The notes under the pieces: generated by a model
Databases searched by the model: none
Told to the model about the DNA's origin: nothing
Seen by the model: only the letters and a program-made list of their open reading frames with translations
Source: a bacterium
GTDB taxonomy: Bacteria > Planctomycetota > Planctomycetia > Planctomycetales > Planctomycetaceae
DNA: 64,000 nucleotides
Reading direction: 5' to 3'
Assembly (NCBI GenBank): GCA_016125225.1
Contig: WGME01000003.1
Location: forward strand, 62,001-126,000
Part shown: positions 1 through 64,000 of the stretch, piece by piece
How the letters are laid out: the number at the start of each line of letters is the position of its first letter
Numbering within the stretch: position 1 is the stretch's first letter
Made by a program: the position numbers and the translations under genes

Positions 1-310
1 AATGGCGAACGGCGAAACGCCGCAACTCGCGACATTCGATTACTTCGCCCCGACCCTGGTTTTCTACGCCGAAACACCGATTCACAAACTACAAATTGCT
101 GACGACATTCCAGCGTTCTTCGGCGAACATCCCGAAGGCCTGCTGCTGACCCGCGAAGATCGTCTGGAACAATTGAAGGACGTCTTACCCGCAGACATTA
201 CGGTGCTGGGCCAGCAACGGCGCTTCCTTCGTCGGCACGATCTGGTCCTGTTGGGCCGACAACCAACAGCGCACGCCGTGCAACCCGTGTCACATTCGAC
301 ATCGCGATAA
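1..310 (+). CDS. C-terminal fragment of a GT-C (PMT/ArnT-like) membrane glycosyltransferase
   Basis: The reading frame is open through the left edge, so only about the last 100 residues are visible and the true start lies outside. The fragment has no membrane segment. It resembles the soluble tail that follows the membrane part of ArnT/PMT-type glycosyltransferases: an extracytoplasmic domain with the pattern FYAETPIHKLQIAD and LLLTREDRLEQL, ending shortly after a VLLGR segment. A second complete GT-C protein lies at 1434-3194, which supports a surface-glycosylation neighbourhood. The gene converges on the methyltransferase at 392-1171, with a long palindrome between them. The family call is an inference from a short tail. 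Confidence 0.55.
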   Translation, partial: MANGETPQLATFDYFAPTLVFYAETPIHKLQIADDIPAFFGEHPEGLLLTREDRLEQLKDVLPADITVLGQQRRFLRRHDLVLLGRQPTAHAVQPVSHSTSR

Positions 311-324
311 TGGATCTCACCACT

Positions 325-383
325 AGCCCGCAGCGCTAGCAAGGGACTTCATCAATCAGGTGCCCTTGCTGGCGCTGCGGGCT
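325..383. terminator. Long palindrome between convergent genes (bidirectional terminator or REP-like element)
   Basis: Positions 325-345 and 363-383 form a 21-bp inverted repeat with one non-Watson-Crick position (T opposite G) and a 17-nt loop. It sits between the 3' ends of two convergent genes, so it could terminate transcription from both sides, although no T-run follows. The GC-rich arm (AGCCCGCAGCGC then AGCAAGGG) resembles palindromes that, from memory, are scattered between convergent genes in planctomycete genomes. No second copy was seen in this window. Confidence 0.6.
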
Positions 384-391
384 GGTTGATG

Positions 392-1171
392 TTACTTCTT
401 CCGCAGAATGTAAACGACATCCTCCGTGGCGTCGTTGATCTCAATGGGCCATTCGGTGTCGTAGCGGAAGTCATAGGTCTCGACGAGTTCCAACGCCGGG
501 GTGGCATCGAACAGGCGTTGCATCTGCTGCCGCGTGTAGGTGCGGAAGATGGTTTCGTCCTGAATGCGAAACTGCTTGCTGGGCGTGTAGACATCGTAGG
601 TCATGCCGATCCGCTCCACGCGCTTCTTCAAGTCGACTTCGATCGACCACAAGCACGAATTGACGGTGAGCGACCCGCGCGATGCCGACCAGCGCTCTTC
701 CGTGCAACGCTGTTCGGTTTGCGGAGTGAGATGCAGGCCGAGCACATAGATGCCCCCCTTGTTGAGACAATTCGCGATGCACTGGAAGTGCGATTCCGCG
801 GCGGCTTCATCGGGCAGGTGGCGATAGGTGTTGATCATGTTGAAGCAGGCATCGACCTTCCGCTTCAACTGGAAGTTGCCCATGTCGCCAATGAATGCTG
901 TTTCAGGCAAGCCGTGCCGTTTGAGTCGGGCATTGCAGAACTTCACGGCATGCGGATTCAGATCGAGGCCACTGATTTCGTAACCCGCCTGTGCAAGTTT
1001 GATCATCAACCGGCCGGTCCCGCAGCCGGGTTCGAAGATCCGTTTCACTTCGCGTCGGGCGTGTTCCTGGAACATCTCGAGCAGAAATTTGTATTCCGCC
1101 TTCCAGTCTGATCCGAAGATCAGGTCGTAGTATTTCGGGAAGTCGTACAGGTGCCCGGCGATGGTTTCCAT
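392..1171 (-). CDS. Class I SAM-dependent methyltransferase
   Basis: A 259-residue Rossmann-fold methyltransferase. Motif I, FEPGCGTGRL, lies near residue 45-55 and binds S-adenosylmethionine; it is followed by ISGLDLNP, whose acidic residue would hold the ribose hydroxyls. The opening YDLIFGSDWKAEY is typical of small-molecule methyltransferases of the Methyltransf_25 type. The substrate cannot be read from the sequence. It lies between two membrane glycosyltransferase genes, so a sugar or lipid-linked glycan is a reasonable guess. It is divergent from the glycosyltransferase at 1434; the roughly 260-nt spacer must hold both promoters, but no clear consensus was seen there. Confidence 0.8.
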   Translation of the reverse strand: METIAGHLYDFPKYYDLIFGSDWKAEYKFLLEMFQEHARREVKRIFEPGCGTGRLMIKLAQAGYEISGLDLNPHAVKFCNARLKRHGLPETAFIGDMGNFQLKRKVDACFNMINTYRHLPDEAAAESHFQCIANCLNKGGIYVLGLHLTPQTEQRCTEERWSASRGSLTVNSCLWSIEVDLKKRVERIGMTYDVYTPSKQFRIQDETIFRTYTRQQMQRLFDATPALELVETYDFRYDTEWPIEINDATEDVVYILRKK

Positions 1172-1433
1172 GAGATCACAGCTTCGAAGTCAGTTGGCAA
1201 CGGATAAAATGGTCGCCAGAGTCTACCGAAAGTTGGCACAAAACACCCCTGATGGCAGACTCTGCGGCCCCTTGTTCAGTCTTCTGCGAACGACGGCTCA
1301 AGAATGTTCGGTCTCCATTCGTGATTGCCGCCCGACAGGTTATTCTGCAGGCATGCAAACCTGATGGCTAATGGCCAGCGCCTGACAGGTTTTCGCAACC
1401 GTCAAGGTGCCCGCAAACGATTCGGCTTGCCGC

Positions 1434-3194
1434 ATGACCTCGAAAGTTCCTTCCCCTTCCGTGCGTGATCGTCTCACAGATTTCGGTTCGCACGCGCGTG
1501 CCTGGGTACAGCGGTACTATGTCCCCTTGCTGGTGGCGGCGCTGGCATGGATCTATGTGATGTGCCATCTCGATCCGGCGGGCAGTTATCCCAACATGCC
1601 CGAAGGCCCGGGACTGACCATCGACGAGACCTTCAACGTCCAGCAGGGCGTCGTCATGGTCGAGGCGATCCGGCAGTATGGCATCGGGTTGCTCTCGCCA
1701 TCGGCGATCAAGGAAGTCTTTTCCCCGCCGCTCCACCTGCCCGACCATCCACCTTTGGGACGGCTCTGGCTCGGCGTGCATCATCATCTGGTTTGGGCGA
1801 TCGCTCCACCGGCGAATGAAGACGAACTCTTTGTTACGGCCTGTGCGCGGGCGGGGTCAGCAACGGCGTTCGCGCTCACGATTCTGCTCGTCGGCTGTTG
1901 CTGCACCGCCTGGTATGGCGATTGGGCGGGCTTGATGGCGACGCTTGGTTTTGCGGTGTTGCCCCGCCTGCTCGGGCATGCCCATCTTGCGGCCTTGGAG
2001 ACAATCACCAATTTGACTTACACGGCGGCGGTGCTCTCCGTAGTGGCCTGGTGGGATACCAAATCGCCACCGACCATGCGCACTGCGGCGATCACGGGCA
2101 TCTTCTTTGGGTTGGCGTTACTGACAAAAATCCAAGCTGTGATGATCCCCATCCCCATGCTGTTCGTCGCCTTGATCCGTTGGCGGCGGTTTGGCATTCC
2201 TGCGGTGCTGGTCTGGGGTTTGACCGGCTTGGCGGTGTTCTTCATCGGCTGGCCGTGGTTATGGCTCGATCCCGTCGGTCATTTCCTGCAATACGTCCGC
2301 GGCGCGACCGATCGGGCAGCCGTGTCGGTCTGGTTCTGTGGCACGAAATACACCGACCAGACGGTGCCGTGGTATTACGCCTTCGCCTATTTCTGGTGGA
2401 CCGTGCCCTTCAAGCTGCACATCATGGCTTATGTCGGTTGCTTCGGTACGCCGAGTGAGCCGGTCACAGAGCCGATCATCAATCGCCCCTATCTCAGCTC
2501 GCGCGTCACTTTCCGTGAAGTGGCCTTGATGCTGAATGCGTTCTGGCCGTTGTGTTTCTTTTCGTTGCCGGGCATTTCGGTCTATGACTGCGAACGCCTG
2601 TTTTTGCCGGCGATTCCCTTGTGGCTGGTGATCTTCGGCCGTGGTTCCGAATTCCTGCTGAAACGCCTGCAGGGTTGGTGGAAGACGGGCGGCCCTCTGA
2701 TCTGTTACCTGGTGATTGGAATCACACTGGTTCAAATTTTGAGCCTTAACCGGTTCTACCCGTCGTATCTCAGTTACTACAGCGGGACTGCCCTGGGCAT
2801 GTCTGGCGCGATGCGTGGGAACTACGAACGCAACTACTGGGGCGATGCGATCAATCGCACATTGCTGGAAGAACTGACACGCAAGGTGCCCCGTGATACC
2901 ACGGTCGCGATGTCGCCGGTGCTCCATCAATTTCAGTGCGAAGAGTACTGGCGGCAATCCCCGATTCTGAAGCAGCATGGCATCCGATTCACGCCCTATA
3001 CCACCGAGGGCGAAGAACGTTATCTGTTGCTCTTCCGGCGTCTGGCCGACTTACCGCCGGAGCTGCATGGCGACCCCGAAGGTTGGGAACTGCTTGCCGA
3101 GAATGAAATCGACGACATGCAATTGGCGGCGTTATACCGCCGCAAGCCCGGAACGCTGCCAGCGCCGGTGTCCACAGAACCCGCCGCTCAATAA
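1434..3194 (+). CDS. GT-C family membrane glycosyltransferase (ArnT/PMT-like)
   Basis: About 586 residues with a first membrane helix at YYVPLLVAALAWIYVM and roughly ten more hydrophobic segments, then a soluble tail. The first extracytoplasmic loop carries TIDETFNVQQG and, further on, HPPLGRLWLG. An acidic pair in this loop is the hallmark of GT-C enzymes that use polyprenyl-phosphate sugars. It would act in the cytoplasmic membrane, moving a sugar onto lipid or protein on the outer face. An in-frame GTG at 1407 is an alternative start; neither start has a convincing Shine-Dalgarno, and ATG 1434 places fewer residues before the first helix. The gene ends 13 nt before convergent thiG. Confidence 0.75.
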   Translation: MTSKVPSPSVRDRLTDFGSHARAWVQRYYVPLLVAALAWIYVMCHLDPAGSYPNMPEGPGLTIDETFNVQQGVVMVEAIRQYGIGLLSPSAIKEVFSPPLHLPDHPPLGRLWLGVHHHLVWAIAPPANEDELFVTACARAGSATAFALTILLVGCCCTAWYGDWAGLMATLGFAVLPRLLGHAHLAALETITNLTYTAAVLSVVAWWDTKSPPTMRTAAITGIFFGLALLTKIQAVMIPIPMLFVALIRWRRFGIPAVLVWGLTGLAVFFIGWPWLWLDPVGHFLQYVRGATDRAAVSVWFCGTKYTDQTVPWYYAFAYFWWTVPFKLHIMAYVGCFGTPSEPVTEPIINRPYLSSRVTFREVALMLNAFWPLCFFSLPGISVYDCERLFLPAIPLWLVIFGRGSEFLLKRLQGWWKTGGPLICYLVIGITLVQILSLNRFYPSYLSYYSGTALGMSGAMRGNYERNYWGDAINRTLLEELTRKVPRDTTVAMSPVLHQFQCEEYWRQSPILKQHGIRFTPYTTEGEERYLLLFRRLADLPPELHGDPEGWELLAENEIDDMQLAALYRRKPGTLPAPVSTEPAAQ

Positions 3195-3207
3195 TCCGCC
3201 GCAAAGA

Positions 3208-4038
3208 TCACGACACGATCGTGCCGGTCTCGGGGCTGGATGCGGTGGCGTACAACTTCTTGGGAATGCGACCCGCGAGGTAGGCTTCACGACCAGCCCA
3301 GCAGGCATGTTTCATGGCATGGGCCATCATCAAGGCATCGCGAGCCCCGGCGATGCCCGTGTTGAGCAACACGCCATCGCAACCAAGTTCCATCGCCACG
3401 GCGACATCGCTCGCGGTTCCTACACCAGCGTCGACAATGACCGGGTAGGTCGGATCATTCTCTTTGAGGTATTCGAGACAGATACGAATGTTATTGGGAT
3501 TCAGCACCCCCTGACCGCTTCCGATCGGGCTGCCCGCCGGCATCACCGAGACCGCTCCAGCCTCTTTCAAGCGACGCGCGGTGATCGGATCATCGGTCGT
3601 ATAACACAACACCTGAAAGCCGTCTTTCACCAGTTCCCGCGTGGCTTCCAGGGTGGCCACCGGATCGGGTAGCAGCGTTTTCTTATCGCCAAGGACTTCG
3701 AGTTTCACCCAATCGGCACCGGGGTTTTCGAGACCAAGGAGAATCTCCCGACCCAACCGGGCCACCCGCACGGCATCTTCGGCGGTGAAGCAACCGGCGG
3801 TATTCGGCAGAATCGTGTACTTGGCGAGATCGATGAAGTCGAGAATGTTGCGGCCTTGCGCGTCGATCAACCGTTCCCGTCGCACCGCCACCGTGATGAC
3901 TTCGGCCCCACTGGCTTCCAGGCACTGCTGCATCAATTCGAAGGTGGCGTACTTGCCCGTGCCGACGATGAGCCGCGACGTGAGTTGATGTGTCCCGAGT
4001 TTCCACGCCGGTTCGGTGGGACGAAGATCGCCAGACAC
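3208..4038 (-). CDS. thiG: Thiazole synthase ThiG
   Basis: A 276-residue TIM-barrel enzyme that builds the thiazole phosphate of thiamine from 1-deoxy-D-xylulose 5-phosphate, dehydroglycine and sulfur delivered by ThiS thiocarboxylate. Family stretches include [26 protein letters not shown] (expected to hold the Schiff-base lysine), [13 protein letters not shown] and [12 protein letters not shown]. The frame stays open to 4116 and would overlap thiS, but GTG at 4038 is chosen because AGGAG lies 6 nt upstream and because the length then matches the usual 255-275 residues. It sits directly downstream of thiS. Confidence 0.95.
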
Positions 4039-4112
4039 AGAGTTCTCCTGCTCAGATGATGTGCGACACCAGACCGAGCGCAGTATATCAAACCGGGAGA
4101 ACGACCGCCGTC

Positions 4113-4313
4113 TCAACCGCCGCCGACCAGGGTGACAATTTCAACGCGATCCCCGTCCGCGAGCAACGTCTCCGCATGACGCAATCGTGATAAAACCTGG
4201 CGATTCAATTCGACGGCCAGGTACTTCGGGTTGAGATTTAGTTCGGTCAGGAGTGCGGCGACCGTTGATCCCTCGGGGATGTTCCGGGATTGGCCATTCA
4301 ACAGAATCGACAT
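4113..4313 (-). CDS. thiS: Sulfur carrier protein ThiS
   Basis: A 66-residue ubiquitin-like protein ending in Gly-Gly-Gly. The terminal Gly-Gly is adenylated and converted to a thiocarboxylate that donates sulfur to ThiG. The N-terminus, [15 protein letters not shown], and the central block [21 protein letters not shown] match the ThiS fold. ATG at 4316 gives one extra Met. The gene starts only 29 nt after the stop of a DUF1559 gene on the same strand, so it may be co-transcribed with it. There is no room for a TPP riboswitch immediately upstream. Confidence 0.93.
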
Positions 4314-4342
4314 CAAAGCAAGGTCCGACGGAGATTGGAGAA

Positions 4343-5404
4343 TCAGAAATCTTGCTTATCAATACTCTCACGACCATTCCGGGTCATCAAGGCCGAGAAA
4401 ATAATTGGGTCAAGGGCCTTGCTGACCGTACGGGCACTGCCGTCCACCATCGTCAGATTCAGCACGTCGCCATGCTGGCTGGAAAAGGAGAAGCGATGAT
4501 TGCCATTCGCCGCGGACAGCCAGTGCCCACCGGTATAAGCATTGCCGGTCACGGTTTCTCCGGCCAGACCTCGATCGGAGGCCGAAGCTCCACCGATGCA
4601 GCAGCTATCGCCATCGGCCCAGCCGCCGAGGAGCGATTCCCCGATCAGAATCGTGGTCGTGGTGCCATCGGAGGCATCACGAAAACGGGTCTGGCTGTTC
4701 GTGTAGAGCATGCCATTCGCGCCGCCCACCAGAATTCCCTGCGTGGAATCGTAGGTGTAAGTCCCAGCGGAACCGCGATAAGTGCAATAAGCGGGACGGA
4801 AGCTGGCGGGCGGATCGGTATCAGGAATCGCCACGATCGGAAGCTGACTGGGAAGCGAAACACTGGGGCAGACATACGAGGGAATCTGTACTTCCTGCAC
4901 CCGGATATTGCTGGATGGTGGGTAAGGGGGGGCACTGGTGGGACACGACGCGTAGAACTTCCCTTCCGTGTCGACCCAGTTTCCGGCCGCGACGCCTTGA
5001 TCTAACTGATACAAGATGCGTGTCTGCCAGGGACGTGGCTGCGTATAGACCCACCAGTTCACCACAATCTGGGATGGCTGTCCCTGCAGTTGCTGGATGA
5101 TGGGGATGAATGGTTCCGAAAAATTGGCCAGCACGCTCGGTGGATCGCAAGGGACAGGGCTGGGAACTTCAAGCCCTGCCGGAAAATGACTGTGTGCCGA
5201 TTCAAAATTATGCAGTGCTAAGGCAATTTGATGGGAATTATTCAAGCATTGGGTACGACGGGCAACCTCGCGGGCCTGCTGCACGGCGGGGAGTAAGAGC
5301 GAAATCAGCAGAGCGATGATCGCCATTACTACCAACAGTTCAACTAATGTAAAACCGGCAACTCTTGCCATCTGGACAAACGGGCGATGACGGGGTATGT
5401 GCAT
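4343..5404 (-). CDS. DUF1559 domain protein with prepilin-type N-terminus
   Basis: About 353 residues. The N-terminus has a type IV prepilin cleavage/methylation motif, [18 protein letters not shown], followed by a hydrophobic helix and [17 protein letters not shown], then a large extracytoplasmic DUF1559 (SBP_bac_10-like) domain. The C-terminal block [15 protein letters not shown] is the family's H-X9-DG region. Such proteins are hugely expanded in planctomycetes and are thought to be pseudopilin-like surface or secretion components, but the function is unproven. The open frame extends to a TTG at 5443; ATG 5404 was chosen because a GAGAAG-like site precedes it and because it gives a normal prepilin leader. 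A near-identical gene type lies upstream at 5595-6647. Confidence 0.88.
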
Positions 5405-5594
5405 TTTGACACTTCTCTGGTGCCAGAGCTGACGTTTCGCCAATGCTGCACAGGTAGCGCTGGCGCGAGACCTAGGATGGTTAACGCGCAGGCTAGTAAC
5501 TAATCAACATAAAAACGTAAACCGACGCCAACCAGCGAGAGCACTCCGCCAGAGACATCGGTCACGTGTTTTCGCTGACAGCGAGCTTGGCTGA

Positions 5595-6647
5595 TCAGAA
5601 ATTCTGATCAGAAATCGTTTCGCGGCCGTTACGAGTCAGCAGGGCTTTGAACACACCTCGGTCGATCTTTGAGGAAATCGATCGGCTGCTGGCATCGACC
5701 ATGGCAAAATTGATCGAGTCGCCATGCGAACTTCCGAAGGTGAAGCGGTAGCCGCCCGATTGCCAGTAGCCGCCGGTCAAATCGTTACCGGTGACGGTTG
5801 CCTGGCCGATAGCACCCCGCGTGGCATTGTCCGCCGTGGCAACGCAGCAACTGAAGCCGTCGGGCCAGAAACCGTAGTACGAATCTCCCAGCATGATCGT
5901 AGTGGGAGAACCATCGCTCACATCGCGAAAACCGACGGCACTGTTGAGGGACAGCATTCCATTCGTCGGCGGATACTGTGTCTGGTTCAAAGCGGAGTCA
6001 GCCAGGCCCATGTTTCCCCGATACGTTGAGTAGCCCAGCGGAATACCATTCACCATGGGGCGGGTGCTGGGGAGTGAGGCACTTGGGCAGACATAGGATG
6101 GCACCGTAGCACTCAGGGGTGAGGTGTTGGTCGGCGGGTAGAGAAACACGTTCGGCGATTGTGTGCCGTCACAGTTCTGAAACTTTCCATACGGGGGGTA
6201 ACTGATCTGCAGAGTGCCCTGATCCATCTGCGGCAGAATGAACGACAGCCAACTCCAGTAGACATCGAACTGCCAGTTCGGAATGGAAATCACCCCGGCC
6301 TGTCCGGTAACCCGGATCGGCAGCAGCATGGGTTCCGGAAGCGTGACCGGAGGAGGGGGCGTTTCACAGGGCGGAACGACCGTTGAGATTCCGGTCACCG
6401 GATCAACAAACGTATTAGAAACGAAGCCGGGTGGGAAGACGCGGTGGGCACTTTCATAGTTATGCATGGCAAGCACAACGTTGTGCAGATTGTTCAAACA
6501 CTGAGTTCGCCGGGCGGCTTCACGAGCCTGCTGGACGGCAGGCAGCAGTAATGCAATCAACAAGGCGATGATCGCCATCACCACGAGCAATTCAATCAGC
6601 GTAAAGCCGCGATGGTGTCGTCGAGAAGCGATCGAAGTGGCATGCAT
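5595..6647 (-). CDS. DUF1559 domain protein with prepilin-type N-terminus (second copy)
   Basis: A 350-residue protein with the same plan as its downstream neighbour: a short basic leader, [20 protein letters not shown] with the prepilin peptidase site after Gly, the [17 protein letters not shown] segment, a DUF1559 body and a closing [18 protein letters not shown] block. The ATG at 6647 is preceded by AGGAG with 9-nt spacing, which settles the start although the frame runs on to 6770. Paralogous pairs of this kind arise by tandem duplication. The two copies differ widely in the middle of the domain, so the duplication is not recent. Confidence 0.9.
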
Positions 6648-6904
6648 GCGAGCAGACTCCTGCGGTAGGCCCGGTTTGGAACAAGGGGCGGTAGCGTGAA
6701 GGACCAACAATTCGATCCTACACCATCTAACACCCATCCCGGCGTTCGCGAATCGGTCCGATCCGCGCATTCGCGAATCCTCCCGCCATGTTCGCTCACT
6801 TCAGGGATGTCAACCTGTCTTCATCATTCAACGCCACGCTACGGAAAAATTCTTCCGTGAGCAACGGCAAAACGAAGAGTTTCGCCTCGACAGGCAGGAA
6901 ATGT

Positions 6905-8548
6905 TCACTGGCATACGGCCCATGGCAGCGGTGCCCCGGCACTCGGCAGACGGATCAGTTGCACTTCCTGGACGGCATCGTTTTGAGCGACCTCTGCCAA
7001 TGCGGCGGGATTCGGCTCGTTGTCGAGGTGCAGCACGGCAATCGATGCGCCGCCCGGCTCGCTTTTGATGCGACCCAATGCCATGTGGGCAATGTTGACA
7101 CTGTGCTTGCCGCAGACACTGCCGACGTAACCAATCACGCCCGGCTTGTCGATATGCCGGTAGAGCAGCAGCAGTCCATCCAGATAGGCGTCCAGTTGGA
7201 ACTGTTCGAGCTTCACCAGTCGCAGGAACTGCTTGCCGAAGATGGTACCCGCAGCGGTGATTTCTCCGTTGTCCGTCACCAGCGTGGCAGAAACAAGGGT
7301 GGAAAAATCGCCCGTCTCATTGGACAGCGATTCAGAAATCTCGATGCCCCGCTCACGAGCCAGCATCTCGGCATTCACGACATTGACGTTTTCCGCAAAA
7401 GCCGAGGACATCAGCCCGGCGGCAAAGGCCGAGGAAATCAGCTTGGTTTTCTTCGTGGCGGCTTCACCCCGATACTGCAGCTTTGCACTCCGAACTCCGC
7501 TGTCCTTAATGAGTTGCGACATCAACAGGCCGAGCCGCAGGCCCAAATCGAGGTAAGCTCCCATCTCAGCCATTTCGGCGGCGGAAATCGGGGCCATGTT
7601 GACGGCGTGGCGGACTTCGTTCCGAGTGAGAAACCCGCTGAGAATCTCCGCGGCTTCGACGGCCACCAGCTCCTGGGCTTCATCCGTGGATGCACCAAGG
7701 TGCGGCGTCACAAGAACTTGTGGCAAATTGATCAAGCGGTGATCAGTGGGGGGCGGCTCTTTGCTGAACACGTCGACTGCGGCGCCAGCAACATGGCCGG
7801 CTTCAATCGCATCGGCCAGGGCATTTTCGTCGACGATCCCGCCCCGGGCACAATTGATAATACGAACACCCTTACGCATCTTGCTGATGCGGGTGGCATT
7901 GATCAGCCCTTCAGTTTCGGGCGACATGGGAGTGTGGACAGTCAGGTAGTCACACTTCGGCAGCAATTCATCGAGATCGCGATAGAGTTCGATCCCTTCT
8001 TGCGCGGCCCGTTCCTGCGACAGAAATGGGTCGTATCCGACGACTTTCATTTCTAGGCCAATGGCCCGTCGGGCGACGGAAAGTCCGATGCGGCCTAGAC
8101 CTACGACGGCGAGCGTCTTGCCGGCGAGCTGTGTTCCCATGTAGCTCTTGCGGTCCCATTTGCCCCCCTTCAAGGTGGCACAGGCCGGTGCGATGTTCCG
8201 TGACAGGGCCATCATCATGGCGATGGTGTGTTCTGCCGTGCTGATGGTGTTCCCCGCCGGGGTGTTCATCACCACGATGCCTTCCCGCGTGGCTGCGGGC
8301 AGGTCGATGTTATCAACTCCCACGCCCGCCCGGACAACGGCTCGCAGCCGCTTGAGGTCTTTCAGAATGTCAGGCGTGAGCTTGTAACCACTGCGAACGA
8401 TGACACCATCCGCCTGAGACAGGGCTTCGCGAAGCTGTTCGGCGGACATCTTTTGCGAACCACGGTCATCAATTTCGATGCCCGGGGTTTCCCGGAGAAT
8501 TTTCAGGCCAGCGGGAGACAGGCTGTCGGTAATCAGAACGCGATGCAT
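6905..8548 (-). CDS. serA: D-3-phosphoglycerate dehydrogenase
   Basis: A 547-residue long-form SerA that oxidises 3-phosphoglycerate to 3-phosphohydroxypyruvate, the first step of serine synthesis. The N-terminal catalytic region shows VIVRSGYKLT and VVRAGVGVDNID. The NAD-binding core has the Rossmann motif VVGLGRIGLSVARRA, and the catalytic Arg/Glu/His set falls in NCARGGIVDENAL, AAVDVFSKEPP and TPHLGASTDEAQ. The last 200 residues form the intervening (ASB) domain and an ACT regulatory domain beginning near IGYVGSVCGKHSVNIAHM, which suggests serine feedback. An extended -10 element lies about 75 nt upstream of the start. Confidence 0.95.
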   Translation of the reverse strand: MHRVLITDSLSPAGLKILRETPGIEIDDRGSQKMSAEQLREALSQADGVIVRSGYKLTPDILKDLKRLRAVVRAGVGVDNIDLPAATREGIVVMNTPAGNTISTAEHTIAMMMALSRNIAPACATLKGGKWDRKSYMGTQLAGKTLAVVGLGRIGLSVARRAIGLEMKVVGYDPFLSQERAAQEGIELYRDLDELLPKCDYLTVHTPMSPETEGLINATRISKMRKGVRIINCARGGIVDENALADAIEAGHVAGAAVDVFSKEPPPTDHRLINLPQVLVTPHLGASTDEAQELVAVEAAEILSGFLTRNEVRHAVNMAPISAAEMAEMGAYLDLGLRLGLLMSQLIKDSGVRSAKLQYRGEAATKKTKLISSAFAAGLMSSAFAENVNVVNAEMLARERGIEISESLSNETGDFSTLVSATLVTDNGEITAAGTIFGKQFLRLVKLEQFQLDAYLDGLLLLYRHIDKPGVIGYVGSVCGKHSVNIAHMALGRIKSEPGGASIAVLHLDNEPNPAALAEVAQNDAVQEVQLIRLPSAGAPLPWAVCQ

Positions 8549-8621
8549 GCTTCGAGCACAATCTTGAGACAGAACTAGTGGACGAGATCCGCTCGACCAA
8601 CGAGCGCGAGGAACGGGCGAG

Positions 8622-8630
8622 ACTATAGCA
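8622..8630 (-). promoter_or_regulatory. Extended -10 promoter element for serA
   Basis: On the minus strand the sequence reads TGCTATAGT, an extended -10 (TG, one base, then TATAGT). No good -35 lies 17 nt upstream, which is normal for extended -10 promoters. Predicted transcription would start near 8615 and give a leader of about 67 nt before serA. Confidence 0.45.
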
Positions 8631-8859
8631 GAAACCGATGGCAGATTCGCCTGTCAACCGGTGACGTGCTTGCTCACGGTTTACTGCGGATTAGCCTTTC
8701 TGCTCCAGTCTCTCCTGGTGGACAAGCCGCCATCCGATTGGGTTCAGCAGCTGATTTCCGGGAAATGTTCCGGACGAATTGGGATTTGCGAGGCGACAGA
8801 AACCGTGTAACGTGAAGTGGCGACTTCACATCCGCACAATTCTGTCGGATTGTTTCGAG
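8631..8859. other. Divergent intergenic region between serA and the vWA operon
   Basis: Together with 8549-8630 this is a roughly 310-nt non-coding gap between divergent genes. Apart from the serA extended -10 no strong promoter, RNA or repeat was recognised. An in-frame extension of the vWA gene back to 8779 lacks a Shine-Dalgarno and was not accepted as coding. Confidence 0.5.
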
Positions 8860-9885
8860 ATGGCGACCAGCGTTTCTACCGCCGGACGAACACGCGATTG
8901 GCTCAGCCGGGTTTGGCTGGTTCCCAGTTGGTTGCTGTCATTGTGCCTGCATGCCGCTGTCCTGATCGGCCTGGCCACCTGGATGCCCTACTGGCAACGC
9001 GAACCGGTCGGCTTTTCCGATGAGCCATCACGCGAGATCGGCATTGTGCTCAAGTCGAGTGGTCAGGCCGTGCAGGAAAGCACGAGCCAGCAGACAACCG
9101 ACGCCATCGATCCCCCACCGAGTGAGCCTGTTGAGGCAACAACCACGCCCCCGCTGGAACGTCCGACCACGGCCGCTCCCGTGACGGCTGCAGAGACGAC
9201 TTCAACGCCCCCGGCGAGTGTCCCTTTGCCAGCCTTGGGGATGGGAGCATCGAATGGTTCGAATCTCCCCGATCCCCGCGACCGCATCAAAGCCGGTACG
9301 GCTCCCTCGGTCGGAGCTTCCCTCGGAGCCGCGATGCCCGGTGCCGCGTTCATGGGCGCCCGCGATAATGGTTCCCGCATCATGTTTGTCATTGATTGTT
9401 CCGCGAGCATGAGCAACTACGGAGCGATGCGGTCGGCCAAGGCCGCGTTGGTATCGAGCTTGCAATCCCTCTCGGAAACGCAGCAGTTTCAGGTCATTTT
9501 CTACAGTGCCAAGCCGCGACTGATGACTCCGGCGAATGGCAAAACCTCGCAGTTGATGTTCGCGACCGAACTCAACAAAACGCTGGCTCGACAGCAGATT
9601 GCCGGGGTTGAACCCAACGACGGCACGGCTCATATCCCGGCCTTGGAACTGGCGTTACGCCTGAATCCCGAAGTGATCTTCTTTCTCACCGACGCCGATC
9701 AACCGCAACTGACTCCGCAAGAACTGAATAGCATTCAACGACTCAATCAGGGACGCGCACGCATCCATACGATTGAGTTTGGACAAGGGGGGGAAGTCGA
9801 TCTCGACAACTTCCTCAAAAAACTCGCCCGGCAGAACGGCGGCACCTATCGATACTTCGATATCAAACGCTTGAACCCCGAATAG
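8860..9885 (+). CDS. Membrane-anchored von Willebrand factor A protein with TonB-like N-terminus
   Basis: About 341 residues. A single N-terminal helix, WLLSLCLHAAVLIGLATWM, has the placing and style of a TonB anchor. A long Pro/Thr/Ser/Ala-rich linker follows (about residues 70-160). The C-terminal vWA domain has an intact MIDAS opening, DCSASMS, with ITDADQPQ-like FFLTDAD further on. vWA domains bind partner proteins through a divalent metal. Start chosen at ATG 8860 because the upstream extension is not protein-like. It heads a cluster with TPR, ExbB and two ExbD genes, suggesting that it is the effector moved by a proton-driven motor. Its exact task is unknown. Confidence 0.82.
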   Translation: MATSVSTAGRTRDWLSRVWLVPSWLLSLCLHAAVLIGLATWMPYWQREPVGFSDEPSREIGIVLKSSGQAVQESTSQQTTDAIDPPPSEPVEATTTPPLERPTTAAPVTAAETTSTPPASVPLPALGMGASNGSNLPDPRDRIKAGTAPSVGASLGAAMPGAAFMGARDNGSRIMFVIDCSASMSNYGAMRSAKAALVSSLQSLSETQQFQVIFYSAKPRLMTPANGKTSQLMFATELNKTLARQQIAGVEPNDGTAHIPALELALRLNPEVIFFLTDADQPQLTPQELNSIQRLNQGRARIHTIEFGQGGEVDLDNFLKKLARQNGGTYRYFDIKRLNPE

Positions 9886-9894
9886 GTGATGTCG

Positions 9895-10983
9895 ATGAGT
9901 CGGAGCATGCGCAGCATCGATGTCCGGGTCAGCCGTTTCCATCGCAAATATCGGTCGTTGATTGGCAGTGCCATCGTGTGCGTCTGCCTGATCTCTTTGA
10001 CAGGTCTGCACGCTGATGATCGCGTGATGATCCAGGTTCCGGGGCAGTCAAGTCGCATCACTGTGGTCGGCAACATCGTTGACTTCAACGGTCGCGAATT
10101 GATTCTGCGGACAGGAGTTGGTGCCGGGGAAAAGCGCTTTCCGGCTGCGGATGTGGTGGAAGTCAGTACAAATTACCTCCCGGAACATCAGGCCGGACTC
10201 AAGCTGCTGGCGGATGGTCGCACGACTGAAGCATGGTCCAGTCTCGCCTCAGCTCTGGAAGAAGAACCCCGGGCGTGGGTCCGCCGGGAAATCCTCGCCG
10301 CACAGGTGAAATGTGCCTTGTGGAGCGGCGACTTGGAGCAGGCGGCGACGCGATTTCTGGCGATCGTCACTTCGGACGAGTTGTCGCCCCATTATCGCTT
10401 GATGCCCTTGGTCTGGACGGAATCACCGCCATCCAAATTCTTGCGAGGCGATGCACAGCGTTGGCTGCAGGGACGGGAACTGCCCGCGAAATTGCTGGCC
10501 GCGAGTTGGTTGCTGTCGGACCCTGCCGCCACCGAGGAAGCGTTAGCGGCTTTGAATTCCCTGGCGAGTGAGCCGCACCCCTACATCCAACGCTATGCCC
10601 AGGCGCAACTCTGGCGAGTTCGGCTTGATCGTGGCGTGTTATCGACAGCGGAAATTCGGCGATGGGAACAATTGACCGAGAATCTGTCGCCAAACCTGCG
10701 TGGAGGTCCGTATTTTCTCATCGGTCGAGCCTATGCGGAACGGCAAGACTGGCTATCAGCGGCGGCCGCGTGGATGTGGTTGCCGCTGGAATATCGGGAA
10801 CAACGCTACCTGGCAGTGGAGGCTCAATGGCGGGCCGCACAGGCTCTGCAAGCCGCGGGAGATACTGTCAGTGCCCGGCAGTTGGCCTATGAAATCACCG
10901 TTCGTTTTGCGGATGCTCCCCAAGCGGTAGAAGCGAATGCTCTGGTGCAAATGGACATGAATCGCGACAATCCGAAGCCGTAA
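9895..10983 (+). CDS. Exported TPR-like repeat protein
   Basis: About 362 residues with a signal peptide or anchor, SLIGSAIVCVCLISLTGLHA, then an extracytoplasmic region. The first part (VMIQVPGQSSRITVVGNI and following) resembles a small beta domain; the rest consists of helical repeats of tetratricopeptide type, such as AWSSLASALEEEPRAW and QWRAAQALQAAGDTVSARQLA. It most likely binds the vWA protein or cell-wall material. Start chosen at ATG 9895 because AGGTG lies 6 nt upstream; GTG 9886 and ATG 9889 are possible. It begins 9 nt after the vWA stop, so the two are surely co-transcribed. Confidence 0.75.
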   Translation: MSRSMRSIDVRVSRFHRKYRSLIGSAIVCVCLISLTGLHADDRVMIQVPGQSSRITVVGNIVDFNGRELILRTGVGAGEKRFPAADVVEVSTNYLPEHQAGLKLLADGRTTEAWSSLASALEEEPRAWVRREILAAQVKCALWSGDLEQAATRFLAIVTSDELSPHYRLMPLVWTESPPSKFLRGDAQRWLQGRELPAKLLAASWLLSDPAATEEALAALNSLASEPHPYIQRYAQAQLWRVRLDRGVLSTAEIRRWEQLTENLSPNLRGGPYFLIGRAYAERQDWLSAAAAWMWLPLEYREQRYLAVEAQWRAAQALQAAGDTVSARQLAYEITVRFADAPQAVEANALVQMDMNRDNPKP

Positions 10984-11034
10984 CCAAGGTGGGAATGCCG
11001 TGCGTGTCGAATAGCCGGAACGAAGGGATGCGGG

Positions 11035-11835
11035 ATGTGGCGGACGGGAGTTTGGCTGGCGCTCAGCCTGGGAATCCTCATACTCGCAGGGACTCCCGGC
11101 ATGGTTTCGGGACAAGATCCCGCAGCCGCACCGATTCCGGCTCCGCAGATCGATCTGCCTCAGCTCTTTCGTGACGGCGGCATCATCGGCTATATCATCT
11201 GTGGTCTCAGCCTGGCGATGGTGGCTTTGATTGTGGAGCACGCCCTCGCTTTACGCCGCGGGGCTCTGATGCCCTTTGGTCTGGCGGAAGAGACGCATCG
11301 GTTGATCCTGCAGGGGCAGTTCAAGCAGGCGGAAGAACTGTGCCGACAACGCCCGAGTTTTCTGGGGCAACTTTTGCTGGCCGGGCTGACGGAAGTCGAC
11401 CTGGGTTATGCCGCCGTGGAAAAGTCGATGGAGGATGCCGCCGCACAACAATCGGCCCGGCTGGCTCGGAAGTTGGAATATCTGGCGGTGATCAGCACCG
11501 TGGCTCCCATGCTGGGGCTGATGGGAACCGTGTGGGGCATGATCCTCGCCTTTATGGAGTTTGAGCGGAAAGCGAATCCGCAAGTGTCGGAACTGGCTCC
11601 GGGGGTTTATAAGGCCCTGGTGACCACGTTGTTCGGGCTGATTGTTGCGGTCCCCGCGATTTCGGCCTTTGCACTGTTCCGCAACCGCATTGATGAACTG
11701 GTCGCCCAATCGGCCTTGCTCGCAGAGCACGTCTTCGCCGACTTCAAACGGGCCATGGCCGCACGGCGGAAGGCTGCCCGACTTGCCAAACGTCGTCCCG
11801 GCGCCAAGCCCGGTCCTCGTTCTCCTCAGGCATGA
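11035..11835 (+). CDS. MotA/TolQ/ExbB proton channel family protein
   Basis: A 266-residue ExbB/TolQ homologue with a cleavable-looking N-terminal signal (LALSLGILILAGTPGMVSGQ) before the usual three helices. The first helix is IIGYIICGLSLAMVALIVEH. The signature region carries VISTVAPMLGLMGTVWGMI, followed by YKALVTTLFGLIVAVPAIS. Together with ExbD it forms a pentameric stator that uses proton flow to energise envelope processes. AAGGG lies 7 nt before the start. The C-terminus is very basic (ARRKAARLAKRRPG). Confidence 0.93.
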   Translation: MWRTGVWLALSLGILILAGTPGMVSGQDPAAAPIPAPQIDLPQLFRDGGIIGYIICGLSLAMVALIVEHALALRRGALMPFGLAEETHRLILQGQFKQAEELCRQRPSFLGQLLLAGLTEVDLGYAAVEKSMEDAAAQQSARLARKLEYLAVISTVAPMLGLMGTVWGMILAFMEFERKANPQVSELAPGVYKALVTTLFGLIVAVPAISAFALFRNRIDELVAQSALLAEHVFADFKRAMAARRKAARLAKRRPGAKPGPRSPQA

Positions 11836-11871
11836 TTCGATCTCTTGGAACCCGTGGGAACGGCTAGTGGT

Positions 11872-12282
11872 ATGAAACTTCCGACGGCTCATCGCACTCC
11901 GCTGGAAATGAATCTGACACCGCTCATCGATGTGGTGTTTCTGCTCAATATTTTCTTTCTGGTGGCGGCCTATTACATCCGGCATGAACAGGTTGATCCG
12001 GTGCAACTCCCGTTGGCTCAGGAAGGGGTGGAAGATGTCGAGTCTTCAGCCCGCGTGGTGGTGACCGTGACTGCGAATGGCATTTTGACACTGGGCAGTA
12101 ATGTGGTTTCTGTGGACGAAGCCGTGCAGCGCGTGGCGGAAGTTCATGCCGAACATCCGGACGGTGCCGAGTTTCGGCTGCGTTGCGATCAACTGACGGA
12201 ATACTCCGCCGTGGAACCCCTGCTACTGGGGGCCGTGGAGCATGGCGTCACGAAAGTGCGTTTCAGTGTGCTGCCGAAGTAA
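11872..12282 (+). CDS. Biopolymer transport protein ExbD/TolR (first copy)
   Basis: About 136 residues: one membrane helix, LIDVVFLLNIFFLVAAYYI, whose Asp is the expected proton-carrying residue, and a periplasmic ExbD domain. The upstream in-frame ATG at 11845 adds nine residues; ATG 11872 gives the typical ExbD opening with TPLEMNLTPLIDVVF about 20 residues in. It lies 36 nt behind the ExbB gene and 12 nt before a second ExbD gene. Confidence 0.9.
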   Translation: MKLPTAHRTPLEMNLTPLIDVVFLLNIFFLVAAYYIRHEQVDPVQLPLAQEGVEDVESSARVVVTVTANGILTLGSNVVSVDEAVQRVAEVHAEHPDGAEFRLRCDQLTEYSAVEPLLLGAVEHGVTKVRFSVLPK

Positions 12283-12294
12283 GTGAGTCAGGCG

Positions 12295-12762
12295 ATGAAA
12301 ATCCCCAGCGTCAGTCGACGTCGTGCTGTGTTCGATCAATCGGTGATGACGCCGCTCATCGATGTTGTCTTTCAGCTGCTGATTTTCTTCATGTGCGCAT
12401 CGGTGGGCCATATTCGCGAATGGCTGATGCCCTTTGATTTCGGGGCCGGTACGGGAATTCAGTCCGCGATGCCGGTGGAAAAGCCCTTGGGCGATGTGTG
12501 GATTCGTCTGAGCCGCCGGAACGATCAAACTTTGGTGAATATCGCTGGCACGGACTATCCTGAGTGGGCTGCGGTCGCTGCGGTCCTGCAGGCCCTGGGA
12601 GAAACCGCTGCGGAGATTCCTGTCATTCTCGATATCGCGCCGAATGTTCCCATGCAGGATGTGATTCGAGTTGACGACCTCTGCCGTCGGGCGAAGTTCG
12701 AATCTGTCTCGTTTGCTGCGGGAGAATCCCCGCAATCGGCAACGGACCCTGCGGGCCAGTGA
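12295..12762 (+). CDS. Biopolymer transport protein ExbD/TolR (second copy)
   Basis: About 155 residues with the ExbD helix MTPLIDVVFQLLIFFMCAS, keeping the critical Asp, and a periplasmic domain that differs strongly from the first copy. Two ExbD proteins beside one ExbB fit the known arrangement of two ExbD chains inside the ExbB ring and suggest a hetero-dimer here. GTG 12283, directly after the previous stop, is an alternative start. A 7-bp hairpin at 12771-12788 follows the stop. Confidence 0.9.
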   Translation: MKIPSVSRRRAVFDQSVMTPLIDVVFQLLIFFMCASVGHIREWLMPFDFGAGTGIQSAMPVEKPLGDVWIRLSRRNDQTLVNIAGTDYPEWAAVAAVLQALGETAAEIPVILDIAPNVPMQDVIRVDDLCRRAKFESVSFAAGESPQSATDPAGQ

Positions 12763-12770
12763 AACTGGGT

Positions 12771-12788
12771 ATTCCCAAAGCTGGGAAT
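12771..12788 (+). terminator. Short hairpin after the ExbD operon
   Basis: The arms ATTCCCA and TGGGAAT form a perfect 7-bp stem with loop AAGC, starting 8 nt after the stop of the second exbD. The following GGGTTTG is a poor U-tract, so termination may be weak. About 220 nt of non-coding DNA then leads to nuoH; no clear promoter consensus with normal spacing was seen there. Confidence 0.4.
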
Positions 12789-13007
12789 GGGTTTGAATGC
12801 ATGGCGGTTGACTTGAATCGCTGAAAGTCGCGCGTCATAGTTTCGCCGCTCCCCTGTGTGCAAGCGCGGGGAGTTCGACCCCCATCGTAACCTGTTTCAC
12901 CGTTTCGATTCGGGTCTCAGAACTATGGCCCGTGATACAGACACCGCTTCTGCCAAACGATGGTCTTCCCATTGGTCTGGCGGCGGGATCGTGACCAAGG
13001 CAACCTG

Positions 13008-14294
13008 ATGCAGGCTCTGTTTGCGGCAGCGACACTGCAGGAATTTCTGACCGGGATGCCCGTACCGGGTGTCAAGGATGGGTTATCTCCCGGTTGGGCC
13101 CTCGCCCTGGCGGCGGGGATTCATGCCGCTCTGCTCTTCTCGTTGTTCGGCCTGTTGCCATTGATTTACATCTGGCTCGAACGCAAGGTCGCGGGCCGTA
13201 TTCAAGACCGTTTGGGTCCCACGCGCGTCGGTGGTCGCTTCGGCTGGCTGCAGACGTTGGCCGACGGGGTCAAGCTGATTCAGAAGGAAGACTTGGCGCC
13301 GGGTGCTGCGGATCGCTGGGTCTTTCAGGTCGCTCCTTACCTTGCCATTGTCGCTTCCTTTGCGGCCTTCATGGTGTTGCCGTTTTCGGACACATGGGTC
13401 GCCGTCAGTCTCGATGCCAGTGTCTTCGTGATTCTGGCTTTGATGTCTCTGGAAGTGCTGGGGATTATTCTCGCGGGCTATTCCAGCGGGTCCAAGTGGG
13501 CGCTATTTGGTGCGATGCGTGAAGCCGCCCAGATGGTCAGCTATGAAATCCCGATGGCGTTATGCCTGCTGGTTCCCTTGGTGGCTGTGGGGACATTGAA
13601 CCTGACCGAGATCGGGGCGTTGCAGGCGGGTCCAGTTTCAAGCTGGTTGATCTTTCACGACCCGTTCTGCTTTATCGCCTTCTTTACCTACTTCACGGTC
13701 GCGACCGCGAGTGTGAAGCGGGCTCCATTTGACTTGGCCGAAGCCGAAAGTGAACTGGTTGCCGGTTTCCATACCGAGTACAGCGGCTTGCGGTGGTCGT
13801 TCTTCTTCATGGCCGAATATGCCAGCATGTTCGCCGTCAGTGCGATCGCCGTCATCGTCTTTCTCGGCGGCTGGCATACCGGGTTGATGGTTGAAGAAGG
13901 CCTGTCGGGCTTCAAGGGGTGGAATCCCAACTTCCTGGTGAAGGATTTCACCTTGGGCAATTACCTGCTGAATGTAATGGGGGCGAAGGTTCTCATCCTG
14001 AAGGCCAGCCTGCTGGTGCTCGTGCAGATCTGGGTACGCTGGACATTGCCCCGGTTGCGGATTGATCAGGTGATGACCACCTGTCTGAAGTATCTCGTGC
14101 CGATCAGTTGTGTGCTGTTTCTGGGGGCGGTTCTCTGGCCGCTGCTGCTGATGACCACCCTGAAGCGGACCACGATTATGGAAGACATGCCTTCCATGGG
14201 GCAGCTCAGCTTGCCTCCTGCCACGGCGGCTGTGGAATCGGAAGAAATGCGGGGCGTGCACGTGGTTGATGGAAGTAAGGAGTCGGTTCGATGA
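13008..14294 (+). CDS. nuoH: NADH-quinone oxidoreductase subunit H
   Basis: About 428 residues and roughly eight to nine membrane helices. NuoH lines the quinone tunnel of complex I. Diagnostic stretches are IYIWLERKVAGRIQDRLGPT, the following GWLQTLADGVKLIQKEDLAP and, later, KRAPFDLAEAESELVAGF and TEYSGLRW. ATG 13008 follows an AAGG element; the frame extends to 12960 without homology. The stop overlaps the nuoJ start by 4 nt (ATGA), so the two are translationally coupled. In many bacteria nuoI follows nuoH; here it does not. Confidence 0.96.
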   Translation: MQALFAAATLQEFLTGMPVPGVKDGLSPGWALALAAGIHAALLFSLFGLLPLIYIWLERKVAGRIQDRLGPTRVGGRFGWLQTLADGVKLIQKEDLAPGAADRWVFQVAPYLAIVASFAAFMVLPFSDTWVAVSLDASVFVILALMSLEVLGIILAGYSSGSKWALFGAMREAAQMVSYEIPMALCLLVPLVAVGTLNLTEIGALQAGPVSSWLIFHDPFCFIAFFTYFTVATASVKRAPFDLAEAESELVAGFHTEYSGLRWSFFFMAEYASMFAVSAIAVIVFLGGWHTGLMVEEGLSGFKGWNPNFLVKDFTLGNYLLNVMGAKVLILKASLLVLVQIWVRWTLPRLRIDQVMTTCLKYLVPISCVLFLGAVLWPLLLMTTLKRTTIMEDMPSMGQLSLPPATAAVESEEMRGVHVVDGSKESVR

Positions 14295-14911
14295 CTCTGG
14301 AAGCCCTGCTGTTTTATCTGTTTGCTGCCATCGCCTGTGGTTCGGCCTTGGCCGTCGTGCTGACCGACAACGTGGTGCGAATGGCGTTCTGGCTGGTGAT
14401 GTCGCTGGGGGCGGTCGCGTCCCTGTTCTTTCTGCTGGAAGCCGACTTCCTCGGTGCGACACAACTGCTCATTTATGTCGGTGGTACGGTCGTGCTGCTG
14501 GTGTTCGGCGTCATGCTCACCGCCACGGGGCCCTATGTGCAAATTAAGACCACGCCCGCCGAAATGTTCCTCGGAGCCGGTGTGGGTGGTTTGTTGTTGC
14601 TGGTGCTGGCATCTACGGTGATGGGCATCAACTGGGAAAATGATGTGGCACATGCTCTGGGGGCAGAGTCTGAGGCGGCATTAGCGGCCGATACGACCGT
14701 CGATCAGTCCGGTACCACGGGACGTCCCTTGGGGCTGGCGTTTGTGGGTGTGCGGCCGGATGCTGTGGGGCCTGATGGCGCTGCGACCCGGCCGGGCTAC
14801 CTGCTTCCATTCGAAATTGTCTCTGTGCATCTGCTGGTTGTGCTGATTGGTGCGGCGTATTTGGCACGAGCCAAGCGACGCGTGGAACCGGCGACGGATC
14901 TCCTGTCCTAA
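14291..14911 (+). CDS. nuoJ: NADH-quinone oxidoreductase subunit J
   Basis: A 206-residue membrane subunit with five predicted helices. The third-helix region, LLIYVGGTVVLLVFGVML, holds the pi-bulge area typical of NuoJ. A hydrophilic insertion (ALGAESEAALAADTTVDQ up to ATRPGYLLPFE) separates the fourth and fifth helices. It begins inside the nuoH stop codon and precedes nuoK by 24 nt. Confidence 0.93.
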   Translation: MTLEALLFYLFAAIACGSALAVVLTDNVVRMAFWLVMSLGAVASLFFLLEADFLGATQLLIYVGGTVVLLVFGVMLTATGPYVQIKTTPAEMFLGAGVGGLLLLVLASTVMGINWENDVAHALGAESEAALAADTTVDQSGTTGRPLGLAFVGVRPDAVGPDGAATRPGYLLPFEIVSVHLLVVLIGAAYLARAKRRVEPATDLLS

Positions 14912-14935
14912 CATCGTGCGGCATCGGAAATCGCT

Positions 14936-15247
14936 ATGGATACCGTGGGGTTGAATTCCTATCTGCTCGTCGCCGCGATGCTGTTCGTGTGCGGCGTGGT
15001 CTGCATGGCCGTCAAGCGGAACGGGATCGGCATCCTCATGGGTGTGGAACTGGTGCTGAACGGAGCCAACCTCAATCTGGTCGCCTTTGCCCGTTACACC
15101 GTGCTGGGGCTGGATGGCCAGGTGATGGCCTTATTTGTGATTGTGCTGGCAGCGGCGGAAGCCGCGATTGCCTTGGCCATTGCCTTAAATTTTTACAACA
15201 ACCATTTGACGATCGACGTCGACCGCGGGAGCGAGTTGCAGGGCTAA
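14936..15247 (+). CDS. nuoK: NADH-quinone oxidoreductase subunit K
   Basis: A 103-residue protein with three helices, the usual size for NuoK. The conserved glutamates needed for proton translocation lie in GILMGVELVLNGANLNLVAF and in VLAAAEAAIALAIAL. It sits between nuoJ and nuoL in standard order. Confidence 0.95.
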   Translation: MDTVGLNSYLLVAAMLFVCGVVCMAVKRNGIGILMGVELVLNGANLNLVAFARYTVLGLDGQVMALFVIVLAAAEAAIALAIALNFYNNHLTIDVDRGSELQG

Positions 15248-15318
15248 GTGTGCGAGTCATCCGTAAGCCACTTTCACTCACCTTGTAAACCAGCAGCCCC
15301 ACGAGAAACGGAACCGAG

Positions 15319-17829
15319 ATGGGATCGACCGGCGAAACCCTGCGAAACCTGCTAACCTTGGCGTGGCTATTGCCGCTCATTGGGTTTTTGGTCGAAATCT
15401 ACGCGCTCTGCTGGACGCATCGTCTCAGCAAAGCCCCGGCTTATCTGGCTGTCGGTTGCATCGCGGCGGGTTTTGTCTGCAGCTTCACCGCCCTGATGAC
15501 TTGGGGTGTGCAGACCGATTGGGTGGTCTTTCAATCGACGCATCACGACGAACATCATGAGGGTGACCATCACGGCGAGCAACACCACGCTGATGAGCAT
15601 GATGCCGAGACGGCTCACGTGGCTGAACCTGCAAAAACCGACGAACATCATAAACACGCCGAGAAGGCCGTAGCGTCAGCCCCTGCCGATGCTTTGGCTG
15701 CCACCCATGCAGATCATGCCGCGGAACATGGTGACGGGCACTCGGAAGAGCATGCGGCCAAGCCCACCGTCTTTGCCGGGACGTTTTACAATCTCGGCAG
15801 CTTTGGCCCGCTGAAAATCTCGCTCGACTGGTACATCGACAGCCTCACTCTGGTGATGTTCACCATGGTGACCTTCATCGCCACCTGCATCCATATCTTC
15901 GCGATGGGCTACATGCAGGATGAACTGACCGAAGATTATGTCGATCACGAAGTGCACCTCGCGAATCATGAGCACTTTCATCGACCGGGGCGGTTCTATC
16001 GGTTCTTCTCGTTCCTGTCGCTGTTCTGCTTCTCGATGCTGGGCCTCGTACTCGCCGGGAACATTTTCCAGGTCTTCATCTTCTGGGAACTGGTCGGTGT
16101 CTGCAGTTACCTGCTGATCGGCTTTTATGTCGAACGCAAATCAGCCAGCACAGCCGCCAACAAAGCCTTCATCATGAACCGTGTGGGAGACTTTGGTTTC
16201 CTCATCGGGCTCATGATCATCTGGACTTCGCTGGGAACGTTCCAATTTTTCGATTCGGTTGATGCGGAAGGGCACACCAGCCAGGTCGGTCTGTTCCACC
16301 TCATTCGCGGGACGACAGGCGAAATGCAGTTGTCCGCCGATGGTCAACAGGTGCTGCTGCAGAACGAAGTCGGCGAACTGCTGACTGCTGGTGAGAATCT
16401 CCGCTCGATTCCTTACTGGCTGCTGGTGACGGCAGGCCTCGGGATTTTCGCGGGCTGCATCGGCAAGAGTGCACAGTTCCCGCTGCAGACCTGGTTGCCC
16501 GACGCGATGGAAGGCCCCACGCCGGTTTCCGCGTTGGTGCACTCCGCCACGATGGTGGCCGCCGGGGTCTATCTCGCGGGGCGATTCTATCCGGTCTTCA
16601 CTCCGGAAGTGCTGCTCGTTATTGCGTACATTGGCTGCATCACGTTGTTCCTCGCCGCGACCATCGCTGTTGTCGCGACCGACATCAAGAAAGTGCTAGC
16701 CTACTCGACCATAAGTCAACTTGGCTACATGATGCTGGGCATTGGCGTCGGCGGTTGGGGAGCCGGTTTGTTCCACCTCGTGACCCATGCCTTCTTTAAG
16801 TCGCTGTTGTTCCTGTGTTCCGGCAGCGTGATTGCCGGTTGCCATCACGAACAAGATATGCGGAAGATGGGCGGGCTGTGGAAAAAGATGCCCATCACAG
16901 CCGCCACCATGCTGGTGGGTGTGATCGCGATTGCCGGTCTGGCCATTCCCGGCAGTCAGGCAGTTCTCGGCGAAACGTTCGCCTTCTCGGGCTTCCACTC
17001 GAAGGATGCCATCGTCGCGACCGCCTTGGCTTACACCAAACTCAATGCCGTGCATGGCCTGCTCTTTCTGGCACCGTTAGTGACTGCGGGAATCACCGCG
17101 TTCTACATGTTCCGCTTGTGGTTCATGACCTTCGCTGGTGCTCCGCAAGATGAACATGTTTACGACCATGCCCATGAAAACCCCGCCGTCATGACCGGGC
17201 CGTTGTTGGTCCTGTCACTGCTTGCCGCCACCTGTGCCATCGGCGGTGAGAGTGGCCCGCTCTACAAGCTGCTTGCGTTGAGTGAAGCCGTTCCGGCTGG
17301 AGCTTCAACGGCTCCCTCCAGCCCGGTCACGATTGTGCTTCCGACGCATGGCCAGGTGCATGCCGTCCATGCCACTGCCGGGAAATTTGCCTTGCTGGCA
17401 GCCGGACTGGGAACGCTGGTGGCTTATCTGCTGTATTGCCGCAAAGCGTTGAACCCCGCGGAAATTGGCCGTCAGTTTTCGGGAGTCTATGGCTTCCTGG
17501 TCGATAAGTGGCGGTTTGATGAACTGTACGACTTCCTGTTTGTCAAACCGGCGCACAGTGTCGGCCGTTGGTGCCAGGGCTTCGATAAGGTCGTGCTCGA
17601 TGGAGTCTTGCATGGGGCCTCATCGCTGGTGATGCTGGTCTCCACCTGGGATCGCTGGTTCGATGAACGCATGATTGACGGTCTGGTGAACCTGGTCGGG
17701 CAAGTCACCGGACAAGCGGGCCGGTCGTTACGCGTGGTCCAGACCGGCCACTTACGACAATACGTGATGTGGATCGCCGTGGGAGTGGTTGTGCTCTTCG
17801 CCGCGTTGTTCACGGCACTGCCGAAATAA
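15319..17829 (+). CDS. nuoL: NADH-quinone oxidoreductase subunit L with His-rich insertion
   Basis: An 836-residue antiporter-like subunit, far longer than the usual 610-650. The core is intact: WELVGVCSYLLIGFY with the channel Glu, GKSAQFPLQTWLPDAMEGPT with the central Lys, HSATMVAAGVYL, and the C-terminal lateral helix region. The extra length is partly an 18-histidine, acidic segment at residues 75-146 (15541-15756) between the first and second helices, which faces the periplasmic side in known structures. NuoL carries one of the four proton channels. It is followed by nuoM. Confidence 0.95.
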   Translation: MGSTGETLRNLLTLAWLLPLIGFLVEIYALCWTHRLSKAPAYLAVGCIAAGFVCSFTALMTWGVQTDWVVFQSTHHDEHHEGDHHGEQHHADEHDAETAHVAEPAKTDEHHKHAEKAVASAPADALAATHADHAAEHGDGHSEEHAAKPTVFAGTFYNLGSFGPLKISLDWYIDSLTLVMFTMVTFIATCIHIFAMGYMQDELTEDYVDHEVHLANHEHFHRPGRFYRFFSFLSLFCFSMLGLVLAGNIFQVFIFWELVGVCSYLLIGFYVERKSASTAANKAFIMNRVGDFGFLIGLMIIWTSLGTFQFFDSVDAEGHTSQVGLFHLIRGTTGEMQLSADGQQVLLQNEVGELLTAGENLRSIPYWLLVTAGLGIFAGCIGKSAQFPLQTWLPDAMEGPTPVSALVHSATMVAAGVYLAGRFYPVFTPEVLLVIAYIGCITLFLAATIAVVATDIKKVLAYSTISQLGYMMLGIGVGGWGAGLFHLVTHAFFKSLLFLCSGSVIAGCHHEQDMRKMGGLWKKMPITAATMLVGVIAIAGLAIPGSQAVLGETFAFSGFHSKDAIVATALAYTKLNAVHGLLFLAPLVTAGITAFYMFRLWFMTFAGAPQDEHVYDHAHENPAVMTGPLLVLSLLAATCAIGGESGPLYKLLALSEAVPAGASTAPSSPVTIVLPTHGQVHAVHATAGKFALLAAGLGTLVAYLLYCRKALNPAEIGRQFSGVYGFLVDKWRFDELYDFLFVKPAHSVGRWCQGFDKVVLDGVLHGASSLVMLVSTWDRWFDERMIDGLVNLVGQVTGQAGRSLRVVQTGHLRQYVMWIAVGVVVLFAALFTALPK

Positions 17830-17905
17830 GTTTCAGAGATCAAGTTCGGGTTCATGCCTGCAGATTCCGGCGGAATCGCAGGATGTAGAAAGATCGGGAG
17901 CAGAG

Positions 17906-19525
17906 ATGGTCAGTCCGGAGCTGCTGTTGACGGCGGTGGTTTTCCTGCCGACGCTGTGGGCGCTCTTCACGGCGTTTTTTGAGCCCAAAGCCACCGAGGC
18001 CATTCGGTACTTCGGGTTGTTCGGTACGGCTTTGACGTTCGTGCTGACCTTGATTGTCCTGTGGCAGTTCAATCCGGAACTCGATGTCAAGGAAACCCAC
18101 GCGGGTTACCAGATGTGGTTCCAGATGCCTTGGGTGCCCGACTGGAACGTCAATTACTCCATGGGGGTTGATGGCATCAGCCTGCCACTGGTTGTGCTGA
18201 CCGGCCTGATCAGCTTCCTGGCAATGCTCGCCAGCTGGAGCATCGAAAAGCATGTGAAGGGTTATGTCATCCTGTTTCTGCTTCTGGAAACCGGGATGCT
18301 GGGCGTCTTTCTGGCGCTCGACTTCTTCCTGTTCTACATCTTCTGGGAAGTGATGCTGCTGCCGATGTACTTCCTCATCGGTATCTGGGGTGGACCGCGA
18401 CGCGAATATGCCGCCATCAAGTTCTTCCTGTACACACTGGCGGGGGGCGTGCTGATGCTCATCGCCATGCTGATGCTCTACTTCAACAGCGGCCGCAGCT
18501 TCGATCTGATCACGCTCGCGGAGATCGGTCAGGGAAATATCGCTGAGTACGTCTTCAGCCCGACGTTCCAGATTGCGGCCTTCATCCTGCTGTTCATTGG
18601 GTTTGCGATTAAGCTGCCGGCCTTCCCGTTCCATACCTGGTTGCCCGATGCTCACGTCGAAGCTCCGACACCCATCAGCATGATTCTGGCGGGAGTGCTC
18701 CTGAAGATGGGGGGCTACGGCATCCTGCGGATTGCCTTCCCCATCTGCCCCTATGGTGCCCAGTACTGTGCCTACGGCATCGTGGCTCTCGGAGTCTTCA
18801 GCATCATTTATGGAGCCTTTGCGGCTCTCGCTCAGACCGACTTCAAGCGGCTGGTCGCCTACAGCTCGGTCAGCCACATGGGTTATGTGCTGCTGGGGAT
18901 GGGCGTCTGGAAGATCAGCGAAAACGCTGATGACGCGGTGTATTACTGGCAGATGGGCGTGAGTGCGGCCATGTTCCAGATGATCGCCCACGGCATCTCA
19001 TCAGCGGGCATGTTCTTTATGGTGGGTGTGCTCTATGACCGCGTGCATCACCGCGATCTGAATAAGTTTGGTGGCATCGCCGGTTTGATGCCGCAGTACA
19101 CGGGCATTGCCGCCGTGTTGTTCTTCGCAGGTCTGGGATTGCCGGGGCTGTGCGGCTTCATCGGTGAAGTCTTTACCGTCCTCAGCGCCTGGCAGTACGA
19201 CCATATGCTGGCGATCATTGCTGCCGGTGGGGTGATTCTGACCGCCGGTTACATCCTGTGGACCATTCAGCGAGTTTACTTTGGCCCCAGCTACAAGGGT
19301 CCGCATGCGGAAGCCATCGTACCGGCGAACAGCCGCGAGTTGCTGGTAGGGTATGTGCTGCTGGCATTTGCGATTCTGTTCGGCGTCTGCCCGAACCTGC
19401 TGTTTTACGAGATGAATCCCACCATTGAACGGTTCGTCCATCAGGTCGATGCCGGTTACGACAAAGCACTCGAACAGTTGCAGGCCGCTCCTCCGGAAGG
19501 TGTTGAGACCACTTGGATTCCCTAG
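17906..19525 (+). CDS. nuoM: NADH-quinone oxidoreductase subunit M
   Basis: About 539 residues, a normal length for this antiporter-like subunit with 14 helices. Signature stretches are FYIFWEVMLLPMYFLIGIWG, IKLPAFPFHTWLPDAHVEAP and YSSVSHMGYVLLGM. The frame is open back to 17789, inside nuoL, but ATG 17906 has GGGAG 5 nt upstream and gives the proper first helix, SPELLLTAVVFLPTLWALF. Confidence 0.96.
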   Translation: MVSPELLLTAVVFLPTLWALFTAFFEPKATEAIRYFGLFGTALTFVLTLIVLWQFNPELDVKETHAGYQMWFQMPWVPDWNVNYSMGVDGISLPLVVLTGLISFLAMLASWSIEKHVKGYVILFLLLETGMLGVFLALDFFLFYIFWEVMLLPMYFLIGIWGGPRREYAAIKFFLYTLAGGVLMLIAMLMLYFNSGRSFDLITLAEIGQGNIAEYVFSPTFQIAAFILLFIGFAIKLPAFPFHTWLPDAHVEAPTPISMILAGVLLKMGGYGILRIAFPICPYGAQYCAYGIVALGVFSIIYGAFAALAQTDFKRLVAYSSVSHMGYVLLGMGVWKISENADDAVYYWQMGVSAAMFQMIAHGISSAGMFFMVGVLYDRVHHRDLNKFGGIAGLMPQYTGIAAVLFFAGLGLPGLCGFIGEVFTVLSAWQYDHMLAIIAAGGVILTAGYILWTIQRVYFGPSYKGPHAEAIVPANSRELLVGYVLLAFAILFGVCPNLLFYEMNPTIERFVHQVDAGYDKALEQLQAAPPEGVETTWIP

Positions 19526-19601
19526 GGTTCGGGTGATTTCAGCCGGGTTGGTACAGCACGAATGAACGATTGCGAAAGCTGTCAGGGAAAGTAGCCAGAC
19601 T

Positions 19602-21236
19602 GTGTTTTCCACACTGCTCAATCAGATTCTCAGTGATTCCACGGGTCAGCCGTTCGGATCGCTGCAGCTCTTTGGCCCGGAACTGACCCTGTCGGCCGGG
19701 ATCGTGCTGATGCTGCTGGCCCGGTTGTGCGGCATCGATCGGCGGTTGCCCACACACTGGATCGCTTTGTGGATGACCTTCATCGCGTTCTCGCTGGGTG
19801 TGTTCCAGTTTGTCGAGTTCAGCCGTTCCGACCTGGGTACTGTCGAATACTTCTCCGGCCTGATGGTGTTTGACCGTTTCAGCGCTCTCTTCCGCCTCGG
19901 TCTGCTGCTGTTTCTGATTTTCACTATCACCCTGACCGTCATCAGCGGGATTCCGGATCGCGATGATGCCCCCGATTTCTATTCTCTGCTGATGGGAGCT
20001 TCCGTCGGCATGCTGCTCATGGGCGGGGCCAATCATCTGCTCATGCTGTTCCTCGGTGTGGAAATGTCGAGCGTGCCCAGCTATGCGATGGTGGGCTTCC
20101 TGAAAGGTCGCAAAGCCAGCAGCGAAGCCGCATTGAAGTTTGTTGTTTACGGGGCCGGGGCGGCTGGTGTCATGCTGTACGGTATCAGCCTGATCGCCGG
20201 ACTCTTGGGAACCGCCGAGTTTCCCCAGATTGCGATTCAGTTGCAGACCCTGTTCGCCGGCGAGTCGGCCGCGTTGTCGAACCCGGCGATTCGTCTGTTG
20301 ATGCTGGGTATTCTGATGTTGCTCGTCGGGTTCGCCTTCAAGCTGTCGGTCGTCCCGTTCCACTTCTGGACGCCGGACGTCTTTCAAGGGGCCTCGGCTG
20401 AAGTCGGTGGCTTCCTGAGCGTGGCCTCAAAGTCCGCCGCGTTCGTGTTGCTGGTGCGAACGGTGCTGGCATTTGTCACTCCGGCGTCGTCGGCAGATCT
20501 CGGCCAGATTTATCTGACCCTGGGGCTGGGCATCGGTGTCATTGCGGCCATCACGGCGACCTTTGGTAATTTGGCGGCTTACTCGCAGACCAATATGAAA
20601 CGGCTGCTCGCCTATTCGACGATTGCCCATTCCGGGTACATGCTGATGGCGATTGCCGCACTGATTGTGCTGCGGGCGGGTCTCGAGCCGGGGTCAACTG
20701 GGTACGACGACCGATGCGCCCGTGCGGTGGAAGGCTTGCTGTACTACCTCGCCGTCTACTTCTTCATGAACCTGGGGGCCTTTGCTATTACGGCACTTAT
20801 TCGCAACGAGACGTTCAGCGAGGAAATCGAAGATTATGCAGGCTTGGGTTTTCAGGCTCCCATCTTGGCGATTGGCATGGGGATGTGCCTGTTCAGTCTC
20901 GTCGGGCTGCCTCCGCTCGGGGGCTTCGTCGGCAAGCTCTTTATCTTCGCCGCGGTTTATGACTCCGGATTTGTGCATCCGCTGATGTGGGGTATTTTGG
21001 CAATTGGTGGTCTGAACACCGTCTTCAGTCTGTTCTATTACATCCGCGTGATGAAAACGATGTACCTGCAGGAACGTCCGGCGACGGCACGGGCACTGCG
21101 CGTGCCTGCCTGGTCATACTCAGGGGCCTTTGTTTTGATCCTGACGCTGCCCCTGCTGTTGCCGTTGGGGACTGCCGTGCAACTGGTGAGTGGCGTGGCG
21201 AAACGGGCCGCGATGTCTCTGTTTGCCGGCCTGTAG
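19602..21236 (+). CDS. nuoN: NADH-quinone oxidoreductase subunit N
   Basis: A 544-residue third antiporter-like subunit. Recognisable parts are LGVEMSSVPSYAMVGF, FAFKLSVVPFHFWTPDVFQG with the conserved Lys and the TPD motif, and YSTIAHSGYMLMAIAAL. The start is GTG at 19602, with AGGGAAA about 12 nt upstream; no ATG gives a better N-terminus. It closes the nuoHJKLMN block; no further nuo gene follows. Confidence 0.95.
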   Translation: MFSTLLNQILSDSTGQPFGSLQLFGPELTLSAGIVLMLLARLCGIDRRLPTHWIALWMTFIAFSLGVFQFVEFSRSDLGTVEYFSGLMVFDRFSALFRLGLLLFLIFTITLTVISGIPDRDDAPDFYSLLMGASVGMLLMGGANHLLMLFLGVEMSSVPSYAMVGFLKGRKASSEAALKFVVYGAGAAGVMLYGISLIAGLLGTAEFPQIAIQLQTLFAGESAALSNPAIRLLMLGILMLLVGFAFKLSVVPFHFWTPDVFQGASAEVGGFLSVASKSAAFVLLVRTVLAFVTPASSADLGQIYLTLGLGIGVIAAITATFGNLAAYSQTNMKRLLAYSTIAHSGYMLMAIAALIVLRAGLEPGSTGYDDRCARAVEGLLYYLAVYFFMNLGAFAITALIRNETFSEEIEDYAGLGFQAPILAIGMGMCLFSLVGLPPLGGFVGKLFIFAAVYDSGFVHPLMWGILAIGGLNTVFSLFYYIRVMKTMYLQERPATARALRVPAWSYSGAFVLILTLPLLLPLGTAVQLVSGVAKRAAMSLFAGL

Positions 21237-21289
21237 CCATTCGTTGAATCTCGCTTTTGTCCGCATGTGAAACATGAGAGGTCGCCGCC

Positions 21290-21730
21290 GTGGCAGTCAT
21301 TACCCACGATGCCAAGCTGAATGATCTGCTGGTAGACCTCTGCCACAGTCTGTTGCAGTATGTGGCGGAAACCAGCCCGTGGGCGAAGCAGCCCGAAACC
21401 GCCTTTACGATTGAGAAGCTGGCGGTCCAGCAGCAACGGCACATTTCGCGGTTGGTCGATTTGCTGCAGATGCGTCACTGGACCATCGACTTCGGTACTT
21501 ACCCCAGCGACTTCACCGATCTGCAGTATCTGTCGGTTGAGTTTTTCCTGCCCCGCCTTGTCGCCGCTCAATCCACGCTGGTGGCCGAACTGGACGAAGC
21601 CGTGCATACGTGTGTCGATGATGCCGTTGCTGTCGCGCTGTTGCGAGACATCCTGGCGGGCGAGCAGGATATTCTGACGCAGTTGCAGCAGCTGCATCCG
21701 CAGCCCGCGACTGTTGTCGCTACATCCTGA
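21290..21730 (+). CDS. Ferritin-like helical protein of unknown function
   Basis: A 146-residue all-helical protein starting at GTG 21290, which has GAGAGG 6 nt upstream. Repeated Glu and His positions (FTIEKLAVQQQRHISRLVD, YLSVEFFLPRL, LAGEQDILTQLQQL) suggest a four-helix bundle similar to the ferritin/bacterioferritin fold, but the full set of di-iron ligands was not traced. No role can be assigned. It lies 53 nt after nuoN and 32 nt before tatD. Confidence 0.6.
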   Translation: MAVITHDAKLNDLLVDLCHSLLQYVAETSPWAKQPETAFTIEKLAVQQQRHISRLVDLLQMRHWTIDFGTYPSDFTDLQYLSVEFFLPRLVAAQSTLVAELDEAVHTCVDDAVAVALLRDILAGEQDILTQLQQLHPQPATVVATS

Positions 21731-21762
21731 AACGAATTCTCTTCGGCAGACATGGCTGGGGC

Positions 21763-22569
21763 ATGACCGTCTGGATTGATACCCACTGCCACCTCAATGA
21801 AGAGGCGTTTTCGCCCGACCTGAACGAGGTTGTCGAGCGTGCCGTCGCGGCGGGGGTGCGACCGATGCTGGTCGTCGGCTGTACGCTGGCTTCCAGTCGC
21901 CGGGCCGTCGAACTGGCCTCGCAGTTTCCCAGCCTGTATGCCGCGGTGGGCATCCAGCCCAACTATGTCGCCGAAGCTCAGCCGGGCGATTTCGTGGAAA
22001 TTGAAGAACTGTCTCGGCAACCCAAGGTGGTCGCCATCGGGGAAACCGGTCTCGATCGTTATTGGGACTTTGCCCCCATCGATCTGCAACGCGAGTACTT
22101 CGTCCGGCATATCGAACTCTCTCGTGCCCGCTCCTTGCCGTTTATCGTGCATTGCCGCGAAGCCGAGGCAGACACAGTGGCCGTCCTGCGGGAGCAGGCC
22201 CAACAGGGGCCGTTACAGGGCGTGATGCACTCCTTTTCGGGAGATCTGGAAACGGCGCGGGCCTGCTGGGAACTCGGCCTGTATGTCTCGTTTGCCGGCA
22301 TGGTCACTTTCAAACGGAACGATTCTCTACGGCAGGTCGCCAAGGTAGTTCCGGCGGATCGAATTCTGGTCGAAACCGATTCGCCTTATCTGCTGCCGTC
22401 GCCGGTGAAGAACGATAAAGGCCCGAAGCGCAACGAACCGGCTCATGTGCGATATACGGCCAATCATCTGGCGGAAGTCCGAGGGGTTTCGCAGGAAGAA
22501 TTCGCGGCACAAACCACCGCCAATGCCCGGCGACTCTTCCCCTTCGACGATGTTCATCTGCCGGGATGA
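21763..22569 (+). CDS. tatD: TatD family metal-dependent hydrolase / DNase
   Basis: A 268-residue TIM-barrel amidohydrolase relative. The metal-binding residues are visible: DTHCHL at the N-terminus, AIGETGLDRYWD, FIVHCREAEADT, MHSFSGD and VETDSPYLLPSP. TatD proteins are Mg-dependent 3'-5' exonucleases linked to DNA repair and turnover. The usual length is 255-270. A small unknown gene and the MutL-type operon follow on the same strand. Confidence 0.93.
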   Translation: MTVWIDTHCHLNEEAFSPDLNEVVERAVAAGVRPMLVVGCTLASSRRAVELASQFPSLYAAVGIQPNYVAEAQPGDFVEIEELSRQPKVVAIGETGLDRYWDFAPIDLQREYFVRHIELSRARSLPFIVHCREAEADTVAVLREQAQQGPLQGVMHSFSGDLETARACWELGLYVSFAGMVTFKRNDSLRQVAKVVPADRILVETDSPYLLPSPVKNDKGPKRNEPAHVRYTANHLAEVRGVSQEEFAAQTTANARRLFPFDDVHLPG

Positions 22570-22670
22570 CTGGCCGGCAGGGGCTGAGTCATCGTTGCTC
22601 GTTCGCGTTCATTTCCCCCCCGTGGTATTGTGACGTCGTTGTCCGTTTCCTCGAACCAGCGAGTTGGCGT

Positions 22671-23048
22671 ATGCAGTGGCTGAAACATGCCTTTGCGATC
22701 TCACCTGCGGCTGCCTTCACACCGACACAGGCCGAGCACGAACTGGTCGCACGGCTGTGTGTCGAACTCGTTCGTCGAAACCTCACGTTGCCCGCCAGCA
22801 TTCTGCTCGAATCGTTTCGACCGTTGAGCGGGATTGCCACGCAGGCGGTCATCTTCAGCACGCCCTGGTTCGCAACGGTGACTGATACGGCTGGTTTGCA
22901 GACCATCGCTCGTCTGTTGGAACGGCCCGGTGCTGTCGATTGGCTGCTGGAACAGTTGCAGAATGTGGACGATGCCAGCACGGTGACAGCCGTTCGAATG
23001 TCCGGTGACGCTCCACCGCCCCACTCTCCCACCACCTTGACTCACTGA
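22671..23048 (+). CDS. Conserved-looking small protein of unknown function
   Basis: About 125 residues from ATG 22671; the open frame further upstream (to 22566) is not protein-like. It is soluble and helical, with ELVARLCVELVRRNLTLPAS followed by a hydrophobic patch, QAVIFSTPWFATV, and LLERPGAVDWLLEQLQ. No known family or catalytic motif was recognised. It ends 17 nt before the TTG start of the MutL-type gene and may be the first gene of that operon. Confidence 0.65.
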   Translation: MQWLKHAFAISPAAAFTPTQAEHELVARLCVELVRRNLTLPASILLESFRPLSGIATQAVIFSTPWFATVTDTAGLQTIARLLERPGAVDWLLEQLQNVDDASTVTAVRMSGDAPPPHSPTTLTH

Positions 23049-23065
23049 CCGGGGAGTACGCGACG

Positions 23066-24910
23066 TTGACGGAGCAACACGCGAACCAGGCCACCACGCC
23101 AGCCACGGCTCGGGATATCAATCCCGATGCCTTACAGGTGATTCTGGCAACCGATTGCGGCAGTACCACCACCAAGGCCATCCTGATCGAGAAGGTCGAT
23201 GGCGTCTATCGGCAAACGTATCGGGGAGAAGCTCCCACCACAGTCGAAGAACCCGCCGCCGATGTCACCATTGGGGTGATCAATGCCGCCACAGAAGTGG
23301 GTGAGCTGGCAGGGCGGCGGTTGGTCGATGAACACGGCTTGCTCATGCGGCCAGCCCGTGGCCGCGACGGCTGCGATATCTACATCTCCACGTCATCAGC
23401 GGGCGGTGGTCTGCAGATGCTGGTGGGAGGCGTGGTGAAGGAAATGACCGGCGCGAGTGCCCAACGGGCCGCACTGGGTGCCGGGGCCATTGTGATGGAT
23501 GTTCTCGCCGCGAATGACCGCCGCAAGCCGCACGAACAGATCCAGCGGATTCGTGATCTCCGTCCCGACATGATGCTGCTCGCCGGGGGAACCGATGGTG
23601 GCACCACCCGCCATGTGGTGCAACTGGCGGAACTCGTCGCCCCCGCACGGCCACAACCGCGGTTCGGTGGTCAATACCGCATGCCCGTGATCTATGCGGG
23701 GAACAAAGACGCCGCCGGCATGGTGGCCGATGTGCTTGACGCGGTGTGCGATCTTTCCACCGTCCCGAACTTGCGGCCCACGCTGGAGCAGGAAAATCTC
23801 GCCCCGGCACGCGATCGCATTCATGACTTGTTTCTCGAACATGTCATGGCTCACGCGCCCGGATATGACAAGCTGATTGCCTGGGCCGATGCCCCCATCA
23901 TGCCGACACCGGGAGCAGTGGGTGACATTCTGCGGACGATTGCGGAACGGCAGCAGTTGAATGTGGTGGGCGTAGATATCGGCGGTGCTACGACCGACAT
24001 GTTCAGCGTCTTTGATGGTGCGTTCAATCGCACGGTGAGTGCCAATCTGGGCATGAGTTATTCGATTTCGAATGTGTGTGCCGAAGCGACGTTGCCCCAA
24101 ATTCTGCGTTGGGTGCCCTACGATTGCGATGAACGCACTTTGCGGAACCGCGTGAAAAACAAGATGATTCGGCCGACAACCATCCCACAAACCCTCGAGG
24201 CTTTGATCTTCGAGCAGGCCGTCTCCCGCGAGGCACTGCGGTTGGCCTATGTGCAGCATCGGGAATTCGCGGTTGGCTTGTCGGGCGTGCAGCAGCAACG
24301 GTCGGTCGGCGATGCATTCCGTCAGGAAGTCGGGGGCAAATCGCTGGTCGATAATATGCGACTCAATCTGCTCGTGGCTTCAGGCGGCGTCCTGTCACAT
24401 GCTCCCCGGATGGTGCAGACGGCCATGATGCTCATCGATGCTTTTGAGCCGGAAGGGATCACACGGCTGGCGAAGGACAGCATCTTCATGATGCCCCATC
24501 TGGGTGTCCTGGCCCAGGTACATCCTCGCGCGGCGATGGAAGTCTTCGAACGCGACTGTTTGGTTTACTTGGGCACGTGCATCGCGCCGAAGGGGACCGC
24601 CAAGGCGGGGCAGCCACTCTGTCGTTATCGCTTGACCGGCGGGCTGACCGCACAGGGACAGTTGATCGCGGGTGATTTGCTGCGATTGCCGCTGGCGGAT
24701 CAGTCGGCGTGCGAAGTGACCTTGGAACCGTTTGCCGGGTTCGATGTCGGTGCCGGGCCGGGCAAACCGTTGACAGCCCCGGTGCATGGAGGGACGGTGG
24801 GTGTGATCCTCGATGGTCGCGGCCGTCCCTTGCAGTTGCCACACGATCGTGCCCTTGGCCAAACCATCGTCGCGAACTGGAACCGTGCCGTCGAAATGTA
24901 TCCGGAATAA
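23066..24910 (+). CDS. GlmL/MutL-type ASKHA ATPase-like protein
   Basis: A 614-residue protein of the GlmL/MutL family (named after the glutamate mutase accessory protein, not mismatch-repair MutL). The actin/Hsp70-like phosphate loops are clear: LATDCGSTTTKAILIEK near residue 25-40 and VGVDIGGATTDMFSVFDG near residue 300-315. The C-terminal part has LLVASGGVLSHAPRM, an adenosine-loop-like Gly stretch. Start is TTG 23066 with GGGGAG 9 nt upstream; no in-frame ATG precedes the phosphate loop. Known relatives sit beside GlmE/GlmS and may reactivate a B12 enzyme. Here no mutase gene is present; the partners are membrane proteins, so the role must differ. Confidence 0.85.
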   Translation: MTEQHANQATTPATARDINPDALQVILATDCGSTTTKAILIEKVDGVYRQTYRGEAPTTVEEPAADVTIGVINAATEVGELAGRRLVDEHGLLMRPARGRDGCDIYISTSSAGGGLQMLVGGVVKEMTGASAQRAALGAGAIVMDVLAANDRRKPHEQIQRIRDLRPDMMLLAGGTDGGTTRHVVQLAELVAPARPQPRFGGQYRMPVIYAGNKDAAGMVADVLDAVCDLSTVPNLRPTLEQENLAPARDRIHDLFLEHVMAHAPGYDKLIAWADAPIMPTPGAVGDILRTIAERQQLNVVGVDIGGATTDMFSVFDGAFNRTVSANLGMSYSISNVCAEATLPQILRWVPYDCDERTLRNRVKNKMIRPTTIPQTLEALIFEQAVSREALRLAYVQHREFAVGLSGVQQQRSVGDAFRQEVGGKSLVDNMRLNLLVASGGVLSHAPRMVQTAMMLIDAFEPEGITRLAKDSIFMMPHLGVLAQVHPRAAMEVFERDCLVYLGTCIAPKGTAKAGQPLCRYRLTGGLTAQGQLIAGDLLRLPLADQSACEVTLEPFAGFDVGAGPGKPLTAPVHGGTVGVILDGRGRPLQLPHDRALGQTIVANWNRAVEMYPE

Positions 24911-24954
24911 ATTCAGGAAAGACGAACCGTCACCCCTTAATCCCCTGACCCACT

Positions 24955-26088
24955 ATGACCCAGGCTTACACTCCCGGATTGCTGGTTACGCCGTGCTTAT
25001 GGTGGCGGTGTCGTCGCGTGTTACCGGTGACAGGGCGGGTGTTGGTACGTTTGCATCAGCAGGTGACAGCGGAAGAGGTGGTCGCGGAAACGGAAACGCC
25101 GGGTGATGCGATTCCCGTGAATCTGTCGCGCACACTCGGAGTGGCACCGGGGCGAGTGGCATCAACCCTGCTGGTGAACGTGGGCGATGCCGTGGAAGCC
25201 GGTCAGGTAATTGCTCAGTCCGAAGGACTGTTTGGCTGGTTCCCGAAAGAGTATCACTCCCCCATCACCGGCATGTTGGAGTCGGTCTCGGCCATCACAG
25301 GGCAAATGATCATCCGTGGCACGCCGCGAAAAGTCCAGGTGCGGGCTTATCTCGCGGGAGAGGTCACGGAAGTCTTACCCGACGAAGGGGTCACGATCGA
25401 AGCCCATGCCGCTGTGCTCCAGGGCATTTTTGGGATCGGCGGGGAAGCGTATGGCCGCATTCAATTTGTCTGCGCGACACCCGAGGAAGATCTGACGGCC
25501 GATCATCTGCGTCCGGAACATCGTGGCGCGATCATCATCGGCGGACGCCGCATCACTCGCACCGCCGTGGATCGCGCTCGGGAACTGGGCATCTCCGCGT
25601 TGATTGCCGGGGGCATCGACGATCAGGACCTGCGTGAGATTCTCGGCTATGACCTGGGTGTGGCCGTCACCGGTCTCGAAAAACTCGGCTTATCGGTGAT
25701 TATTACCGAAGGCTTTGGTGACATCGCGATGGCCCGGCGAACGTTTGACCTGCTGCGAAGCCTGCAGGGGCAACCCGCGGCGGTCAATGGCACCACACAA
25801 ATCCGTGCGGGTGTGCTGCGGCCGGAAATCATTGTGCCGGTGGTGGCCACTACGGCAGCCCATGCCAGCCGGGAGGGCATCAGTGGGCTGCTGGATGTCG
25901 GGGCTCCTGTCAGGGTGATTCGCGAACCCTACTTCGGTGAACTTGGAGAAGTCACCGGTTTGCCCTCGGAACCGCAATGGCTGGCCTCAGAGTCGAAAGC
26001 CCGCGTGGTGGCCGTGCGACTGAATCGGGGCGAGACGGTGACCGTCCCTCGGGCGAATGTCGAACTCATGGAAGGAGTCGCGACATGA
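24955..26088 (+). CDS. Barrel-sandwich (biotinyl/lipoyl-like) domain protein of unknown function
   Basis: A 377-residue protein. Residues about 65-130 look like a barrel-sandwich hybrid: VNVGDAVEAGQVIAQSEG and EYHSPITGMLESVSAITG follow the pattern of biotinyl/lipoyl or RnfC-type domains, but the usual MKM biotin/lipoyl lysine motif is absent. The rest contains an alpha/beta part, HRGAIIIGGRRITRTAVDRA and ALIAGGIDDQDLREILGYD, that could bind a ligand. No membrane segment is present. It lies 44 nt after the MutL-type gene and overlaps the next gene by 4 nt. A cytosolic adaptor or scaffold is an inference. Confidence 0.7.
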   Translation: MTQAYTPGLLVTPCLWWRCRRVLPVTGRVLVRLHQQVTAEEVVAETETPGDAIPVNLSRTLGVAPGRVASTLLVNVGDAVEAGQVIAQSEGLFGWFPKEYHSPITGMLESVSAITGQMIIRGTPRKVQVRAYLAGEVTEVLPDEGVTIEAHAAVLQGIFGIGGEAYGRIQFVCATPEEDLTADHLRPEHRGAIIIGGRRITRTAVDRARELGISALIAGGIDDQDLREILGYDLGVAVTGLEKLGLSVIITEGFGDIAMARRTFDLLRSLQGQPAAVNGTTQIRAGVLRPEIIVPVVATTAAHASREGISGLLDVGAPVRVIREPYFGELGEVTGLPSEPQWLASESKARVVAVRLNRGETVTVPRANVELMEGVAT

Positions 26089-27296
26089 GGCAAGTTTCAA
26101 AGCTCCTAGTAGCAATCTCATTCACCGCCAGCATGTGGTCGAATGGCGCAGTTGCCGCACCGCGACCGGCGACCGATGTCACGGTGACTGATCGTCCGAA
26201 CGATGCCGGGACCGGCCTCATCGTCAAATGGACGCTCTCACCCGATGATGAGGAATCGGCTGGGGCGAATCGCGTGGTGGTCTACCAAATCTTCCGGCAA
26301 GTGAATGGCAAACCATCGGAAGAACCGGTGGCCAAACTCAACGCAGGCAATAACGAATACAGCGATAGCAATTGCCAATCGGATGCTCACTATCAGTATG
26401 AAGTCGTCGCTGTCGCTGAGGACGGTGAGACATCGGCGATCGCGACCCATGCCGAAAGAATACGCCCGGTCGTCCAATGGTTTGATTCCTCCCGGACCTG
26501 GGTCGCGGTGATCGTCATCTTCGTGTGTGCTGCGGTCATCATCTGCACGGAACTTGCCAAGCATGGCTGGTCGACCTATGTGCGGCCAATTGCGGGACTG
26601 ACCGCGATCGATGAAGCAGTGGGCCGAGCGACCGAAATGGGGCGACCCATGCTGTTCGTGCCCGGCATCATGGATCTCGACGAAATCGAAACCGTGGCGG
26701 GACTCACGATTCTCTCACACGTCGGAGAGAAGGCGGCCGTCTATGACACGCCGGTCGAAGTTCCCACGGCTCGTTCGCTGGTGATGACCGCCGCTCGTGA
26801 AGCGTTGGAAGGTGCGTATCTGGCGGCAGGTCGGACCGAGGGCTTTGATGAAGATCGGGTCTACTATGTGACCGACGAGCAGTTCGGTTATGTCGCTGCC
26901 GTCTGCGGTTGGATGTCGCGCGAGAAACCCGCCGCGTGCTTCTATCTGGGCAAGTTCTTTGCGGAATCGTTAGTGCTTGCCGAAACCGGGAACGCCTGCG
27001 GTGCCATTCAACTGGCGGGGACCGCGGAGTCGGCACAGTTGCCCTTCTTTGTCGCCGCGTGTGACTACACGCTCATTGGTGAAGAGTTGTTTGCGGCATC
27101 GGCTTATCTGTCCGGAGAGCCGCAGCAACTCGGCACACTCAAAGGGCAGGATGTCGGCAAGGTCCTGGCGGTGGTGCTGCTGGTGTGCGGCAGTCTGCTG
27201 GCCACCGGGGCGATGATCAGCGGACGAGATAGTCTTGCCGGTCGTGCCCATGACTACCTGATGGTACATGTCCTGAACAAAGGAGTCGGCGGATGA
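26085..27296 (+). CDS. FnIII-like plus DUF6754-like membrane protein
   Basis: About 403 residues. A signal peptide (LLVAISFTASMWSNGAVAA) leads to an external fibronectin type III-like domain: IVKWTLSPDDEES, then VVYQIFRQVNG and YQYEVVAVAEDGETS. A helix, WVAVIVIFVCAAVIICTEL, leads into a cytosolic domain, TAIDEAVGRATEMGRPMLFV, that resembles DUF6754, and a last helix, VLAVVLLVCGSLLATGAMI. Start ATG 26085 overlaps the preceding stop (ATGA) and has GAAGGAG 7 nt upstream. It links the outer face of the membrane to the cytosolic partners. Function unknown. Confidence 0.75.
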   Translation: MRQVSKLLVAISFTASMWSNGAVAAPRPATDVTVTDRPNDAGTGLIVKWTLSPDDEESAGANRVVVYQIFRQVNGKPSEEPVAKLNAGNNEYSDSNCQSDAHYQYEVVAVAEDGETSAIATHAERIRPVVQWFDSSRTWVAVIVIFVCAAVIICTELAKHGWSTYVRPIAGLTAIDEAVGRATEMGRPMLFVPGIMDLDEIETVAGLTILSHVGEKAAVYDTPVEVPTARSLVMTAAREALEGAYLAAGRTEGFDEDRVYYVTDEQFGYVAAVCGWMSREKPAACFYLGKFFAESLVLAETGNACGAIQLAGTAESAQLPFFVAACDYTLIGEELFAASAYLSGEPQQLGTLKGQDVGKVLAVVLLVCGSLLATGAMISGRDSLAGRAHDYLMVHVLNKGVGG

Positions 27297-27988
27297 GAAA
27301 TGTTGTTCCGCTGGTGATCGCCTTTGTCGCGGGTGTCACTATGATGCTCGCCCTGTTTGTGCCTGTGTTGCAGCCGTTGCAGGAACGCGCTTCGGTCTGG
27401 TTCATCATTCTAGCGGCGATTGCGTTCCTCATCGGGGGGACCAATCTGCTGTTGCATCATGCCCGGAAGATCGCGCAGCAGGAGGCCGGCTGGGGCTTCT
27501 CGGCGGTGACGTTAGTGTCGTTTTTCATCACGGTTTTTGTGGGGCTGGCGAAATGGGGCGTGCCCCCGTCCGATGCCTACCCCAACCATCCGTGGTCGGG
27601 CAACTACATCACCGAAGGAGCCCCCCTTTGGTGGCTCTACCAGTACATTATCGATCCCGTCACTTCGACGATGTTTGCGTTGTTGTCGTTCTATGTGGCC
27701 TCAGCGGCGTATCGCGCGTTTCGTGCCAAGAATACGGAGGCCATGATTCTGCTCGGAACGGCCTTCATCGTCTTGCTCGGGCGGTGCAGTGCCGGCACTT
27801 TCCTGACGAGTTGGGTCCCCGAGTCACTGGAAGCCCTCACCTTCCCAGGAGCGACGGCCGTGATCATGGCGGTCTTCACCACGGCAGGTCAGCGGGCCAT
27901 CATGATCGGCATTTCTCTGGGGGTCGCTGCGATTTCGCTGCGCATCATTCTGGGATTGGACCGCAGTTATCTAGGGGCCGATGAGTAA
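27293..27988 (+). CDS. Polytopic membrane protein of the MutL-type operon (about six helices)
   Basis: A 231-residue protein with helices at VVPLVIAFVAGVTMMLALF, ASVWFIILAAIAFLIGGTN, FSAVTLVSFFITVFVGLA, MFALLSFYVASAAYRAF and two near the C-terminus. A loop, PWSGNYITEGAPLWWLYQYI, lies between helices three and four. No transporter signature was recognised. The start overlaps the stop of the preceding gene by 4 nt, so it is translationally coupled. It is probably an integral part of the same membrane complex. Confidence 0.72.
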   Translation: MRNVVPLVIAFVAGVTMMLALFVPVLQPLQERASVWFIILAAIAFLIGGTNLLLHHARKIAQQEAGWGFSAVTLVSFFITVFVGLAKWGVPPSDAYPNHPWSGNYITEGAPLWWLYQYIIDPVTSTMFALLSFYVASAAYRAFRAKNTEAMILLGTAFIVLLGRCSAGTFLTSWVPESLEALTFPGATAVIMAVFTTAGQRAIMIGISLGVAAISLRIILGLDRSYLGADE

Positions 27989-28038
27989 CCGCACACGCGG
28001 CAAGGAGTGATGACCGGTGAGCAGCAGTGAGACCCGAG

Positions 28039-28899
28039 ATGCTTGATTTCCTGAATCGGCTTGATCGCCGCTGGATCTTTCTGCTGATGGCGTTAGCCGT
28101 TGCGGTGCCGGTGTTGTGCAAGCCGATTTTTCCCGAACAGCCGTCGCCTCTGACCCGGAAATTGTTCGATACCATCGAAGAGTTGCCGGAAGGGTCGGTG
28201 GTGTATATGGCCTTCGATTACGACCCGCCGTCGCAAGCGGAATTAGGGCCGATGGCGAAGAGCTTTGTGCGTCATTGCTGCCTGAAGAAGCACAAAATGA
28301 TCTTTGCGAATCTCTGGCCCGCCGGTCCGCCGCTGGTGGATGAAAACATCCGCAATGTCGTGAATGGAGAATTTGCGTCGGAGAATTTTGTCTATGGCGA
28401 AGACTACGTCAACCTCGGCTATCGCCCGGGGAATCAGGTCGCCATCACGCAGATTGCAACCGATCTGCGGAAGATCTATCCGACGGATGCCACGGGCAAG
28501 AATCTGGGTGTTCTTCCCCTGACACGATCGTTCAAAAACATCTTCGATGCCGACTTGGTGCTGAATGTCTCCGCGGGTTACCCCGGCTGTAAAGAATGGG
28601 TGCAGTATGCCGGCACCAAGGGCGACTTGAAGATTGGGGCGGGTGTGACTGGCGTGCAGGCACCGCAACTTTTTCCCTACTATCCCGATCAGTTGGTCGG
28701 CATTCTGGCGGCGATCAAAGGGGCCGCGGAATACGAAGCGGCCATCGCTCAAAAGTATCCGCAGTATGCCGATCCGCAAAAGAACGAGGCGATTAAACGC
28801 ATGGGACCGCAGTTGTTTGCCCACTTGTTGATGCTGGCCCTGATTGTGCTGGGGAATGTTGTGCATGTGGCGAACCGTCGTCGGGGAGGCGTGCGATGA
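28039..28899 (+). CDS. Membrane-anchored extracytoplasmic protein of the MutL-type operon
   Basis: About 286 residues: an N-terminal helix, RRWIFLLMALAVAVPVLC, a soluble domain of about 215 residues, and a C-terminal helix, LLMLALIVLGNVVHVANR. With two helices flanking it, the middle domain probably lies outside the membrane. It contains LPEGSVVYMAFDYDPPSQAE and VLNVSAGYPGCKEW, without a known catalytic motif. GTG 28027 is an in-frame alternative start. It lies about 50 nt behind the previous gene and overlaps the next by 4 nt. Unknown function. Confidence 0.7.
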   Translation: MLDFLNRLDRRWIFLLMALAVAVPVLCKPIFPEQPSPLTRKLFDTIEELPEGSVVYMAFDYDPPSQAELGPMAKSFVRHCCLKKHKMIFANLWPAGPPLVDENIRNVVNGEFASENFVYGEDYVNLGYRPGNQVAITQIATDLRKIYPTDATGKNLGVLPLTRSFKNIFDADLVLNVSAGYPGCKEWVQYAGTKGDLKIGAGVTGVQAPQLFPYYPDQLVGILAAIKGAAEYEAAIAQKYPQYADPQKNEAIKRMGPQLFAHLLMLALIVLGNVVHVANRRRGGVR

Positions 28900-29759
28900 C
28901 GCGTGAATTGATGATCTCGTGGTTCCTGCTGATTGCGGGCGGTATTGGGCTTGTCGTATTGTCGGCCACATCGGAAAAGGGTGTCGGGACGATTTATGTC
29001 AAACCCGTCCCCGCCGCGAATCAGGTACAGACTTGGACCGAGACTCAGCGAACCGACTCCGCGGCCGTGTTCAGTCCCTATCGCACGGCGGGTGTGTGGC
29101 TGGCAGCCTTTCTCACTCTCGCCGTCTTTTCGTACCTTTATAAAGACAACGTCTTCTACAAGCTCGCGGAATCGATGATCGTGGGCGTCTCGGCTGGCTA
29201 TTACCTGGTGGCCAACTTCTGGGATTCGATCGTCGCCTTGTTGATGACGGAACTGACGCCGCAACTGGTGAGGAATTGGGCATTGCCGAGTTTGTCGGAA
29301 ACCAAGACGGTTGATCCGTGGTTCCTGGTTCCGCTGGTTCTCAGCCTGTTCCTCTTTTGCCGCTTCGTGCCGCGGCTGAGCTGGCTGGCCCGTTGGCCGC
29401 TGGCGTTTGTGGTGGGGACGTTTGCCGGATTGCGGCTGGTTTCGATTCTCGATGCCGATTTCATCAGCCAGATCCGCAGTACGATTGTGCCATTGATTGT
29501 CCTCACCAATGGTTCGTTCAATGTCTGGGCGTCGATCAGAAATCTCGGATTGTTATTGAGCGTGGTGACCTGTTTGGCGTACTTTTTCTTCTCGGTGCCT
29601 CACCAGGGCCTGTTTGGTAAAGTCTCCCGTGTCGGCGTGTGGGTGCTGATGATTACCTTTGGTGCTTCGTTTGCCTTCACGGTGATGGGCCGCATCACTT
29701 TGCTGACCCGTCGCTTTGAGTTCCTGTTCATCGATTGGCTGCGACTGATTGATCCGTAA
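28896..29759 (+). CDS. Polytopic membrane protein closing the MutL-type operon
   Basis: A 287-residue protein with about eight helices, beginning [19 protein letters not shown] and including [53 protein letters not shown] and [18 protein letters not shown]. The loop [20 protein letters not shown] follows the first helix. No known family was recognised. The start overlaps the preceding stop by 4 nt. The heptamer repeat at 29789-29823 follows and may mark the operon end. Confidence 0.7.
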
Positions 29760-29788
29760 TCGGGGGGATCTTCGGTTTGAGTACTTCG

Positions 29789-29823
<35 letters not shown>

Positions 29824-29827
29824 ACCC

Positions 29828-31681
29828 ATGCCCCCACTGCTTGAAATCGACGGACTGAAAACCTACTTCGATACCGACAACGGTACCGTGAAAGCCGTCG
29901 ACGATTTGACGCTGCAACTTTATCCGGGCAAAACGCTCGGCCTTGTCGGTGAATCCGGTTCCGGCAAGTCGGTCACATCCCTGACGATCTTGCGACTGCT
30001 GCCCGATGTCGGTGCACGAATCGCTTCCGGACGGATTTCCTTTCTGGGGAAAGATCTGGTCCGGATGCCGATGCAGGAAATGCGTCGTCTGCGCGGCAAA
30101 GAGATCAGCATGATCTTTCAGGAACCAGGGACGTCACTGAACCCGGTCTACCGTGTCGGCGATCAGGTCATGGAGGCGATGCTGCTGCACCAACCGATCA
30201 CGCGGGCGGAAGCACGGGCCAAGGCGATTGACCTTTTTCGCGAGGTGGGCATTCCCGATCCCGAACGCCGCATCGATTCCTATCCGCATGAGATGTCGGG
30301 CGGCCAGAAGCAGCGCGTGATGATTGCGATGGCTCTCAGTTGCAGCCCGAAAGTACTGATTGCTGACGAACCGACCACCGCGCTCGATGTCACCATTCAA
30401 AAGCAGATTCTCGACCTGATTCGCAAGCTGCAGGTCGAACGGCAGATGGCGGTCCTCTTCATCACGCACGACTTGGGCGTGATTGCGGAAATCGCTGACG
30501 ATGTCGCCGTGATGTATCGGGGCAAACTGGTCGAACATGGGCCCGTGCTCGATATCTTCCGCAATCCACAGCATCCCTATACGAAGGGGTTGCTGGCCTG
30601 CCGACCGAGGTTGGATGCCGTTTGCCGCCGTCTCACCACGGTCGCCGACTACATGCAGACGGAAGTTCTCGACTCCGGCGAACTGGTCATCACCGAAAAA
30701 ACACTCAGTCCCGAACGGCAGCGGGAAATCGAAAGCCGTGGTCGGGGTCGCCTGCTGCACCCGGCGGCGGAACTCGAAGCTCTTGGCTATCCCTTTCAAC
30801 CGGGCGAACATCCGGAGGGGACGCAGACGGTCGCGGCGAGTGAACTCCCTGTTCTAACCGTGCGTGATCTCAAGGTCCATTTCCCGATCAAATCGGGTCT
30901 CTTTCGCCGAGTCATCGGGCATGTGCGTGCCGTCGATGGTGTGAGCTTCAATGTCTATCGTGGCCAGACCCTGGGGCTGGTGGGCGAATCGGGATGTGGG
31001 AAGACAACCACCGGCCGTGCGATCATGCGTTTGCTGTCCGTGACATCCGGATCGATCGTCTTTGATGGCGATGACTGGGCCAAGATCGGTGGAGCGCGGC
31101 TGCGTCAGAAACGCCGCAAACTACAGATCATTTTCCAGGACCCGTACAACTCACTCAACCCCCGACTGTCAGTGGAAGAGATGCTGACAGAGGCGATGCA
31201 GGTCCATCAACTCGGTAAGAATGCCAACGATCGACGTGATCGTGCCGCGGCATTACTGGAAGAAGTTGGATTGCTCGCCGAACACCTGCGTCGCTATCCG
31301 CATGAATTCTCGGGCGGTCAGCGGCAACGCATCGGTATTGCCCGTGCGCTGGCGGTCGAACCTGAATTCATCATTTGCGATGAATCGGTCTCAGCACTGG
31401 ATGTTTCGGTGCAGGCCCAGGTGTTGAACTTGCTGAAAGACCTGCAGGAACGGCGCGGGCTCACGTACATCTTTATCAGCCATGACCTCAGCGTGGTGAA
31501 GTTCATGGCTGATATGATGGCCGTGATGAACGCCGGGAAGATCGTGGAGTTCGGTCCTTCCGAACAGATTTACGCCCATCCCCAAGAGGAATACACGCAG
31601 CGGCTGATCGATGCCATTCCGCAGGTGTCACTGGCAGCGATCGAAACGCGTCAAGCGAAAGCCAACGCCACTGTCGATTGA
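29828..31681 (+). CDS. Fused two-domain ABC ATPase of the oligopeptide/dipeptide transporter type
   Basis: About 617 residues holding two complete nucleotide-binding domains in the order DppD-like then DppF-like. Domain 1 has Walker [10 protein letters not shown], signature MSGGQKQR and Walker [13 protein letters not shown]; domain 2 has [17 protein letters not shown] and [13 protein letters not shown], where Ser replaces the usual Pro. Each domain ends with the oligopeptide-type C-terminal extension. It would power import of peptides or nickel-type ligands, but no permease or binding-protein gene is nearby. Start ATG 29828, because the upstream frame is only the heptamer repeat. Its own ribosome binding site is not obvious. 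Confidence 0.92.
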
Positions 31682-31690
31682 ACCGGCGGC

Positions 31691-33355
31691 TTACGGCAGC
31701 AGCTGCATGCGTTCAAAGTCGGGCAGACGCAGTTGCGTTTCCCAGGGGCCGAGCCGCAACCGAGCGGGCTTCGATGGCAGGTGAACCACGAAAGGTTTGC
31801 CGACGAGCAGACTGAGATTCACTGCACCATCCGGCCAGCGGCGGCTGTCGTGCGAGACCGGGCTGTTATCACCCAATACAAACAGCTCATCTTCAGCCAG
31901 CGCGTACGGAGCCTGTATCGCATGGCGGCTGCGTGTGCCTGTGTAATACACATCGCGATGCACCGTCAGGCCGGTCACTTTGGCCGCGAGCCCTTGAGCC
32001 CCGAAGCGGATGGGATAGCGTGTATGCACTGCCTGTTCCGGAGTCTGAAAGCTCCACGGACTCAAAACCGGCGACCCATCGATGGCCACGAGTACCTGCT
32101 GATCAAACAGCGACATTTCAATGGTCACCGGCTGGCTGCCAAAACGATCGGGGATGTGGTCTTCGCAGACAGGATCGGGATGGTCGGCGGCATACAGACG
32201 GATCGACCTGCGGCCGAGATCGAAGACCGCCGTGAAATTGACGTTGCCATCCGTCATTTCAATCGCGAATTCCCCTTCCCCCGTGGCCATCTTCAGGTCG
32301 AGTGACAATGAGACATCGCGTAAGGGCAACGGAACAATCTCACCATCGTGCGGGTTGTAACCATAATCATCCGTCACCGGTGCTAATTGCGATTGCTCAT
32401 ACAACTGCTGCACCGCCTGATGAAAACTTTCCTCCGCAGGATGTGCCAGCAGTTGGTCACGGACCGTAACCGGCAGCGCACCCACGCAGCTGAGCTCTTC
32501 GGTTTGCGGATTGTATTTCAATCCCGCGGGAGGAATCTGCGAGGGTTCGATGTCATCGGGCCAAGTCACCGGGCCCACCGTGGTCATGTGCTGCCCGCGA
32601 TAACGGACCCGCTGCCCATATTCCACCCAGGCCCACTCACCACGGGCTGTCTCGTTCAATACGAACGCCGCTTCGTCGGCCTGCCAACCGGTTTCGGGAG
32701 TCGAATTGGCAAGGGGTTGCCAGTAGGGGAGTTCCTCATCTGTTGGCGGTTCAAAACGATGATCGTGCACCGGAATTCGCAGGGCATGCTGCATCGCCAG
32801 ATCTTTCCGGCACAAGCGGCCATCGGCATAGACATCCCCATCGATAATCTGCACGCTTTCCCCCGGCAAGCCGACAACCCGTTTGACATAGGCTTCACGG
32901 GGGTTTTGCGGATTGCGGAAGACGATGATTTCCCAGCGATGCGGTGTCCGCAGGGCATAAGCCGGTTTGAAGACCAGTAGTTGATCACCGTGATTGCGGG
33001 GAACATCCGCGAGGCTGATCCCACGCTGCCCGCAGTTCGGACAGGTCGCGTGAGTCCGTCCCGGATCGTATTCAGCCGCTGAGACATCCGCTTCGTCGGT
33101 GTCGTAGGCGACACCAAACGGGAACGGGTAATGACAATGGGGGCATTCGACCCGCTTGTGGAAACCTAACAGATGCGGGGCCATGGACCCCGTCGAAATC
33201 ATATAGCCTTCCGCGGCGAATGTGCGAAAGAGCATGACCGCGAGCAACAGGCAGATCGCCGATTCCATCAACGACCGCAAAACACTGCGACGGTCATGCG
33301 GCGCTGTTTCCGCGGCCGCTTCGGTTGCAGCGTTTGTTGTGTCCTCGTGATCCAT
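31691..33355 (-). CDS. lepB: Signal peptidase I with zinc-ribbon-like and beta-sandwich-like insertions
   Basis: About 554 residues, twice the usual length. One N-terminal helix, ESAICLLLAVMLFRTFA, leads to box B, ISTGSMAPHLLG (catalytic Ser). An insertion with CPHCHYPFPFG and CPNCGQRG follows and could bind zinc. Then come the catalytic Lys region AYVKRVVGLPGESVQI and, after a second insertion of about 270 residues with strands such as EFAIEMTDGNVNFTAVFDL, the final box E, LGDNSPVSHDSRRW. It removes signal peptides on the outer face of the membrane. Start ATG 33355; ATG 33373 is possible. It ends 9 nt from the convergent ABC gene. Confidence 0.9.
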   Translation of the reverse strand: MDHEDTTNAATEAAAETAPHDRRSVLRSLMESAICLLLAVMLFRTFAAEGYMISTGSMAPHLLGFHKRVECPHCHYPFPFGVAYDTDEADVSAAEYDPGRTHATCPNCGQRGISLADVPRNHGDQLLVFKPAYALRTPHRWEIIVFRNPQNPREAYVKRVVGLPGESVQIIDGDVYADGRLCRKDLAMQHALRIPVHDHRFEPPTDEELPYWQPLANSTPETGWQADEAAFVLNETARGEWAWVEYGQRVRYRGQHMTTVGPVTWPDDIEPSQIPPAGLKYNPQTEELSCVGALPVTVRDQLLAHPAEESFHQAVQQLYEQSQLAPVTDDYGYNPHDGEIVPLPLRDVSLSLDLKMATGEGEFAIEMTDGNVNFTAVFDLGRRSIRLYAADHPDPVCEDHIPDRFGSQPVTIEMSLFDQQVLVAIDGSPVLSPWSFQTPEQAVHTRYPIRFGAQGLAAKVTGLTVHRDVYYTGTRSRHAIQAPYALAEDELFVLGDNSPVSHDSRRWPDGAVNLSLLVGKPFVVHLPSKPARLRLGPWETQLRLPDFERMQLLP

Positions 33356-33503
33356 CAGCGCACCGGGTACCATCCTGCATGCAACGCATGCGTGTCTGGC
33401 GTTGTAAGGCCAGAGCGCGCACGCCGAGACATTGTAGGAAATCTGACGGACCAACGGCTAGTGCGACCCGTGGAACGGGTGTATCCACCAGTCGCTCAGA
33501 GAG

Positions 33504-34925
33504 TTACACGTCGTAGTACATCGCGAATTCGAAGGGATGCGGCCGTTGACGCAGCGCATCGGCTTCTTTTTCGCTCTTGTACCAGATCCACGTATCAATC
33601 ACGTCTTCCGTGAAGACGTCGCCTCGCAGCAGGAATTCGTGGTCTCGGCGCAAAGCCAGCAGCGATTCTTCCAAGGTTTGCGGTGTCCGTGGGACATCTG
33701 CGAGTTCATCAGGGCCAAGATCATAGATATCTTTGTCGAGGGGGCGACCCGGATCGATGCGTTGTTGGATGCCATCGAGTGCCGCCATCAAAATGGCTGA
33801 CATGGCGAGATACCCATTCGCTGCCGCATCGGGACAGCGGAATTCGAGGCGCTTGTTCTGCGGGTAAGGCGTATGGACAGGGATGCGGATGGCTGCCGAG
33901 CGATTGCGGCTGCTGTAGGTCAGATTCACCGGTGCTTCAAAGCCGGGAATCAGACGCTTGTAACTGTTGGTGGTCGGGCAGCAGAACGCCAGAATGGAAG
34001 CCGTATGCTTGAGAATGCCACCTATGGCATACATCGCGATATCGCTGAGGCCGGAATATCCTTCCCCGGCAAAGAGATTCTGCTCCCCTTTCCAGAGGGA
34101 CAAATGCAGATGCAGTCCCGAGCCATTGTCATTCCATAACGGCTTGGGCATGAAGGTCGCGGTTTTGCCGTGTCGTGCCGCCACATTCTTGGCGACATAC
34201 TTCGATAGCAGTAACTGATCGGCGACCTTCAGCAAGGGACCGTAGCGAAGATCGATTTCAGACTGCCCTCCACTGGCCACTTCGTGATGCTGGGCCTCGA
34301 TGGAGACACCACAGTCTTGCAGCACCAGCATGATTTCGGTGCGCAGGTCCTGCAGCGTATCTGTCGGCGGGATAGGGAAATAACCCTCTTTGTAGCGGAT
34401 CTGGTAGCCGGTGTTGTACGGGCCGTTACCACGACCACGGGTCCATTGCCCTTCGCGGCTTTCCACGTGGTAAAAGCATTCGTGCTCGTTCTGATCGAAG
34501 CTGACGGCGTCGAACACAAAGAATTCGAGTTCCGGGCCGAAATTGGCGATGTCAGCCAATCCGGTTGACTTCATGTAGTTTTCTGCTTTCCGCGCAACAT
34601 TGCGCGGATCTTTAGCATAGTCCTCTCGAGTGATGGGGTCCTGAATGTTGCAGGTCATCACCAGGGTCTGACTCATGAACGGATCAACAAATGCCGTGCT
34701 GGCTTCCGGAACGACCAGCATGTCGCTTTCATTGATGCTCTGCCAACCCCGGATCGAGGAACCGTCGAAACCGAGTCCTTCCTCGAAACTCTTTTCAGTC
34801 AAGGCGGTTACGGGAATGGTGAAGTGCTTTTGCGTCCCCGGGAAATCCATAAATCGCAGATCGATGGCGCGAACTTCATGCTGCCGACATAATGCCAGCA
34901 CTTCTCTCGGGGTGAGTTCCGACAC
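33504..34925 (-). CDS. glnA: Type I glutamine synthetase
   Basis: A 473-residue GSI enzyme that makes glutamine from glutamate, ammonia and ATP as a dodecamer. Signature parts are GFDGSSIRGWQSINESDM, NFGPELEFFVFD, the ATP-binding stretch around MPKPLWNDNGSGLHLHLSLW and NRSAAIRIP. The C-terminal DKDIYDLGPDE matches the adenylylation loop of the GSI-beta type, with Tyr in place, so GlnE-type control is possible. The start is GTG 34925 with AGGAG about 10 nt upstream. It is transcribed in the same direction as the signal peptidase gene, 148 nt apart. Confidence 0.97.
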   Translation of the reverse strand: MSELTPREVLALCRQHEVRAIDLRFMDFPGTQKHFTIPVTALTEKSFEEGLGFDGSSIRGWQSINESDMLVVPEASTAFVDPFMSQTLVMTCNIQDPITREDYAKDPRNVARKAENYMKSTGLADIANFGPELEFFVFDAVSFDQNEHECFYHVESREGQWTRGRGNGPYNTGYQIRYKEGYFPIPPTDTLQDLRTEIMLVLQDCGVSIEAQHHEVASGGQSEIDLRYGPLLKVADQLLLSKYVAKNVAARHGKTATFMPKPLWNDNGSGLHLHLSLWKGEQNLFAGEGYSGLSDIAMYAIGGILKHTASILAFCCPTTNSYKRLIPGFEAPVNLTYSSRNRSAAIRIPVHTPYPQNKRLEFRCPDAAANGYLAMSAILMAALDGIQQRIDPGRPLDKDIYDLGPDELADVPRTPQTLEESLLALRRDHEFLLRGDVFTEDVIDTWIWYKSEKEADALRQRPHPFEFAMYYDV

Positions 34926-35037
34926 GTTCTCTTCTCTCCTGGGGCACCGCAGGCGATCAATCGTGGTGATCTTGCCAATACTTCAGCAAATGCGATACCC
35001 GGAGGCAAGTGGTGCGCGCGAAATGTGCACGGATTGT

Positions 35038-35979
35038 CTACAGACTGGCCATCTTGAGTTGCCGCAACTCTTTCGGCAGCGGAAACGAAACGTGCTCCTC
35101 GCGGGTAGTGACTTCTTCTAATTCAGCACCAAAGTTTGTGCTCAGCCAAGCAATCACGTCCTGGACCACGACTTCCGGCGCACTCGCACCTGCCGTAATA
35201 AGGACGGTGGTCACTCCCTCAAACCATGCGTGCTGTAACTCGTGGGCACCGTCGATCAGATAGGCGGGTTTGCCAAAGGTCTTGCCGATTTCCATGAGGC
35301 GGCGGCTGTTCGAACTATTCTGGCTGCCGAGCACGATGACCAGATCAGCCAGCGGGGCGAGAGTGGAAACCGCGTCCTGACGATTTGTGGTGGCATAGCA
35401 AATGTCTTCTTTGGGCGGGCTGACGATGTTCGTAAACCGCTCGCGCAGAGCACGAATCACCCTCCCGGCCTCTTCCACGCTCAAGGTCGTCTGTGTGAGA
35501 TAGGCGAGCTTGGCCTCCGCCGGAAACGACAACTGCTGGACGTCTTCCGGCGTTTCCACCAGGGTAATGCTGGCGGGAGCTTCTCCCATGGTACCAATCA
35601 CTTCGTCGTGCCCTTCGTGTCCAATCAGAATGATGTGGTAGCCTTCGTTGGCATACTTGATGGCTTCCAGATGCACCTTGGTGACCAAAGGGCATGTGGC
35701 GTCAATCGTGCGTAAGCGTCGGGCTCGGGCTTCGGCCCGCACCGCCGGCGAGACGCCGTGAGCACTGTAGAGCAGAATGGAGCCTTCCGGAGCCTCGGCG
35801 ATGTGATCGACAAAGGTCACACCCTGTTTCGTGAACCGTTCAACGACGTACTTGTTGTGCACGATTTCGTGATAGACAAAGATGTTCGAACCGAACATCC
35901 GTAAGGCTTCATCGAGACATTCGATGGCCATGTTGACCCCGGCACAGAAGCCACGGGGATTCGCCAGCAGAATTTTCAT
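35038..35979 (-). CDS. ispH: 4-hydroxy-3-methylbut-2-enyl diphosphate reductase
   Basis: A 313-residue iron-sulfur enzyme for the last step of the MEP isoprenoid pathway, giving IPP and DMAPP. The three cluster-ligand cysteines are in PRGFCAGVNMAIE, DATCPLVTKVH and EDICYATTNRQDAV; YHEIVHN and YSAHGVSP hold substrate-binding histidines. ATG 35979 is chosen over TTG 35985 because AGGAAG lies 6 nt before it. An extended -10 at 36011-36019 would give a leader of about 25 nt. Its C-terminus ends about 110 nt upstream of glnA on the same strand. Confidence 0.96.
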   Translation of the reverse strand: MKILLANPRGFCAGVNMAIECLDEALRMFGSNIFVYHEIVHNKYVVERFTKQGVTFVDHIAEAPEGSILLYSAHGVSPAVRAEARARRLRTIDATCPLVTKVHLEAIKYANEGYHIILIGHEGHDEVIGTMGEAPASITLVETPEDVQQLSFPAEAKLAYLTQTTLSVEEAGRVIRALRERFTNIVSPPKEDICYATTNRQDAVSTLAPLADLVIVLGSQNSSNSRRLMEIGKTFGKPAYLIDGAHELQHAWFEGVTTVLITAGASAPEVVVQDVIAWLSTNFGAELEEVTTREEHVSFPLPKELRQLKMASL

Positions 35980-36010
35980 GCCCAACTTCCTGAGTAAGCG
36001 TTCTCAGGGG

Positions 36011-36019
36011 ATTGTAGCA
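36011..36019 (-). promoter_or_regulatory. Extended -10 promoter element for ispH
   Basis: The minus strand reads TGCTACAAT, an extended -10 with TG one base before TACAAT. No strong -35 is seen. The same TG-C-TA pattern occurs before serA. A 6-bp hairpin (CCTGAG/CTCAGG) lies in the predicted leader just before the ribosome binding site. Confidence 0.45.
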
Positions 36020-36036
36020 CAGGGCGAAAAGGAAAG

Positions 36037-36192
36037 CCCGGAAGCAATGATGTCCCAGGGGGGCGCAGGACACACACTGCTTCCGGGGCGATCGGACTCA
36101 TTGATTCCCAGCCAATCGGGGAGCGCGGCATCCATGCCAGGCTCCCGACGTGCCACCTGACGCAAAGGGCTTCGGCATCCGTGCCTGGGTCC
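36037..36192. other. Structured non-coding region with two nested hairpins and an imperfect repeat
   Basis: Arms 36037-36046 and 36078-36087 pair perfectly over 10 bp, enclosing a second 5-bp stem (36051-36055 with 36068-36072). A second nested hairpin follows: 36119-36124 with 36141-36146, enclosing 36127-36130 with 36135-36138. A 20-nt motif at 36126-36145 recurs at 36173-36192 with 17 identical bases. No convincing ORF lies here. This could be a small RNA, a remnant of an interspersed palindromic element, or a regulatory leader. The remaining 36193-36503 of this divergent gap shows nothing recognised. Confidence 0.5.
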
Positions 36193-36503
36193 GTTACATC
36201 AGCCGGTTTAACCGACATCTTCCGTCGAAAAAACCAGCATCGGCGGGGCTTTGACTTCGCTCACAGCTCGGCCATGAACGCAGCGGGCGGAACATAGAAC
36301 CTGACGGGAAAACGGTCAATCGCTGTTTTGACGTTTGGGCCAGAATTGTAAGTTCTACGAAGGAACCGCTGCACGGGCCAATAGGGGAACTGGCAAGGAT
36401 CAACATGACATGGTCCTCGCGAGACTGCCCACCGGCAGGAACCGACGGTACGATGGACGCGTGACACTTGTGATTTGTCGTTCCTCGTCCCGGAGCCGAC
36501 TCT

Positions 36504-37559
36504 GTGCCTACGCTGACAGCCGCCGATCTCACTCAATTTACAGAAGCCTTATTTCTTGCCGCCGGAGTTGGGCCGGCTGAGGCACAACTCGTCGCCCGCA
36601 GTCTGGTTGATGCGAATTTACGCGGGCACGATTCGCATGGTGTCATGCGGGCTCCGTTTTACATCGGCCGCCTGAAAGACGGGGGGCTTGACCCGCACGC
36701 GAAGCTAGTGGTCGAAAAGGAATCTCCATCGTCTCTGGTCTGCAATGGTGGCTGGGGACTGGGGCAGGTCATCACGTATGACTTGATGAACCGCTTGATT
36801 CAGAAGTGCCAATCGACGGCGATCGCCTGTGGCACGTTGAAGCATTCCACGCACATTGGCCGCTTGGGCGAGTATGCCGAACTCGCTGCTGAGAATGGCT
36901 TTATGTCAATGATTATGGCGAACACCCACGGGGCCGCCCAACGGGTCTCGCCGGTGGGTGGCAAACGGCCGCGGCTGGGAACCAATCCGATTTGCATCGG
37001 TATGCCCGGTGGTGCGAGCGGCCCATTCATCTTTGATATTGGCACCAGCGCAACCGCCGAAGGCAAAGTGCGGGTCAAAAAAATCGCGGGTCAACAAGTC
37101 CCTTCCGGTTGGATTCTTGACCCGGAAGGCCGCCCGACGAACGATCCCAACCAGCTTTACGGAAATCCCCCCGGAACCATTCTGCCGTTGGGGGGTGATC
37201 AAGCTTACAAGGGTTTCGGTCTGGCCTTCATGATCGAAATGATGTGTGGGGGCTTGTCGGGGGGGCAATGTGCTTACGAGAATCCGCCGCCGCCGGTGGG
37301 GAATTGTGCTTTTTTCCTCGTGCTCAATCCCGAATTCTTCGGCGGTCAGGACCATCTGCTGCGTGAAGTGGCTCAGCTGGAAGAATATGTTCGTGCGGTG
37401 CCACGGATTGATGGCGTGAATGAAGTCTTTCTGCCCGGCGACCCTGAGCGGAAGACCTTGGCTCAACGCCAGACCTCGGGCATTCCACTCGATGATGGCA
37501 ACTGGAAGGCCTTGACCGACTTGGCTGCACAACTGGGAGTCACGCCTCCCGCAGTCTGA
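36504..37559 (+). CDS. Ldh family (malate/lactate/ureidoglycolate-type) oxidoreductase
   Basis: A 351-residue NAD(P)-dependent dehydrogenase of the Ldh_2 family, unrelated to classical LDH. Typical features are LVDANLRGHDSHGVMRAPFY, the KHSTHIGRLGEYAE stretch with the catalytic His region, GTNPICIGMPGG and YKGFGLAFMIEMMCGGLSGG. Members act on malate, sulfolactate, ureidoglycolate or 2,3-diketogulonate; the substrate here is not decidable. The start is GTG 36504 with CGGAG 7 nt upstream. It stands alone, divergent from ispH. Confidence 0.88.
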   Translation: MPTLTAADLTQFTEALFLAAGVGPAEAQLVARSLVDANLRGHDSHGVMRAPFYIGRLKDGGLDPHAKLVVEKESPSSLVCNGGWGLGQVITYDLMNRLIQKCQSTAIACGTLKHSTHIGRLGEYAELAAENGFMSMIMANTHGAAQRVSPVGGKRPRLGTNPICIGMPGGASGPFIFDIGTSATAEGKVRVKKIAGQQVPSGWILDPEGRPTNDPNQLYGNPPGTILPLGGDQAYKGFGLAFMIEMMCGGLSGGQCAYENPPPPVGNCAFFLVLNPEFFGGQDHLLREVAQLEEYVRAVPRIDGVNEVFLPGDPERKTLAQRQTSGIPLDDGNWKALTDLAAQLGVTPPAV

Positions 37560-37623
37560 ACAGCAGTGTGCGAATGGGAGGGGAACACCATCGAGCCAAG
37601 TCTCTTCGTTGAAGGAGCCGATC

Positions 37624-37941
37624 GTGGATGAGTCATCGTCAGCCACGCCCGCAGGCGATCCAGCGCCCATCGCCCCCGCCGATACCATTCCCGATGTGCG
37701 TCTGTACGCGCCTGATAGCGAAGATTGGACGGCTCACATCAAGAACGACAGTGAGAAGATCTACTGCTACCAGAAGAATCCGGGGGAAGACTACTTTCAT
37801 TTGATCGTCAACGGAGAGCTTTATCTGGCCAGTGGGACGGAAAAACTCTGTCTCCGCTGTGCCCTGCGGAGGGGTGTTGTGACAACCGACCGATTGTTCT
37901 GGCAGCACCGAGTCCGCCGGGTCTCCTCAGACAGACCGTGA
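37624..37941 (+). CDS. Small protein of unknown function with a CxxC motif
   Basis: About 105 residues starting at GTG 37624, which has GAAGGAG 6 nt upstream; the frame also offers TTG 37609. A Pro/Ala-rich N-terminus leads to a compact domain with DWTAHIKNDSEKIYCYQ, DYFHLIVNGELYLASG and KLCLRCALRRG. The CLRC pair could bind metal or form a disulfide. No family was recognised. It lies between the Ldh-type gene and csrA. Confidence 0.6.
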   Translation: MDESSSATPAGDPAPIAPADTIPDVRLYAPDSEDWTAHIKNDSEKIYCYQKNPGEDYFHLIVNGELYLASGTEKLCLRCALRRGVVTTDRLFWQHRVRRVSSDRP

Positions 37942-38093
37942 GCCCGGAGCCTGTTTCCGGTTCCAGGTCACCTGTTATCGTGACGCTGTCAGAACCGATT
38001 CTGGAAAATGTTACAACTTGAATCCGTGAAACCAGTTACGGAATGGTTTTTGATTCAGGTTTAAGATTTGTTCGGATGATCACTGGTTTTTCG

Positions 38094-38123
38094 TTTACAA
38101 TTTCTCAGGGAATCTATTAAAAT
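38094..38123 (+). promoter_or_regulatory. Sigma-70-type promoter of csrA
   Basis: TTTACA at 38094-38099 and TAAAAT at 38118-38123 are separated by 18 nt, each one mismatch from consensus. They lie in a clearly AT-rich patch (about 38030-38130) that stands out from the GC-rich surroundings. Predicted transcription starts near 38130, giving a csrA leader of about 110 nt. Confidence 0.55.
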
Positions 38124-38240
38124 TCCTGTAACCTAGGGCAGATTTCCTCATCACAAACGGAGCGAGGCTGCATAGAACTACTAGGACGAAGAAACTTCGT
38201 ATTCGGAGTACGGCGTTTCACAGCAATCAAGGAGGAGATG

Positions 38241-38444
38241 ATGCTTGTTTTGACAAGGAAGCGTGGCGAGTCGATTCACATCGCCGGGGAAATCCAGGTT
38301 GAGGTGCTGTCCGTTCAGGGCAACCGCGTGAGACTGGGCATCACAGCCCCCAGCGACGTCGATGTGCGTCGCGGTGAACTGGTGTTTGATCTGGATGCCA
38401 GCACTCAGGAATTCATGCCTGAGACCGAACTGGCTTTGTCCTAG
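38241..38444 (+). CDS. csrA: Carbon storage regulator CsrA
   Basis: A 67-residue RNA-binding global regulator. MLVLTRKRGESIHI at the N-terminus and RLGITAPSDVDVRRGEL with the conserved GITAP region and RNA-contacting Arg are diagnostic. CsrA dimers bind GGA motifs in mRNA leaders and block translation. The start region, GGAGGAGATGATG, itself has two GGA motifs at the ribosome binding site, so autoregulation is plausible. ATG 38241 is preferred over ATG 38238 on spacing. The fliW/flagellar genes that often sit beside csrA are absent. Confidence 0.96.
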   Translation: MLVLTRKRGESIHIAGEIQVEVLSVQGNRVRLGITAPSDVDVRRGELVFDLDASTQEFMPETELALS

Positions 38445-38577
38445 ATCATAGAAGTTCAGTGGCTGCGACTGACATCTTATGTGACACCGTTTGAGAGGAT
38501 CTCTTGGTTTGAGTCGTGGATAACGGCAGGAGTTCGGAATTTGCTCCTGCTCCGGTTTTCAAAATGCACTCTGACGA

Positions 38578-38609
38578 GCGTCCGGTCCCAGCCGGACGCT
38601 TTCTTTTTT
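38578..38609 (+). terminator. Rho-independent terminator after csrA
   Basis: GCGTCCGG (38578-38585) pairs perfectly with CCGGACGC (38592-38599) around a 6-nt loop, followed by TTTCTTTTTT. It lies 133 nt after the csrA stop. Another hairpin, GCAGGAG/CTCCTGC, at about 38527-38550 precedes it. It also separates csrA from convergent dcd. Confidence 0.88.
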
Positions 38610-38656
38610 GTGCCCTTGCTTGGACGATCACCAAACCCTTCTGATGCCGCGGGATG

Positions 38657-39229
38657 CTATTCCATCACCTCTTGCCCGAAGGCGAGCCGCATCTGTGCGT
38701 CGGGCGGATTCGACTCGAAATCCTTGAACAGCAGGCTCGGCTGGATGTCGTGGTTGTTCTGGTACTTTCCACCGCGATACTCGGTAATCGCCCCCTCGAC
38801 GGTATGGTAGAAGATCTGGCAGATCGGCACACCGGGGTAAATGCGGATCGGATGGACCGCGAACATTTCCAACGTCCAGTAACCGCAAAACCCGACGTCA
38901 CCGAACCCCGCGGTCACATGCACGAACAAGCCGAGTCGTCCCACGGACGAACGGCCCTCCAGCATGGGGACCAGATTGTAGGTTTCGGTTCGTTCCAGAG
39001 TGCGGCCCAAGTACAACTGGCGCGGCTGCAGCACCAGTCCTTCCGGCGGAATGATGTAGCGTCGATAGCGGTTCGGCCGCCGCATATCGAGGACGATTTC
39101 TTCGTACACCAGCAGTTCATCATGCAACCGCAGGTTATAGCTGTTCGGGTTGAGGAGTTGCTCATCGAAAGGGTCGATGACAATGTTCTTGCCCAGCTGC
39201 GCTTTGATCTCAGATCCGGTGAGAATCAT
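38657..39229 (-). CDS. dcd: dCTP deaminase
   Basis: A 190-residue trimeric enzyme that converts dCTP to dUTP (or directly to dUMP in bifunctional forms) for thymidylate synthesis. Family landmarks are LNPNSYNLRLHDEL, LEGRSSVGRLGLFVHVTAG, GYWTLEM with the catalytic Glu, and YRGGKYQNN near the end. ATG 39229 (MILTGSEI) is taken as the start; the frame has ten more residues upstream without homology. Convergent with csrA. Confidence 0.94.
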   Translation of the reverse strand: MILTGSEIKAQLGKNIVIDPFDEQLLNPNSYNLRLHDELLVYEEIVLDMRRPNRYRRYIIPPEGLVLQPRQLYLGRTLERTETYNLVPMLEGRSSVGRLGLFVHVTAGFGDVGFCGYWTLEMFAVHPIRIYPGVPICQIFYHTVEGAITEYRGGKYQNNHDIQPSLLFKDFESNPPDAQMRLAFGQEVME

Positions 39230-39332
39230 GTCCAGCGACTTCCCAGAGAACGCTTGCAACGCACGCAGCGGAACCAGTTGGCAAGTTTATGCATCACCGT
39301 ACGGGACGGTGGAGTGATCTGCAACTCGGGGG

Positions 39333-40007
39333 TCACGACTTCAGGGGTGGCAATCCCACGCGGGGGCAGAGTTTCAATAGCGGGCAAATCTCGCATTTCG
39401 GACGGCGGGCGATGCAGATTTGCCGTCCATGATGAATCAGCCGATGAGAAAAATTCACCCATTCCGAGCGAGGCAGCAGCTGGATCAGATCCTGCTCAAT
39501 CTTTTCCGGTTGAGTCGCTGTCGTCAGCCCGAGAAGTTGCGAAATTCGTTTCACGTGCGTGTCGACAACGACTCCACTGGCGATGCCAAAGGCTGTTCCC
39601 AGCAGCACATTCGCGGTCTTGCGGCCAACTCCGGGTAACTGAATCAGTTCCTCAAGAGTGCGTGGCAATTCGCCCCCGTGGTTTTTGACCACCGCTTGTG
39701 CCATGCCGATCAGGTTGAGCGCCTTGGCATGATAAAACCCCGTTGAACGAATGATCTGCTCAACATCGTCCAGCTTTGCGGCTGCCAGAGATGGGGCGTC
39801 GGGATAACGCTCGAACAGCGCCGGGGTGACCATATTGACGCGTTCGTCGGTGCATTGGGCGGAAAGAATCGTCGCGGCCAGCAACTGAAACGGCGAGGCA
39901 TGGTGCAGGGCACACAACGCTTCGGGATAGGCTTCCGCCAGGGCTTTGATCAAGCGGCGAACCGCATTTGGAGTCGGTCCATGAGCCGGAACTGGTCGAC
40001 GGGGCAT
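39333..40007 (-). CDS. nth: Endonuclease III
   Basis: A 224-residue DNA glycosylase/AP lyase of base-excision repair. The helix-hairpin-helix [13 protein letters not shown] holds the catalytic Lys, [10 protein letters not shown] holds the catalytic Asp, and the C-terminal C-X6-C-X2-C-X5-C ([17 protein letters not shown]) binds the 4Fe-4S cluster. Length is normal (210-225). Dcd lies about 100 nt downstream on the same strand. Confidence 0.96.
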
Positions 40008-40125
40008 AGAATCCTCTCAAACAGAGTCGCGGGATAGAAACGAACTGCCAATGGACGGTGCGGCGGTTGGTGGACTAGGATAGACAAAACGACCACACAC
40101 GGACGACCTGAACGACTGGCTCTGT

Positions 40126-40509
40126 ATGACCGAAGAATGGCCCGCACAATATCTGGAAGGGATTCGACTCTTCAACGAAGAAGAGTTTTTTGAGTGTCAC
40201 GACGTGCTTGAAGAACTCTGGTCGGAAATTGAAGGGACGGAGAAGAAGTTCATCCAGGGGCTGATTCAGGCAGCTATCTCCCTGTTTCACTTTGGTAACG
40301 AGAACTTCGGCGGAGCGAAGAAGCTGTACGTTTCGGCAACGAAACTGTTGACGCAGTACGATGATGGTTTCATGGGGCTGGAATTGCAGCAGTTTCTGGC
40401 AGATTACGCCCGCTGCTTCGACGAGTTGCTGGCGAATACGGAAGCCTATCCGACAACCGTGGCCTTGCAAGACGAACTCGTTCCCAAACTCAGTCTGAAG
40501 GGGGAGTGA
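40126..40509 (+). CDS. DUF309 domain protein
   Basis: A 127-residue helical protein with the DUF309 core: GIRLFNEEEFFECHDVLEE, then KFIQGLIQAAISLFHF and a GAKKLYVSATKLL repeat. The H and E residues in FFECHDVLEELW are the family's hallmark and may form a small binding site. Function is not established. It overlaps no gene but lies only 7 nt before the LON-domain gene, so the two form an operon. Confidence 0.88.
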   Translation: MTEEWPAQYLEGIRLFNEEEFFECHDVLEELWSEIEGTEKKFIQGLIQAAISLFHFGNENFGGAKKLYVSATKLLTQYDDGFMGLELQQFLADYARCFDELLANTEAYPTTVALQDELVPKLSLKGE

Positions 40510-40516
40510 TTGGCGG

Positions 40517-41209
40517 ATGGCAGCCTATGGCGAGCGAGATCCCCTGCTGGATGGTTACTCGGGACGGGCTCCATTGTTCCCGCTGCCGAATGTCGTGCTG
40601 TTTCCCCAAGCGTTGTTGCCGCTCCACATCTTCGAACCGCGCTATCGGCAGATGACCGCAGATGCATTGGCAGGAGAAGGTTTGATCGCGATGGCGCTGC
40701 TGCGGCCCACGAGCGGTGAACCGACCGCGATTCACGATATCGTCGGACTGGGGAAAATCGTTTCTCATGAACGACTGCCCGATGGACGTTATCATCTGGT
40801 ACTGAGGGGGCTCGCTCGCGCACGAGTCCATCGTGAAGTACCAACCGATCGGTTGTATCGCCTGGCAGAACTGGAAATTCTCGAAGATCACGGCCCACTC
40901 CCGGCAGCTCAGACGGTCCTCGCACGTCGGCTGTTACGGAAATTTGAACACATGTTTCCTAATGTGAAGTCACATCCCGTATGGACGGCGGTGGCCGACA
41001 GCCATGTGTCGTTGGGGATGGTGTGTGATCTCCTGGCCTCAGCCTTACCAATGGCCCCGGAAGTTGCGCAGCATCTGATGGAAGATGTCGATGTTCTGAG
41101 TCGGTGTCGTGCGGTCACTTTGGCATTGGAGCAAATCCAGTCACGGCAAGAGACGCCACCGCCCCAAGAGACCGCAATGGGTTTCCCACCAGAATTCAGC
41201 GTGAATTAA
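40517..41209 (+). CDS. LON substrate-binding domain protein
   Basis: A 230-residue protein made of the N-terminal (LON/PUA-like) domain of Lon protease only; no AAA+ or Ser-Lys protease part is present. Typical is LFPLPNVVLFPQALLPLHIF followed by EPRYRQM, and later RLPDGRYHLVLRGLARARV. Such stand-alone proteins may bind unfolded peptides. The start is ATG 40517 with GGGGGAG upstream. It follows the DUF309 gene. Confidence 0.9.
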   Translation: MAAYGERDPLLDGYSGRAPLFPLPNVVLFPQALLPLHIFEPRYRQMTADALAGEGLIAMALLRPTSGEPTAIHDIVGLGKIVSHERLPDGRYHLVLRGLARARVHREVPTDRLYRLAELEILEDHGPLPAAQTVLARRLLRKFEHMFPNVKSHPVWTAVADSHVSLGMVCDLLASALPMAPEVAQHLMEDVDVLSRCRAVTLALEQIQSRQETPPPQETAMGFPPEFSVN

Positions 41210-41254
41210 CGCTGCAACTGGTGGTTCAGCAGACTGGAACGTTGCTCTCGGGGT

Positions 41255-41283
41255 TTGACGCTTGGCAGAGACCCGCCTAGTAT
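41255..41283 (+). promoter_or_regulatory. Sigma-70-type promoter of folE
   Basis: TTGACG at 41255-41260 and TAGTAT at 41278-41283 are spaced 17 nt. Transcription would begin near 41290, just past the first in-frame ATG at 41287, which argues that translation starts further in. Confidence 0.5.
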
Positions 41284-41334
41284 TCAATGTTTCAGCCTCA
41301 GCAATACAACTTGGATTTCAACAGGGATTTGCGA

Positions 41335-42003
41335 GTGAGTCTTAGCGATGACGCCAGCGAAACGACCGACGACTGCGTGCATGGACCGACATCGGGCGTC
41401 GACCGTGAAGGGGCTTCCCTGACAAAACCGGTCGACTTGCCGCGGATGGAGCGGGCGGTCAAGGAGTTGCTGGCTGCGGTCGGCGAGGACCCGGAGCGCG
41501 AAGGCCTGCTGGAAACACCGTCGCGTGTTGCCAGAATGTACGCCGAACTTTTCTCAGGCTTGCGGCTGGAACCGGGGCGGCATCTTAAGAAAGTCTTTGC
41601 CGAGGAGTACGACGAACTCGTACTGGTTCGCGATATCACGTTCAACAGCATGTGCGAACATCATTTGCTTCCCTTCATCGGCGTGGCTCATGTGGGGTAT
41701 CTTCCTCGTGGCAAAGTGGTAGGGCTCAGCAAACTGGCCCGCGTCGTGGAGGAAGTTTCCAAGCGGCCGCAGGTCCAGGAGCGGATGACTCACCAGATTG
41801 CCGACCTGCTGCAAAGCGAACTTGATCCCAAGGGGGCAGTGGTGGTGATTGAAGCCAGCCACTCCTGCATGACGATTCGCGGGATTCGCAAGCCGGGCAG
41901 TCTCACGATTACCAGTGCCGTCCGCGGGCTGTTCAAGACCAACACCTCAAGTCGCGCGGAAGTGATGGCCTTCATTCACGGGCCGCGACCACGGCAAGCA
42001 TAG
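41335..42003 (+). CDS. folE: GTP cyclohydrolase I
   Basis: About 222 residues; catalyses GTP to dihydroneopterin triphosphate for folate synthesis. The zinc and catalytic residues are in [12 protein letters not shown] and [33 protein letters not shown] is the other conserved block. The frame starts with ATG 41287, but a promoter at 41255-41283 would place the transcript start beyond it. GTG 41335 with AGGG 8 nt upstream is therefore preferred, still leaving a 35-residue N-terminal extension before the core. Start choice is moderately sure; the function is sure. Confidence 0.93.
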
Positions 42004-42162
42004 TTTTTCCGTTCGACGGGCGGTATCAGCATCGCAATTCGGAAACGGCAGACGAATCGGCACGCAGGCGTTCATCGCTTGACCGTGCTACAGCGAAAGA
42101 CCTAGCATCAGGAACAATCCCTTTCGTTCCATGCCCCGGTCTTCTGCTAGAGAATTCGTTCT

Positions 42163-45100
42163 GTGGATCAATCGCCACCGTCAGACAGTCCGCTGCCGTC
42201 ACCGGAAAACCCACCAGAAAACGCGGCTGCGGAAATTCCCCCCGAGTCGCTGGCTCCGGCCGATGATCTGCCTGAATGGGAACCCCTTTCCCCGGAAATT
42301 CTCGAAGATGAGGCGATTCGGGGCGACTTCGTGTTGCGATGGGCCGTGGTGGGTCTGGCCCTGCTGATTGCCTGCACCGAGATTTTCGATGCCCGGGCCT
42401 TGATGCATGTGCGGTCGGGAGAATGGCTGGTCAACCACGGTTGGCTTCCCCCGGCGAAAGATCCCTTTTCGTTGACGGCGGCCGATCGCCGTTGGGTCAA
42501 CCTCTCGTGGGGATTTGACCTGCTGAGTGCCGGGGTTTACGCCGTGGGTGGGGGGAACGGACTTTCTCTGATCAAGGGGCTGTTGATCGCGGTGGCCGTT
42601 GGGCTGATGGTGCACACGGTTCGTCCAGGCATCCGCACCTGGTGGGGGACACTGTGCGCTTCGCTGACCGTACTTTCGGCCTATGCCAGCTGGGAATGGC
42701 AGCCCGAACTGATCACGTTTCTGGGGACGGCAGTGCTGTTTTTTAGCCTGATTTCCCAGGAACGGGCCCAATCACGTCAGCTGCCGTGGTGGTCAGTCCC
42801 TCTGCTATTTCTCGTCTGGGGACAACTCGATCCGCGAGCATGGGTTGGGCTGTTTTTCCTGCTGCTGTACACCATCGGGCGCTATTTTTCGCGATCAGCC
42901 GGGGAATCGGACTGGGGAGAGGAAGGTTGGCCCTGGGGCCGTGTGGCGGGGTTGTCGGCTCTCGCGTTGTTGTGTCACCCGTTTTTGTGGGAGACCTGGC
43001 TGGCTCCCTGGACACAATACGGTGTGGAATATCCGTTGTTGCGACAGATTTATCCCCGTCCCCTATGGGGTGATCGAGTCTGGTATCCCTTCTGGTCGAG
43101 TGTTGTCTGGCAGCAAATTGACCATCGATTGGTGGCGTCGTTGCTGCTGATGCTGGCGGCTTTGTTCTCGCTTGTGCTCAACGTCCGCAAAGCCACACTG
43201 AGTCACTGGTTATGCTTTGCAGGGGCGAACCTGTTAGCACTACTCGCCACACATGAACTGGCGGTTGCCAGTTTGGTCAACTGCGTGATCGCCACGGTGC
43301 AGGCTCAGGAGTGGTACAAAGAACGGTTCGGCCAGGTTTATTCACTCGCCTGGCAAGACATTCTGTTCTCCCGCGGGGGACGAGCCCTCACGGTGGCGGG
43401 GTTTTTCGGATTAGCGTGGATCTTTATCAGCGGGCGACTCGATGGCCCGGATCTGCATCGCACGGGACTTGGGATTTCTCGCAGTTTGCAGCAGGAAATC
43501 ACCGATGTCCGCCGATTGGCTGACCGCACTTTCGATGACCGGGGATTTCATTTCACTTTGGGGCAAGGCGATGCACTCATCGCGTCGGGACGGCGGTCGT
43601 TCATCGATCATCGCGTACGACTTTTTGCGGGAACCGGGGAGCGTGATCTCGTTGCGTTGCACGACCGGGTACGGAAATCCTTGCGTCGGACTCCGGTCAG
43701 TTCCCTGATTGAGACGACAGAGACAGCAGACCCGGATGCCTGGCGGACGGCCTGCGATCAGTACGAAATTTCCCACGTTTTGCCACGTTTGACGGCGAAT
43801 TCGTTCTCACCCGATTATCTGACGCTGCTCGACTTGTTGTCGTCTGCCGATTGGACACTGACCGATTTGTGGGCCTCGCTGGCGGTGTTTCATCGAAGCC
43901 CCAAGGACAACCCTGAGCTGAACCGCTTTGCAACGGAACAGAGCCTGAATGTCATCGTGCGGGCGTTCCGGTCCGAAGTCCCTCCCGAACAGTGGGTGGC
44001 ACCCCGCGAACGTCCGGTCCCTCCCGTCTGGTCGCAGAGCCTGCTATCGCAAACGCGACGAAGCCCGGGCAGTGGCTCGCAGTTGGCTCGGCATTGGCTG
44101 AAAGTGCTACAGTCACTTCCAACCGCGCCGATGCCGTTTCAGATTTCGATTGCCGTCTTGGCAACACGGGCGGCTCAAGACGGCGTCGCCGAGCGTCCTG
44201 ACCTGGCGGACAGCTACCGTGTCTTGTCGGAATGCCAGACGATTTGGCAGCAATTAGAAGCCGTGGTTCTGGCCGAATACCAACTCCCGTGGACGCAGTC
44301 GTCCCGCTATTTTGAAGCGGTTTCGGCGGCTCGTCAGGCGGCGGAACTGGCTCCCCACGATCCGCGACCGCAGATGATGTTGATTGAACTCTATCAGACG
44401 GCCGGGCTCGCCGATGCGACCTACCACGCGATTGAATCGTTCCTCGCCAATTATCCTCAGTTCGGTATGCAGTCTGACTCGGAACTCGCTCAGCGCGAGG
44501 CTTTGTTGCAGATGCGGGGGCGTCTCGTTCAGACGATCGCGGAAACAGAAAATCAGCTTGAAAAAGCCTTGTCTGAGGATGCGGATCGGTTGCAGGTAGC
44601 GACCATGTGCCGGCAGTTCGGTTGCCTCGAATTGGCGATCAAAACACTGCAGGATGACGCGGTCTATGTCGAGCGAAATCCCTATGCGCGTCTGCAACTT
44701 TCCATCTGGCTGGCTGAATTAGGTTCCGCTGAAGAGTTGGACGATTCGGTCGCCTCGTTGTCCCTGATGGGCTCGATGCTGGCTGCATCGCCCTGGCGGG
44801 AACCGGTGGCCTATGCTGCCTTGTCGCGGGCTGATTTTGCCGCTGCTCGGGAGTCCTTCCGTGATGCGATTCATGATCTAGAAATCAACCGGTTGCAGTC
44901 GCTGCTTCTCACGACAGCCGCGAGTCAGTCCTCTCCGATCTGGCTGGGAGACGCACAGTACCCCCTTTCGCATCTGATTGCCGTGCAGGAGACGATGAAC
45001 CGTCAGGCCGGGCAGGCCACGCTGTGGGGGCTGTATCGCTGTATGGCAGCCGTTGAGCAGGGGGATGTTGCCGGAGCACGCACGGCCTTGCAGGAAGCGT

Positions 45101-45234
45101 TGGCAAACCAGCCCGATTCCCCGTTACGGCCGCTCATGCGGGTTTACTGGTTCTGCTTGACGGCGGAATTATTGGATATCGAACCCCCGGGTGACTGGAT
45201 ACCCATTGATCCGGTACCGACTGACGAAGAATAA
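42163..45234 (+). CDS. Large membrane protein with C-terminal TPR-like domain
   Basis: A 1023-residue protein starting at GTG 42163. A Pro/Glu-rich cytosolic head of about 60 residues leads to roughly ten helices, such as RWAVVGLALLIACTEIF and GLSLIKGLLIAVAVGLMV, ending near residue 430. The rest, almost 600 residues, is soluble and helical, with TPR-like stretches including AARQAAELAPHDPRPQMMLI and ALQEALANQPDSPLRPLM. The membrane half resembles uncharacterised relatives of GT-C or O-antigen-type proteins, with HVRSGEWLVNHGWLPPAKDP in the first loop. No enzymatic motif is certain. Confidence 0.7.
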   Translation: MDQSPPSDSPLPSPENPPENAAAEIPPESLAPADDLPEWEPLSPEILEDEAIRGDFVLRWAVVGLALLIACTEIFDARALMHVRSGEWLVNHGWLPPAKDPFSLTAADRRWVNLSWGFDLLSAGVYAVGGGNGLSLIKGLLIAVAVGLMVHTVRPGIRTWWGTLCASLTVLSAYASWEWQPELITFLGTAVLFFSLISQERAQSRQLPWWSVPLLFLVWGQLDPRAWVGLFFLLLYTIGRYFSRSAGESDWGEEGWPWGRVAGLSALALLCHPFLWETWLAPWTQYGVEYPLLRQIYPRPLWGDRVWYPFWSSVVWQQIDHRLVASLLLMLAALFSLVLNVRKATLSHWLCFAGANLLALLATHELAVASLVNCVIATVQAQEWYKERFGQVYSLAWQDILFSRGGRALTVAGFFGLAWIFISGRLDGPDLHRTGLGISRSLQQEITDVRRLADRTFDDRGFHFTLGQGDALIASGRRSFIDHRVRLFAGTGERDLVALHDRVRKSLRRTPVSSLIETTETADPDAWRTACDQYEISHVLPRLTANSFSPDYLTLLDLLSSADWTLTDLWASLAVFHRSPKDNPELNRFATEQSLNVIVRAFRSEVPPEQWVAPRERPVPPVWSQSLLSQTRRSPGSGSQLARHWLKVLQSLPTAPMPFQISIAVLATRAAQDGVAERPDLADSYRVLSECQTIWQQLEAVVLAEYQLPWTQSSRYFEAVSAARQAAELAPHDPRPQMMLIELYQTAGLADATYHAIESFLANYPQFGMQSDSELAQREALLQMRGRLVQTIAETENQLEKALSEDADRLQVATMCRQFGCLELAIKTLQDDAVYVERNPYARLQLSIWLAELGSAEELDDSVASLSLMGSMLAASPWREPVAYAALSRADFAAARESFRDAIHDLEINRLQSLLLTTAASQSSPIWLGDAQYPLSHLIAVQETMNRQAGQATLWGLYRCMAAVEQGDVAGARTALQEALANQPDSPLRPLMRVYWFCLTAELLDIEPPGDWIPIDPVPTDEE

Positions 45235-45280
45235 TTGGAGGAGTACGCGCCGAAACTTCTCTCGGAAAGGTTGATCGATC

Positions 45281-46021
45281 ATGGATCGCGGCACCCCACT
45301 GGATGGTCGAGTCGCCCTGATCACCGGCGGCGGCAGTGGCATCGGTCTTGCCATCGCTCGGAAATTCGCCCTCGCCGGGTGTCGGCTCGTCATCTGTGGC
45401 CGCAATCCCGAACGACTCGATCGGGCCGCCGGATTGTTAGGGGAAATCACGCCGGAAGTGCTGACCGTTGTGGCAGATGTATCGCAAGAGCCCGATGTGA
45501 TCCGCTTGTTTGAGCAGCTTGATCGGAGCTGGGGCCGGATCGACATTCTGGTCAATAACGCCGGGGCCTTCGATGGCGGGCCATTTGAGAGTTTGACCTT
45601 GGCCGCTTGGGAAAATGTCTTGGGAGGGTGTTTAACCGGTACCTTTCTCTGTAGCCGGGAAGCGTTCCGGCGCATGAAAGTGAGTGGCGGGGGGCGAATT
45701 CTGAACATCGGGTCGATTTCCGCCCAACGCCCGCGAGAAAACGCCGCTCCCTATGCCGCCGCCAAGTTCGGAGTTTGGGGCTTAACCCAGTCGATCGCGC
45801 TCGATGGCCGTCCGTATGGCATCGTTTGTAGCTGCCTGCATCCGGGAAATGTGCTCGTCGAACGGCGTCAAACCTCGGGACTGGAAGCGGACGAAGAACC
45901 GATGATGCATTCCGAAGTGATTGCCGATGCAGCGTTTGCGATGATTAATCTGCCGCCGGATATCAATTTTCTGGAAGCGATTGTGTTACCAGCGTCGCAA
46001 GCGTATCTTGGTCGTGGCTGA
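45281..46021 (+). CDS. Short-chain dehydrogenase/reductase
   Basis: A 246-residue classical SDR. The cofactor motif is TGGGSGIG near residue 15-22, followed by DILVNNAGAF, the catalytic Ser in LNIGSISAQRP and YAAAKFG with the Tyr-x-x-x-Lys pair. An Arg at ICGRNPERL after the second strand suggests NADP(H). The substrate is unknown. It is the last gene before the ribosomal cluster, about 230 nt upstream of rpsJ. Confidence 0.9.
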   Translation: MDRGTPLDGRVALITGGGSGIGLAIARKFALAGCRLVICGRNPERLDRAAGLLGEITPEVLTVVADVSQEPDVIRLFEQLDRSWGRIDILVNNAGAFDGGPFESLTLAAWENVLGGCLTGTFLCSREAFRRMKVSGGGRILNIGSISAQRPRENAAPYAAAKFGVWGLTQSIALDGRPYGIVCSCLHPGNVLVERRQTSGLEADEEPMMHSEVIADAAFAMINLPPDINFLEAIVLPASQAYLGRG

Positions 46022-46146
46022 TGTGCTGTTAATTGGCCCTCGGGACGGGGGTCGTCGTACTCGACCAGACTGTGCTTTCAGGCCGTGCTACGGTCTCTGC
46101 CAGTCGTTCTGGTGCCGAGGAATTCCGCGAAACTCAACGCGGTTGA

Positions 46147-46176
46147 TTGACAAACACGGTGAAGGATCACTAACAT
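46147..46176 (+). promoter_or_regulatory. Promoter of the ribosomal protein cluster
   Basis: A perfect TTGACA at 46147-46152 and TAACAT at 46171-46176, spaced 18 nt, lie about 80 nt before the rpsJ start. This is the strongest promoter match noticed in the window and fits a highly expressed operon. The rest of the roughly 230-nt gap upstream (46022-46146) shows nothing recognised. No tuf, fusA or rpsL/rpsG genes precede the cluster. Confidence 0.6.
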
Positions 46177-46253
46177 CTGCGATTCCCCGCGAGGGGGAGC
46201 TGGAGACTGTGTCCGCGCGTTTGATGTAAGTCATTGACTGAAGGATGGTTGGA

Positions 46254-46580
46254 GTGGCCGGCAATCGACAGGAACGAATCCGCATTCGGATGGAGGCTTA
46301 CGATCACTCCGTCCTCGACCAGTCGGCGTCCGAAATCGTCGATACGGCCAAGCGGACGGGGGCCGTCGTGCATGGTCCAATTCCCCTTCCGACTCGCATC
46401 GAGCGTTACACGGTGTTGCGTAGCCCGCACATCGATAAGGCATCGCGGGAGCAGTTCGAGATTCGCACGCACAAGCGCGTGATTGAGATTATTCAGCCGA
46501 CGGGCAAGACTATCGATGCTTTGAACAAGCTGAGTCTGCCGGCGGGTGTGGATGTGAAGATTCGGGCCTCGGCGGGCTGA
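46254..46580 (+). CDS. rpsJ: 30S ribosomal protein S10
   Basis: About 108 residues; binds 16S rRNA in the 30S head and, with NusB, acts in antitermination. [20 protein letters not shown] and [19 protein letters not shown] are diagnostic, with [17 protein letters not shown] next. GTG 46254 is chosen because AAGGA lies 8 nt upstream; ATG 46245 would overlap that site. An unusually long 204-nt spacer separates it from rplC. Confidence 0.95.
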
Positions 46581-46784
46581 GCCGGCTGATGGGTCTTGCT
46601 TGGTCGGCGGATTGCTGGCCAGTGAGGTTGGTGGTGCGGGGTGGTGATCTGGTGTGGTGGCGTCCCTCGTGAGAAGGTGATGCTGCCCGCGACCTGCGTG
46701 GCGATGGTTCGCGATGCAGGGCTTCCGGACACGTGATTCAATAGTGTTGTTGTTTCTTGGTTTCGATAAGGCTCTGGTGACGTC
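46581..46784 (+). other. G-rich spacer between rpsJ and rplC
   Basis: This 204-nt stretch has no credible ORF. Positions 46625-46660 hold eight runs of GG in about 36 nt on the coding strand, including GGTTGGTGGTGCGG, which could fold as a two-layer G-quadruplex. No promoter consensus was recognised. It may be an mRNA control site for the L3-led part of the operon. Confidence 0.5.
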
Positions 46785-47477
46785 ATGCCGAAGGGACTCC
46801 TGGGACGCAAAGTCGGGATGACGCAGGTCTACAACGCCGAAGGCGCTTGTGTGCCTGTGACGGTGATTGAGGTGGGGCCTTGCGTGGTGTTGCAGGTGCG
46901 GACTCCGGAGCGTGATGGCTACTCTGCCGTTCAGTTGGGCTTTGATGATAAGCCTCGACGGTTGGCCTCTCGCTCGGAGCGTGGTCATGTGGCGGCCATC
47001 GGTAGCCAGCGCGAGAAAACGCGGCAGGCTGCTGGGGTTGAGTTGCTCACGAAGCCGGAATGCGAGCCGAAGCGGTTCATTCGCGAGTTTCGCACGGAAG
47101 GTGATTCAACGGAATATGCCGTGGGTCAAAGCCTCGGCGCTTCGCTCTTTGCGGAGTGCAAGGCGGTCGATGTGGTGGGCACGGTGAAAGGTCGTGGTTT
47201 TACCGGGGCGATCAAGCGTCACGGCTTTAGCGGTCTGTGTGCCAGTCACGGCGTGAAGAAGGCCCACCGCTCTCTGGGTTCAACCGGTCAACGGCAAGAC
47301 CCGGGTCGTGTGTTCAAGAATCAAAAGATGCCGGGTCACTATGGAACCAACCAGGTGACGATTCGGAATCTGGATGTCGTTAAGGTGGATGAGGCTAACA
47401 ATTTGCTGCTGGTGTACGGCGCGGTTCCGGGTCACAACGGGGCCTATGTGATCGTGCGTGAAACCAACAAGAAGTAG
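46785..47477 (+). CDS. rplC: 50S ribosomal protein L3
   Basis: A 230-residue early-assembly 23S rRNA-binding protein whose loop reaches the peptidyl transferase centre. GLLGRKVGMTQVY opens it; KGRGFTGAIKRHGFSG and PGRVFKNQKMPGHYG are the core signatures. Slightly longer than the E. coli protein (209). Confidence 0.97.
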   Translation: MPKGLLGRKVGMTQVYNAEGACVPVTVIEVGPCVVLQVRTPERDGYSAVQLGFDDKPRRLASRSERGHVAAIGSQREKTRQAAGVELLTKPECEPKRFIREFRTEGDSTEYAVGQSLGASLFAECKAVDVVGTVKGRGFTGAIKRHGFSGLCASHGVKKAHRSLGSTGQRQDPGRVFKNQKMPGHYGTNQVTIRNLDVVKVDEANNLLLVYGAVPGHNGAYVIVRETNKK

Positions 47478-47524
47478 AGTTCCCGGTTTTATCGGCGGCT
47501 TATGCCTCGCCTGAGGGTTAAGTG

Positions 47525-48211
47525 ATGATTTCTGTTCCTGTTCATGCTGCTGACGGTCAACCGACCGGACGGACCTATGAGTTCGACCCGGCCGACTTGG
47601 CAGACGGTGTGAATAAGCAGTTGCTGCACGATGCGGTGGTGATGTACGAGGCGAATCTTCGCCAGGGTACGTTCAAGACCAAGTCGCGTGCCGAGGTGGC
47701 TGGCTGCTCGAAGAAACTTTACAAGCAAAAAGGGACCGGGAACGCTCGTGCTGGTAACAAGCGGACTCCTGTTCGTCGCGGTGGTGGTCATGCCTTCGCG
47801 AAGCGTCCGGTCGATTATAGCTACCGGATGCCCAAGAAGGCGCTCGTCCTTGCGACGCGGATGGCCTTGTTGAGCAAGTTCCTGGATAATCAGGTTGTGG
47901 TGTTGGATTCGCTCTCCATGGCGGCTCCGAAAACCAGCCAGATGCATTCCTTGCTGAAGACGCTGGGTATGGTGGATCGTGCTCGCCCAGCTGCGGAAGG
48001 TGAAGGCAAGGCTCCGAAAAAGCCCGCCGACCAGACCTGCCTGCTGGCCGTGGAAAAGCATGACCCCGTGGTCTGGAAGTCAGCTCGGAACATTCCGGGA
48101 ATCAGCGTTTCGCCAGCGATTGAGCTCAATGCTTATAAGTTGCTAAAGCGTCGATGTCTGGTGGTGACGGTGGCTGCTCTGGATCAGTTGCGGTCCAAGC
48201 CGACGGCCTGA
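47525..48211 (+). CDS. rplD: 50S ribosomal protein L4
   Basis: About 228 residues. The loop GCSKKLYKQKGTGNARAGNK, which lines the exit tunnel, and GGHAFAKRP are diagnostic. A Lys/Pro-rich stretch, EGEGKAPKKPADQ, is inserted before the last third. In enteric bacteria L4 represses its own operon; whether that holds here is unknown. GTG 47522 is an alternative start; GAGGG precedes. Confidence 0.96.
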   Translation: MISVPVHAADGQPTGRTYEFDPADLADGVNKQLLHDAVVMYEANLRQGTFKTKSRAEVAGCSKKLYKQKGTGNARAGNKRTPVRRGGGHAFAKRPVDYSYRMPKKALVLATRMALLSKFLDNQVVVLDSLSMAAPKTSQMHSLLKTLGMVDRARPAAEGEGKAPKKPADQTCLLAVEKHDPVVWKSARNIPGISVSPAIELNAYKLLKRRCLVVTVAALDQLRSKPTA

Positions 48212-48285
48212 GTTGATTTATCGATTTTCTTGCGATTGTGATTCGAAGTGCAGGGTGACCCGAACGGTTCACCGAGGGTAATGTG

Positions 48286-48594
48286 ATGGCGGTTTTATCG
48301 ACATTCAATATTGAGCTGCAGCCGCACGAAGTGATCTTCCGTCCGGTCGTGACCGAAAAGGGCACGCATCAGTCGGAGAAGTACAACGTGTATGGTTTTG
48401 AAGTCAATCCTCGGGCTACCAAGCACGACATCAAGTCGGCTGTGGAAAGCCTGTGGAAGGTGCGTGTCGTGCGCGTGCGGACGCAGAACTACGTCGGCAA
48501 GCCGCGTCGTCACAAGATGGTTCAAAGTCATACGCAAGCCTGGAAGAAGGCCATTGTTGAGCTGCATGAAGAAGATCGCATCGCGTTCTTCTAA
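48286..48594 (+). CDS. rplW: 50S ribosomal protein L23
   Basis: About 102 residues; sits at the tunnel exit and docks SRP and trigger factor. PVVTEKGTHQSEKYNVYGFE and KAVESLWKVRVV-like AVESLWKVRVVRVRTQNY match the family, as does the GKPRRHK segment. GTG 48283 is in frame just before the chosen ATG. Confidence 0.95.
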   Translation: MAVLSTFNIELQPHEVIFRPVVTEKGTHQSEKYNVYGFEVNPRATKHDIKSAVESLWKVRVVRVRTQNYVGKPRRHKMVQSHTQAWKKAIVELHEEDRIAFF

Positions 48595-48655
48595 TAAGTC
48601 GTGTGCATTCCAGGTCGTTAACGCAACGTGTTCGCCAGTTTAAGGTTCGTGAATC

Positions 48656-49513
48656 ATGGGGATTCGTGTCTACAAGCCGACGAGCCCAGCCCGCCGTGGT
48701 GGGATGGTCAGCGACTTCAAGGACATTACGGACCGGAAGAAGCAACCCGAGAAGTCGCTGGTTGTGCCTCTCAAGAAGCACGGCGGTCGTAACTTTCAGG
48801 GTAAGATCACGACCCGTCACCGCGGTGGTGGCGCCAAGCGCATGTACCGCCTGATTGACTTCAAGCGGAATGATAAAGACGGAGTTGTCGGCACAGTTAC
48901 TCATATTGAATACGATCCGAACCGTACCTGCCGCATCGCGTTGGTGGCTTATGCCGACGGCGAAAAGCGATACATCCTCGCTCCGGATGGAGTGACAGCC
49001 GGAACTCAGATTCACAACGGTCCGGATGCGGAGCCCAAGGTTGGCAACTGCATGGCCTTGGCGAATATTCCGCTGGGTACCACAATTCACAATATCGAAT
49101 TGCAGCCCGGGCGCGGCGGCCAGATGTGCCGTACCGCCGGTGGTTCCGCAGTGCTCAACGCTCGCGAAGGAACTTGGGCTCAGGTGACTTTGCCGTCGGG
49201 CGAAGTGCGTCGTGTGCCGGTTCTGTGCCGAGCTACCATCGGCACCGTCAGCAATGGCGAGCATATGAATATTGTGATCGGTAAAGCCGGTCGCGTGCGT
49301 CATAAAGGCCGTCGTCCTTACGTTCGTGGTTCAGCGATGAACCCGATTGCTCACCCGATGGGTGGTGGTGAAGGCCGTCGTTCCGGTGGTCGGCATCCGG
49401 TTAGCCCGACAGGTAAGCTGGCCAAGGGCGGTCGCACGCGTAATCCCCGCAAGGCGTCACGTCGGGCCATTGTCCGTCGTCGTAAGTCTGTGCGTTATGG
49501 TCAGTTGAAGTAG
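48656..49513 (+). CDS. rplB: 50S ribosomal protein L2
   Basis: A 285-residue protein next to the peptidyl transferase centre. [36 protein letters not shown] and HRVVDF-equivalent [13 protein letters not shown] identify it. In the functionally critical loop, the usual VDHPHGGGEGR reads [11 protein letters not shown]: the key His is kept, but the preceding Asp is Ala. Length is normal (about 275). Confidence 0.97.
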
Positions 49514-49577
49514 TTCGGTAATATCAGCGGTTGGTTTGTCTGTTCGAGAGTTCTGCTGGTTGAGACAGGATTGAGTC

Positions 49578-49844
49578 ATGGGTCGTTCGCTCAAAAAAGG
49601 GCCGTATGTCGATCGCAAGCTGCTGAAGAAAGTAGAGCAGCTGGAAGTGGCACGGAAGAAGGAGCCGATCAAGACTTGGGCTCGTCGTTCGACCATCGCC
49701 CCGGAATTCATCGGACACACGTTCCTGGTGCACAACGGTAAGCTGCATTTGAACGTGTATGTGACGGAAGACATGGTCGGCCATAAGCTTGGCGAATTCG
49801 CTCAAACCCGGACCTTCCGTGGTCACTCGGCGGCTCGTAAGTAA
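49578..49844 (+). CDS. rpsS: 30S ribosomal protein S19
   Basis: An 88-residue protein of the 30S head near the A-site finger. [34 protein letters not shown] and the terminal [14 protein letters not shown] are diagnostic. Position after rplB is standard. Confidence 0.97.
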
Positions 49845-49908
49845 TTGTTGGACAGGTTCGGTGCACTTTCGCCTGGCATAGAGGCGGCGTGAAACAGGAA
49901 TTGGTATC

Positions 49909-50277
49909 ATGGCGTACAAAGCCATTCATCGCTTTGCTCGAATTGCTCCGACGAAGCTTCGACACGTCATTGACCTGATTCGTGGTCAAACGGTTGTCGA
50001 AGCGCAAGACACGTTACGCTATCTGCCGCACCGTGGTGCCCGGATGATTGAAAAGGTCCTGGCGAGCGCCAAGGCCAATGCGGAAGATCGCGGTGTTCGC
50101 AATGTTGACTCACTGGTGGTCAGCGAAGCCAAGGTTGATGGCGGTCCGATGTTCAAGCGGATGCAGCCGCACGCTCGTGGTATCGGCTTTTTGATCATCA
50201 AGCGATTTTCGCACATCACGATTGCTGTCGACGTGCCCGCTTCGGCCGCTGCGACAGCGGGTGCGGACGAGGAATAA
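49909..50277 (+). CDS. rplV: 50S ribosomal protein L22
   Basis: A 122-residue protein with a beta-hairpin lining the exit tunnel. RIAPTKLRHVIDLIRGQTV and KRMQPHARGIGFLIIKR are typical. The C-terminus carries an Ala-rich acidic tail. Normal place between rpsS and rpsC. Confidence 0.96.
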   Translation: MAYKAIHRFARIAPTKLRHVIDLIRGQTVVEAQDTLRYLPHRGARMIEKVLASAKANAEDRGVRNVDSLVVSEAKVDGGPMFKRMQPHARGIGFLIIKRFSHITIAVDVPASAAATAGADEE

Positions 50278-50323
50278 GTTCGAAGACGGTGGCGGTCACG
50301 CTCGCCGCGATTGAGGATGGATC

Positions 50324-51022
50324 ATGGGTCAGAAGGTTCGCCCGACAGGTTTTCGAGTTGGTATCGTCGAAGATTGGCGCAGCCGCTGGTATGCGACGAA
50401 GCGCGAATATGGCGATCTGCTCATCGAAGACTTCAAGCTCCGTAGCTTCGTGAAGAAGAAGTATGAGTTTGCCGGCATCGCCCGGATCGAGATCGAGCGG
50501 ACCCGCGATCAGGTCATCGTGAAACTGCACACGGCCCGACCGGGGATCATCATTGGCCGCAAAGGCCAGGAAGTGGATCGCCTGAAGGCCGAACTGGAAG
50601 ATCTGACCGGCCGCCGGATGGATCTGAAGATTGTGGAACTCAACACTCCTCAACGGAGTGCGTTGCTGGTTGCGGAAGACATTGCTCAGCAGTTGGTTAA
50701 GCGGGGCAGTTTCCGCCGCATCATGAAACGAACCCTCGACCAGGTGATGGAAGCGGGTGTCGACGGTGTGAAGATCGAGTTGGCTGGTCGTCTTGGTGGG
50801 GCTGAAATGTCCCGGACCGAAAAGGCCAGCCGGGGCTCGATTCCACTTTCGACGTTGCGAAAGCATGTGGACTATGGCTACGCCGTGGCTCGCACGACAG
50901 CGGGTGTGCTCGGCGTGAAAGTCTGGATCGATCTCGGCGATTATTCGGAGGAGTCGGCTGATGGCGCTTATGCCCAAGCGGGTCAAGCACCGCAAAGAAC
51001 AAAGAGGCCGCGTAAAAGGTAA
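50324..51022 (+). CDS. rpsC: 30S ribosomal protein S3
   Basis: A 232-residue protein at the mRNA entry. MGQKVRPTGFRVGIVEDW opens it; the KH domain has RPGIIIGRKGQEVDRLK and the C-terminal domain LAGRLGGAEMSRTEK and VKVWIDLGDYSEE. The last 20 residues (a basic tail ending in RPRKR) are encoded in the 62 nt that overlap rplP in another frame. Confidence 0.96.
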   Translation: MGQKVRPTGFRVGIVEDWRSRWYATKREYGDLLIEDFKLRSFVKKKYEFAGIARIEIERTRDQVIVKLHTARPGIIIGRKGQEVDRLKAELEDLTGRRMDLKIVELNTPQRSALLVAEDIAQQLVKRGSFRRIMKRTLDQVMEAGVDGVKIELAGRLGGAEMSRTEKASRGSIPLSTLRKHVDYGYAVARTTAGVLGVKVWIDLGDYSEESADGAYAQAGQAPQRTKRPRKR

Positions 51023-51380
51023 TGCCACACGAGGCAACACAGTCGCTTTCGGCGACTGGGGCCTCCAGACGCTCGATACGGGTCATGTCAAAGGGACTAC
51101 GATCGAAGCCTGTCGCGTGGCAGCGACCCAATACGTGCGTGGTGAAGGCAAGCTTTACATCCGCATCTTCCCGAATAAGCCCATGACCGCTCGTCCTCTC
51201 GAAACCCGTATGGGTACCGGGAAAGGTGAGCCGGATCACTGGGTGGCCGTCGTGAAGCCGGGGAAAATCTTGTTTGAGTTGGCTGGTGTGTCGGAAGACG
51301 CGGCCCGTGATTGTTTCAATCGCGTGGCTCACAAGCTTCCCGTGCGGACACGGTTGGTCGGGCGGTTGCCCAGCGTTTAG
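50961..51380 (+). CDS. rplP: 50S ribosomal protein L16
   Basis: A 139-residue protein organising the A-site tRNA region. It must start at or before LMPKRVKHRKEQRG, a segment present in all L16 proteins, so its 5' end lies inside rpsC by 62 nt. GGAGGAG 7 nt upstream of ATG 50961, also within rpsC, is one of the best Shine-Dalgarno sites in the window. GDWGLQT and RPLETRMGTGKGEPDHWVAV are further signatures. Confidence 0.97.
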   Translation: MALMPKRVKHRKEQRGRVKGNATRGNTVAFGDWGLQTLDTGHVKGTTIEACRVAATQYVRGEGKLYIRIFPNKPMTARPLETRMGTGKGEPDHWVAVVKPGKILFELAGVSEDAARDCFNRVAHKLPVRTRLVGRLPSV

Positions 51381-51440
51381 TCGGTAGTGGTTCGTCCATC
51401 AAATAGCGGACCAACTCAGTAGAGTGCAAGGCCTGGGAAA

Positions 51441-51647
51441 ATGACAAAACCCAAAGATCTGCGGGAAAAAAGTTCAGAGCAGCTGGAGTTCTCGATCAGC
51501 GAGGCTCGTGAGCAGCTGTTCCGACTGCGGTTTCAATCCGCGACCGAGAAGCTGGATCGCCCGAGCGAATTGCGGCAGCTCCGCCGCGAAGTGGCTCGTA
51601 TCAAGACAATTCTGCGGCAGCGTCAGGACGCTCCTGCAGCCCAGTAG
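51441..51647 (+). CDS. rpmC: 50S ribosomal protein L29
   Basis: A 68-residue two-helix protein by the exit tunnel. LREKSSEQLEFSISEAREQL and LRFQSATEKLDRPSELRQLR followed by REVARIKTILRQR are typical. It lies between rplP and rpsQ in standard order. Confidence 0.94.
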   Translation: MTKPKDLREKSSEQLEFSISEAREQLFRLRFQSATEKLDRPSELRQLRREVARIKTILRQRQDAPAAQ

Positions 51648-51728
51648 TCTGTCGGCCGCTTTTGCGGTGTCTTGACAGTGTATCGAGAGTGAATTAACGG
51701 TCGCGAAAAGTTAGACGAGTTCAAGATT

Positions 51729-52004
51729 ATGAAGAAGCGGCTCCTCGGCACCGTGGCTGGCGACAAGATGAGCAAGTCTCGTCGCGTGGAAGTCGAACGA
51801 ACCTATCGCCATCCGAAGTACGGCAAGACCGTTCGTCGTACGATGGTCTGTCATACCCACGATGAAAACGATGAAAGCAAGCAGGGCGACCTGGTCGAGA
51901 TCGTTGAGTGCCGTCCGTTGTCTCGGTTGAAGCGGTGGGCGTTGGTGCGGGTCGTTCGTCGCGGAATTCAGGCGGTTCACGAAACCGCCGAGCCGGCCAA
52001 GTAA
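51729..52004 (+). CDS. rpsQ: 30S ribosomal protein S17
   Basis: A 91-residue OB-fold 16S rRNA-binding protein. RLLGTVAGDKMSKSRRVEVE, YRHPKYGKTVRRT and GDLVEIVECRPLSRLKRW are diagnostic. It is preceded by an 81-nt spacer after rpmC. Confidence 0.95.
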   Translation: MKKRLLGTVAGDKMSKSRRVEVERTYRHPKYGKTVRRTMVCHTHDENDESKQGDLVEIVECRPLSRLKRWALVRVVRRGIQAVHETAEPAK

Positions 52005-52102
52005 GCGGCTGGAACTTAGAGACGCTGGTACAGTGAGTGGTTCGCGGTCACAGTGACAGTAATGGCAGCATCACGGCTGCCTGCTAGAATTGGGTAGACA
52101 TC

Positions 52103-52471
52103 ATGATTCAAATGCAGACGATGCTGGATATCGCCGACAACACCGGCGGCAAGACGGCGCGATGCATTAAGGTGCTCGGTAGCTCTCGCAAGCGGTACGC
52201 GGGCCTGGGCGACATCGTCGTGGTCGCCGTACAGAAGGCGATGCCTAACGGAACTGTCAAGCACGGCCAGGTTGCGAAGGGCGTGATCGTCCGGGTCCGC
52301 AAGCCGACTCGTCGTTCCGATGGCAGCTACGTCCGGTTCGACAGCAACGCCATCGTGATTGTCGACAACGATGGGAATCCCAAGGGCACACGCATCTTCG
52401 GAGCTGTTGCCCGTGAACTGCGGGACCGTCGCTACATGAAGATTCTGAGTCTCGCGACAGAAGTGGTTTAG
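52103..52471 (+). CDS. rplN: 50S ribosomal protein L14
   Basis: A 122-residue beta-barrel protein at the subunit interface. [20 protein letters not shown] opens it; [19 protein letters not shown] and [20 protein letters not shown] are hallmark stretches. Length is exactly typical. Confidence 0.97.
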
Positions 52472-52517
52472 TCAGTAATCAGCCGGCAAGGTTAGAGAAT
52501 TCGGTCGGAGCAGGGTC

Positions 52518-52874
52518 ATGCGTATCAAGCAGGGTGATCAAGTGGTGGTGACGAGCGGCGATGACGCCGGTAGTCAGCCACGTAAAGTGCTGGAAGTGCT
52601 CCAGGGTGGCCGAAAGGTGCTGGTGGAAGGCGTGAATCGTGTTTATAAGCACGTGAAGCGTGGTCATCCGAAAAGCCCGCAGGGCGGACGTTTGTCGATC
52701 GAGAAGCCGATTGATATCTCGAAGGTCCAATACTTCTGCCCCGCCTGCAGCAAAGGCGTTCGTCTGGGCTATCGCTATACCCCGGAAGGCCGCAAAGAGC
52801 GTTTCTGCCGTAAGTGCGATGCTTCAGCGGGTGTGACTTCTCCGGCTCGCAAGGCTTACGCTGCTACGAAATAG
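52518..52874 (+). CDS. rplX: 50S ribosomal protein L24 with zinc-ribbon-like C-terminus
   Basis: A 118-residue KOW-domain protein needed to start 50S assembly. MRIKQGDQVVVTSGDDAG and RKVLVEGVNRVYKHVKR define the KOW part. The C-terminal third has two CxxC pairs, FCPACSKGVRLGY and FCRKCDASAG, a zinc-ribbon-like module that E. coli L24 lacks. Confidence 0.95.
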   Translation: MRIKQGDQVVVTSGDDAGSQPRKVLEVLQGGRKVLVEGVNRVYKHVKRGHPKSPQGGRLSIEKPIDISKVQYFCPACSKGVRLGYRYTPEGRKERFCRKCDASAGVTSPARKAYAATK

Positions 52875-52978
52875 GGGGATGCCGCTCGTCGGCCCTCGGT
52901 CAATTTAGCCTTCTGAACGGCTGGAGTTCAGAGCGACCGTACGTCGTCGGAAAGAGGCGTACAACTTGGGAAAATGGT

Positions 52979-53536
52979 ATGTCGACTCGTCTACAAAAGC
53001 TCTACAAAGAGACGGTATTTCCGTCGATCTCCAAGCAACTCGGCCGCACCAACCCGCACGACCTTCCAAAGCTGGTAAAAGTTGTCGTCAGCATGGGTTT
53101 GGGCAAGGCCATTGGTGAGCGGAAACGCCTGGAAGAGGCCTCGGATCACCTCGGGTTGATCACGGGTCAACGCCCGCAGATCACCAAGTCACGGGTTGCT
53201 GTCTCGGGTTTCCGCCTCCGTGAGGGCATGGAAATCGGCTGCCGCGTCACTTTGCGTGGTCAGCGGATGTACGAGTTTCTTGATCGTTTGATCACCTTGG
53301 CCTTGCCCCGCGTTCGCGACTTCCGCGGTTTGAATCCGAAAGGTTTCGACGGCCGTGGCAATTACAACATGGGCCTGAACGAGCAGCTCGTTTTCCCCGA
53401 AATCAACCCTGACCGGTTGGCTTATACCCAGGGGATGAACATTACCATCGTCACCACCGCCCAGACGGACGATGAAGGTCGCCTGTTCCTGAAAGAGATG
53501 GGGCTTCCCTTCCGTAAGGAAGAGGTTAAGGCCTGA
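52979..53536 (+). CDS. rplE: 50S ribosomal protein L5
   Basis: About 185 residues; binds 5S rRNA. RLQKLYKETVFPSISKQLG, VVVSMGLGKAIGERKRLEEA, TGQRPQITKSRVAVSGFRLR and REGMEIGCRVTLRGQRMYEF are typical. The frame is open back to 52814 within rplX, but ATG 52979 gives the standard N-terminus. The usual next gene, rpsN, is absent: 53537-53697 has no ORF. Confidence 0.96.
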   Translation: MSTRLQKLYKETVFPSISKQLGRTNPHDLPKLVKVVVSMGLGKAIGERKRLEEASDHLGLITGQRPQITKSRVAVSGFRLREGMEIGCRVTLRGQRMYEFLDRLITLALPRVRDFRGLNPKGFDGRGNYNMGLNEQLVFPEINPDRLAYTQGMNITIVTTAQTDDEGRLFLKEMGLPFRKEEVKA

Positions 53537-53697
53537 TGAAACGGGCCGTGGTGCGGCTGACTCCGGAATTCTGTGGTCCAGACTGGCGGTGATTCTGTCA
53601 GATCTGTATCCTGCGGGACTCTTTCGCGAACCAGAGGCATTCTGAGTCTCGCGACCCGCTCTGCCTCAGTAGCGATTTCAAGGTTGATTTTGCCATG

Positions 53698-54090
53698 ATG
53701 ACCGATCCTGTTGCCGACATGCTGACGCGAATTCGCAACGCGCTGCAGAATGAGGCGCTGTTTGTCGAATTGCCGTATTCCCGCCTGAAAGAAGGCGTGG
53801 CAGCAGCTTTGCAACGCGAAGGGTTCATCTGGGATTACGAAGTTCTGGACGGTTCACCGGCTCGTCATCTCCGTTTGAATCTGAAGTATGGCCCGAATGG
53901 CGAACGCGTGATTCAGAAACTGCACCGCGTCAGCTCGCCGGGTCGTCGCGTCTATTCCGGTGCCAAAGAGCTGCCCAACGTGCTGCAAGGCTTGGGTGTG
54001 TGCCTGGTTTCGACGAATAAGGGGATTCTCAGCAGCCGCGAAGCTCGTCAACAGGGCGTCGGTGGTGAGGTGCTCTGCAAGATCTGGTAA
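53698..54090 (+). CDS. rpsH: 30S ribosomal protein S8
   Basis: About 130 residues; central 16S rRNA assembly protein. MTDPVADMLTRIRNALQNE opens it, and VSSPGRRVYSGAKELPNVL and STNKGILSSREARQQGVGGE are diagnostic. ATG 53695 is one codon earlier. It follows rplE after about 160 nt, where rpsN normally lies. Confidence 0.96.
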   Translation: MTDPVADMLTRIRNALQNEALFVELPYSRLKEGVAAALQREGFIWDYEVLDGSPARHLRLNLKYGPNGERVIQKLHRVSSPGRRVYSGAKELPNVLQGLGVCLVSTNKGILSSREARQQGVGGEVLCKIW

Positions 54091-54149
54091 TCAGGATCTG
54101 AAAATTCAGTGGTTCCGCAGTGAGTATCGCGGTATCCGTGAGGTTTGAG

Positions 54150-54695
54150 ATGTCTCGAATTGGTAAAAAACCGATCCCCGTTCCCTCTGCGGTGCAGGTC
54201 AAGGTCTCGGGTCAGGATATCACCGTGAAGGGCAAGCATGGCGAGTTGTCGCTGTCGGCCCATCCGCGGATGAAGGTCGTCCTGGACGACGCCTCGAAGT
54301 TGATCCGTGTTGAACGCCCCGGCGATGATCGTGAAGCCCGGGCCTTGCACGGCCTGACGCGGGCTCTGATCAACAACATGGTTCGTGGCGTCGAAACCCC
54401 TTGGGAAAAGAAGCTCGAGATTGTCGGGGTCGGTTACCAGGCGTCACTGGGTGGCAAGACTCTGACATTGCAGGTCGGTTTTGCTAATCAAATCAAGTTG
54501 CCGGTCCCGGCTGGTGTGGTGTGTGAAGTGCCTGATAACACGCACATCAACATCAAGGGGGCCGATCGTCAGGTGGTTGGCCAGTTCGCTGCGGAAATTC
54601 GTAGCGTGCGGCCGCCCGAGCCCTATAAGGGCAAGGGCATCAAGTATCACGATGAGCGTGTGCGTCGCAAGGCTGGTAAGGCGTTTGGTAGCTAA
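54150..54695 (+). CDS. rplF: 50S ribosomal protein L6
   Basis: About 181 residues; binds near the sarcin-ricin loop. SRIGKKPIPVPSAVQVKVSG, GVETPWEKKLEIVGVGYQAS and PEPYKGKGIKYHDERVRRKA are typical. The frame runs back to 54120, but ATG 54150 gives the conserved start. Confidence 0.96.
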   Translation: MSRIGKKPIPVPSAVQVKVSGQDITVKGKHGELSLSAHPRMKVVLDDASKLIRVERPGDDREARALHGLTRALINNMVRGVETPWEKKLEIVGVGYQASLGGKTLTLQVGFANQIKLPVPAGVVCEVPDNTHINIKGADRQVVGQFAAEIRSVRPPEPYKGKGIKYHDERVRRKAGKAFGS

Positions 54696-54758
54696 GGTTT
54701 CTTCTGGCTTTGTGGTTGGCTGGCGACTGACGGACAAATCGTCGAAGGTGTGTGTGGC

Positions 54759-55124
54759 ATGAAACTTCAGAAGCGAATTACTCGGCAGGAAGAGCGTCGG
54801 GCCTACCGCGTGCGGAATCGTGTGCGGGCGACTGGCCGTCTGCGTTTGTCGGTGTACCGCAGTAACAAGCAGATCTACGCGCAGATTATCGATGACGAAG
54901 CGGGTCAGACTTTGGTCGCGGCTTCCACCGTCGAGAAGGATTTTGCTGCCGCCGGTCAAAGTGGTAGCACGGTTGCTGCGGCGGCTGTGATCGGTAAGAC
55001 CTTGGCCGAGCGGGCCAAGTCGAAGGGGATTGAACAGGTCGCCTTTGATCGTGGTGGGAATCGCTATCACGGCCGGATCAAGGCGTTGGCTGACGCCGCC
55101 CGTGAAGGTGGTTTGCAGTTCTGA
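54759..55124 (+). CDS. rplR: 50S ribosomal protein L18
   Basis: A 121-residue 5S rRNA-binding protein. [40 protein letters not shown] and [20 protein letters not shown] are diagnostic. ATG 54759 preferred over the in-frame codon three residues upstream. Confidence 0.95.
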
Positions 55125-55185
55125 TTGTTGGTTCGAGATGACACGGGTCATTGGCATTACGATCGTTGGATCGAAGGGGCGTTGA

Positions 55186-55671
55186 GTGTCGACAGAAAAC
55201 AATACCACCGATATACCGGAAAAGGTTGTTCAGATTCGCCGTTGTGCCTGCGTGGTCAAGGGCGGTCGACGCTTCAGCTTTGCCGCTTTGGTCGTCGTGG
55301 GCGATGGCCGCGGCCGCGTCGGTTACGGCTATGGCAAGGCGGGCGAAGTTCCCCAGGCAGTCGAAAAGGCCGTCAAGGCAGCGAATCGAAACATGATTCG
55401 CGTTCCCACCAAGGGGACGTCGGTGCCTCATCAGGTAATCGGCAAATATGGCACATCCAGCGTGATGTTCATGCCAGCCAATGCCGGTACAGGGGTGATT
55501 GCCGGAGCCTGTCTGCGAGCGGTCGCTGAGTCGGCTGGTCTCAAAGACGTGCTGACCAAGTGTCGGGGTTCCAGCAATCCGCTCAATGTGGTCAAGGCAG
55601 CCTTCGTGGCGTTAAAGCAATTGCGGGCTCGTGACGAGATCGCCCGTTTGCGGGGAGTTGAGCTCACATGA
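55186..55671 (+). CDS. rpsE: 30S ribosomal protein S5
   Basis: A 161-residue translation-fidelity protein. VVKGGRRFSFAALVVVGDGR, GYGKAGEVPQAVEKAVKAA and GSSNPLNVVKAAFVAL are typical. Start is GTG 55186 with GAAGGGG upstream. The stop overlaps the rplO start by 4 nt; rpmD (L30), which often lies here, is missing. Confidence 0.96.
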   Translation: MSTENNTTDIPEKVVQIRRCACVVKGGRRFSFAALVVVGDGRGRVGYGYGKAGEVPQAVEKAVKAANRNMIRVPTKGTSVPHQVIGKYGTSSVMFMPANAGTGVIAGACLRAVAESAGLKDVLTKCRGSSNPLNVVKAAFVALKQLRARDEIARLRGVELT

Positions 55672-56147
55672 TGATTTCCGACGTCCATGAGGACATTCAT
55701 ACACAACCGAATCGCAAGCGGGTTGGTCGCGGGATTGGTTCGGGACACGGCAAGACTTCAGGTCGTGGTCACAAAGGTGCCAGTAGCCGCTCCGGCTATC
55801 GTCGTCACTTTGGACGGACCGGCGGTCAGATGCCCTTGATGCGCCGCATCGCCAAGCGGGGCTTCAACAATCGCCAGTTCCAGGTGGTCATCGCGGAAGT
55901 CAATCTGGCTGCCATTGAAGCCGCTTTCGAAGCGGGCACGTTGATCACACCAGCTCTGCTCGCCGAGAAGGGTTTGGCGAAGGGCCGTTTCGAGCTAGTG
56001 AAAATCCTGGGCAACGGTGATTTGACCAAGGCGTTCACAGTGACAGCCCACCGCTTCTCTGCGTCGGCTGAGCAGAAAATTACGGCGGCTGGCGGAAAAG
56101 TCGAACGGCTATCGGAAGCGCCGGCACCTGCGATGCCGGGCGAATAG
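55668..56147 (+). CDS. rplO: 50S ribosomal protein L15
   Basis: A 159-residue late assembly protein. RKRVGRGIGSGHGKTSGRGH, KGASSRSGYRRHFGRTGGQM and PLMRRIAKRGFNN define it. Translationally coupled to rpsE by ATGA. The C-terminus has a short Pro/Ala tail. Confidence 0.96.
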   Translation: MMISDVHEDIHTQPNRKRVGRGIGSGHGKTSGRGHKGASSRSGYRRHFGRTGGQMPLMRRIAKRGFNNRQFQVVIAEVNLAAIEAAFEAGTLITPALLAEKGLAKGRFELVKILGNGDLTKAFTVTAHRFSASAEQKITAAGGKVERLSEAPAPAMPGE

Positions 56148-56237
56148 ATTAGGATTGTGTTGTCAGCGGGGCTGGGCGACAATCGCCGGCTCACGGAGGT
56201 AGGCCGAGCTCATTCGTTCTGGTCGCGAAGGTAGCCC

Positions 56238-57620
<1,383 letters not shown>

Positions 57621-57639
57621 TCCGCCCGGCGTAACTCGG

Positions 57640-57668
57640 TTGCTTTTTTGCCCCGAAAGCGGTATCTT
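57640..57668 (+). promoter_or_regulatory. Possible promoter for the rpmJ-rplQ part
   Basis: TTGCTT (57640-57645) and TATCTT (57663-57668) are spaced 17 nt, in the 104-nt gap between secY and rpmJ. The matches are only partial, so this is a weak call, but a separate alpha-operon promoter at this place is common in bacteria. Confidence 0.35.
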
Positions 57669-57724
57669 AGTTCGTTTCCTTGCACCTCATTTACCGGTGC
57701 GGATTTGTATGAAGGCTGTGAATC

Positions 57725-57841
57725 ATGAAGGTGCGAGCCAGTGTGAGACGCATCTGCGAAGGTTGCAAGATGGTACGGCGTAAGGGGAAACTCTACGTCA
57801 TCTGCTCAAACAATCCGCGGCATAAGCAGCGTCAAGGCTAG
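57725..57841 (+). CDS. rpmJ: 50S ribosomal protein L36
   Basis: A 38-residue protein that reads [15 protein letters not shown], then [14 protein letters not shown] and the ending NPRHKQRQG. The CxxC pair with a later Cys and His forms the zinc site of the C+ type of L36. The gene is easy to miss by length. It lies just before rpsM, its usual place. Confidence 0.96.
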
Positions 57842-57885
57842 TTCAACTCAGGGTGATCTGCACCCATTTCGGAGTACTGTCGGTC

Positions 57886-58272
57886 ATGCCTCGTATTCAA
57901 GGTGTGGATATCCCTAACGATAAGCCTACGTACATCTCGCTCCAGTACCTTTACGGGGTGGGCGATGTGCGGGCCTTCGAGATTTGCTTTGCCCTGGGTC
58001 TTGAACCGCAGCGGCGTGCCCGCGAGTTGACCGACGACGAACTCGCCCGGATCAGCAACCTGCTCGATAAAGAATACCTTGTCGAGGGCCAACTTCGCCG
58101 GGCGATTCAGCAGAACATCGCTCGTCTGAAGGACATTCAGTCGAACCGTGGCTACCGTCATCGCCGTGGTTTGCCGGTGCGTGGCCAGCGGACGCGAACC
58201 AATGCCCGTACCCGTAAAGGCATCAAGAAGACAGTGGCTGGTAAGAAGGGCGTCAAGGATATGCGTCACTAA
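57886..58272 (+). CDS. rpsM: 30S ribosomal protein S13
   Basis: A 128-residue protein contacting P-site tRNA and 50S. MPRIQGVDIPNDKPTYISLQ, YLYGVGDVRAFEIC, RGYRHRRGLPVRGQRTRTNA and RTRKGIKKTVAGKK are typical. ATG 57886 gives the family N-terminus; the frame extends to 57853. Confidence 0.96.
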   Translation: MPRIQGVDIPNDKPTYISLQYLYGVGDVRAFEICFALGLEPQRRARELTDDELARISNLLDKEYLVEGQLRRAIQQNIARLKDIQSNRGYRHRRGLPVRGQRTRTNARTRKGIKKTVAGKKGVKDMRH

Positions 58273-58356
58273 TCCCGTGGCGGTCCTTTGCTCTGGTTCA
58301 GTGTGTCAGTATTGTCTGTGTAATTTGCAATTGTCAGCGTGATTTGAGGCAGTGTC

Positions 58357-58737
58357 GTGGCTAAGACCAAAAAGAAGAAGATTCGTCGCAACGTGACGCG
58401 AGGTGTCGCGCACATCAAGGCGTCGTTCAACAACACGCTGGTAACAATCACAGATCCTAATGGCGATGTGCTCTGCTGGGCCAACGCTGGCACCGTGGGC
58501 TTCAAGGGAAGCCGCAAGAGCACACCGTTTGCTGCCCAGCGGGCCGCTGAAACCTGTGCCGATCGCGCGGCGAAGTTCGGCCTGCGGGAAATTGAAGTGC
58601 GGGTCAAAGGGCCGGGGTCAGGTCGCGAAAGCGCCATTACCGGTCTTCAGACCGGCGGCTTGTCGGTGCGGTCTATTGAAGATGTCACCCCTTTGCCGCA
58701 CAACGGCTGCCGTCCTCGTAAGAAGCGCCGCGTCTGA
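58357..58737 (+). CDS. rpsK: 30S ribosomal protein S11
   Basis: A 126-residue platform protein. [52 protein letters not shown] and [18 protein letters not shown] are diagnostic. Start GTG 58357 with TTGAGG upstream. rpsD (S4), which commonly follows, is missing. Confidence 0.96.
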
Positions 58738-58823
58738 TCAGTAGCAGATCAAGCGTTGTCACGACTGAGATTTACTGCCGGTAGTCACTCCGGTGTTTTG
58801 CGACCTGAGATCGGAAAAGACAG

Positions 58824-59840
58824 ATGCGGATTCGCTGGCGTGGTCTGGAATTGCCTAATCGAGTGCAACTCGAAAAAGAGACCTCGTTGGTCACTTACGG
58901 GAAGTTCACCGTCGAGCCGTTCGAGCGCGGCTTCGGTGCAACGATCGGTAACAGTCTGCGCCGCATTCTGCTGTCGAGCCTCGAGGGCAGCTCGATCACG
59001 CGCGTCAAAATTCAAGGTGTTCAGCACGAATTCACCACCTTGCCCGGCGTGGTCGAAGATGTGACCGACATCTGCCTGAACATCAAATCGATCATTGTCA
59101 AGAATCACAGTCCTGGTCCGAAGACCCTGCGTATCGAGCGTCACGAACGTGGTGTGGTGACAGGGGCGGATATCATCACCGACGATCAGGTGGAGATCAT
59201 CAACAAGGATCTGGTCATCGCCACGATGACTGACGACGTGCCCTTGAACATTGAACTCTTCGTCGAAAACGGCCGCAGCTACATCCCGGCCCTGGAGCAC
59301 TACAACCAAGAACAGGAAGTCGGCGTCATCCCCCTGGATGCGATTTTCTCTCCGGTGGTTCGCGTGCGCTACAAAGTGGAAGAAACACGCGTCGGTCAGC
59401 GGACTAACTATGATCGGCTGATTCTGGAAATCTGGACCAACGGTACCATCTCTGCAGAAGCGGCGTTGGTGGAATCGGCGAAGATCCTCCGCAAGCATCT
59501 TAACCCGTTCATCACTTACCGTGAGCCCGGCCCGGAAACATCACCGGATGGTGGCCTCCGCGGTATGCTGGATATGACTGGTTATGCTCCGGTCGATCTT
59601 GAGTTGGAAGAGAAGCTCAACATGAGCCTCGCCGAGTTGAACCTGTCCGTGCGGGCAACAAACTGCTTGGAGTCGGAAGGAATCAACACGGTGCGGGATC
59701 TGGTGCTGAAGACGGAAGATCAGCTTCTGCAGGTGCGGAACTTTGGTGAGACAACACTGCAGGAAGTGAAAGATCGTCTGCAGACGATCAGCTTGCGATT
59801 GTCGATGCGGTTGCCCCCGTCGATGATGCGTCAAGGTTAA
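58824..59840 (+). CDS. rpoA: RNA polymerase alpha subunit
   Basis: A 338-residue subunit with both domains. The N-terminal dimerisation part shows [20 protein letters not shown]; the C-terminal domain has [20 protein letters not shown] and [17 protein letters not shown], the helix-hairpin-helix that touches UP elements and regulators. Directly followed by rplQ. Confidence 0.97.
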
Positions 59841-59910
59841 TCGCTTCAAGAGTATTACGTAAGTTTTCTCTCTCACGGCGTGAGAGTTTGATCAGTCGGA
59901 CAGGTGTGTC

Positions 59911-60501
59911 ATGCGTCATCGTAAGCGTGGTCGTTATCTCAACCGCAATGCCTCACATCGCCACGCGATGTTCCGTAACATGGCGACCAGCCTGATTTGC
60001 TCGCTGGATGCCCCGGAAGATGCACCGAACAAGCCCAAGGTGCCCGGCCGGATCATCACCACCGTCGAGAAGGCCAAGGAACTGCGGCCGATCGTCGAGA
60101 AGCTGATCACCATGGCCAAGAAGGCGTTGCCCCACGAAGAGGCTGCCGAACAGTTCGCAACGTCTGCTGCTCGTAACACCACCGAGTGGGAAGAATGGCA
60201 GAAGTCGGATCGGCATCAGCAGTGGGTGAAGGCGAAAGCACCGGCAATTACCCTCCGTCGCCGGGCATTTGCAGCCCTGCGTGACAAAGATGCTGTTCGC
60301 ATTCTCTTCTCGCAACTCGGTCCGAAGTATCGCGACCGGGCTGGTGGCTACACCCGAATCGTGCGTCTGGCGGAAGTTCGTCTCGGCGACGCTGGTCGCA
60401 AGGCGATTATCGAATTCGTCGGTGATCGCGATCGCTTGAAGGCCCGTCGACGTCAGGCTCCGGTGGTCAAAGACGCACCAGAAGCTGCTCCTGCGACTTA
60501 A
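59911..60501 (+). CDS. rplQ: 50S ribosomal protein L17 with internal insertion
   Basis: A 196-residue L17, against 116-130 in most bacteria. MRHRKRGRYLNRNASHRHAM and FRNMATSL open it; KELRPIVEKLITMAKK and QLGPKYRDRAGGYTRI are the core. Between the latter two lies an extra helical segment of about 45 residues including EEAAEQFATSAARNTTEWEE, plus a short insertion (DAPEDAPNKPKV) and a C-terminal tail. Confidence 0.95.
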   Translation: MRHRKRGRYLNRNASHRHAMFRNMATSLICSLDAPEDAPNKPKVPGRIITTVEKAKELRPIVEKLITMAKKALPHEEAAEQFATSAARNTTEWEEWQKSDRHQQWVKAKAPAITLRRRAFAALRDKDAVRILFSQLGPKYRDRAGGYTRIVRLAEVRLGDAGRKAIIEFVGDRDRLKARRRQAPVVKDAPEAAPAT

Positions 60502-60541
60502 CTCATTCAGGATTGGTCGCTCGGTTTGAGAAAGGACTCTC

Positions 60542-61144
60542 ATGCCGCAAACGCGTCCCCCCTTCGATTTCACGGCCGCCATGCGGGTGCTGTGCGAAGA
60601 TGTGGTGCGACGCACGCCTGAACTGACTCATGTCAACATGCCACAGGTCGCTGTGGCATTTGCCCAAGCCAGGCGGCGAGTTCTCCATGGGCTGCAGGCC
60701 AAGCTGACACCGCTGCGATTCGAGAACGGCGGACTTATCACGCAACGCGGCCGACATCGCTGGACCATCCGGCGGATGTTTCATGGTGAGATGGAAGTCC
60801 TCTACATCCTCACCTTCTATCTGCCGCGGTTTCTCGATCAGACGTTTGATGAGAAACTGATCACCATTTTCCATGAGCTGTTCCATATCAGCCCCCGGTT
60901 TGATGGCGATATTCGGCGATTGGAAGGTCGGTATCACGTTCATAGCCATAGCCAGAAAGAGTACGACCGCGAGATGGCGGTGCTGGCGATGCGGTATCTC
61001 GAGAACCACCCGAATCCTGAAATCTGGAACTTCCTCCGTTGGCGGTTCGATGAGATCAGTCGTCATCATTCCGGCGTGATCGGAGTCAAGCTGCCGATCC
61101 CCAAGCTGATTCCGCTACCCCCGCAACAGCGTCACGCCGGTTGA
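60542..61144 (+). CDS. Putative HExxH metallopeptidase
   Basis: A 200-residue soluble protein. TIFHELFHISP has the HExxH zinc-binding and catalytic motif, followed about 20 residues later by HVHSHSQKEYDREMAVLA, where another ligand could lie. The pattern recalls the putative phage metallopeptidase family, but no phage genes are nearby. It starts 40 nt after rplQ on the same strand and may be read from the ribosomal operon. Substrate unknown. Activity is inferred from the motif only. Confidence 0.65.
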   Translation: MPQTRPPFDFTAAMRVLCEDVVRRTPELTHVNMPQVAVAFAQARRRVLHGLQAKLTPLRFENGGLITQRGRHRWTIRRMFHGEMEVLYILTFYLPRFLDQTFDEKLITIFHELFHISPRFDGDIRRLEGRYHVHSHSQKEYDREMAVLAMRYLENHPNPEIWNFLRWRFDEISRHHSGVIGVKLPIPKLIPLPPQQRHAG

Positions 61145-61265
61145 AGGCCGCAGCGGACCAGAGGCCAACCAGTTGTTCGTGGTCAACGGACTTTATTTCT
61201 CGAGTGCTTCGCGAGAAGATGGGGCGACACCGTTGACCCTGGCTTTTATGACTGGAGATCCCGCG

Positions 61266-62168
61266 ATGCCAACGTTGACTCGCCGCACGTTTCTGCAATC
61301 GTCTGCTGTGGCTGCTGCTGGCATGGGTTTGGGATGGGGCATGCAGCCCAACCGCTTGAGCGCTGCGGAAAAGAAGGGGGCCAATCTCCAGTATGGGTTA
61401 GTGACCTATCAATGGGCCAAAGACTGGGATCTGCCCACGCTCATCGAGAATTGCACGACGGCGAATGTGCATGGCGTGGAATTGCGGACCACACACAAAC
61501 ATGGGGTGGAACCCACGCTCTCTGCGGACCAACGGGCCGAAGTTCGCAACCGGTTTGAAGACAGCCCGGTGAAGTGCGTGGGAATTGGCAGTGATGAGCG
61601 GTTTGACAATCCCGATCCAGCGAAGGTCCAGCAGGCGATCGCGGCTTCCAAGGCGTTCATCGAACTCAGCCACGACATTGGCGGCAGCGGCGTGAAGGTG
61701 AAGCCGGACCGCTTCTGGCCCGATGTGCCTCAGGAGAAGACGATCGAACAGATTGGCAAGTCGCTGAATGAACTCGGCGAGTTTGCGGAAGGCTTCGGTC
61801 AGCAGGTGCGTCTGGAAGTGCATGGCCAATGTGCCGAACTGCCCACCATCGCCGCGATCATGCAGGTCGCCGACCATCCTTCGGTGGGCGTGTGCTGGAA
61901 TTCCAACCCGCAGGATCTGAAGGGAGGAGGGCTCGAACACAACTTCAACCTGGTGAAAGACCGGTTTGGTTCGACCGCCCACATTCATCTGCTGGAGATG
62001 CCGGAATATCCGTTCGCGAAACTGCTTGATCTGTATGTCGGCATCGACTTCAACGGCTGGCTGATGCTCGAAGAAGGCAAGGTTCCCGCCGACCCGGTGG
62101 CAGAACTCGCGAAGCAACGCATCCTGTTCGACAAAATGCTGGCGGAAGCCCGCGCGCGGGTCGGGTAG
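61266..62168 (+). CDS. Tat-exported sugar phosphate isomerase/epimerase-like TIM barrel
   Basis: A 300-residue protein of the xylose-isomerase-like barrel family. The N-terminus LTRRTFLQSSAVAAAGMGLG is a Tat signal (twin Arg with hydrophobic stretch), so it acts in the periplasm. Barrel signatures include VHGVELRTTHKHGVEP, VRLEVHGQCAELPTIAAIMQ, VGVCWNSNPQDL and HIHLLEMPEYPF with metal-ligand His/Glu. ATG 61266 has GGAG upstream; the frame extends to 61173. The substrate is likely a sugar or inositol derivative. Confidence 0.85.
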   Translation: MPTLTRRTFLQSSAVAAAGMGLGWGMQPNRLSAAEKKGANLQYGLVTYQWAKDWDLPTLIENCTTANVHGVELRTTHKHGVEPTLSADQRAEVRNRFEDSPVKCVGIGSDERFDNPDPAKVQQAIAASKAFIELSHDIGGSGVKVKPDRFWPDVPQEKTIEQIGKSLNELGEFAEGFGQQVRLEVHGQCAELPTIAAIMQVADHPSVGVCWNSNPQDLKGGGLEHNFNLVKDRFGSTAHIHLLEMPEYPFAKLLDLYVGIDFNGWLMLEEGKVPADPVAELAKQRILFDKMLAEARARVG

Positions 62169-62186
62169 CTTCTATAGGCTGGATGC

Positions 62187-62639
62187 ATGCGCAGCATGAC
62201 TCGAAGGCTTGTCGTGAAGATGGGCTTGCTCTCCCTCTTCTTTGGTGCCTGCTCGAAGAAGATCACTCCGCCTCAATCCCAATTTCGTGCTGGTCAGTTG
62301 TGGGCATTCACACCGCCAAACAAACAGCCTAACGCCAGGCTCACCATTCTTCATGTCGAGGACGGCGGTCAGTATGGCACCATTGTGCATATCGCCATCT
62401 CGGGTCTGTCCTATGGGGATGGACAGTCACAAATTCAGCATCTCCCGTTTACTGAGTCGGCCATCGAGCGGAGTGTGACAACACTGGAGCGCGAGACCGG
62501 CTCGGTGCCTGACTATACAGAGGGCTATCAACTCTGGCGACAGGCGTTCGATGCGGGCAAGGCTGGGATTTTTACCGGCACCGTTGCAGAGGCTGTGGAC
62601 GCAGTAACCGGTACCGATCATGACCACTCTGCCCGTTAG
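62187..62639 (+). CDS. Putative lipoprotein of unknown function
   Basis: A 150-residue protein with a lipoprotein-type signal: RRLVVKMGLLSLFFGAC, with Cys after FGA as the lipidation site. The mature part has QFRAGQLWAFTPPNKQPNAR and GGQYGTIVHIAISGLSYGDG, a small beta-rich domain also seen in uncharacterised bacterial proteins. It begins 18 nt after the sugar isomerase-like gene. Function unknown. Confidence 0.65.
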   Translation: MRSMTRRLVVKMGLLSLFFGACSKKITPPQSQFRAGQLWAFTPPNKQPNARLTILHVEDGGQYGTIVHIAISGLSYGDGQSQIQHLPFTESAIERSVTTLERETGSVPDYTEGYQLWRQAFDAGKAGIFTGTVAEAVDAVTGTDHDHSAR

Positions 62640-63032
62640 CTCGAACGTCACTCGATCCTGGCGGCACGCCTCAATGTCGATCGTTCTGTGAGCGCAGTGA
62701 ACTCACGCTGGGGCCATCGATAGTGGCGTCCGCAACGCTTGTCGGGCTTATCAGGATCGCTGACTGTTGTCTGCGTTGTGAAACGCATGAAACGGTGATC
62801 TGTCCTCGATTCGGTCGTCATAACCGGAACGGTCGGCCGCTGGCTACGCATCCTGTGGATTCATCGTACATTTCCAGAAGCCCGCAGACTGGCTGATCCG
62901 AAAACTAGGGTCAGTGATGCGAAGGCTCTGCCTGGGAGACTCGCGGAGTCCGCCGGATAAGGTGTTCGGCCGGGCGAGTTCGCGGTCACCTCACGTTCCC
63001 TTTCCGTATGGAAGTCTTAGGAGAAACTCGAA
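62640..63032. other. Gene-free stretch before the Cys-rich gene
   Basis: About 390 nt without a credible gene. A minus-strand ORF at 62648-62851 has no start signal or homology and was not accepted. A small hairpin (GACTC/GAGTC) lies near 62940. The end of the stretch, TTAGGAGAAACTCGAA, holds the ribosome binding site (AGGAG) of the next gene. A promoter for that gene is expected here, but no consensus was recognised. Confidence 0.5.
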
Positions 63033-63518
63033 ATGAAGTTCGCATGGATTACCGCCGCGCTGGTGTGTTTCGCCGGCCTGAACAGCGCTGACGCTGGCCT
63101 GTTCAACAAGAAGAGCTGCTGCTGCACCCCTGAGCCGAGCTGCTGTGCTCCGGCCCCCAGCTGTGCCGCCCCTGCCGCTGCCCCGAGCTGCTGTGCTCCG
63201 GCTGCTGCCCCGACCTGTGCCGCTCCTGCGGCCTGTGCCCCTGCTGCTTGTGCTCCGACCTGTGCCGCTCCCGCCGCTCCGAGCTGCTGTGCTCCGGCCC
63301 CGGCTCCTTGCTGCGATCCTTGCGGCTGCTGCAAGAAGCACAAGAAGTTCTCGCTGAAGGACTGGATGGGCAAGTTCAAGAAGAGCAAGAAGTGCTGTGC
63401 CACCACCTGCTGTGCGCCCGCCGCTCCGACCTGCTGTGCCCCGGCTGCTGCCCCGAGCTGCTGTGCTCCGGCCGCTGCCCCCAGCTGTGCTGCTCCTATG
63501 GCCGCCTGCTGCCACTAA
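63033..63518 (+). CDS. Secreted Cys/Ala/Pro-rich repeat protein
   Basis: A 161-residue protein with a signal peptide, MKFAWITAALVCFAGLNSA, cleaved after ADA. The mature part of about 140 residues has 30 cysteines, mostly in SCCAPAAAP and TCAAPAAP repeats. A basic segment, KKHKKFSLKDWMGKFKKSKK, near the middle splits two repeat blocks. At DNA level at least four exact copies of an 18-nt unit (GAGCTGCTGTGCTCCGGC) occur. AGGAG precedes ATG by 10 nt. It could form a disulfide-crosslinked envelope layer or bind metal; no family was recognised with certainty. Confidence 0.8.
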   Translation: MKFAWITAALVCFAGLNSADAGLFNKKSCCCTPEPSCCAPAPSCAAPAAAPSCCAPAAAPTCAAPAACAPAACAPTCAAPAAPSCCAPAPAPCCDPCGCCKKHKKFSLKDWMGKFKKSKKCCATTCCAPAAPTCCAPAAAPSCCAPAAAPSCAAPMAACCH

Positions 63519-63597
63519 TTGAGATTGCTTGAGACCCGTCTCCCTGCCTCGGTGATGTTCCATCAACGAGCCCAGAGGAACGGGAACGTGAGACGAC

Positions 63598-63626
63598 GCC
63601 TGGGAGAGCAGCACACTCTCCCAGGC
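63598..63626. terminator. Strong hairpin downstream of the Cys-rich gene
   Basis: GCCTGGGAGAG (63598-63608) and CTCTCCCAGGC (63616-63626) form a perfect 11-bp stem with a 7-nt loop. No T-run follows on either strand, so it may slow or stabilise transcripts rather than act as a standard terminator. It lies 80 nt after the gene and before a possible convergent partial gene. Confidence 0.5.
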
Positions 63627-63765
63627 CTAGTCTCAGCGAAGATCGACAGCGTTGATCATCCGCACCAGAGGTGACGAGTTCCGAAAGGAATCGCCACCTT
63701 TTGGTGTTTCTGGCCTTCAGCGAAATGGATCTCGCGCATCCTCGAATGGACGAAACGGACGACAA

Positions 63766-64000
63766 TCAAAAGCCGTATTCGTTCCACGTCATTTCCGACG
63801 GCACGCGTTGGCAGCGACAACCGGGCAAGGTGGTCGGCATGGCTGAAGGAACCGGTTGCGGCTCAGGAGAGACGGCTCGTGGTGTCACGGCCAGAACTGC
63901 TTGAGCCGCGTTACTGCGGGCTTCTTCCGACATGGCGACGATTTGCGTGGTCGATGTCCCTGGGACTTGGCCGACCATCCGCAACACGGCTCGCTGCACC
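63766..64000 (-). CDS. Possible C-terminal part of an unknown protein (window edge)
   Basis: A minus-strand frame open from the right edge to a stop at 63766, giving 77 residues with an Ala/Pro/Ser-rich middle (AVLAVTPRAVSPEPQPVPSA) and the end VPSEMTWNEYGF. Its place, convergent to the Cys-rich gene across a hairpin, fits a real gene end. However, a plus-strand frame at 63671-63904 is equally open, and no homology was recognised. Low confidence. Confidence 0.3.
   Translation of the reverse strand, partial: VQRAVLRMVGQVPGTSTTQIVAMSEEARSNAAQAVLAVTPRAVSPEPQPVPSAMPTTLPGCRCQRVPSEMTWNEYGF

Follow-up and report, generated by a model that had tools for sequence, protein, structure and literature searches.

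A conserved MutL–DUF6754 gene set in Planctomycetota and other phyla, and its possible association with peptide-type ABC importers

Results

Within the window, the whole 64,000 nt stretch of planctomycete DNA analysed here, a MutL-type ASKHA protein, a barrel-sandwich protein (BSH) and a tetrad of membrane proteins (DUF6754, TM6, OUT and TM8) are encoded in close succession (Table 1). All six reading frames of the first-pass annotation were recovered, as were three ATGA-type 4 nt overlaps, at the BSH/DUF6754, DUF6754/TM6 and OUT/TM8 junctions. The six-gene operon proposed there stood as to its genes but not as to their number, as a seventh gene, c0, precedes MutL and ends 17 nt before the MutL TTG start. 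An OppDF-type gene lies directly downstream of TM8 on the same strand. Proton_antipo_M (NADH dehydrogenase-type) genes were seen upstream of the set in the window, and also near BSH in another genome.

Table 1. Coordinates of the gene set, predicted domains and adjoining genes in the window
Feature	Position	Strand	Remarks
c0	22671..23048	+	seventh gene; 125 aa protein; ATG start
MutL	23066..24910	+	MutL-type ASKHA protein; TTG start; start near 23138 possible
BSH	24955..26088	+	predicted cytosolic barrel-sandwich protein; KOW-like C-terminal part
DUF6754	26085..27296	+	membrane protein; PF20539
DUF6754, FnIII domain	~26151-26477	+	predicted; outer
DUF6754, alpha/beta domain	~26562-27119	+	predicted; cytosolic
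TM6	27293..27988	+	six membrane helices; hydropathy, loop charges
OUT	28027..28899	+	TM1, outer alpha/beta domain, TM2; GTG 28027 or ATG 28039 start
TM8	28896..29759	+	polytopic membrane protein; conserved family, 39 aligned rows
OppDF-type	29777 (TTG) or 29828 (ATG)..31681	+	double ABC ATPase, peptide/nickel transporter family

The c0 protein scored 119.8 bits against a model built from its relatives, which matched in 84 loci, some of them from the same genome. The family forms a neighbour cluster in 29 loci, adjoins MutL or DUF6754 in relatives, and had no match in Pfam, PHROG or PADLOC. A search of all seven proteins against PADLOC gave 0 matches at E 0.01, and a role in phage defence was rejected.

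The window MutL scored 413.5 bits against Pfam family PF13941 (gathering score 27). The earlier description of a GlmL/MutL-type ASKHA protein thus holds for the family but not for identity with GlmL, of which MutL is a distant cousin: it scored 210 bits against the NCBIfam GlmL equivalog NF040745 (cut-off 475), and 190 bits against the Ornithine Or-4 type equivalog NF040744 (cut-off 600). A C-terminal extension of ~110 aa past PF13941 is present in 92 of 92 core rows. The motifs DCGSTTTK and DIGGATTD, which we take to be phosphate-1 and phosphate-2, are conserved, the former invariant at 8/8 positions (80 rows) and the latter at 7/8, with the last position kept in 91/92 rows. These motifs make MutL a candidate ASKHA ATPase, predicted to hydrolyse ATP. 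In a phylogenetic tree, from which one of the four MutLs found beside the glutamate mutase GlmE was left out as too short, window-type MutLs formed a clade apart from GlmL (separating branch 9.8 changes per column, support 100). Glutamate mutase (PF06368) was above cut-off in 4 of 245 sampled Planctomycetota genomes, and in none of the 61 that carry DUF6754. The window's own genome has no match to PF06368 or MM_CoA_mutase; it encodes one MutL, and its two B12-binding domains are both in other proteins. A B12 mutase was accordingly rejected as the partner of MutL, which bears out the first-pass remark on the missing glutamate mutase.

MutL is fused to BSH in some lineages, and because of these fusions we treat the two as a cytosolic unit, as had been proposed. 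Among 34 BSH relatives, matches at E 0.01 were to Biotin_lipoyl (14), RnfC_N (13), NQRA_N (4) and KOW (4). The window BSH itself fell below the relevant cut-offs, with 22.7 bits against RnfC_N (Pfam, cut-off 25.6), 18.7 bits against rnfC (NCBIfam, 245.95) and 10.3 bits against RsxC (NCBIfam, 345). Since none of the other subunits had an Rnf or Nqr match in Pfam or NCBIfam either, membership of the set in these systems was rejected.

The window DUF6754 is a full-length match to PF20539 (386.4 bits, gathering score 27), and is predicted to consist of a signal peptide, an outer FnIII domain, TM1, a cytosolic alpha/beta domain and TM2 (model pLDDT 84.6). A fold search with the whole model gave a match list filled by the FnIII domain (best Z 13.6, 97 residues, rmsd 1.9), in agreement with the FnIII/DUF6754-like protein first described. 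The six helices of TM6, with both ends predicted inside, are backed by hydropathy and the charge pattern of the loops; the two helices and large outer domain of OUT by hydropathy, charge pattern and its structural model (pLDDT 93.7). From the charges, FnIII and the OUT domain are predicted to face outwards, and the alpha/beta domain of DUF6754 to face the cytosol. The fold search with OUT returned no more than generic Rossmann-type matches, many of them tied; the best reached Z 8.6 over 143 residues (rmsd 3.4). TM6, OUT and TM8 of the window had no Pfam or NCBIfam family above cut-off, and in profile searches against solved structures DUF6754 matched FnIII proteins, while nothing convincing turned up for BSH, TM6, TM8 or OUT. 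One of the 39 TM8 family members matches DUF5326 (E 0.0028).

The inner face of the set is conserved and the outer face variable. Mean identity is 81% for the ASKHA part of MutL, 80% for the cytosolic domain of DUF6754, 60% for OUT and 30% for FnIII, and an outer loop of TM6 carries an insert of 373-442 aa in nine aligned rows. FnIII and OUT are predicted to lie outside, as the earlier suggestion of outer sensor or binding domains would have it, but DUF6754 is probably more than an outer sensor, because its most conserved part is predicted to be cytosolic. Invariant polar residues are numerous in the alpha/beta domains of DUF6754 and OUT, and several of them lie where strands end.

The models of DUF6754 and OUT share the same order of elements. 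Plain profile comparison of the two gave probabilities of 5% and at most 23%, pairing only a membrane helix. In a secondary-structure-aware alignment including the membrane helices, 0/300 shuffles reached the observed score in a first run, and 2/1000 and 12/1000 subsequently; with the soluble domains alone the figures were 70/1000 and 110/1000. We treat DUF6754–OUT homology as a lead only. Homology of TM6 and TM8 was rejected (248/1000 shuffles).

The set is old and has been inherited together in several phyla. The co-conservation on which the first-pass annotation had staked its proposal in advance extends well beyond the genus: all six genes stand together in 31 of the 50 loci long enough to judge (80 loci taken; gene calls for relatives were crude, being the longest open frames), a grouping that exceeds chance. 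Of the Planctomycetota genomes sampled, 61/245 carry DUF6754, and these encode OUT in 61, MutL in 56 and BSH in 55 cases; in Fidelibacterota, DUF6754 occurs in 92/149 genomes and MutL in 92/92 of these. The parts co-occur even when scattered over the chromosome, as in G024, where DUF6754, MutL and OUT lie at three distant places on one contig, and they can be missing together, as in G152 of the same family, which has no DUF6754, MutL, OUT or BSH. In the cultured planctomycete Thalassoglobus neptunius KOR42, one locus holds DUF6754 and BSH, and MutL lies at another site of the genome. One MutL–BSH pair can accompany two or three tetrads; in Zixibacteria three tandem tetrads are found with MutL and BSH elsewhere, the third tetrad being cut by a contig end at one locus. 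The set is kept in assemblies of ~1 Mb, and no plasmid-borne DUF6754 relative was found. Distance correlations between families (0.84-0.95) were not used because they probably reflect the species tree, and copy labels in the DUF6754 tree are unreliable because a coverage filter left out some tandem copies. Genome G153 has MutL and BSH and neither DUF6754 nor OUT, an observation that counts against one joint machine.

Peptide-transporter genes recur near the set in three phyla, and this new lead, absent from the first-pass annotation, hints at a connection. Among loci whose core had 3 kb or more of flank on one side, an Opp-type gene lay within 6 kb of the set in 16 of 131 genome entries, among which at least two genomes were counted twice; the other 115 had none within 6 kb (some flanks being shorter). 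Four neighbour clusters reached the largest number of phyla, namely OppDF, OppBC, OppA and a further OppBC. The same models found Opp in 0/40 control stretches of 19.9 kb (Fisher 0.011), which were hand-picked at round coordinates, with none from the Gemmatimonadota-like group, and in which OppDF hits of 122, 86, 54 and 49 bits fell below the limit of 170 bits. Eight of the 16 linked genomes owe their Opp genes or wider flanks to sequence added after the first hint. In Planctomycetota an Opp-type neighbour occurred in 6/89, three of these six being one genus, and taken alone this linkage could be chance. The arrangements vary: oppA-B-C can precede MutL, oppD(F) can follow TM8, a run that starts with oppA can follow either TM8 or BSH, and OppDF can separate two tetrads. 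Less favourable to the link, the OppDF gene of two genomes stands 4-6 kb away on the opposite strand.

The OppDF-type protein of the window carries PF00005 twice, with oligo_HPY. It scored 552 bits against PRK11308 (NCBIfam, cut-off 408), and also exceeded the cut-offs of NikD, NikE, PRK10419, CntD, CntF and, narrowly, proV; it passes several superfamily cut-offs because its two ABC halves are summed, and no single substrate is indicated. It stayed below the equivalog cut-off of YejF (594 bits, cut-off 834) and that of GsiA (NCBIfam).

A CdsA-type cluster, with CTP_transf_1 in two members, was a commoner neighbour than Opp (30 entries, 27 Fidelibacterota and 3 Planctomycetota), and was not adopted because 27 of the 30 belong to one phylum. 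Downstream plsX and fabH genes (Pfam) were confined to one group of Planctomycetota loci, and with CdsA mostly from one phylum a fatty-acid or phospholipid link, though conceivable, was not adopted. A response-regulator-like cluster, named by eye, occurred in five entries from two phyla.

Discussion

Just two of the seven co-inherited genes can be assigned to a named family with confidence, and in both cases the name says nothing about function. We propose, with a probability of roughly 0.38, that the set encodes an accessory of a peptide-type importer, an ATP-driven complex that is conserved on its inner face and variable on its outer one. We infer a physical complex, ATP hydrolysis, the direction of action, a role in transport and the substrate. 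The MutL–BSH unit would work from the cytosol, its target being the strongly conserved alpha/beta domain that DUF6754 is predicted to hold there. DUF6754, TM6, OUT and TM8 would form the membrane part, exposing FnIII and the OUT alpha/beta domain. ATP turnover by MutL may switch or reset this part, while the outer domains may receive a ligand or a loaded binding protein. Such a machine could serve an importer of the OppA-B-C-D-F family, be it as an accessory, as a gate or as a station where imported peptides are received.

A competing explanation, which we consider rather unlikely, supposes that the tetrad forms a membrane enzyme and that MutL–BSH uses ATP to activate it or to act as its repair chaperone, by analogy with the role ascribed to GlmL for a B12 mutase, the Opp neighbours being only co-regulated. 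The single MutL–BSH pair serving two or three tetrads would suit such a role, as would the invariant polar residues of the DUF6754 and OUT domains and the NCBIfam names of PF13941 cousins, which denote accessory proteins. However, no enzyme family was recognized in DUF6754 or OUT with Pfam, NCBIfam and the OUT fold search, and the varied Opp arrangements are left unexplained. If MutL was the activator of a B12 mutase and the other genes passengers, membership of PF13941 would be accounted for, but the absence of GlmE from the 61 Planctomycetota genomes with DUF6754, the separate MutL clade and the B12 inventory of the window's genome largely refute this idea.

That the tetrad forms a transporter or translocation channel in its own right, with MutL as its power source, seems distinctly unlikely to us. 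Two polytopic subunits, outer domains and a candidate cytosolic ATPase would fit, but Opp adjacency would then be incidental despite recurring in three phyla, and we know of no ASKHA protein that acts as a transport motor. The contrast between faces, including the long TM6 loop insert, would also suit a transmembrane sensor in which FnIII and OUT report envelope state or ligands to the cytosolic ATPase; we find this more doubtful still, as none of the proteins has a signalling output domain recognizable with Pfam or NCBIfam, and no regulator recurs nearby in three phyla, the response-regulator-like genes reaching only two. An Rnf/Nqr-like redox complex draws on the likeness of BSH to RnfC and NqrA N-terminal domains and on the Proton_antipo_M neighbours, but is very improbable given the score against rnfC and the lack of Pfam or NCBIfam Rnf and Nqr matches among the other subunits.

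If the importer-accessory reading is true, it would give a role to an orphan MutL branch and to DUF6754, equip a very common family of bacterial importers with an accessory machine that uses ATP, and account for the set in the Planctomycetota and Fidelibacterota genomes that carry it. It predicts a role in peptide uptake, an ATPase activity that rises in the presence of the DUF6754 domain, and Opp parts that purify together with the complex. A bolder version, which we hold to be unlikely, would make this a new class of envelope machine, ancient in several phyla, in which an ASKHA (non-ABC) ATPase drives the tetrad. Attached to peptide ABC importers, the machine would give them a second stage that uses ATP to receive or gate; its alpha/beta domains, which would lie on either face of the membrane, are possibly distant inverted paralogues.

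In the parts of the literature open to our search, we found nothing on the gene set or on the function of DUF6754, and no Opp/Dpp/Yej/Gsi importer with a MutL–DUF6754 set; nor, to our knowledge, is any importer of this family equipped with one. PF20539, which the window protein matches over its full length, is a family of unknown function. With RnfC and NqrA, BSH shares the N-terminal barrel-sandwich domain, whereas the remainder of the protein and all its partners differ and the family cut-offs are missed. With GlmL/MutL proteins, the window MutL shares the ASKHA family and the phosphate motifs, but it lies under all three NCBIfam cut-offs (NF040745, NF040744 and TIGR01319), and window-type MutLs differ by the C-terminal extension, the pairing or fusion with BSH and the absence of GlmE. 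As in importers of the Opp/Dpp/Yej/Gsi (PepT) family, the transporter genes linked to the set carry SBP_bac_5, BPD_transp_1, and ABC_tran with oligo_HPY.

Gene content of the cluster

The first-pass annotation had described six tightly packed genes with three 4-nt overlaps, and the reading frames of the window agree. They encode a MutL-type ASKHA protein (MutL; 413 bits against PF13941), a barrel-sandwich/KOW protein (BSH; sub-threshold RnfC_N match), an FnIII/DUF6754 membrane protein (DUF6754; 386 bits against PF20539), and the multi-helix membrane proteins TM6 and TM8, between which lies OUT, a two-helix protein with a large outer domain. TM6, OUT and TM8 of the window matched no Pfam or NCBIfam family above the cut-off. 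A seventh gene, c0, belongs to a family that was the most frequent neighbour elsewhere (29 loci at first, 84 in a later model search). An eighth family, the membrane protein c1, has a weak bPH_6 match (20.3 bits against a cut-off of 22) and sits ahead of c0 in relatives (40 loci outside the window); it was not found in the window. A Proton_antipo_M gene also lies near BSH in genome G254 (locus L187).

Features and their coordinates (window positions unless preceded by a locus number, L)
Feature	Position	Remark
NADH dehydrogenase-type (Proton_antipo_M) genes, small ORF, TatD	17789-22569	Upstream; similar order in L033 and L035
c0	22671-23048	Ends 17 nt ahead of MutL
CAACCCT-type direct repeats	~29790-29824	Short run between TM8 and OppDF-type gene
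Double ABC ATPase gene, Opp/Dpp type		Begins 17 nt past TM8 at a TTG, or 68 nt past it at an ATG
OppB-type permease, 690 aa	L203:636-2705	BPD_transp_1 from residue 469; very long N-terminal part
Other ABC ATPase	L240:5253-6176	Without oligo_HPY
Secreted-looking ~280-aa protein	L168:2313-3146; L169:8777-9613	Flanked by MutL and BSH (two Zixibacteria); L168 protein without Pfam match
PgpA and CDP-alcohol phosphatidyltransferase genes	L168:6873-7981 region	Zixibacterium

Phospholipid genes recur beside the set, as in L168 and in L062, which carries CTP_transf_1 and a DAGK_cat/YegS_C lipid-kinase-type gene, with look-alikes in L054.

Co-inheritance of the set

Co-conservation of the six genes was confirmed: the DUF6754 query found 80 loci, 50 of them long enough for all six genes to be judged, and 31 of these held all six together. 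By title, the DUF6754 loci belong to Planctomycetota, Neomarinimicrobiota, Acidobacteria, Gemmatimonadota, Eisenbacteria and Zixibacteria. Of 245 genomes sampled from the window's phylum, 61 had DUF6754 and 62 had OUT (the same 61 plus G067); MutL was over the cut-off in 65 (56 with DUF6754) and BSH was present in 58 (55 with DUF6754). Nine genomes had MutL without DUF6754: four with glutamate mutase E, GlmE (G010, G040, G098, G235), G067 with OUT and BSH, G153 with BSH, G053 with c0 and c1 adjoining MutL and a BSH fragment, G073 with a partial MutL match, and G197 with MutLs of other types. For the second phylum, centred on G258, the counts were 92 of 149 genomes with DUF6754 and 97 with MutL above the cut-off, including all 92 with DUF6754. 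Of 21 genomes chosen for their DUF6754 loci, 20 carried both MutL and BSH, the sole exception, G251, having neither.

Fisher tests on the tables of both phyla were extreme, but ignore kinship. Better evidence of co-inheritance is that parts are retained together despite separation: G024 has DUF6754, MutL and OUT on a single contig at ~0.29, 0.79 and 3.5 Mb, and its relative G152 lacks all three as well as BSH. In four assemblies of ~0.9-1.0 Mb, for which completeness is not given (L231-L234; G389, G293, G367, G379), the order MutL-BSH-c0-DUF6754-TM6-OUT-TM8 is contiguous, and the short DUF6754 proteins (291 aa) leave no room for an FnIII domain of usual size.

The core MutLs form a branch separate from GlmL. 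A quick tree with 57 rows put all 42 core MutLs in one group (support 98). It separated 51 core, fused and third-type rows from the three GlmL rows beside GlmE, which do not form one clade, by a branch with a length of 9.8 changes per column and support of 100; as branches are long, the position of the odd rows inside the tree is uncertain. Both phosphate motifs are kept in core MutLs, whose phosphate-1 loop DCGSTTTK has an invariant cysteine (80 of 80 rows; DIGSTTTK in L179 and L180); the C-terminal extension is likewise kept, in 92 of 92 rows. Fused MutL-BSH proteins take two forms. Away from the DUF6754-TM6-OUT-TM8 tetrad occur two more MutL-BSH paralogue types, one fused and one separate (G011, G039), among loci L172-L178 (G169, G124, G139, G248 and G249), L179 and L180. 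The fused paralogue adjoins MraZ in L176 and a UPF0047 gene in L172; its neighbour in L173 resembles the latter.

Topology and conservation

By eye, the N-termini of DUF6754 proteins are signal-peptide-like in most of the loci inspected, and an outer FnIII domain follows. The alpha/beta domain is placed inside because positive charges follow TM1 (mean K+R of 4.2 after versus 1.0 before), and the Rossmann-like domain of OUT outside because both ends are positive (2.5 K+R ahead of TM1, 2.5 past TM2). For TM6, six helices were counted, and both ends are predicted to lie inside. Structure models reached pLDDT 93.7 for OUT and 84.6 for DUF6754. In one locus set, mean identity was highest in the ASKHA part of MutL (81%) and the DUF6754 cytosolic domain (80%); BSH stood at 61%, TM6, OUT and TM8 at 60-63%, the MutL extension at 54% and FnIII at 30%. 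TM6 carries an insert of 373-442 aa in the outer loop past residue 95 in nine aligned rows (100 aa in a tenth). The inner face is thus rigidly conserved, the outer face less so.

Tetrads occur in tandem, two in several Planctomycetota and three in Zixibacteria, whose MutL and BSH lie elsewhere in the genome. Within the three-tetrad loci (L059, L083, L108; the third incomplete in L108), third copies cluster together in another tree, as do second copies; copy labels in that tree are unreliable because a coverage filter removed some tandem DUF6754 copies.

Linkage to peptide transporter genes

The first hint of a link to Opp-type peptide importers came from second-phylum neighbourhoods, with oppA-oppB-oppC ahead of MutL and oppD past TM8. 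Every ORF lying no more than 6 kb from a core gene was then clustered. The 159 loci judged came from 131 genome handles (89 Planctomycetota, 31 Fidelibacterota, 4 Gemmatimonadota-like, 3 Acidobacteriota, 2 Eisenbacteria, 2 Zixibacteria), at least two genomes being counted under two handles; locus titles and sampling served to assign phyla, the titles of G252 and G253 reading only 'bacterium'. The four clusters with the widest spread over phyla were OppDF, OppBC, OppA and again OppBC; the OppDF cluster also includes ABC ATPases of other kinds, an Opp label being carried by 14 of its ORFs. Among the next three-phylum clusters, two were frames overlapping Opp genes or spurious-looking and one was the MotA/TolQ/ExbB family (5 handles).

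Arrangements of Opp-type genes in the linked genomes
Arrangement	Genomes
oppA-B-C-MutL	G343, G348, G272, G381
TM8-oppD(F)	Window (G000), G343, G272, G354, G320, G381, G386
TM8-oppA onwards to D and F	G115, G146, G233 (one genus)
TM8-oppA-B-C	G250
BSH-oppA-B-C	G252, G253
BSH-oppA-B	G067
OppDF between two tetrads	G169

An Opp-type gene lay within 6 kb of the set in 16 of 131 handles. The same models and thresholds detected none in 40 control stretches, each 19.9 kb long (Fisher 0.011), hand-picked at round coordinates, 20 per main phylum, from 9 and 7 genomes. All listed arrangements are co-oriented with the set; the sole genes on the opposite strand are the OppDF genes of G252 and G253, 4-6 kb off. 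Nine of ten scanned proteins were confirmed by SBP_bac_5, BPD_transp_1, or ABC_tran with oligo_HPY, the tenth being the other ABC ATPase at L240:5253-6176, and the G067 protein that follows BSH is likewise SBP_bac_5. The linked transporters are given no specific substrate, because scanned permeases and binding proteins fell below every cut-off shown. Against the link count the 115 of 131 handles without an Opp-type neighbour in the flanks examined, the three linked genomes from one genus, and the dependence of 8 of the 16 on flanks retrieved after the first hint; G250, G252, G253 and G233 already gave an Opp match before that retrieval.

The set is co-inherited and linked to these genes. An ATP-driven accessory complex would explain this most simply: it would work with peptide-type importers without always being encoded beside one. 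MutL, BSH and the DUF6754 domain would form motor and switch on the inner face of a physical complex, with MutL presumably an active ATPase; the outer face (FnIII, OUT and the TM6 insert) may meet variable partners or ligands. Neither DUF6754 nor PF13941 occurred as a term in any paper of the library searched, and listings for the set contained nothing on it. To our knowledge, no described system has such a make-up.
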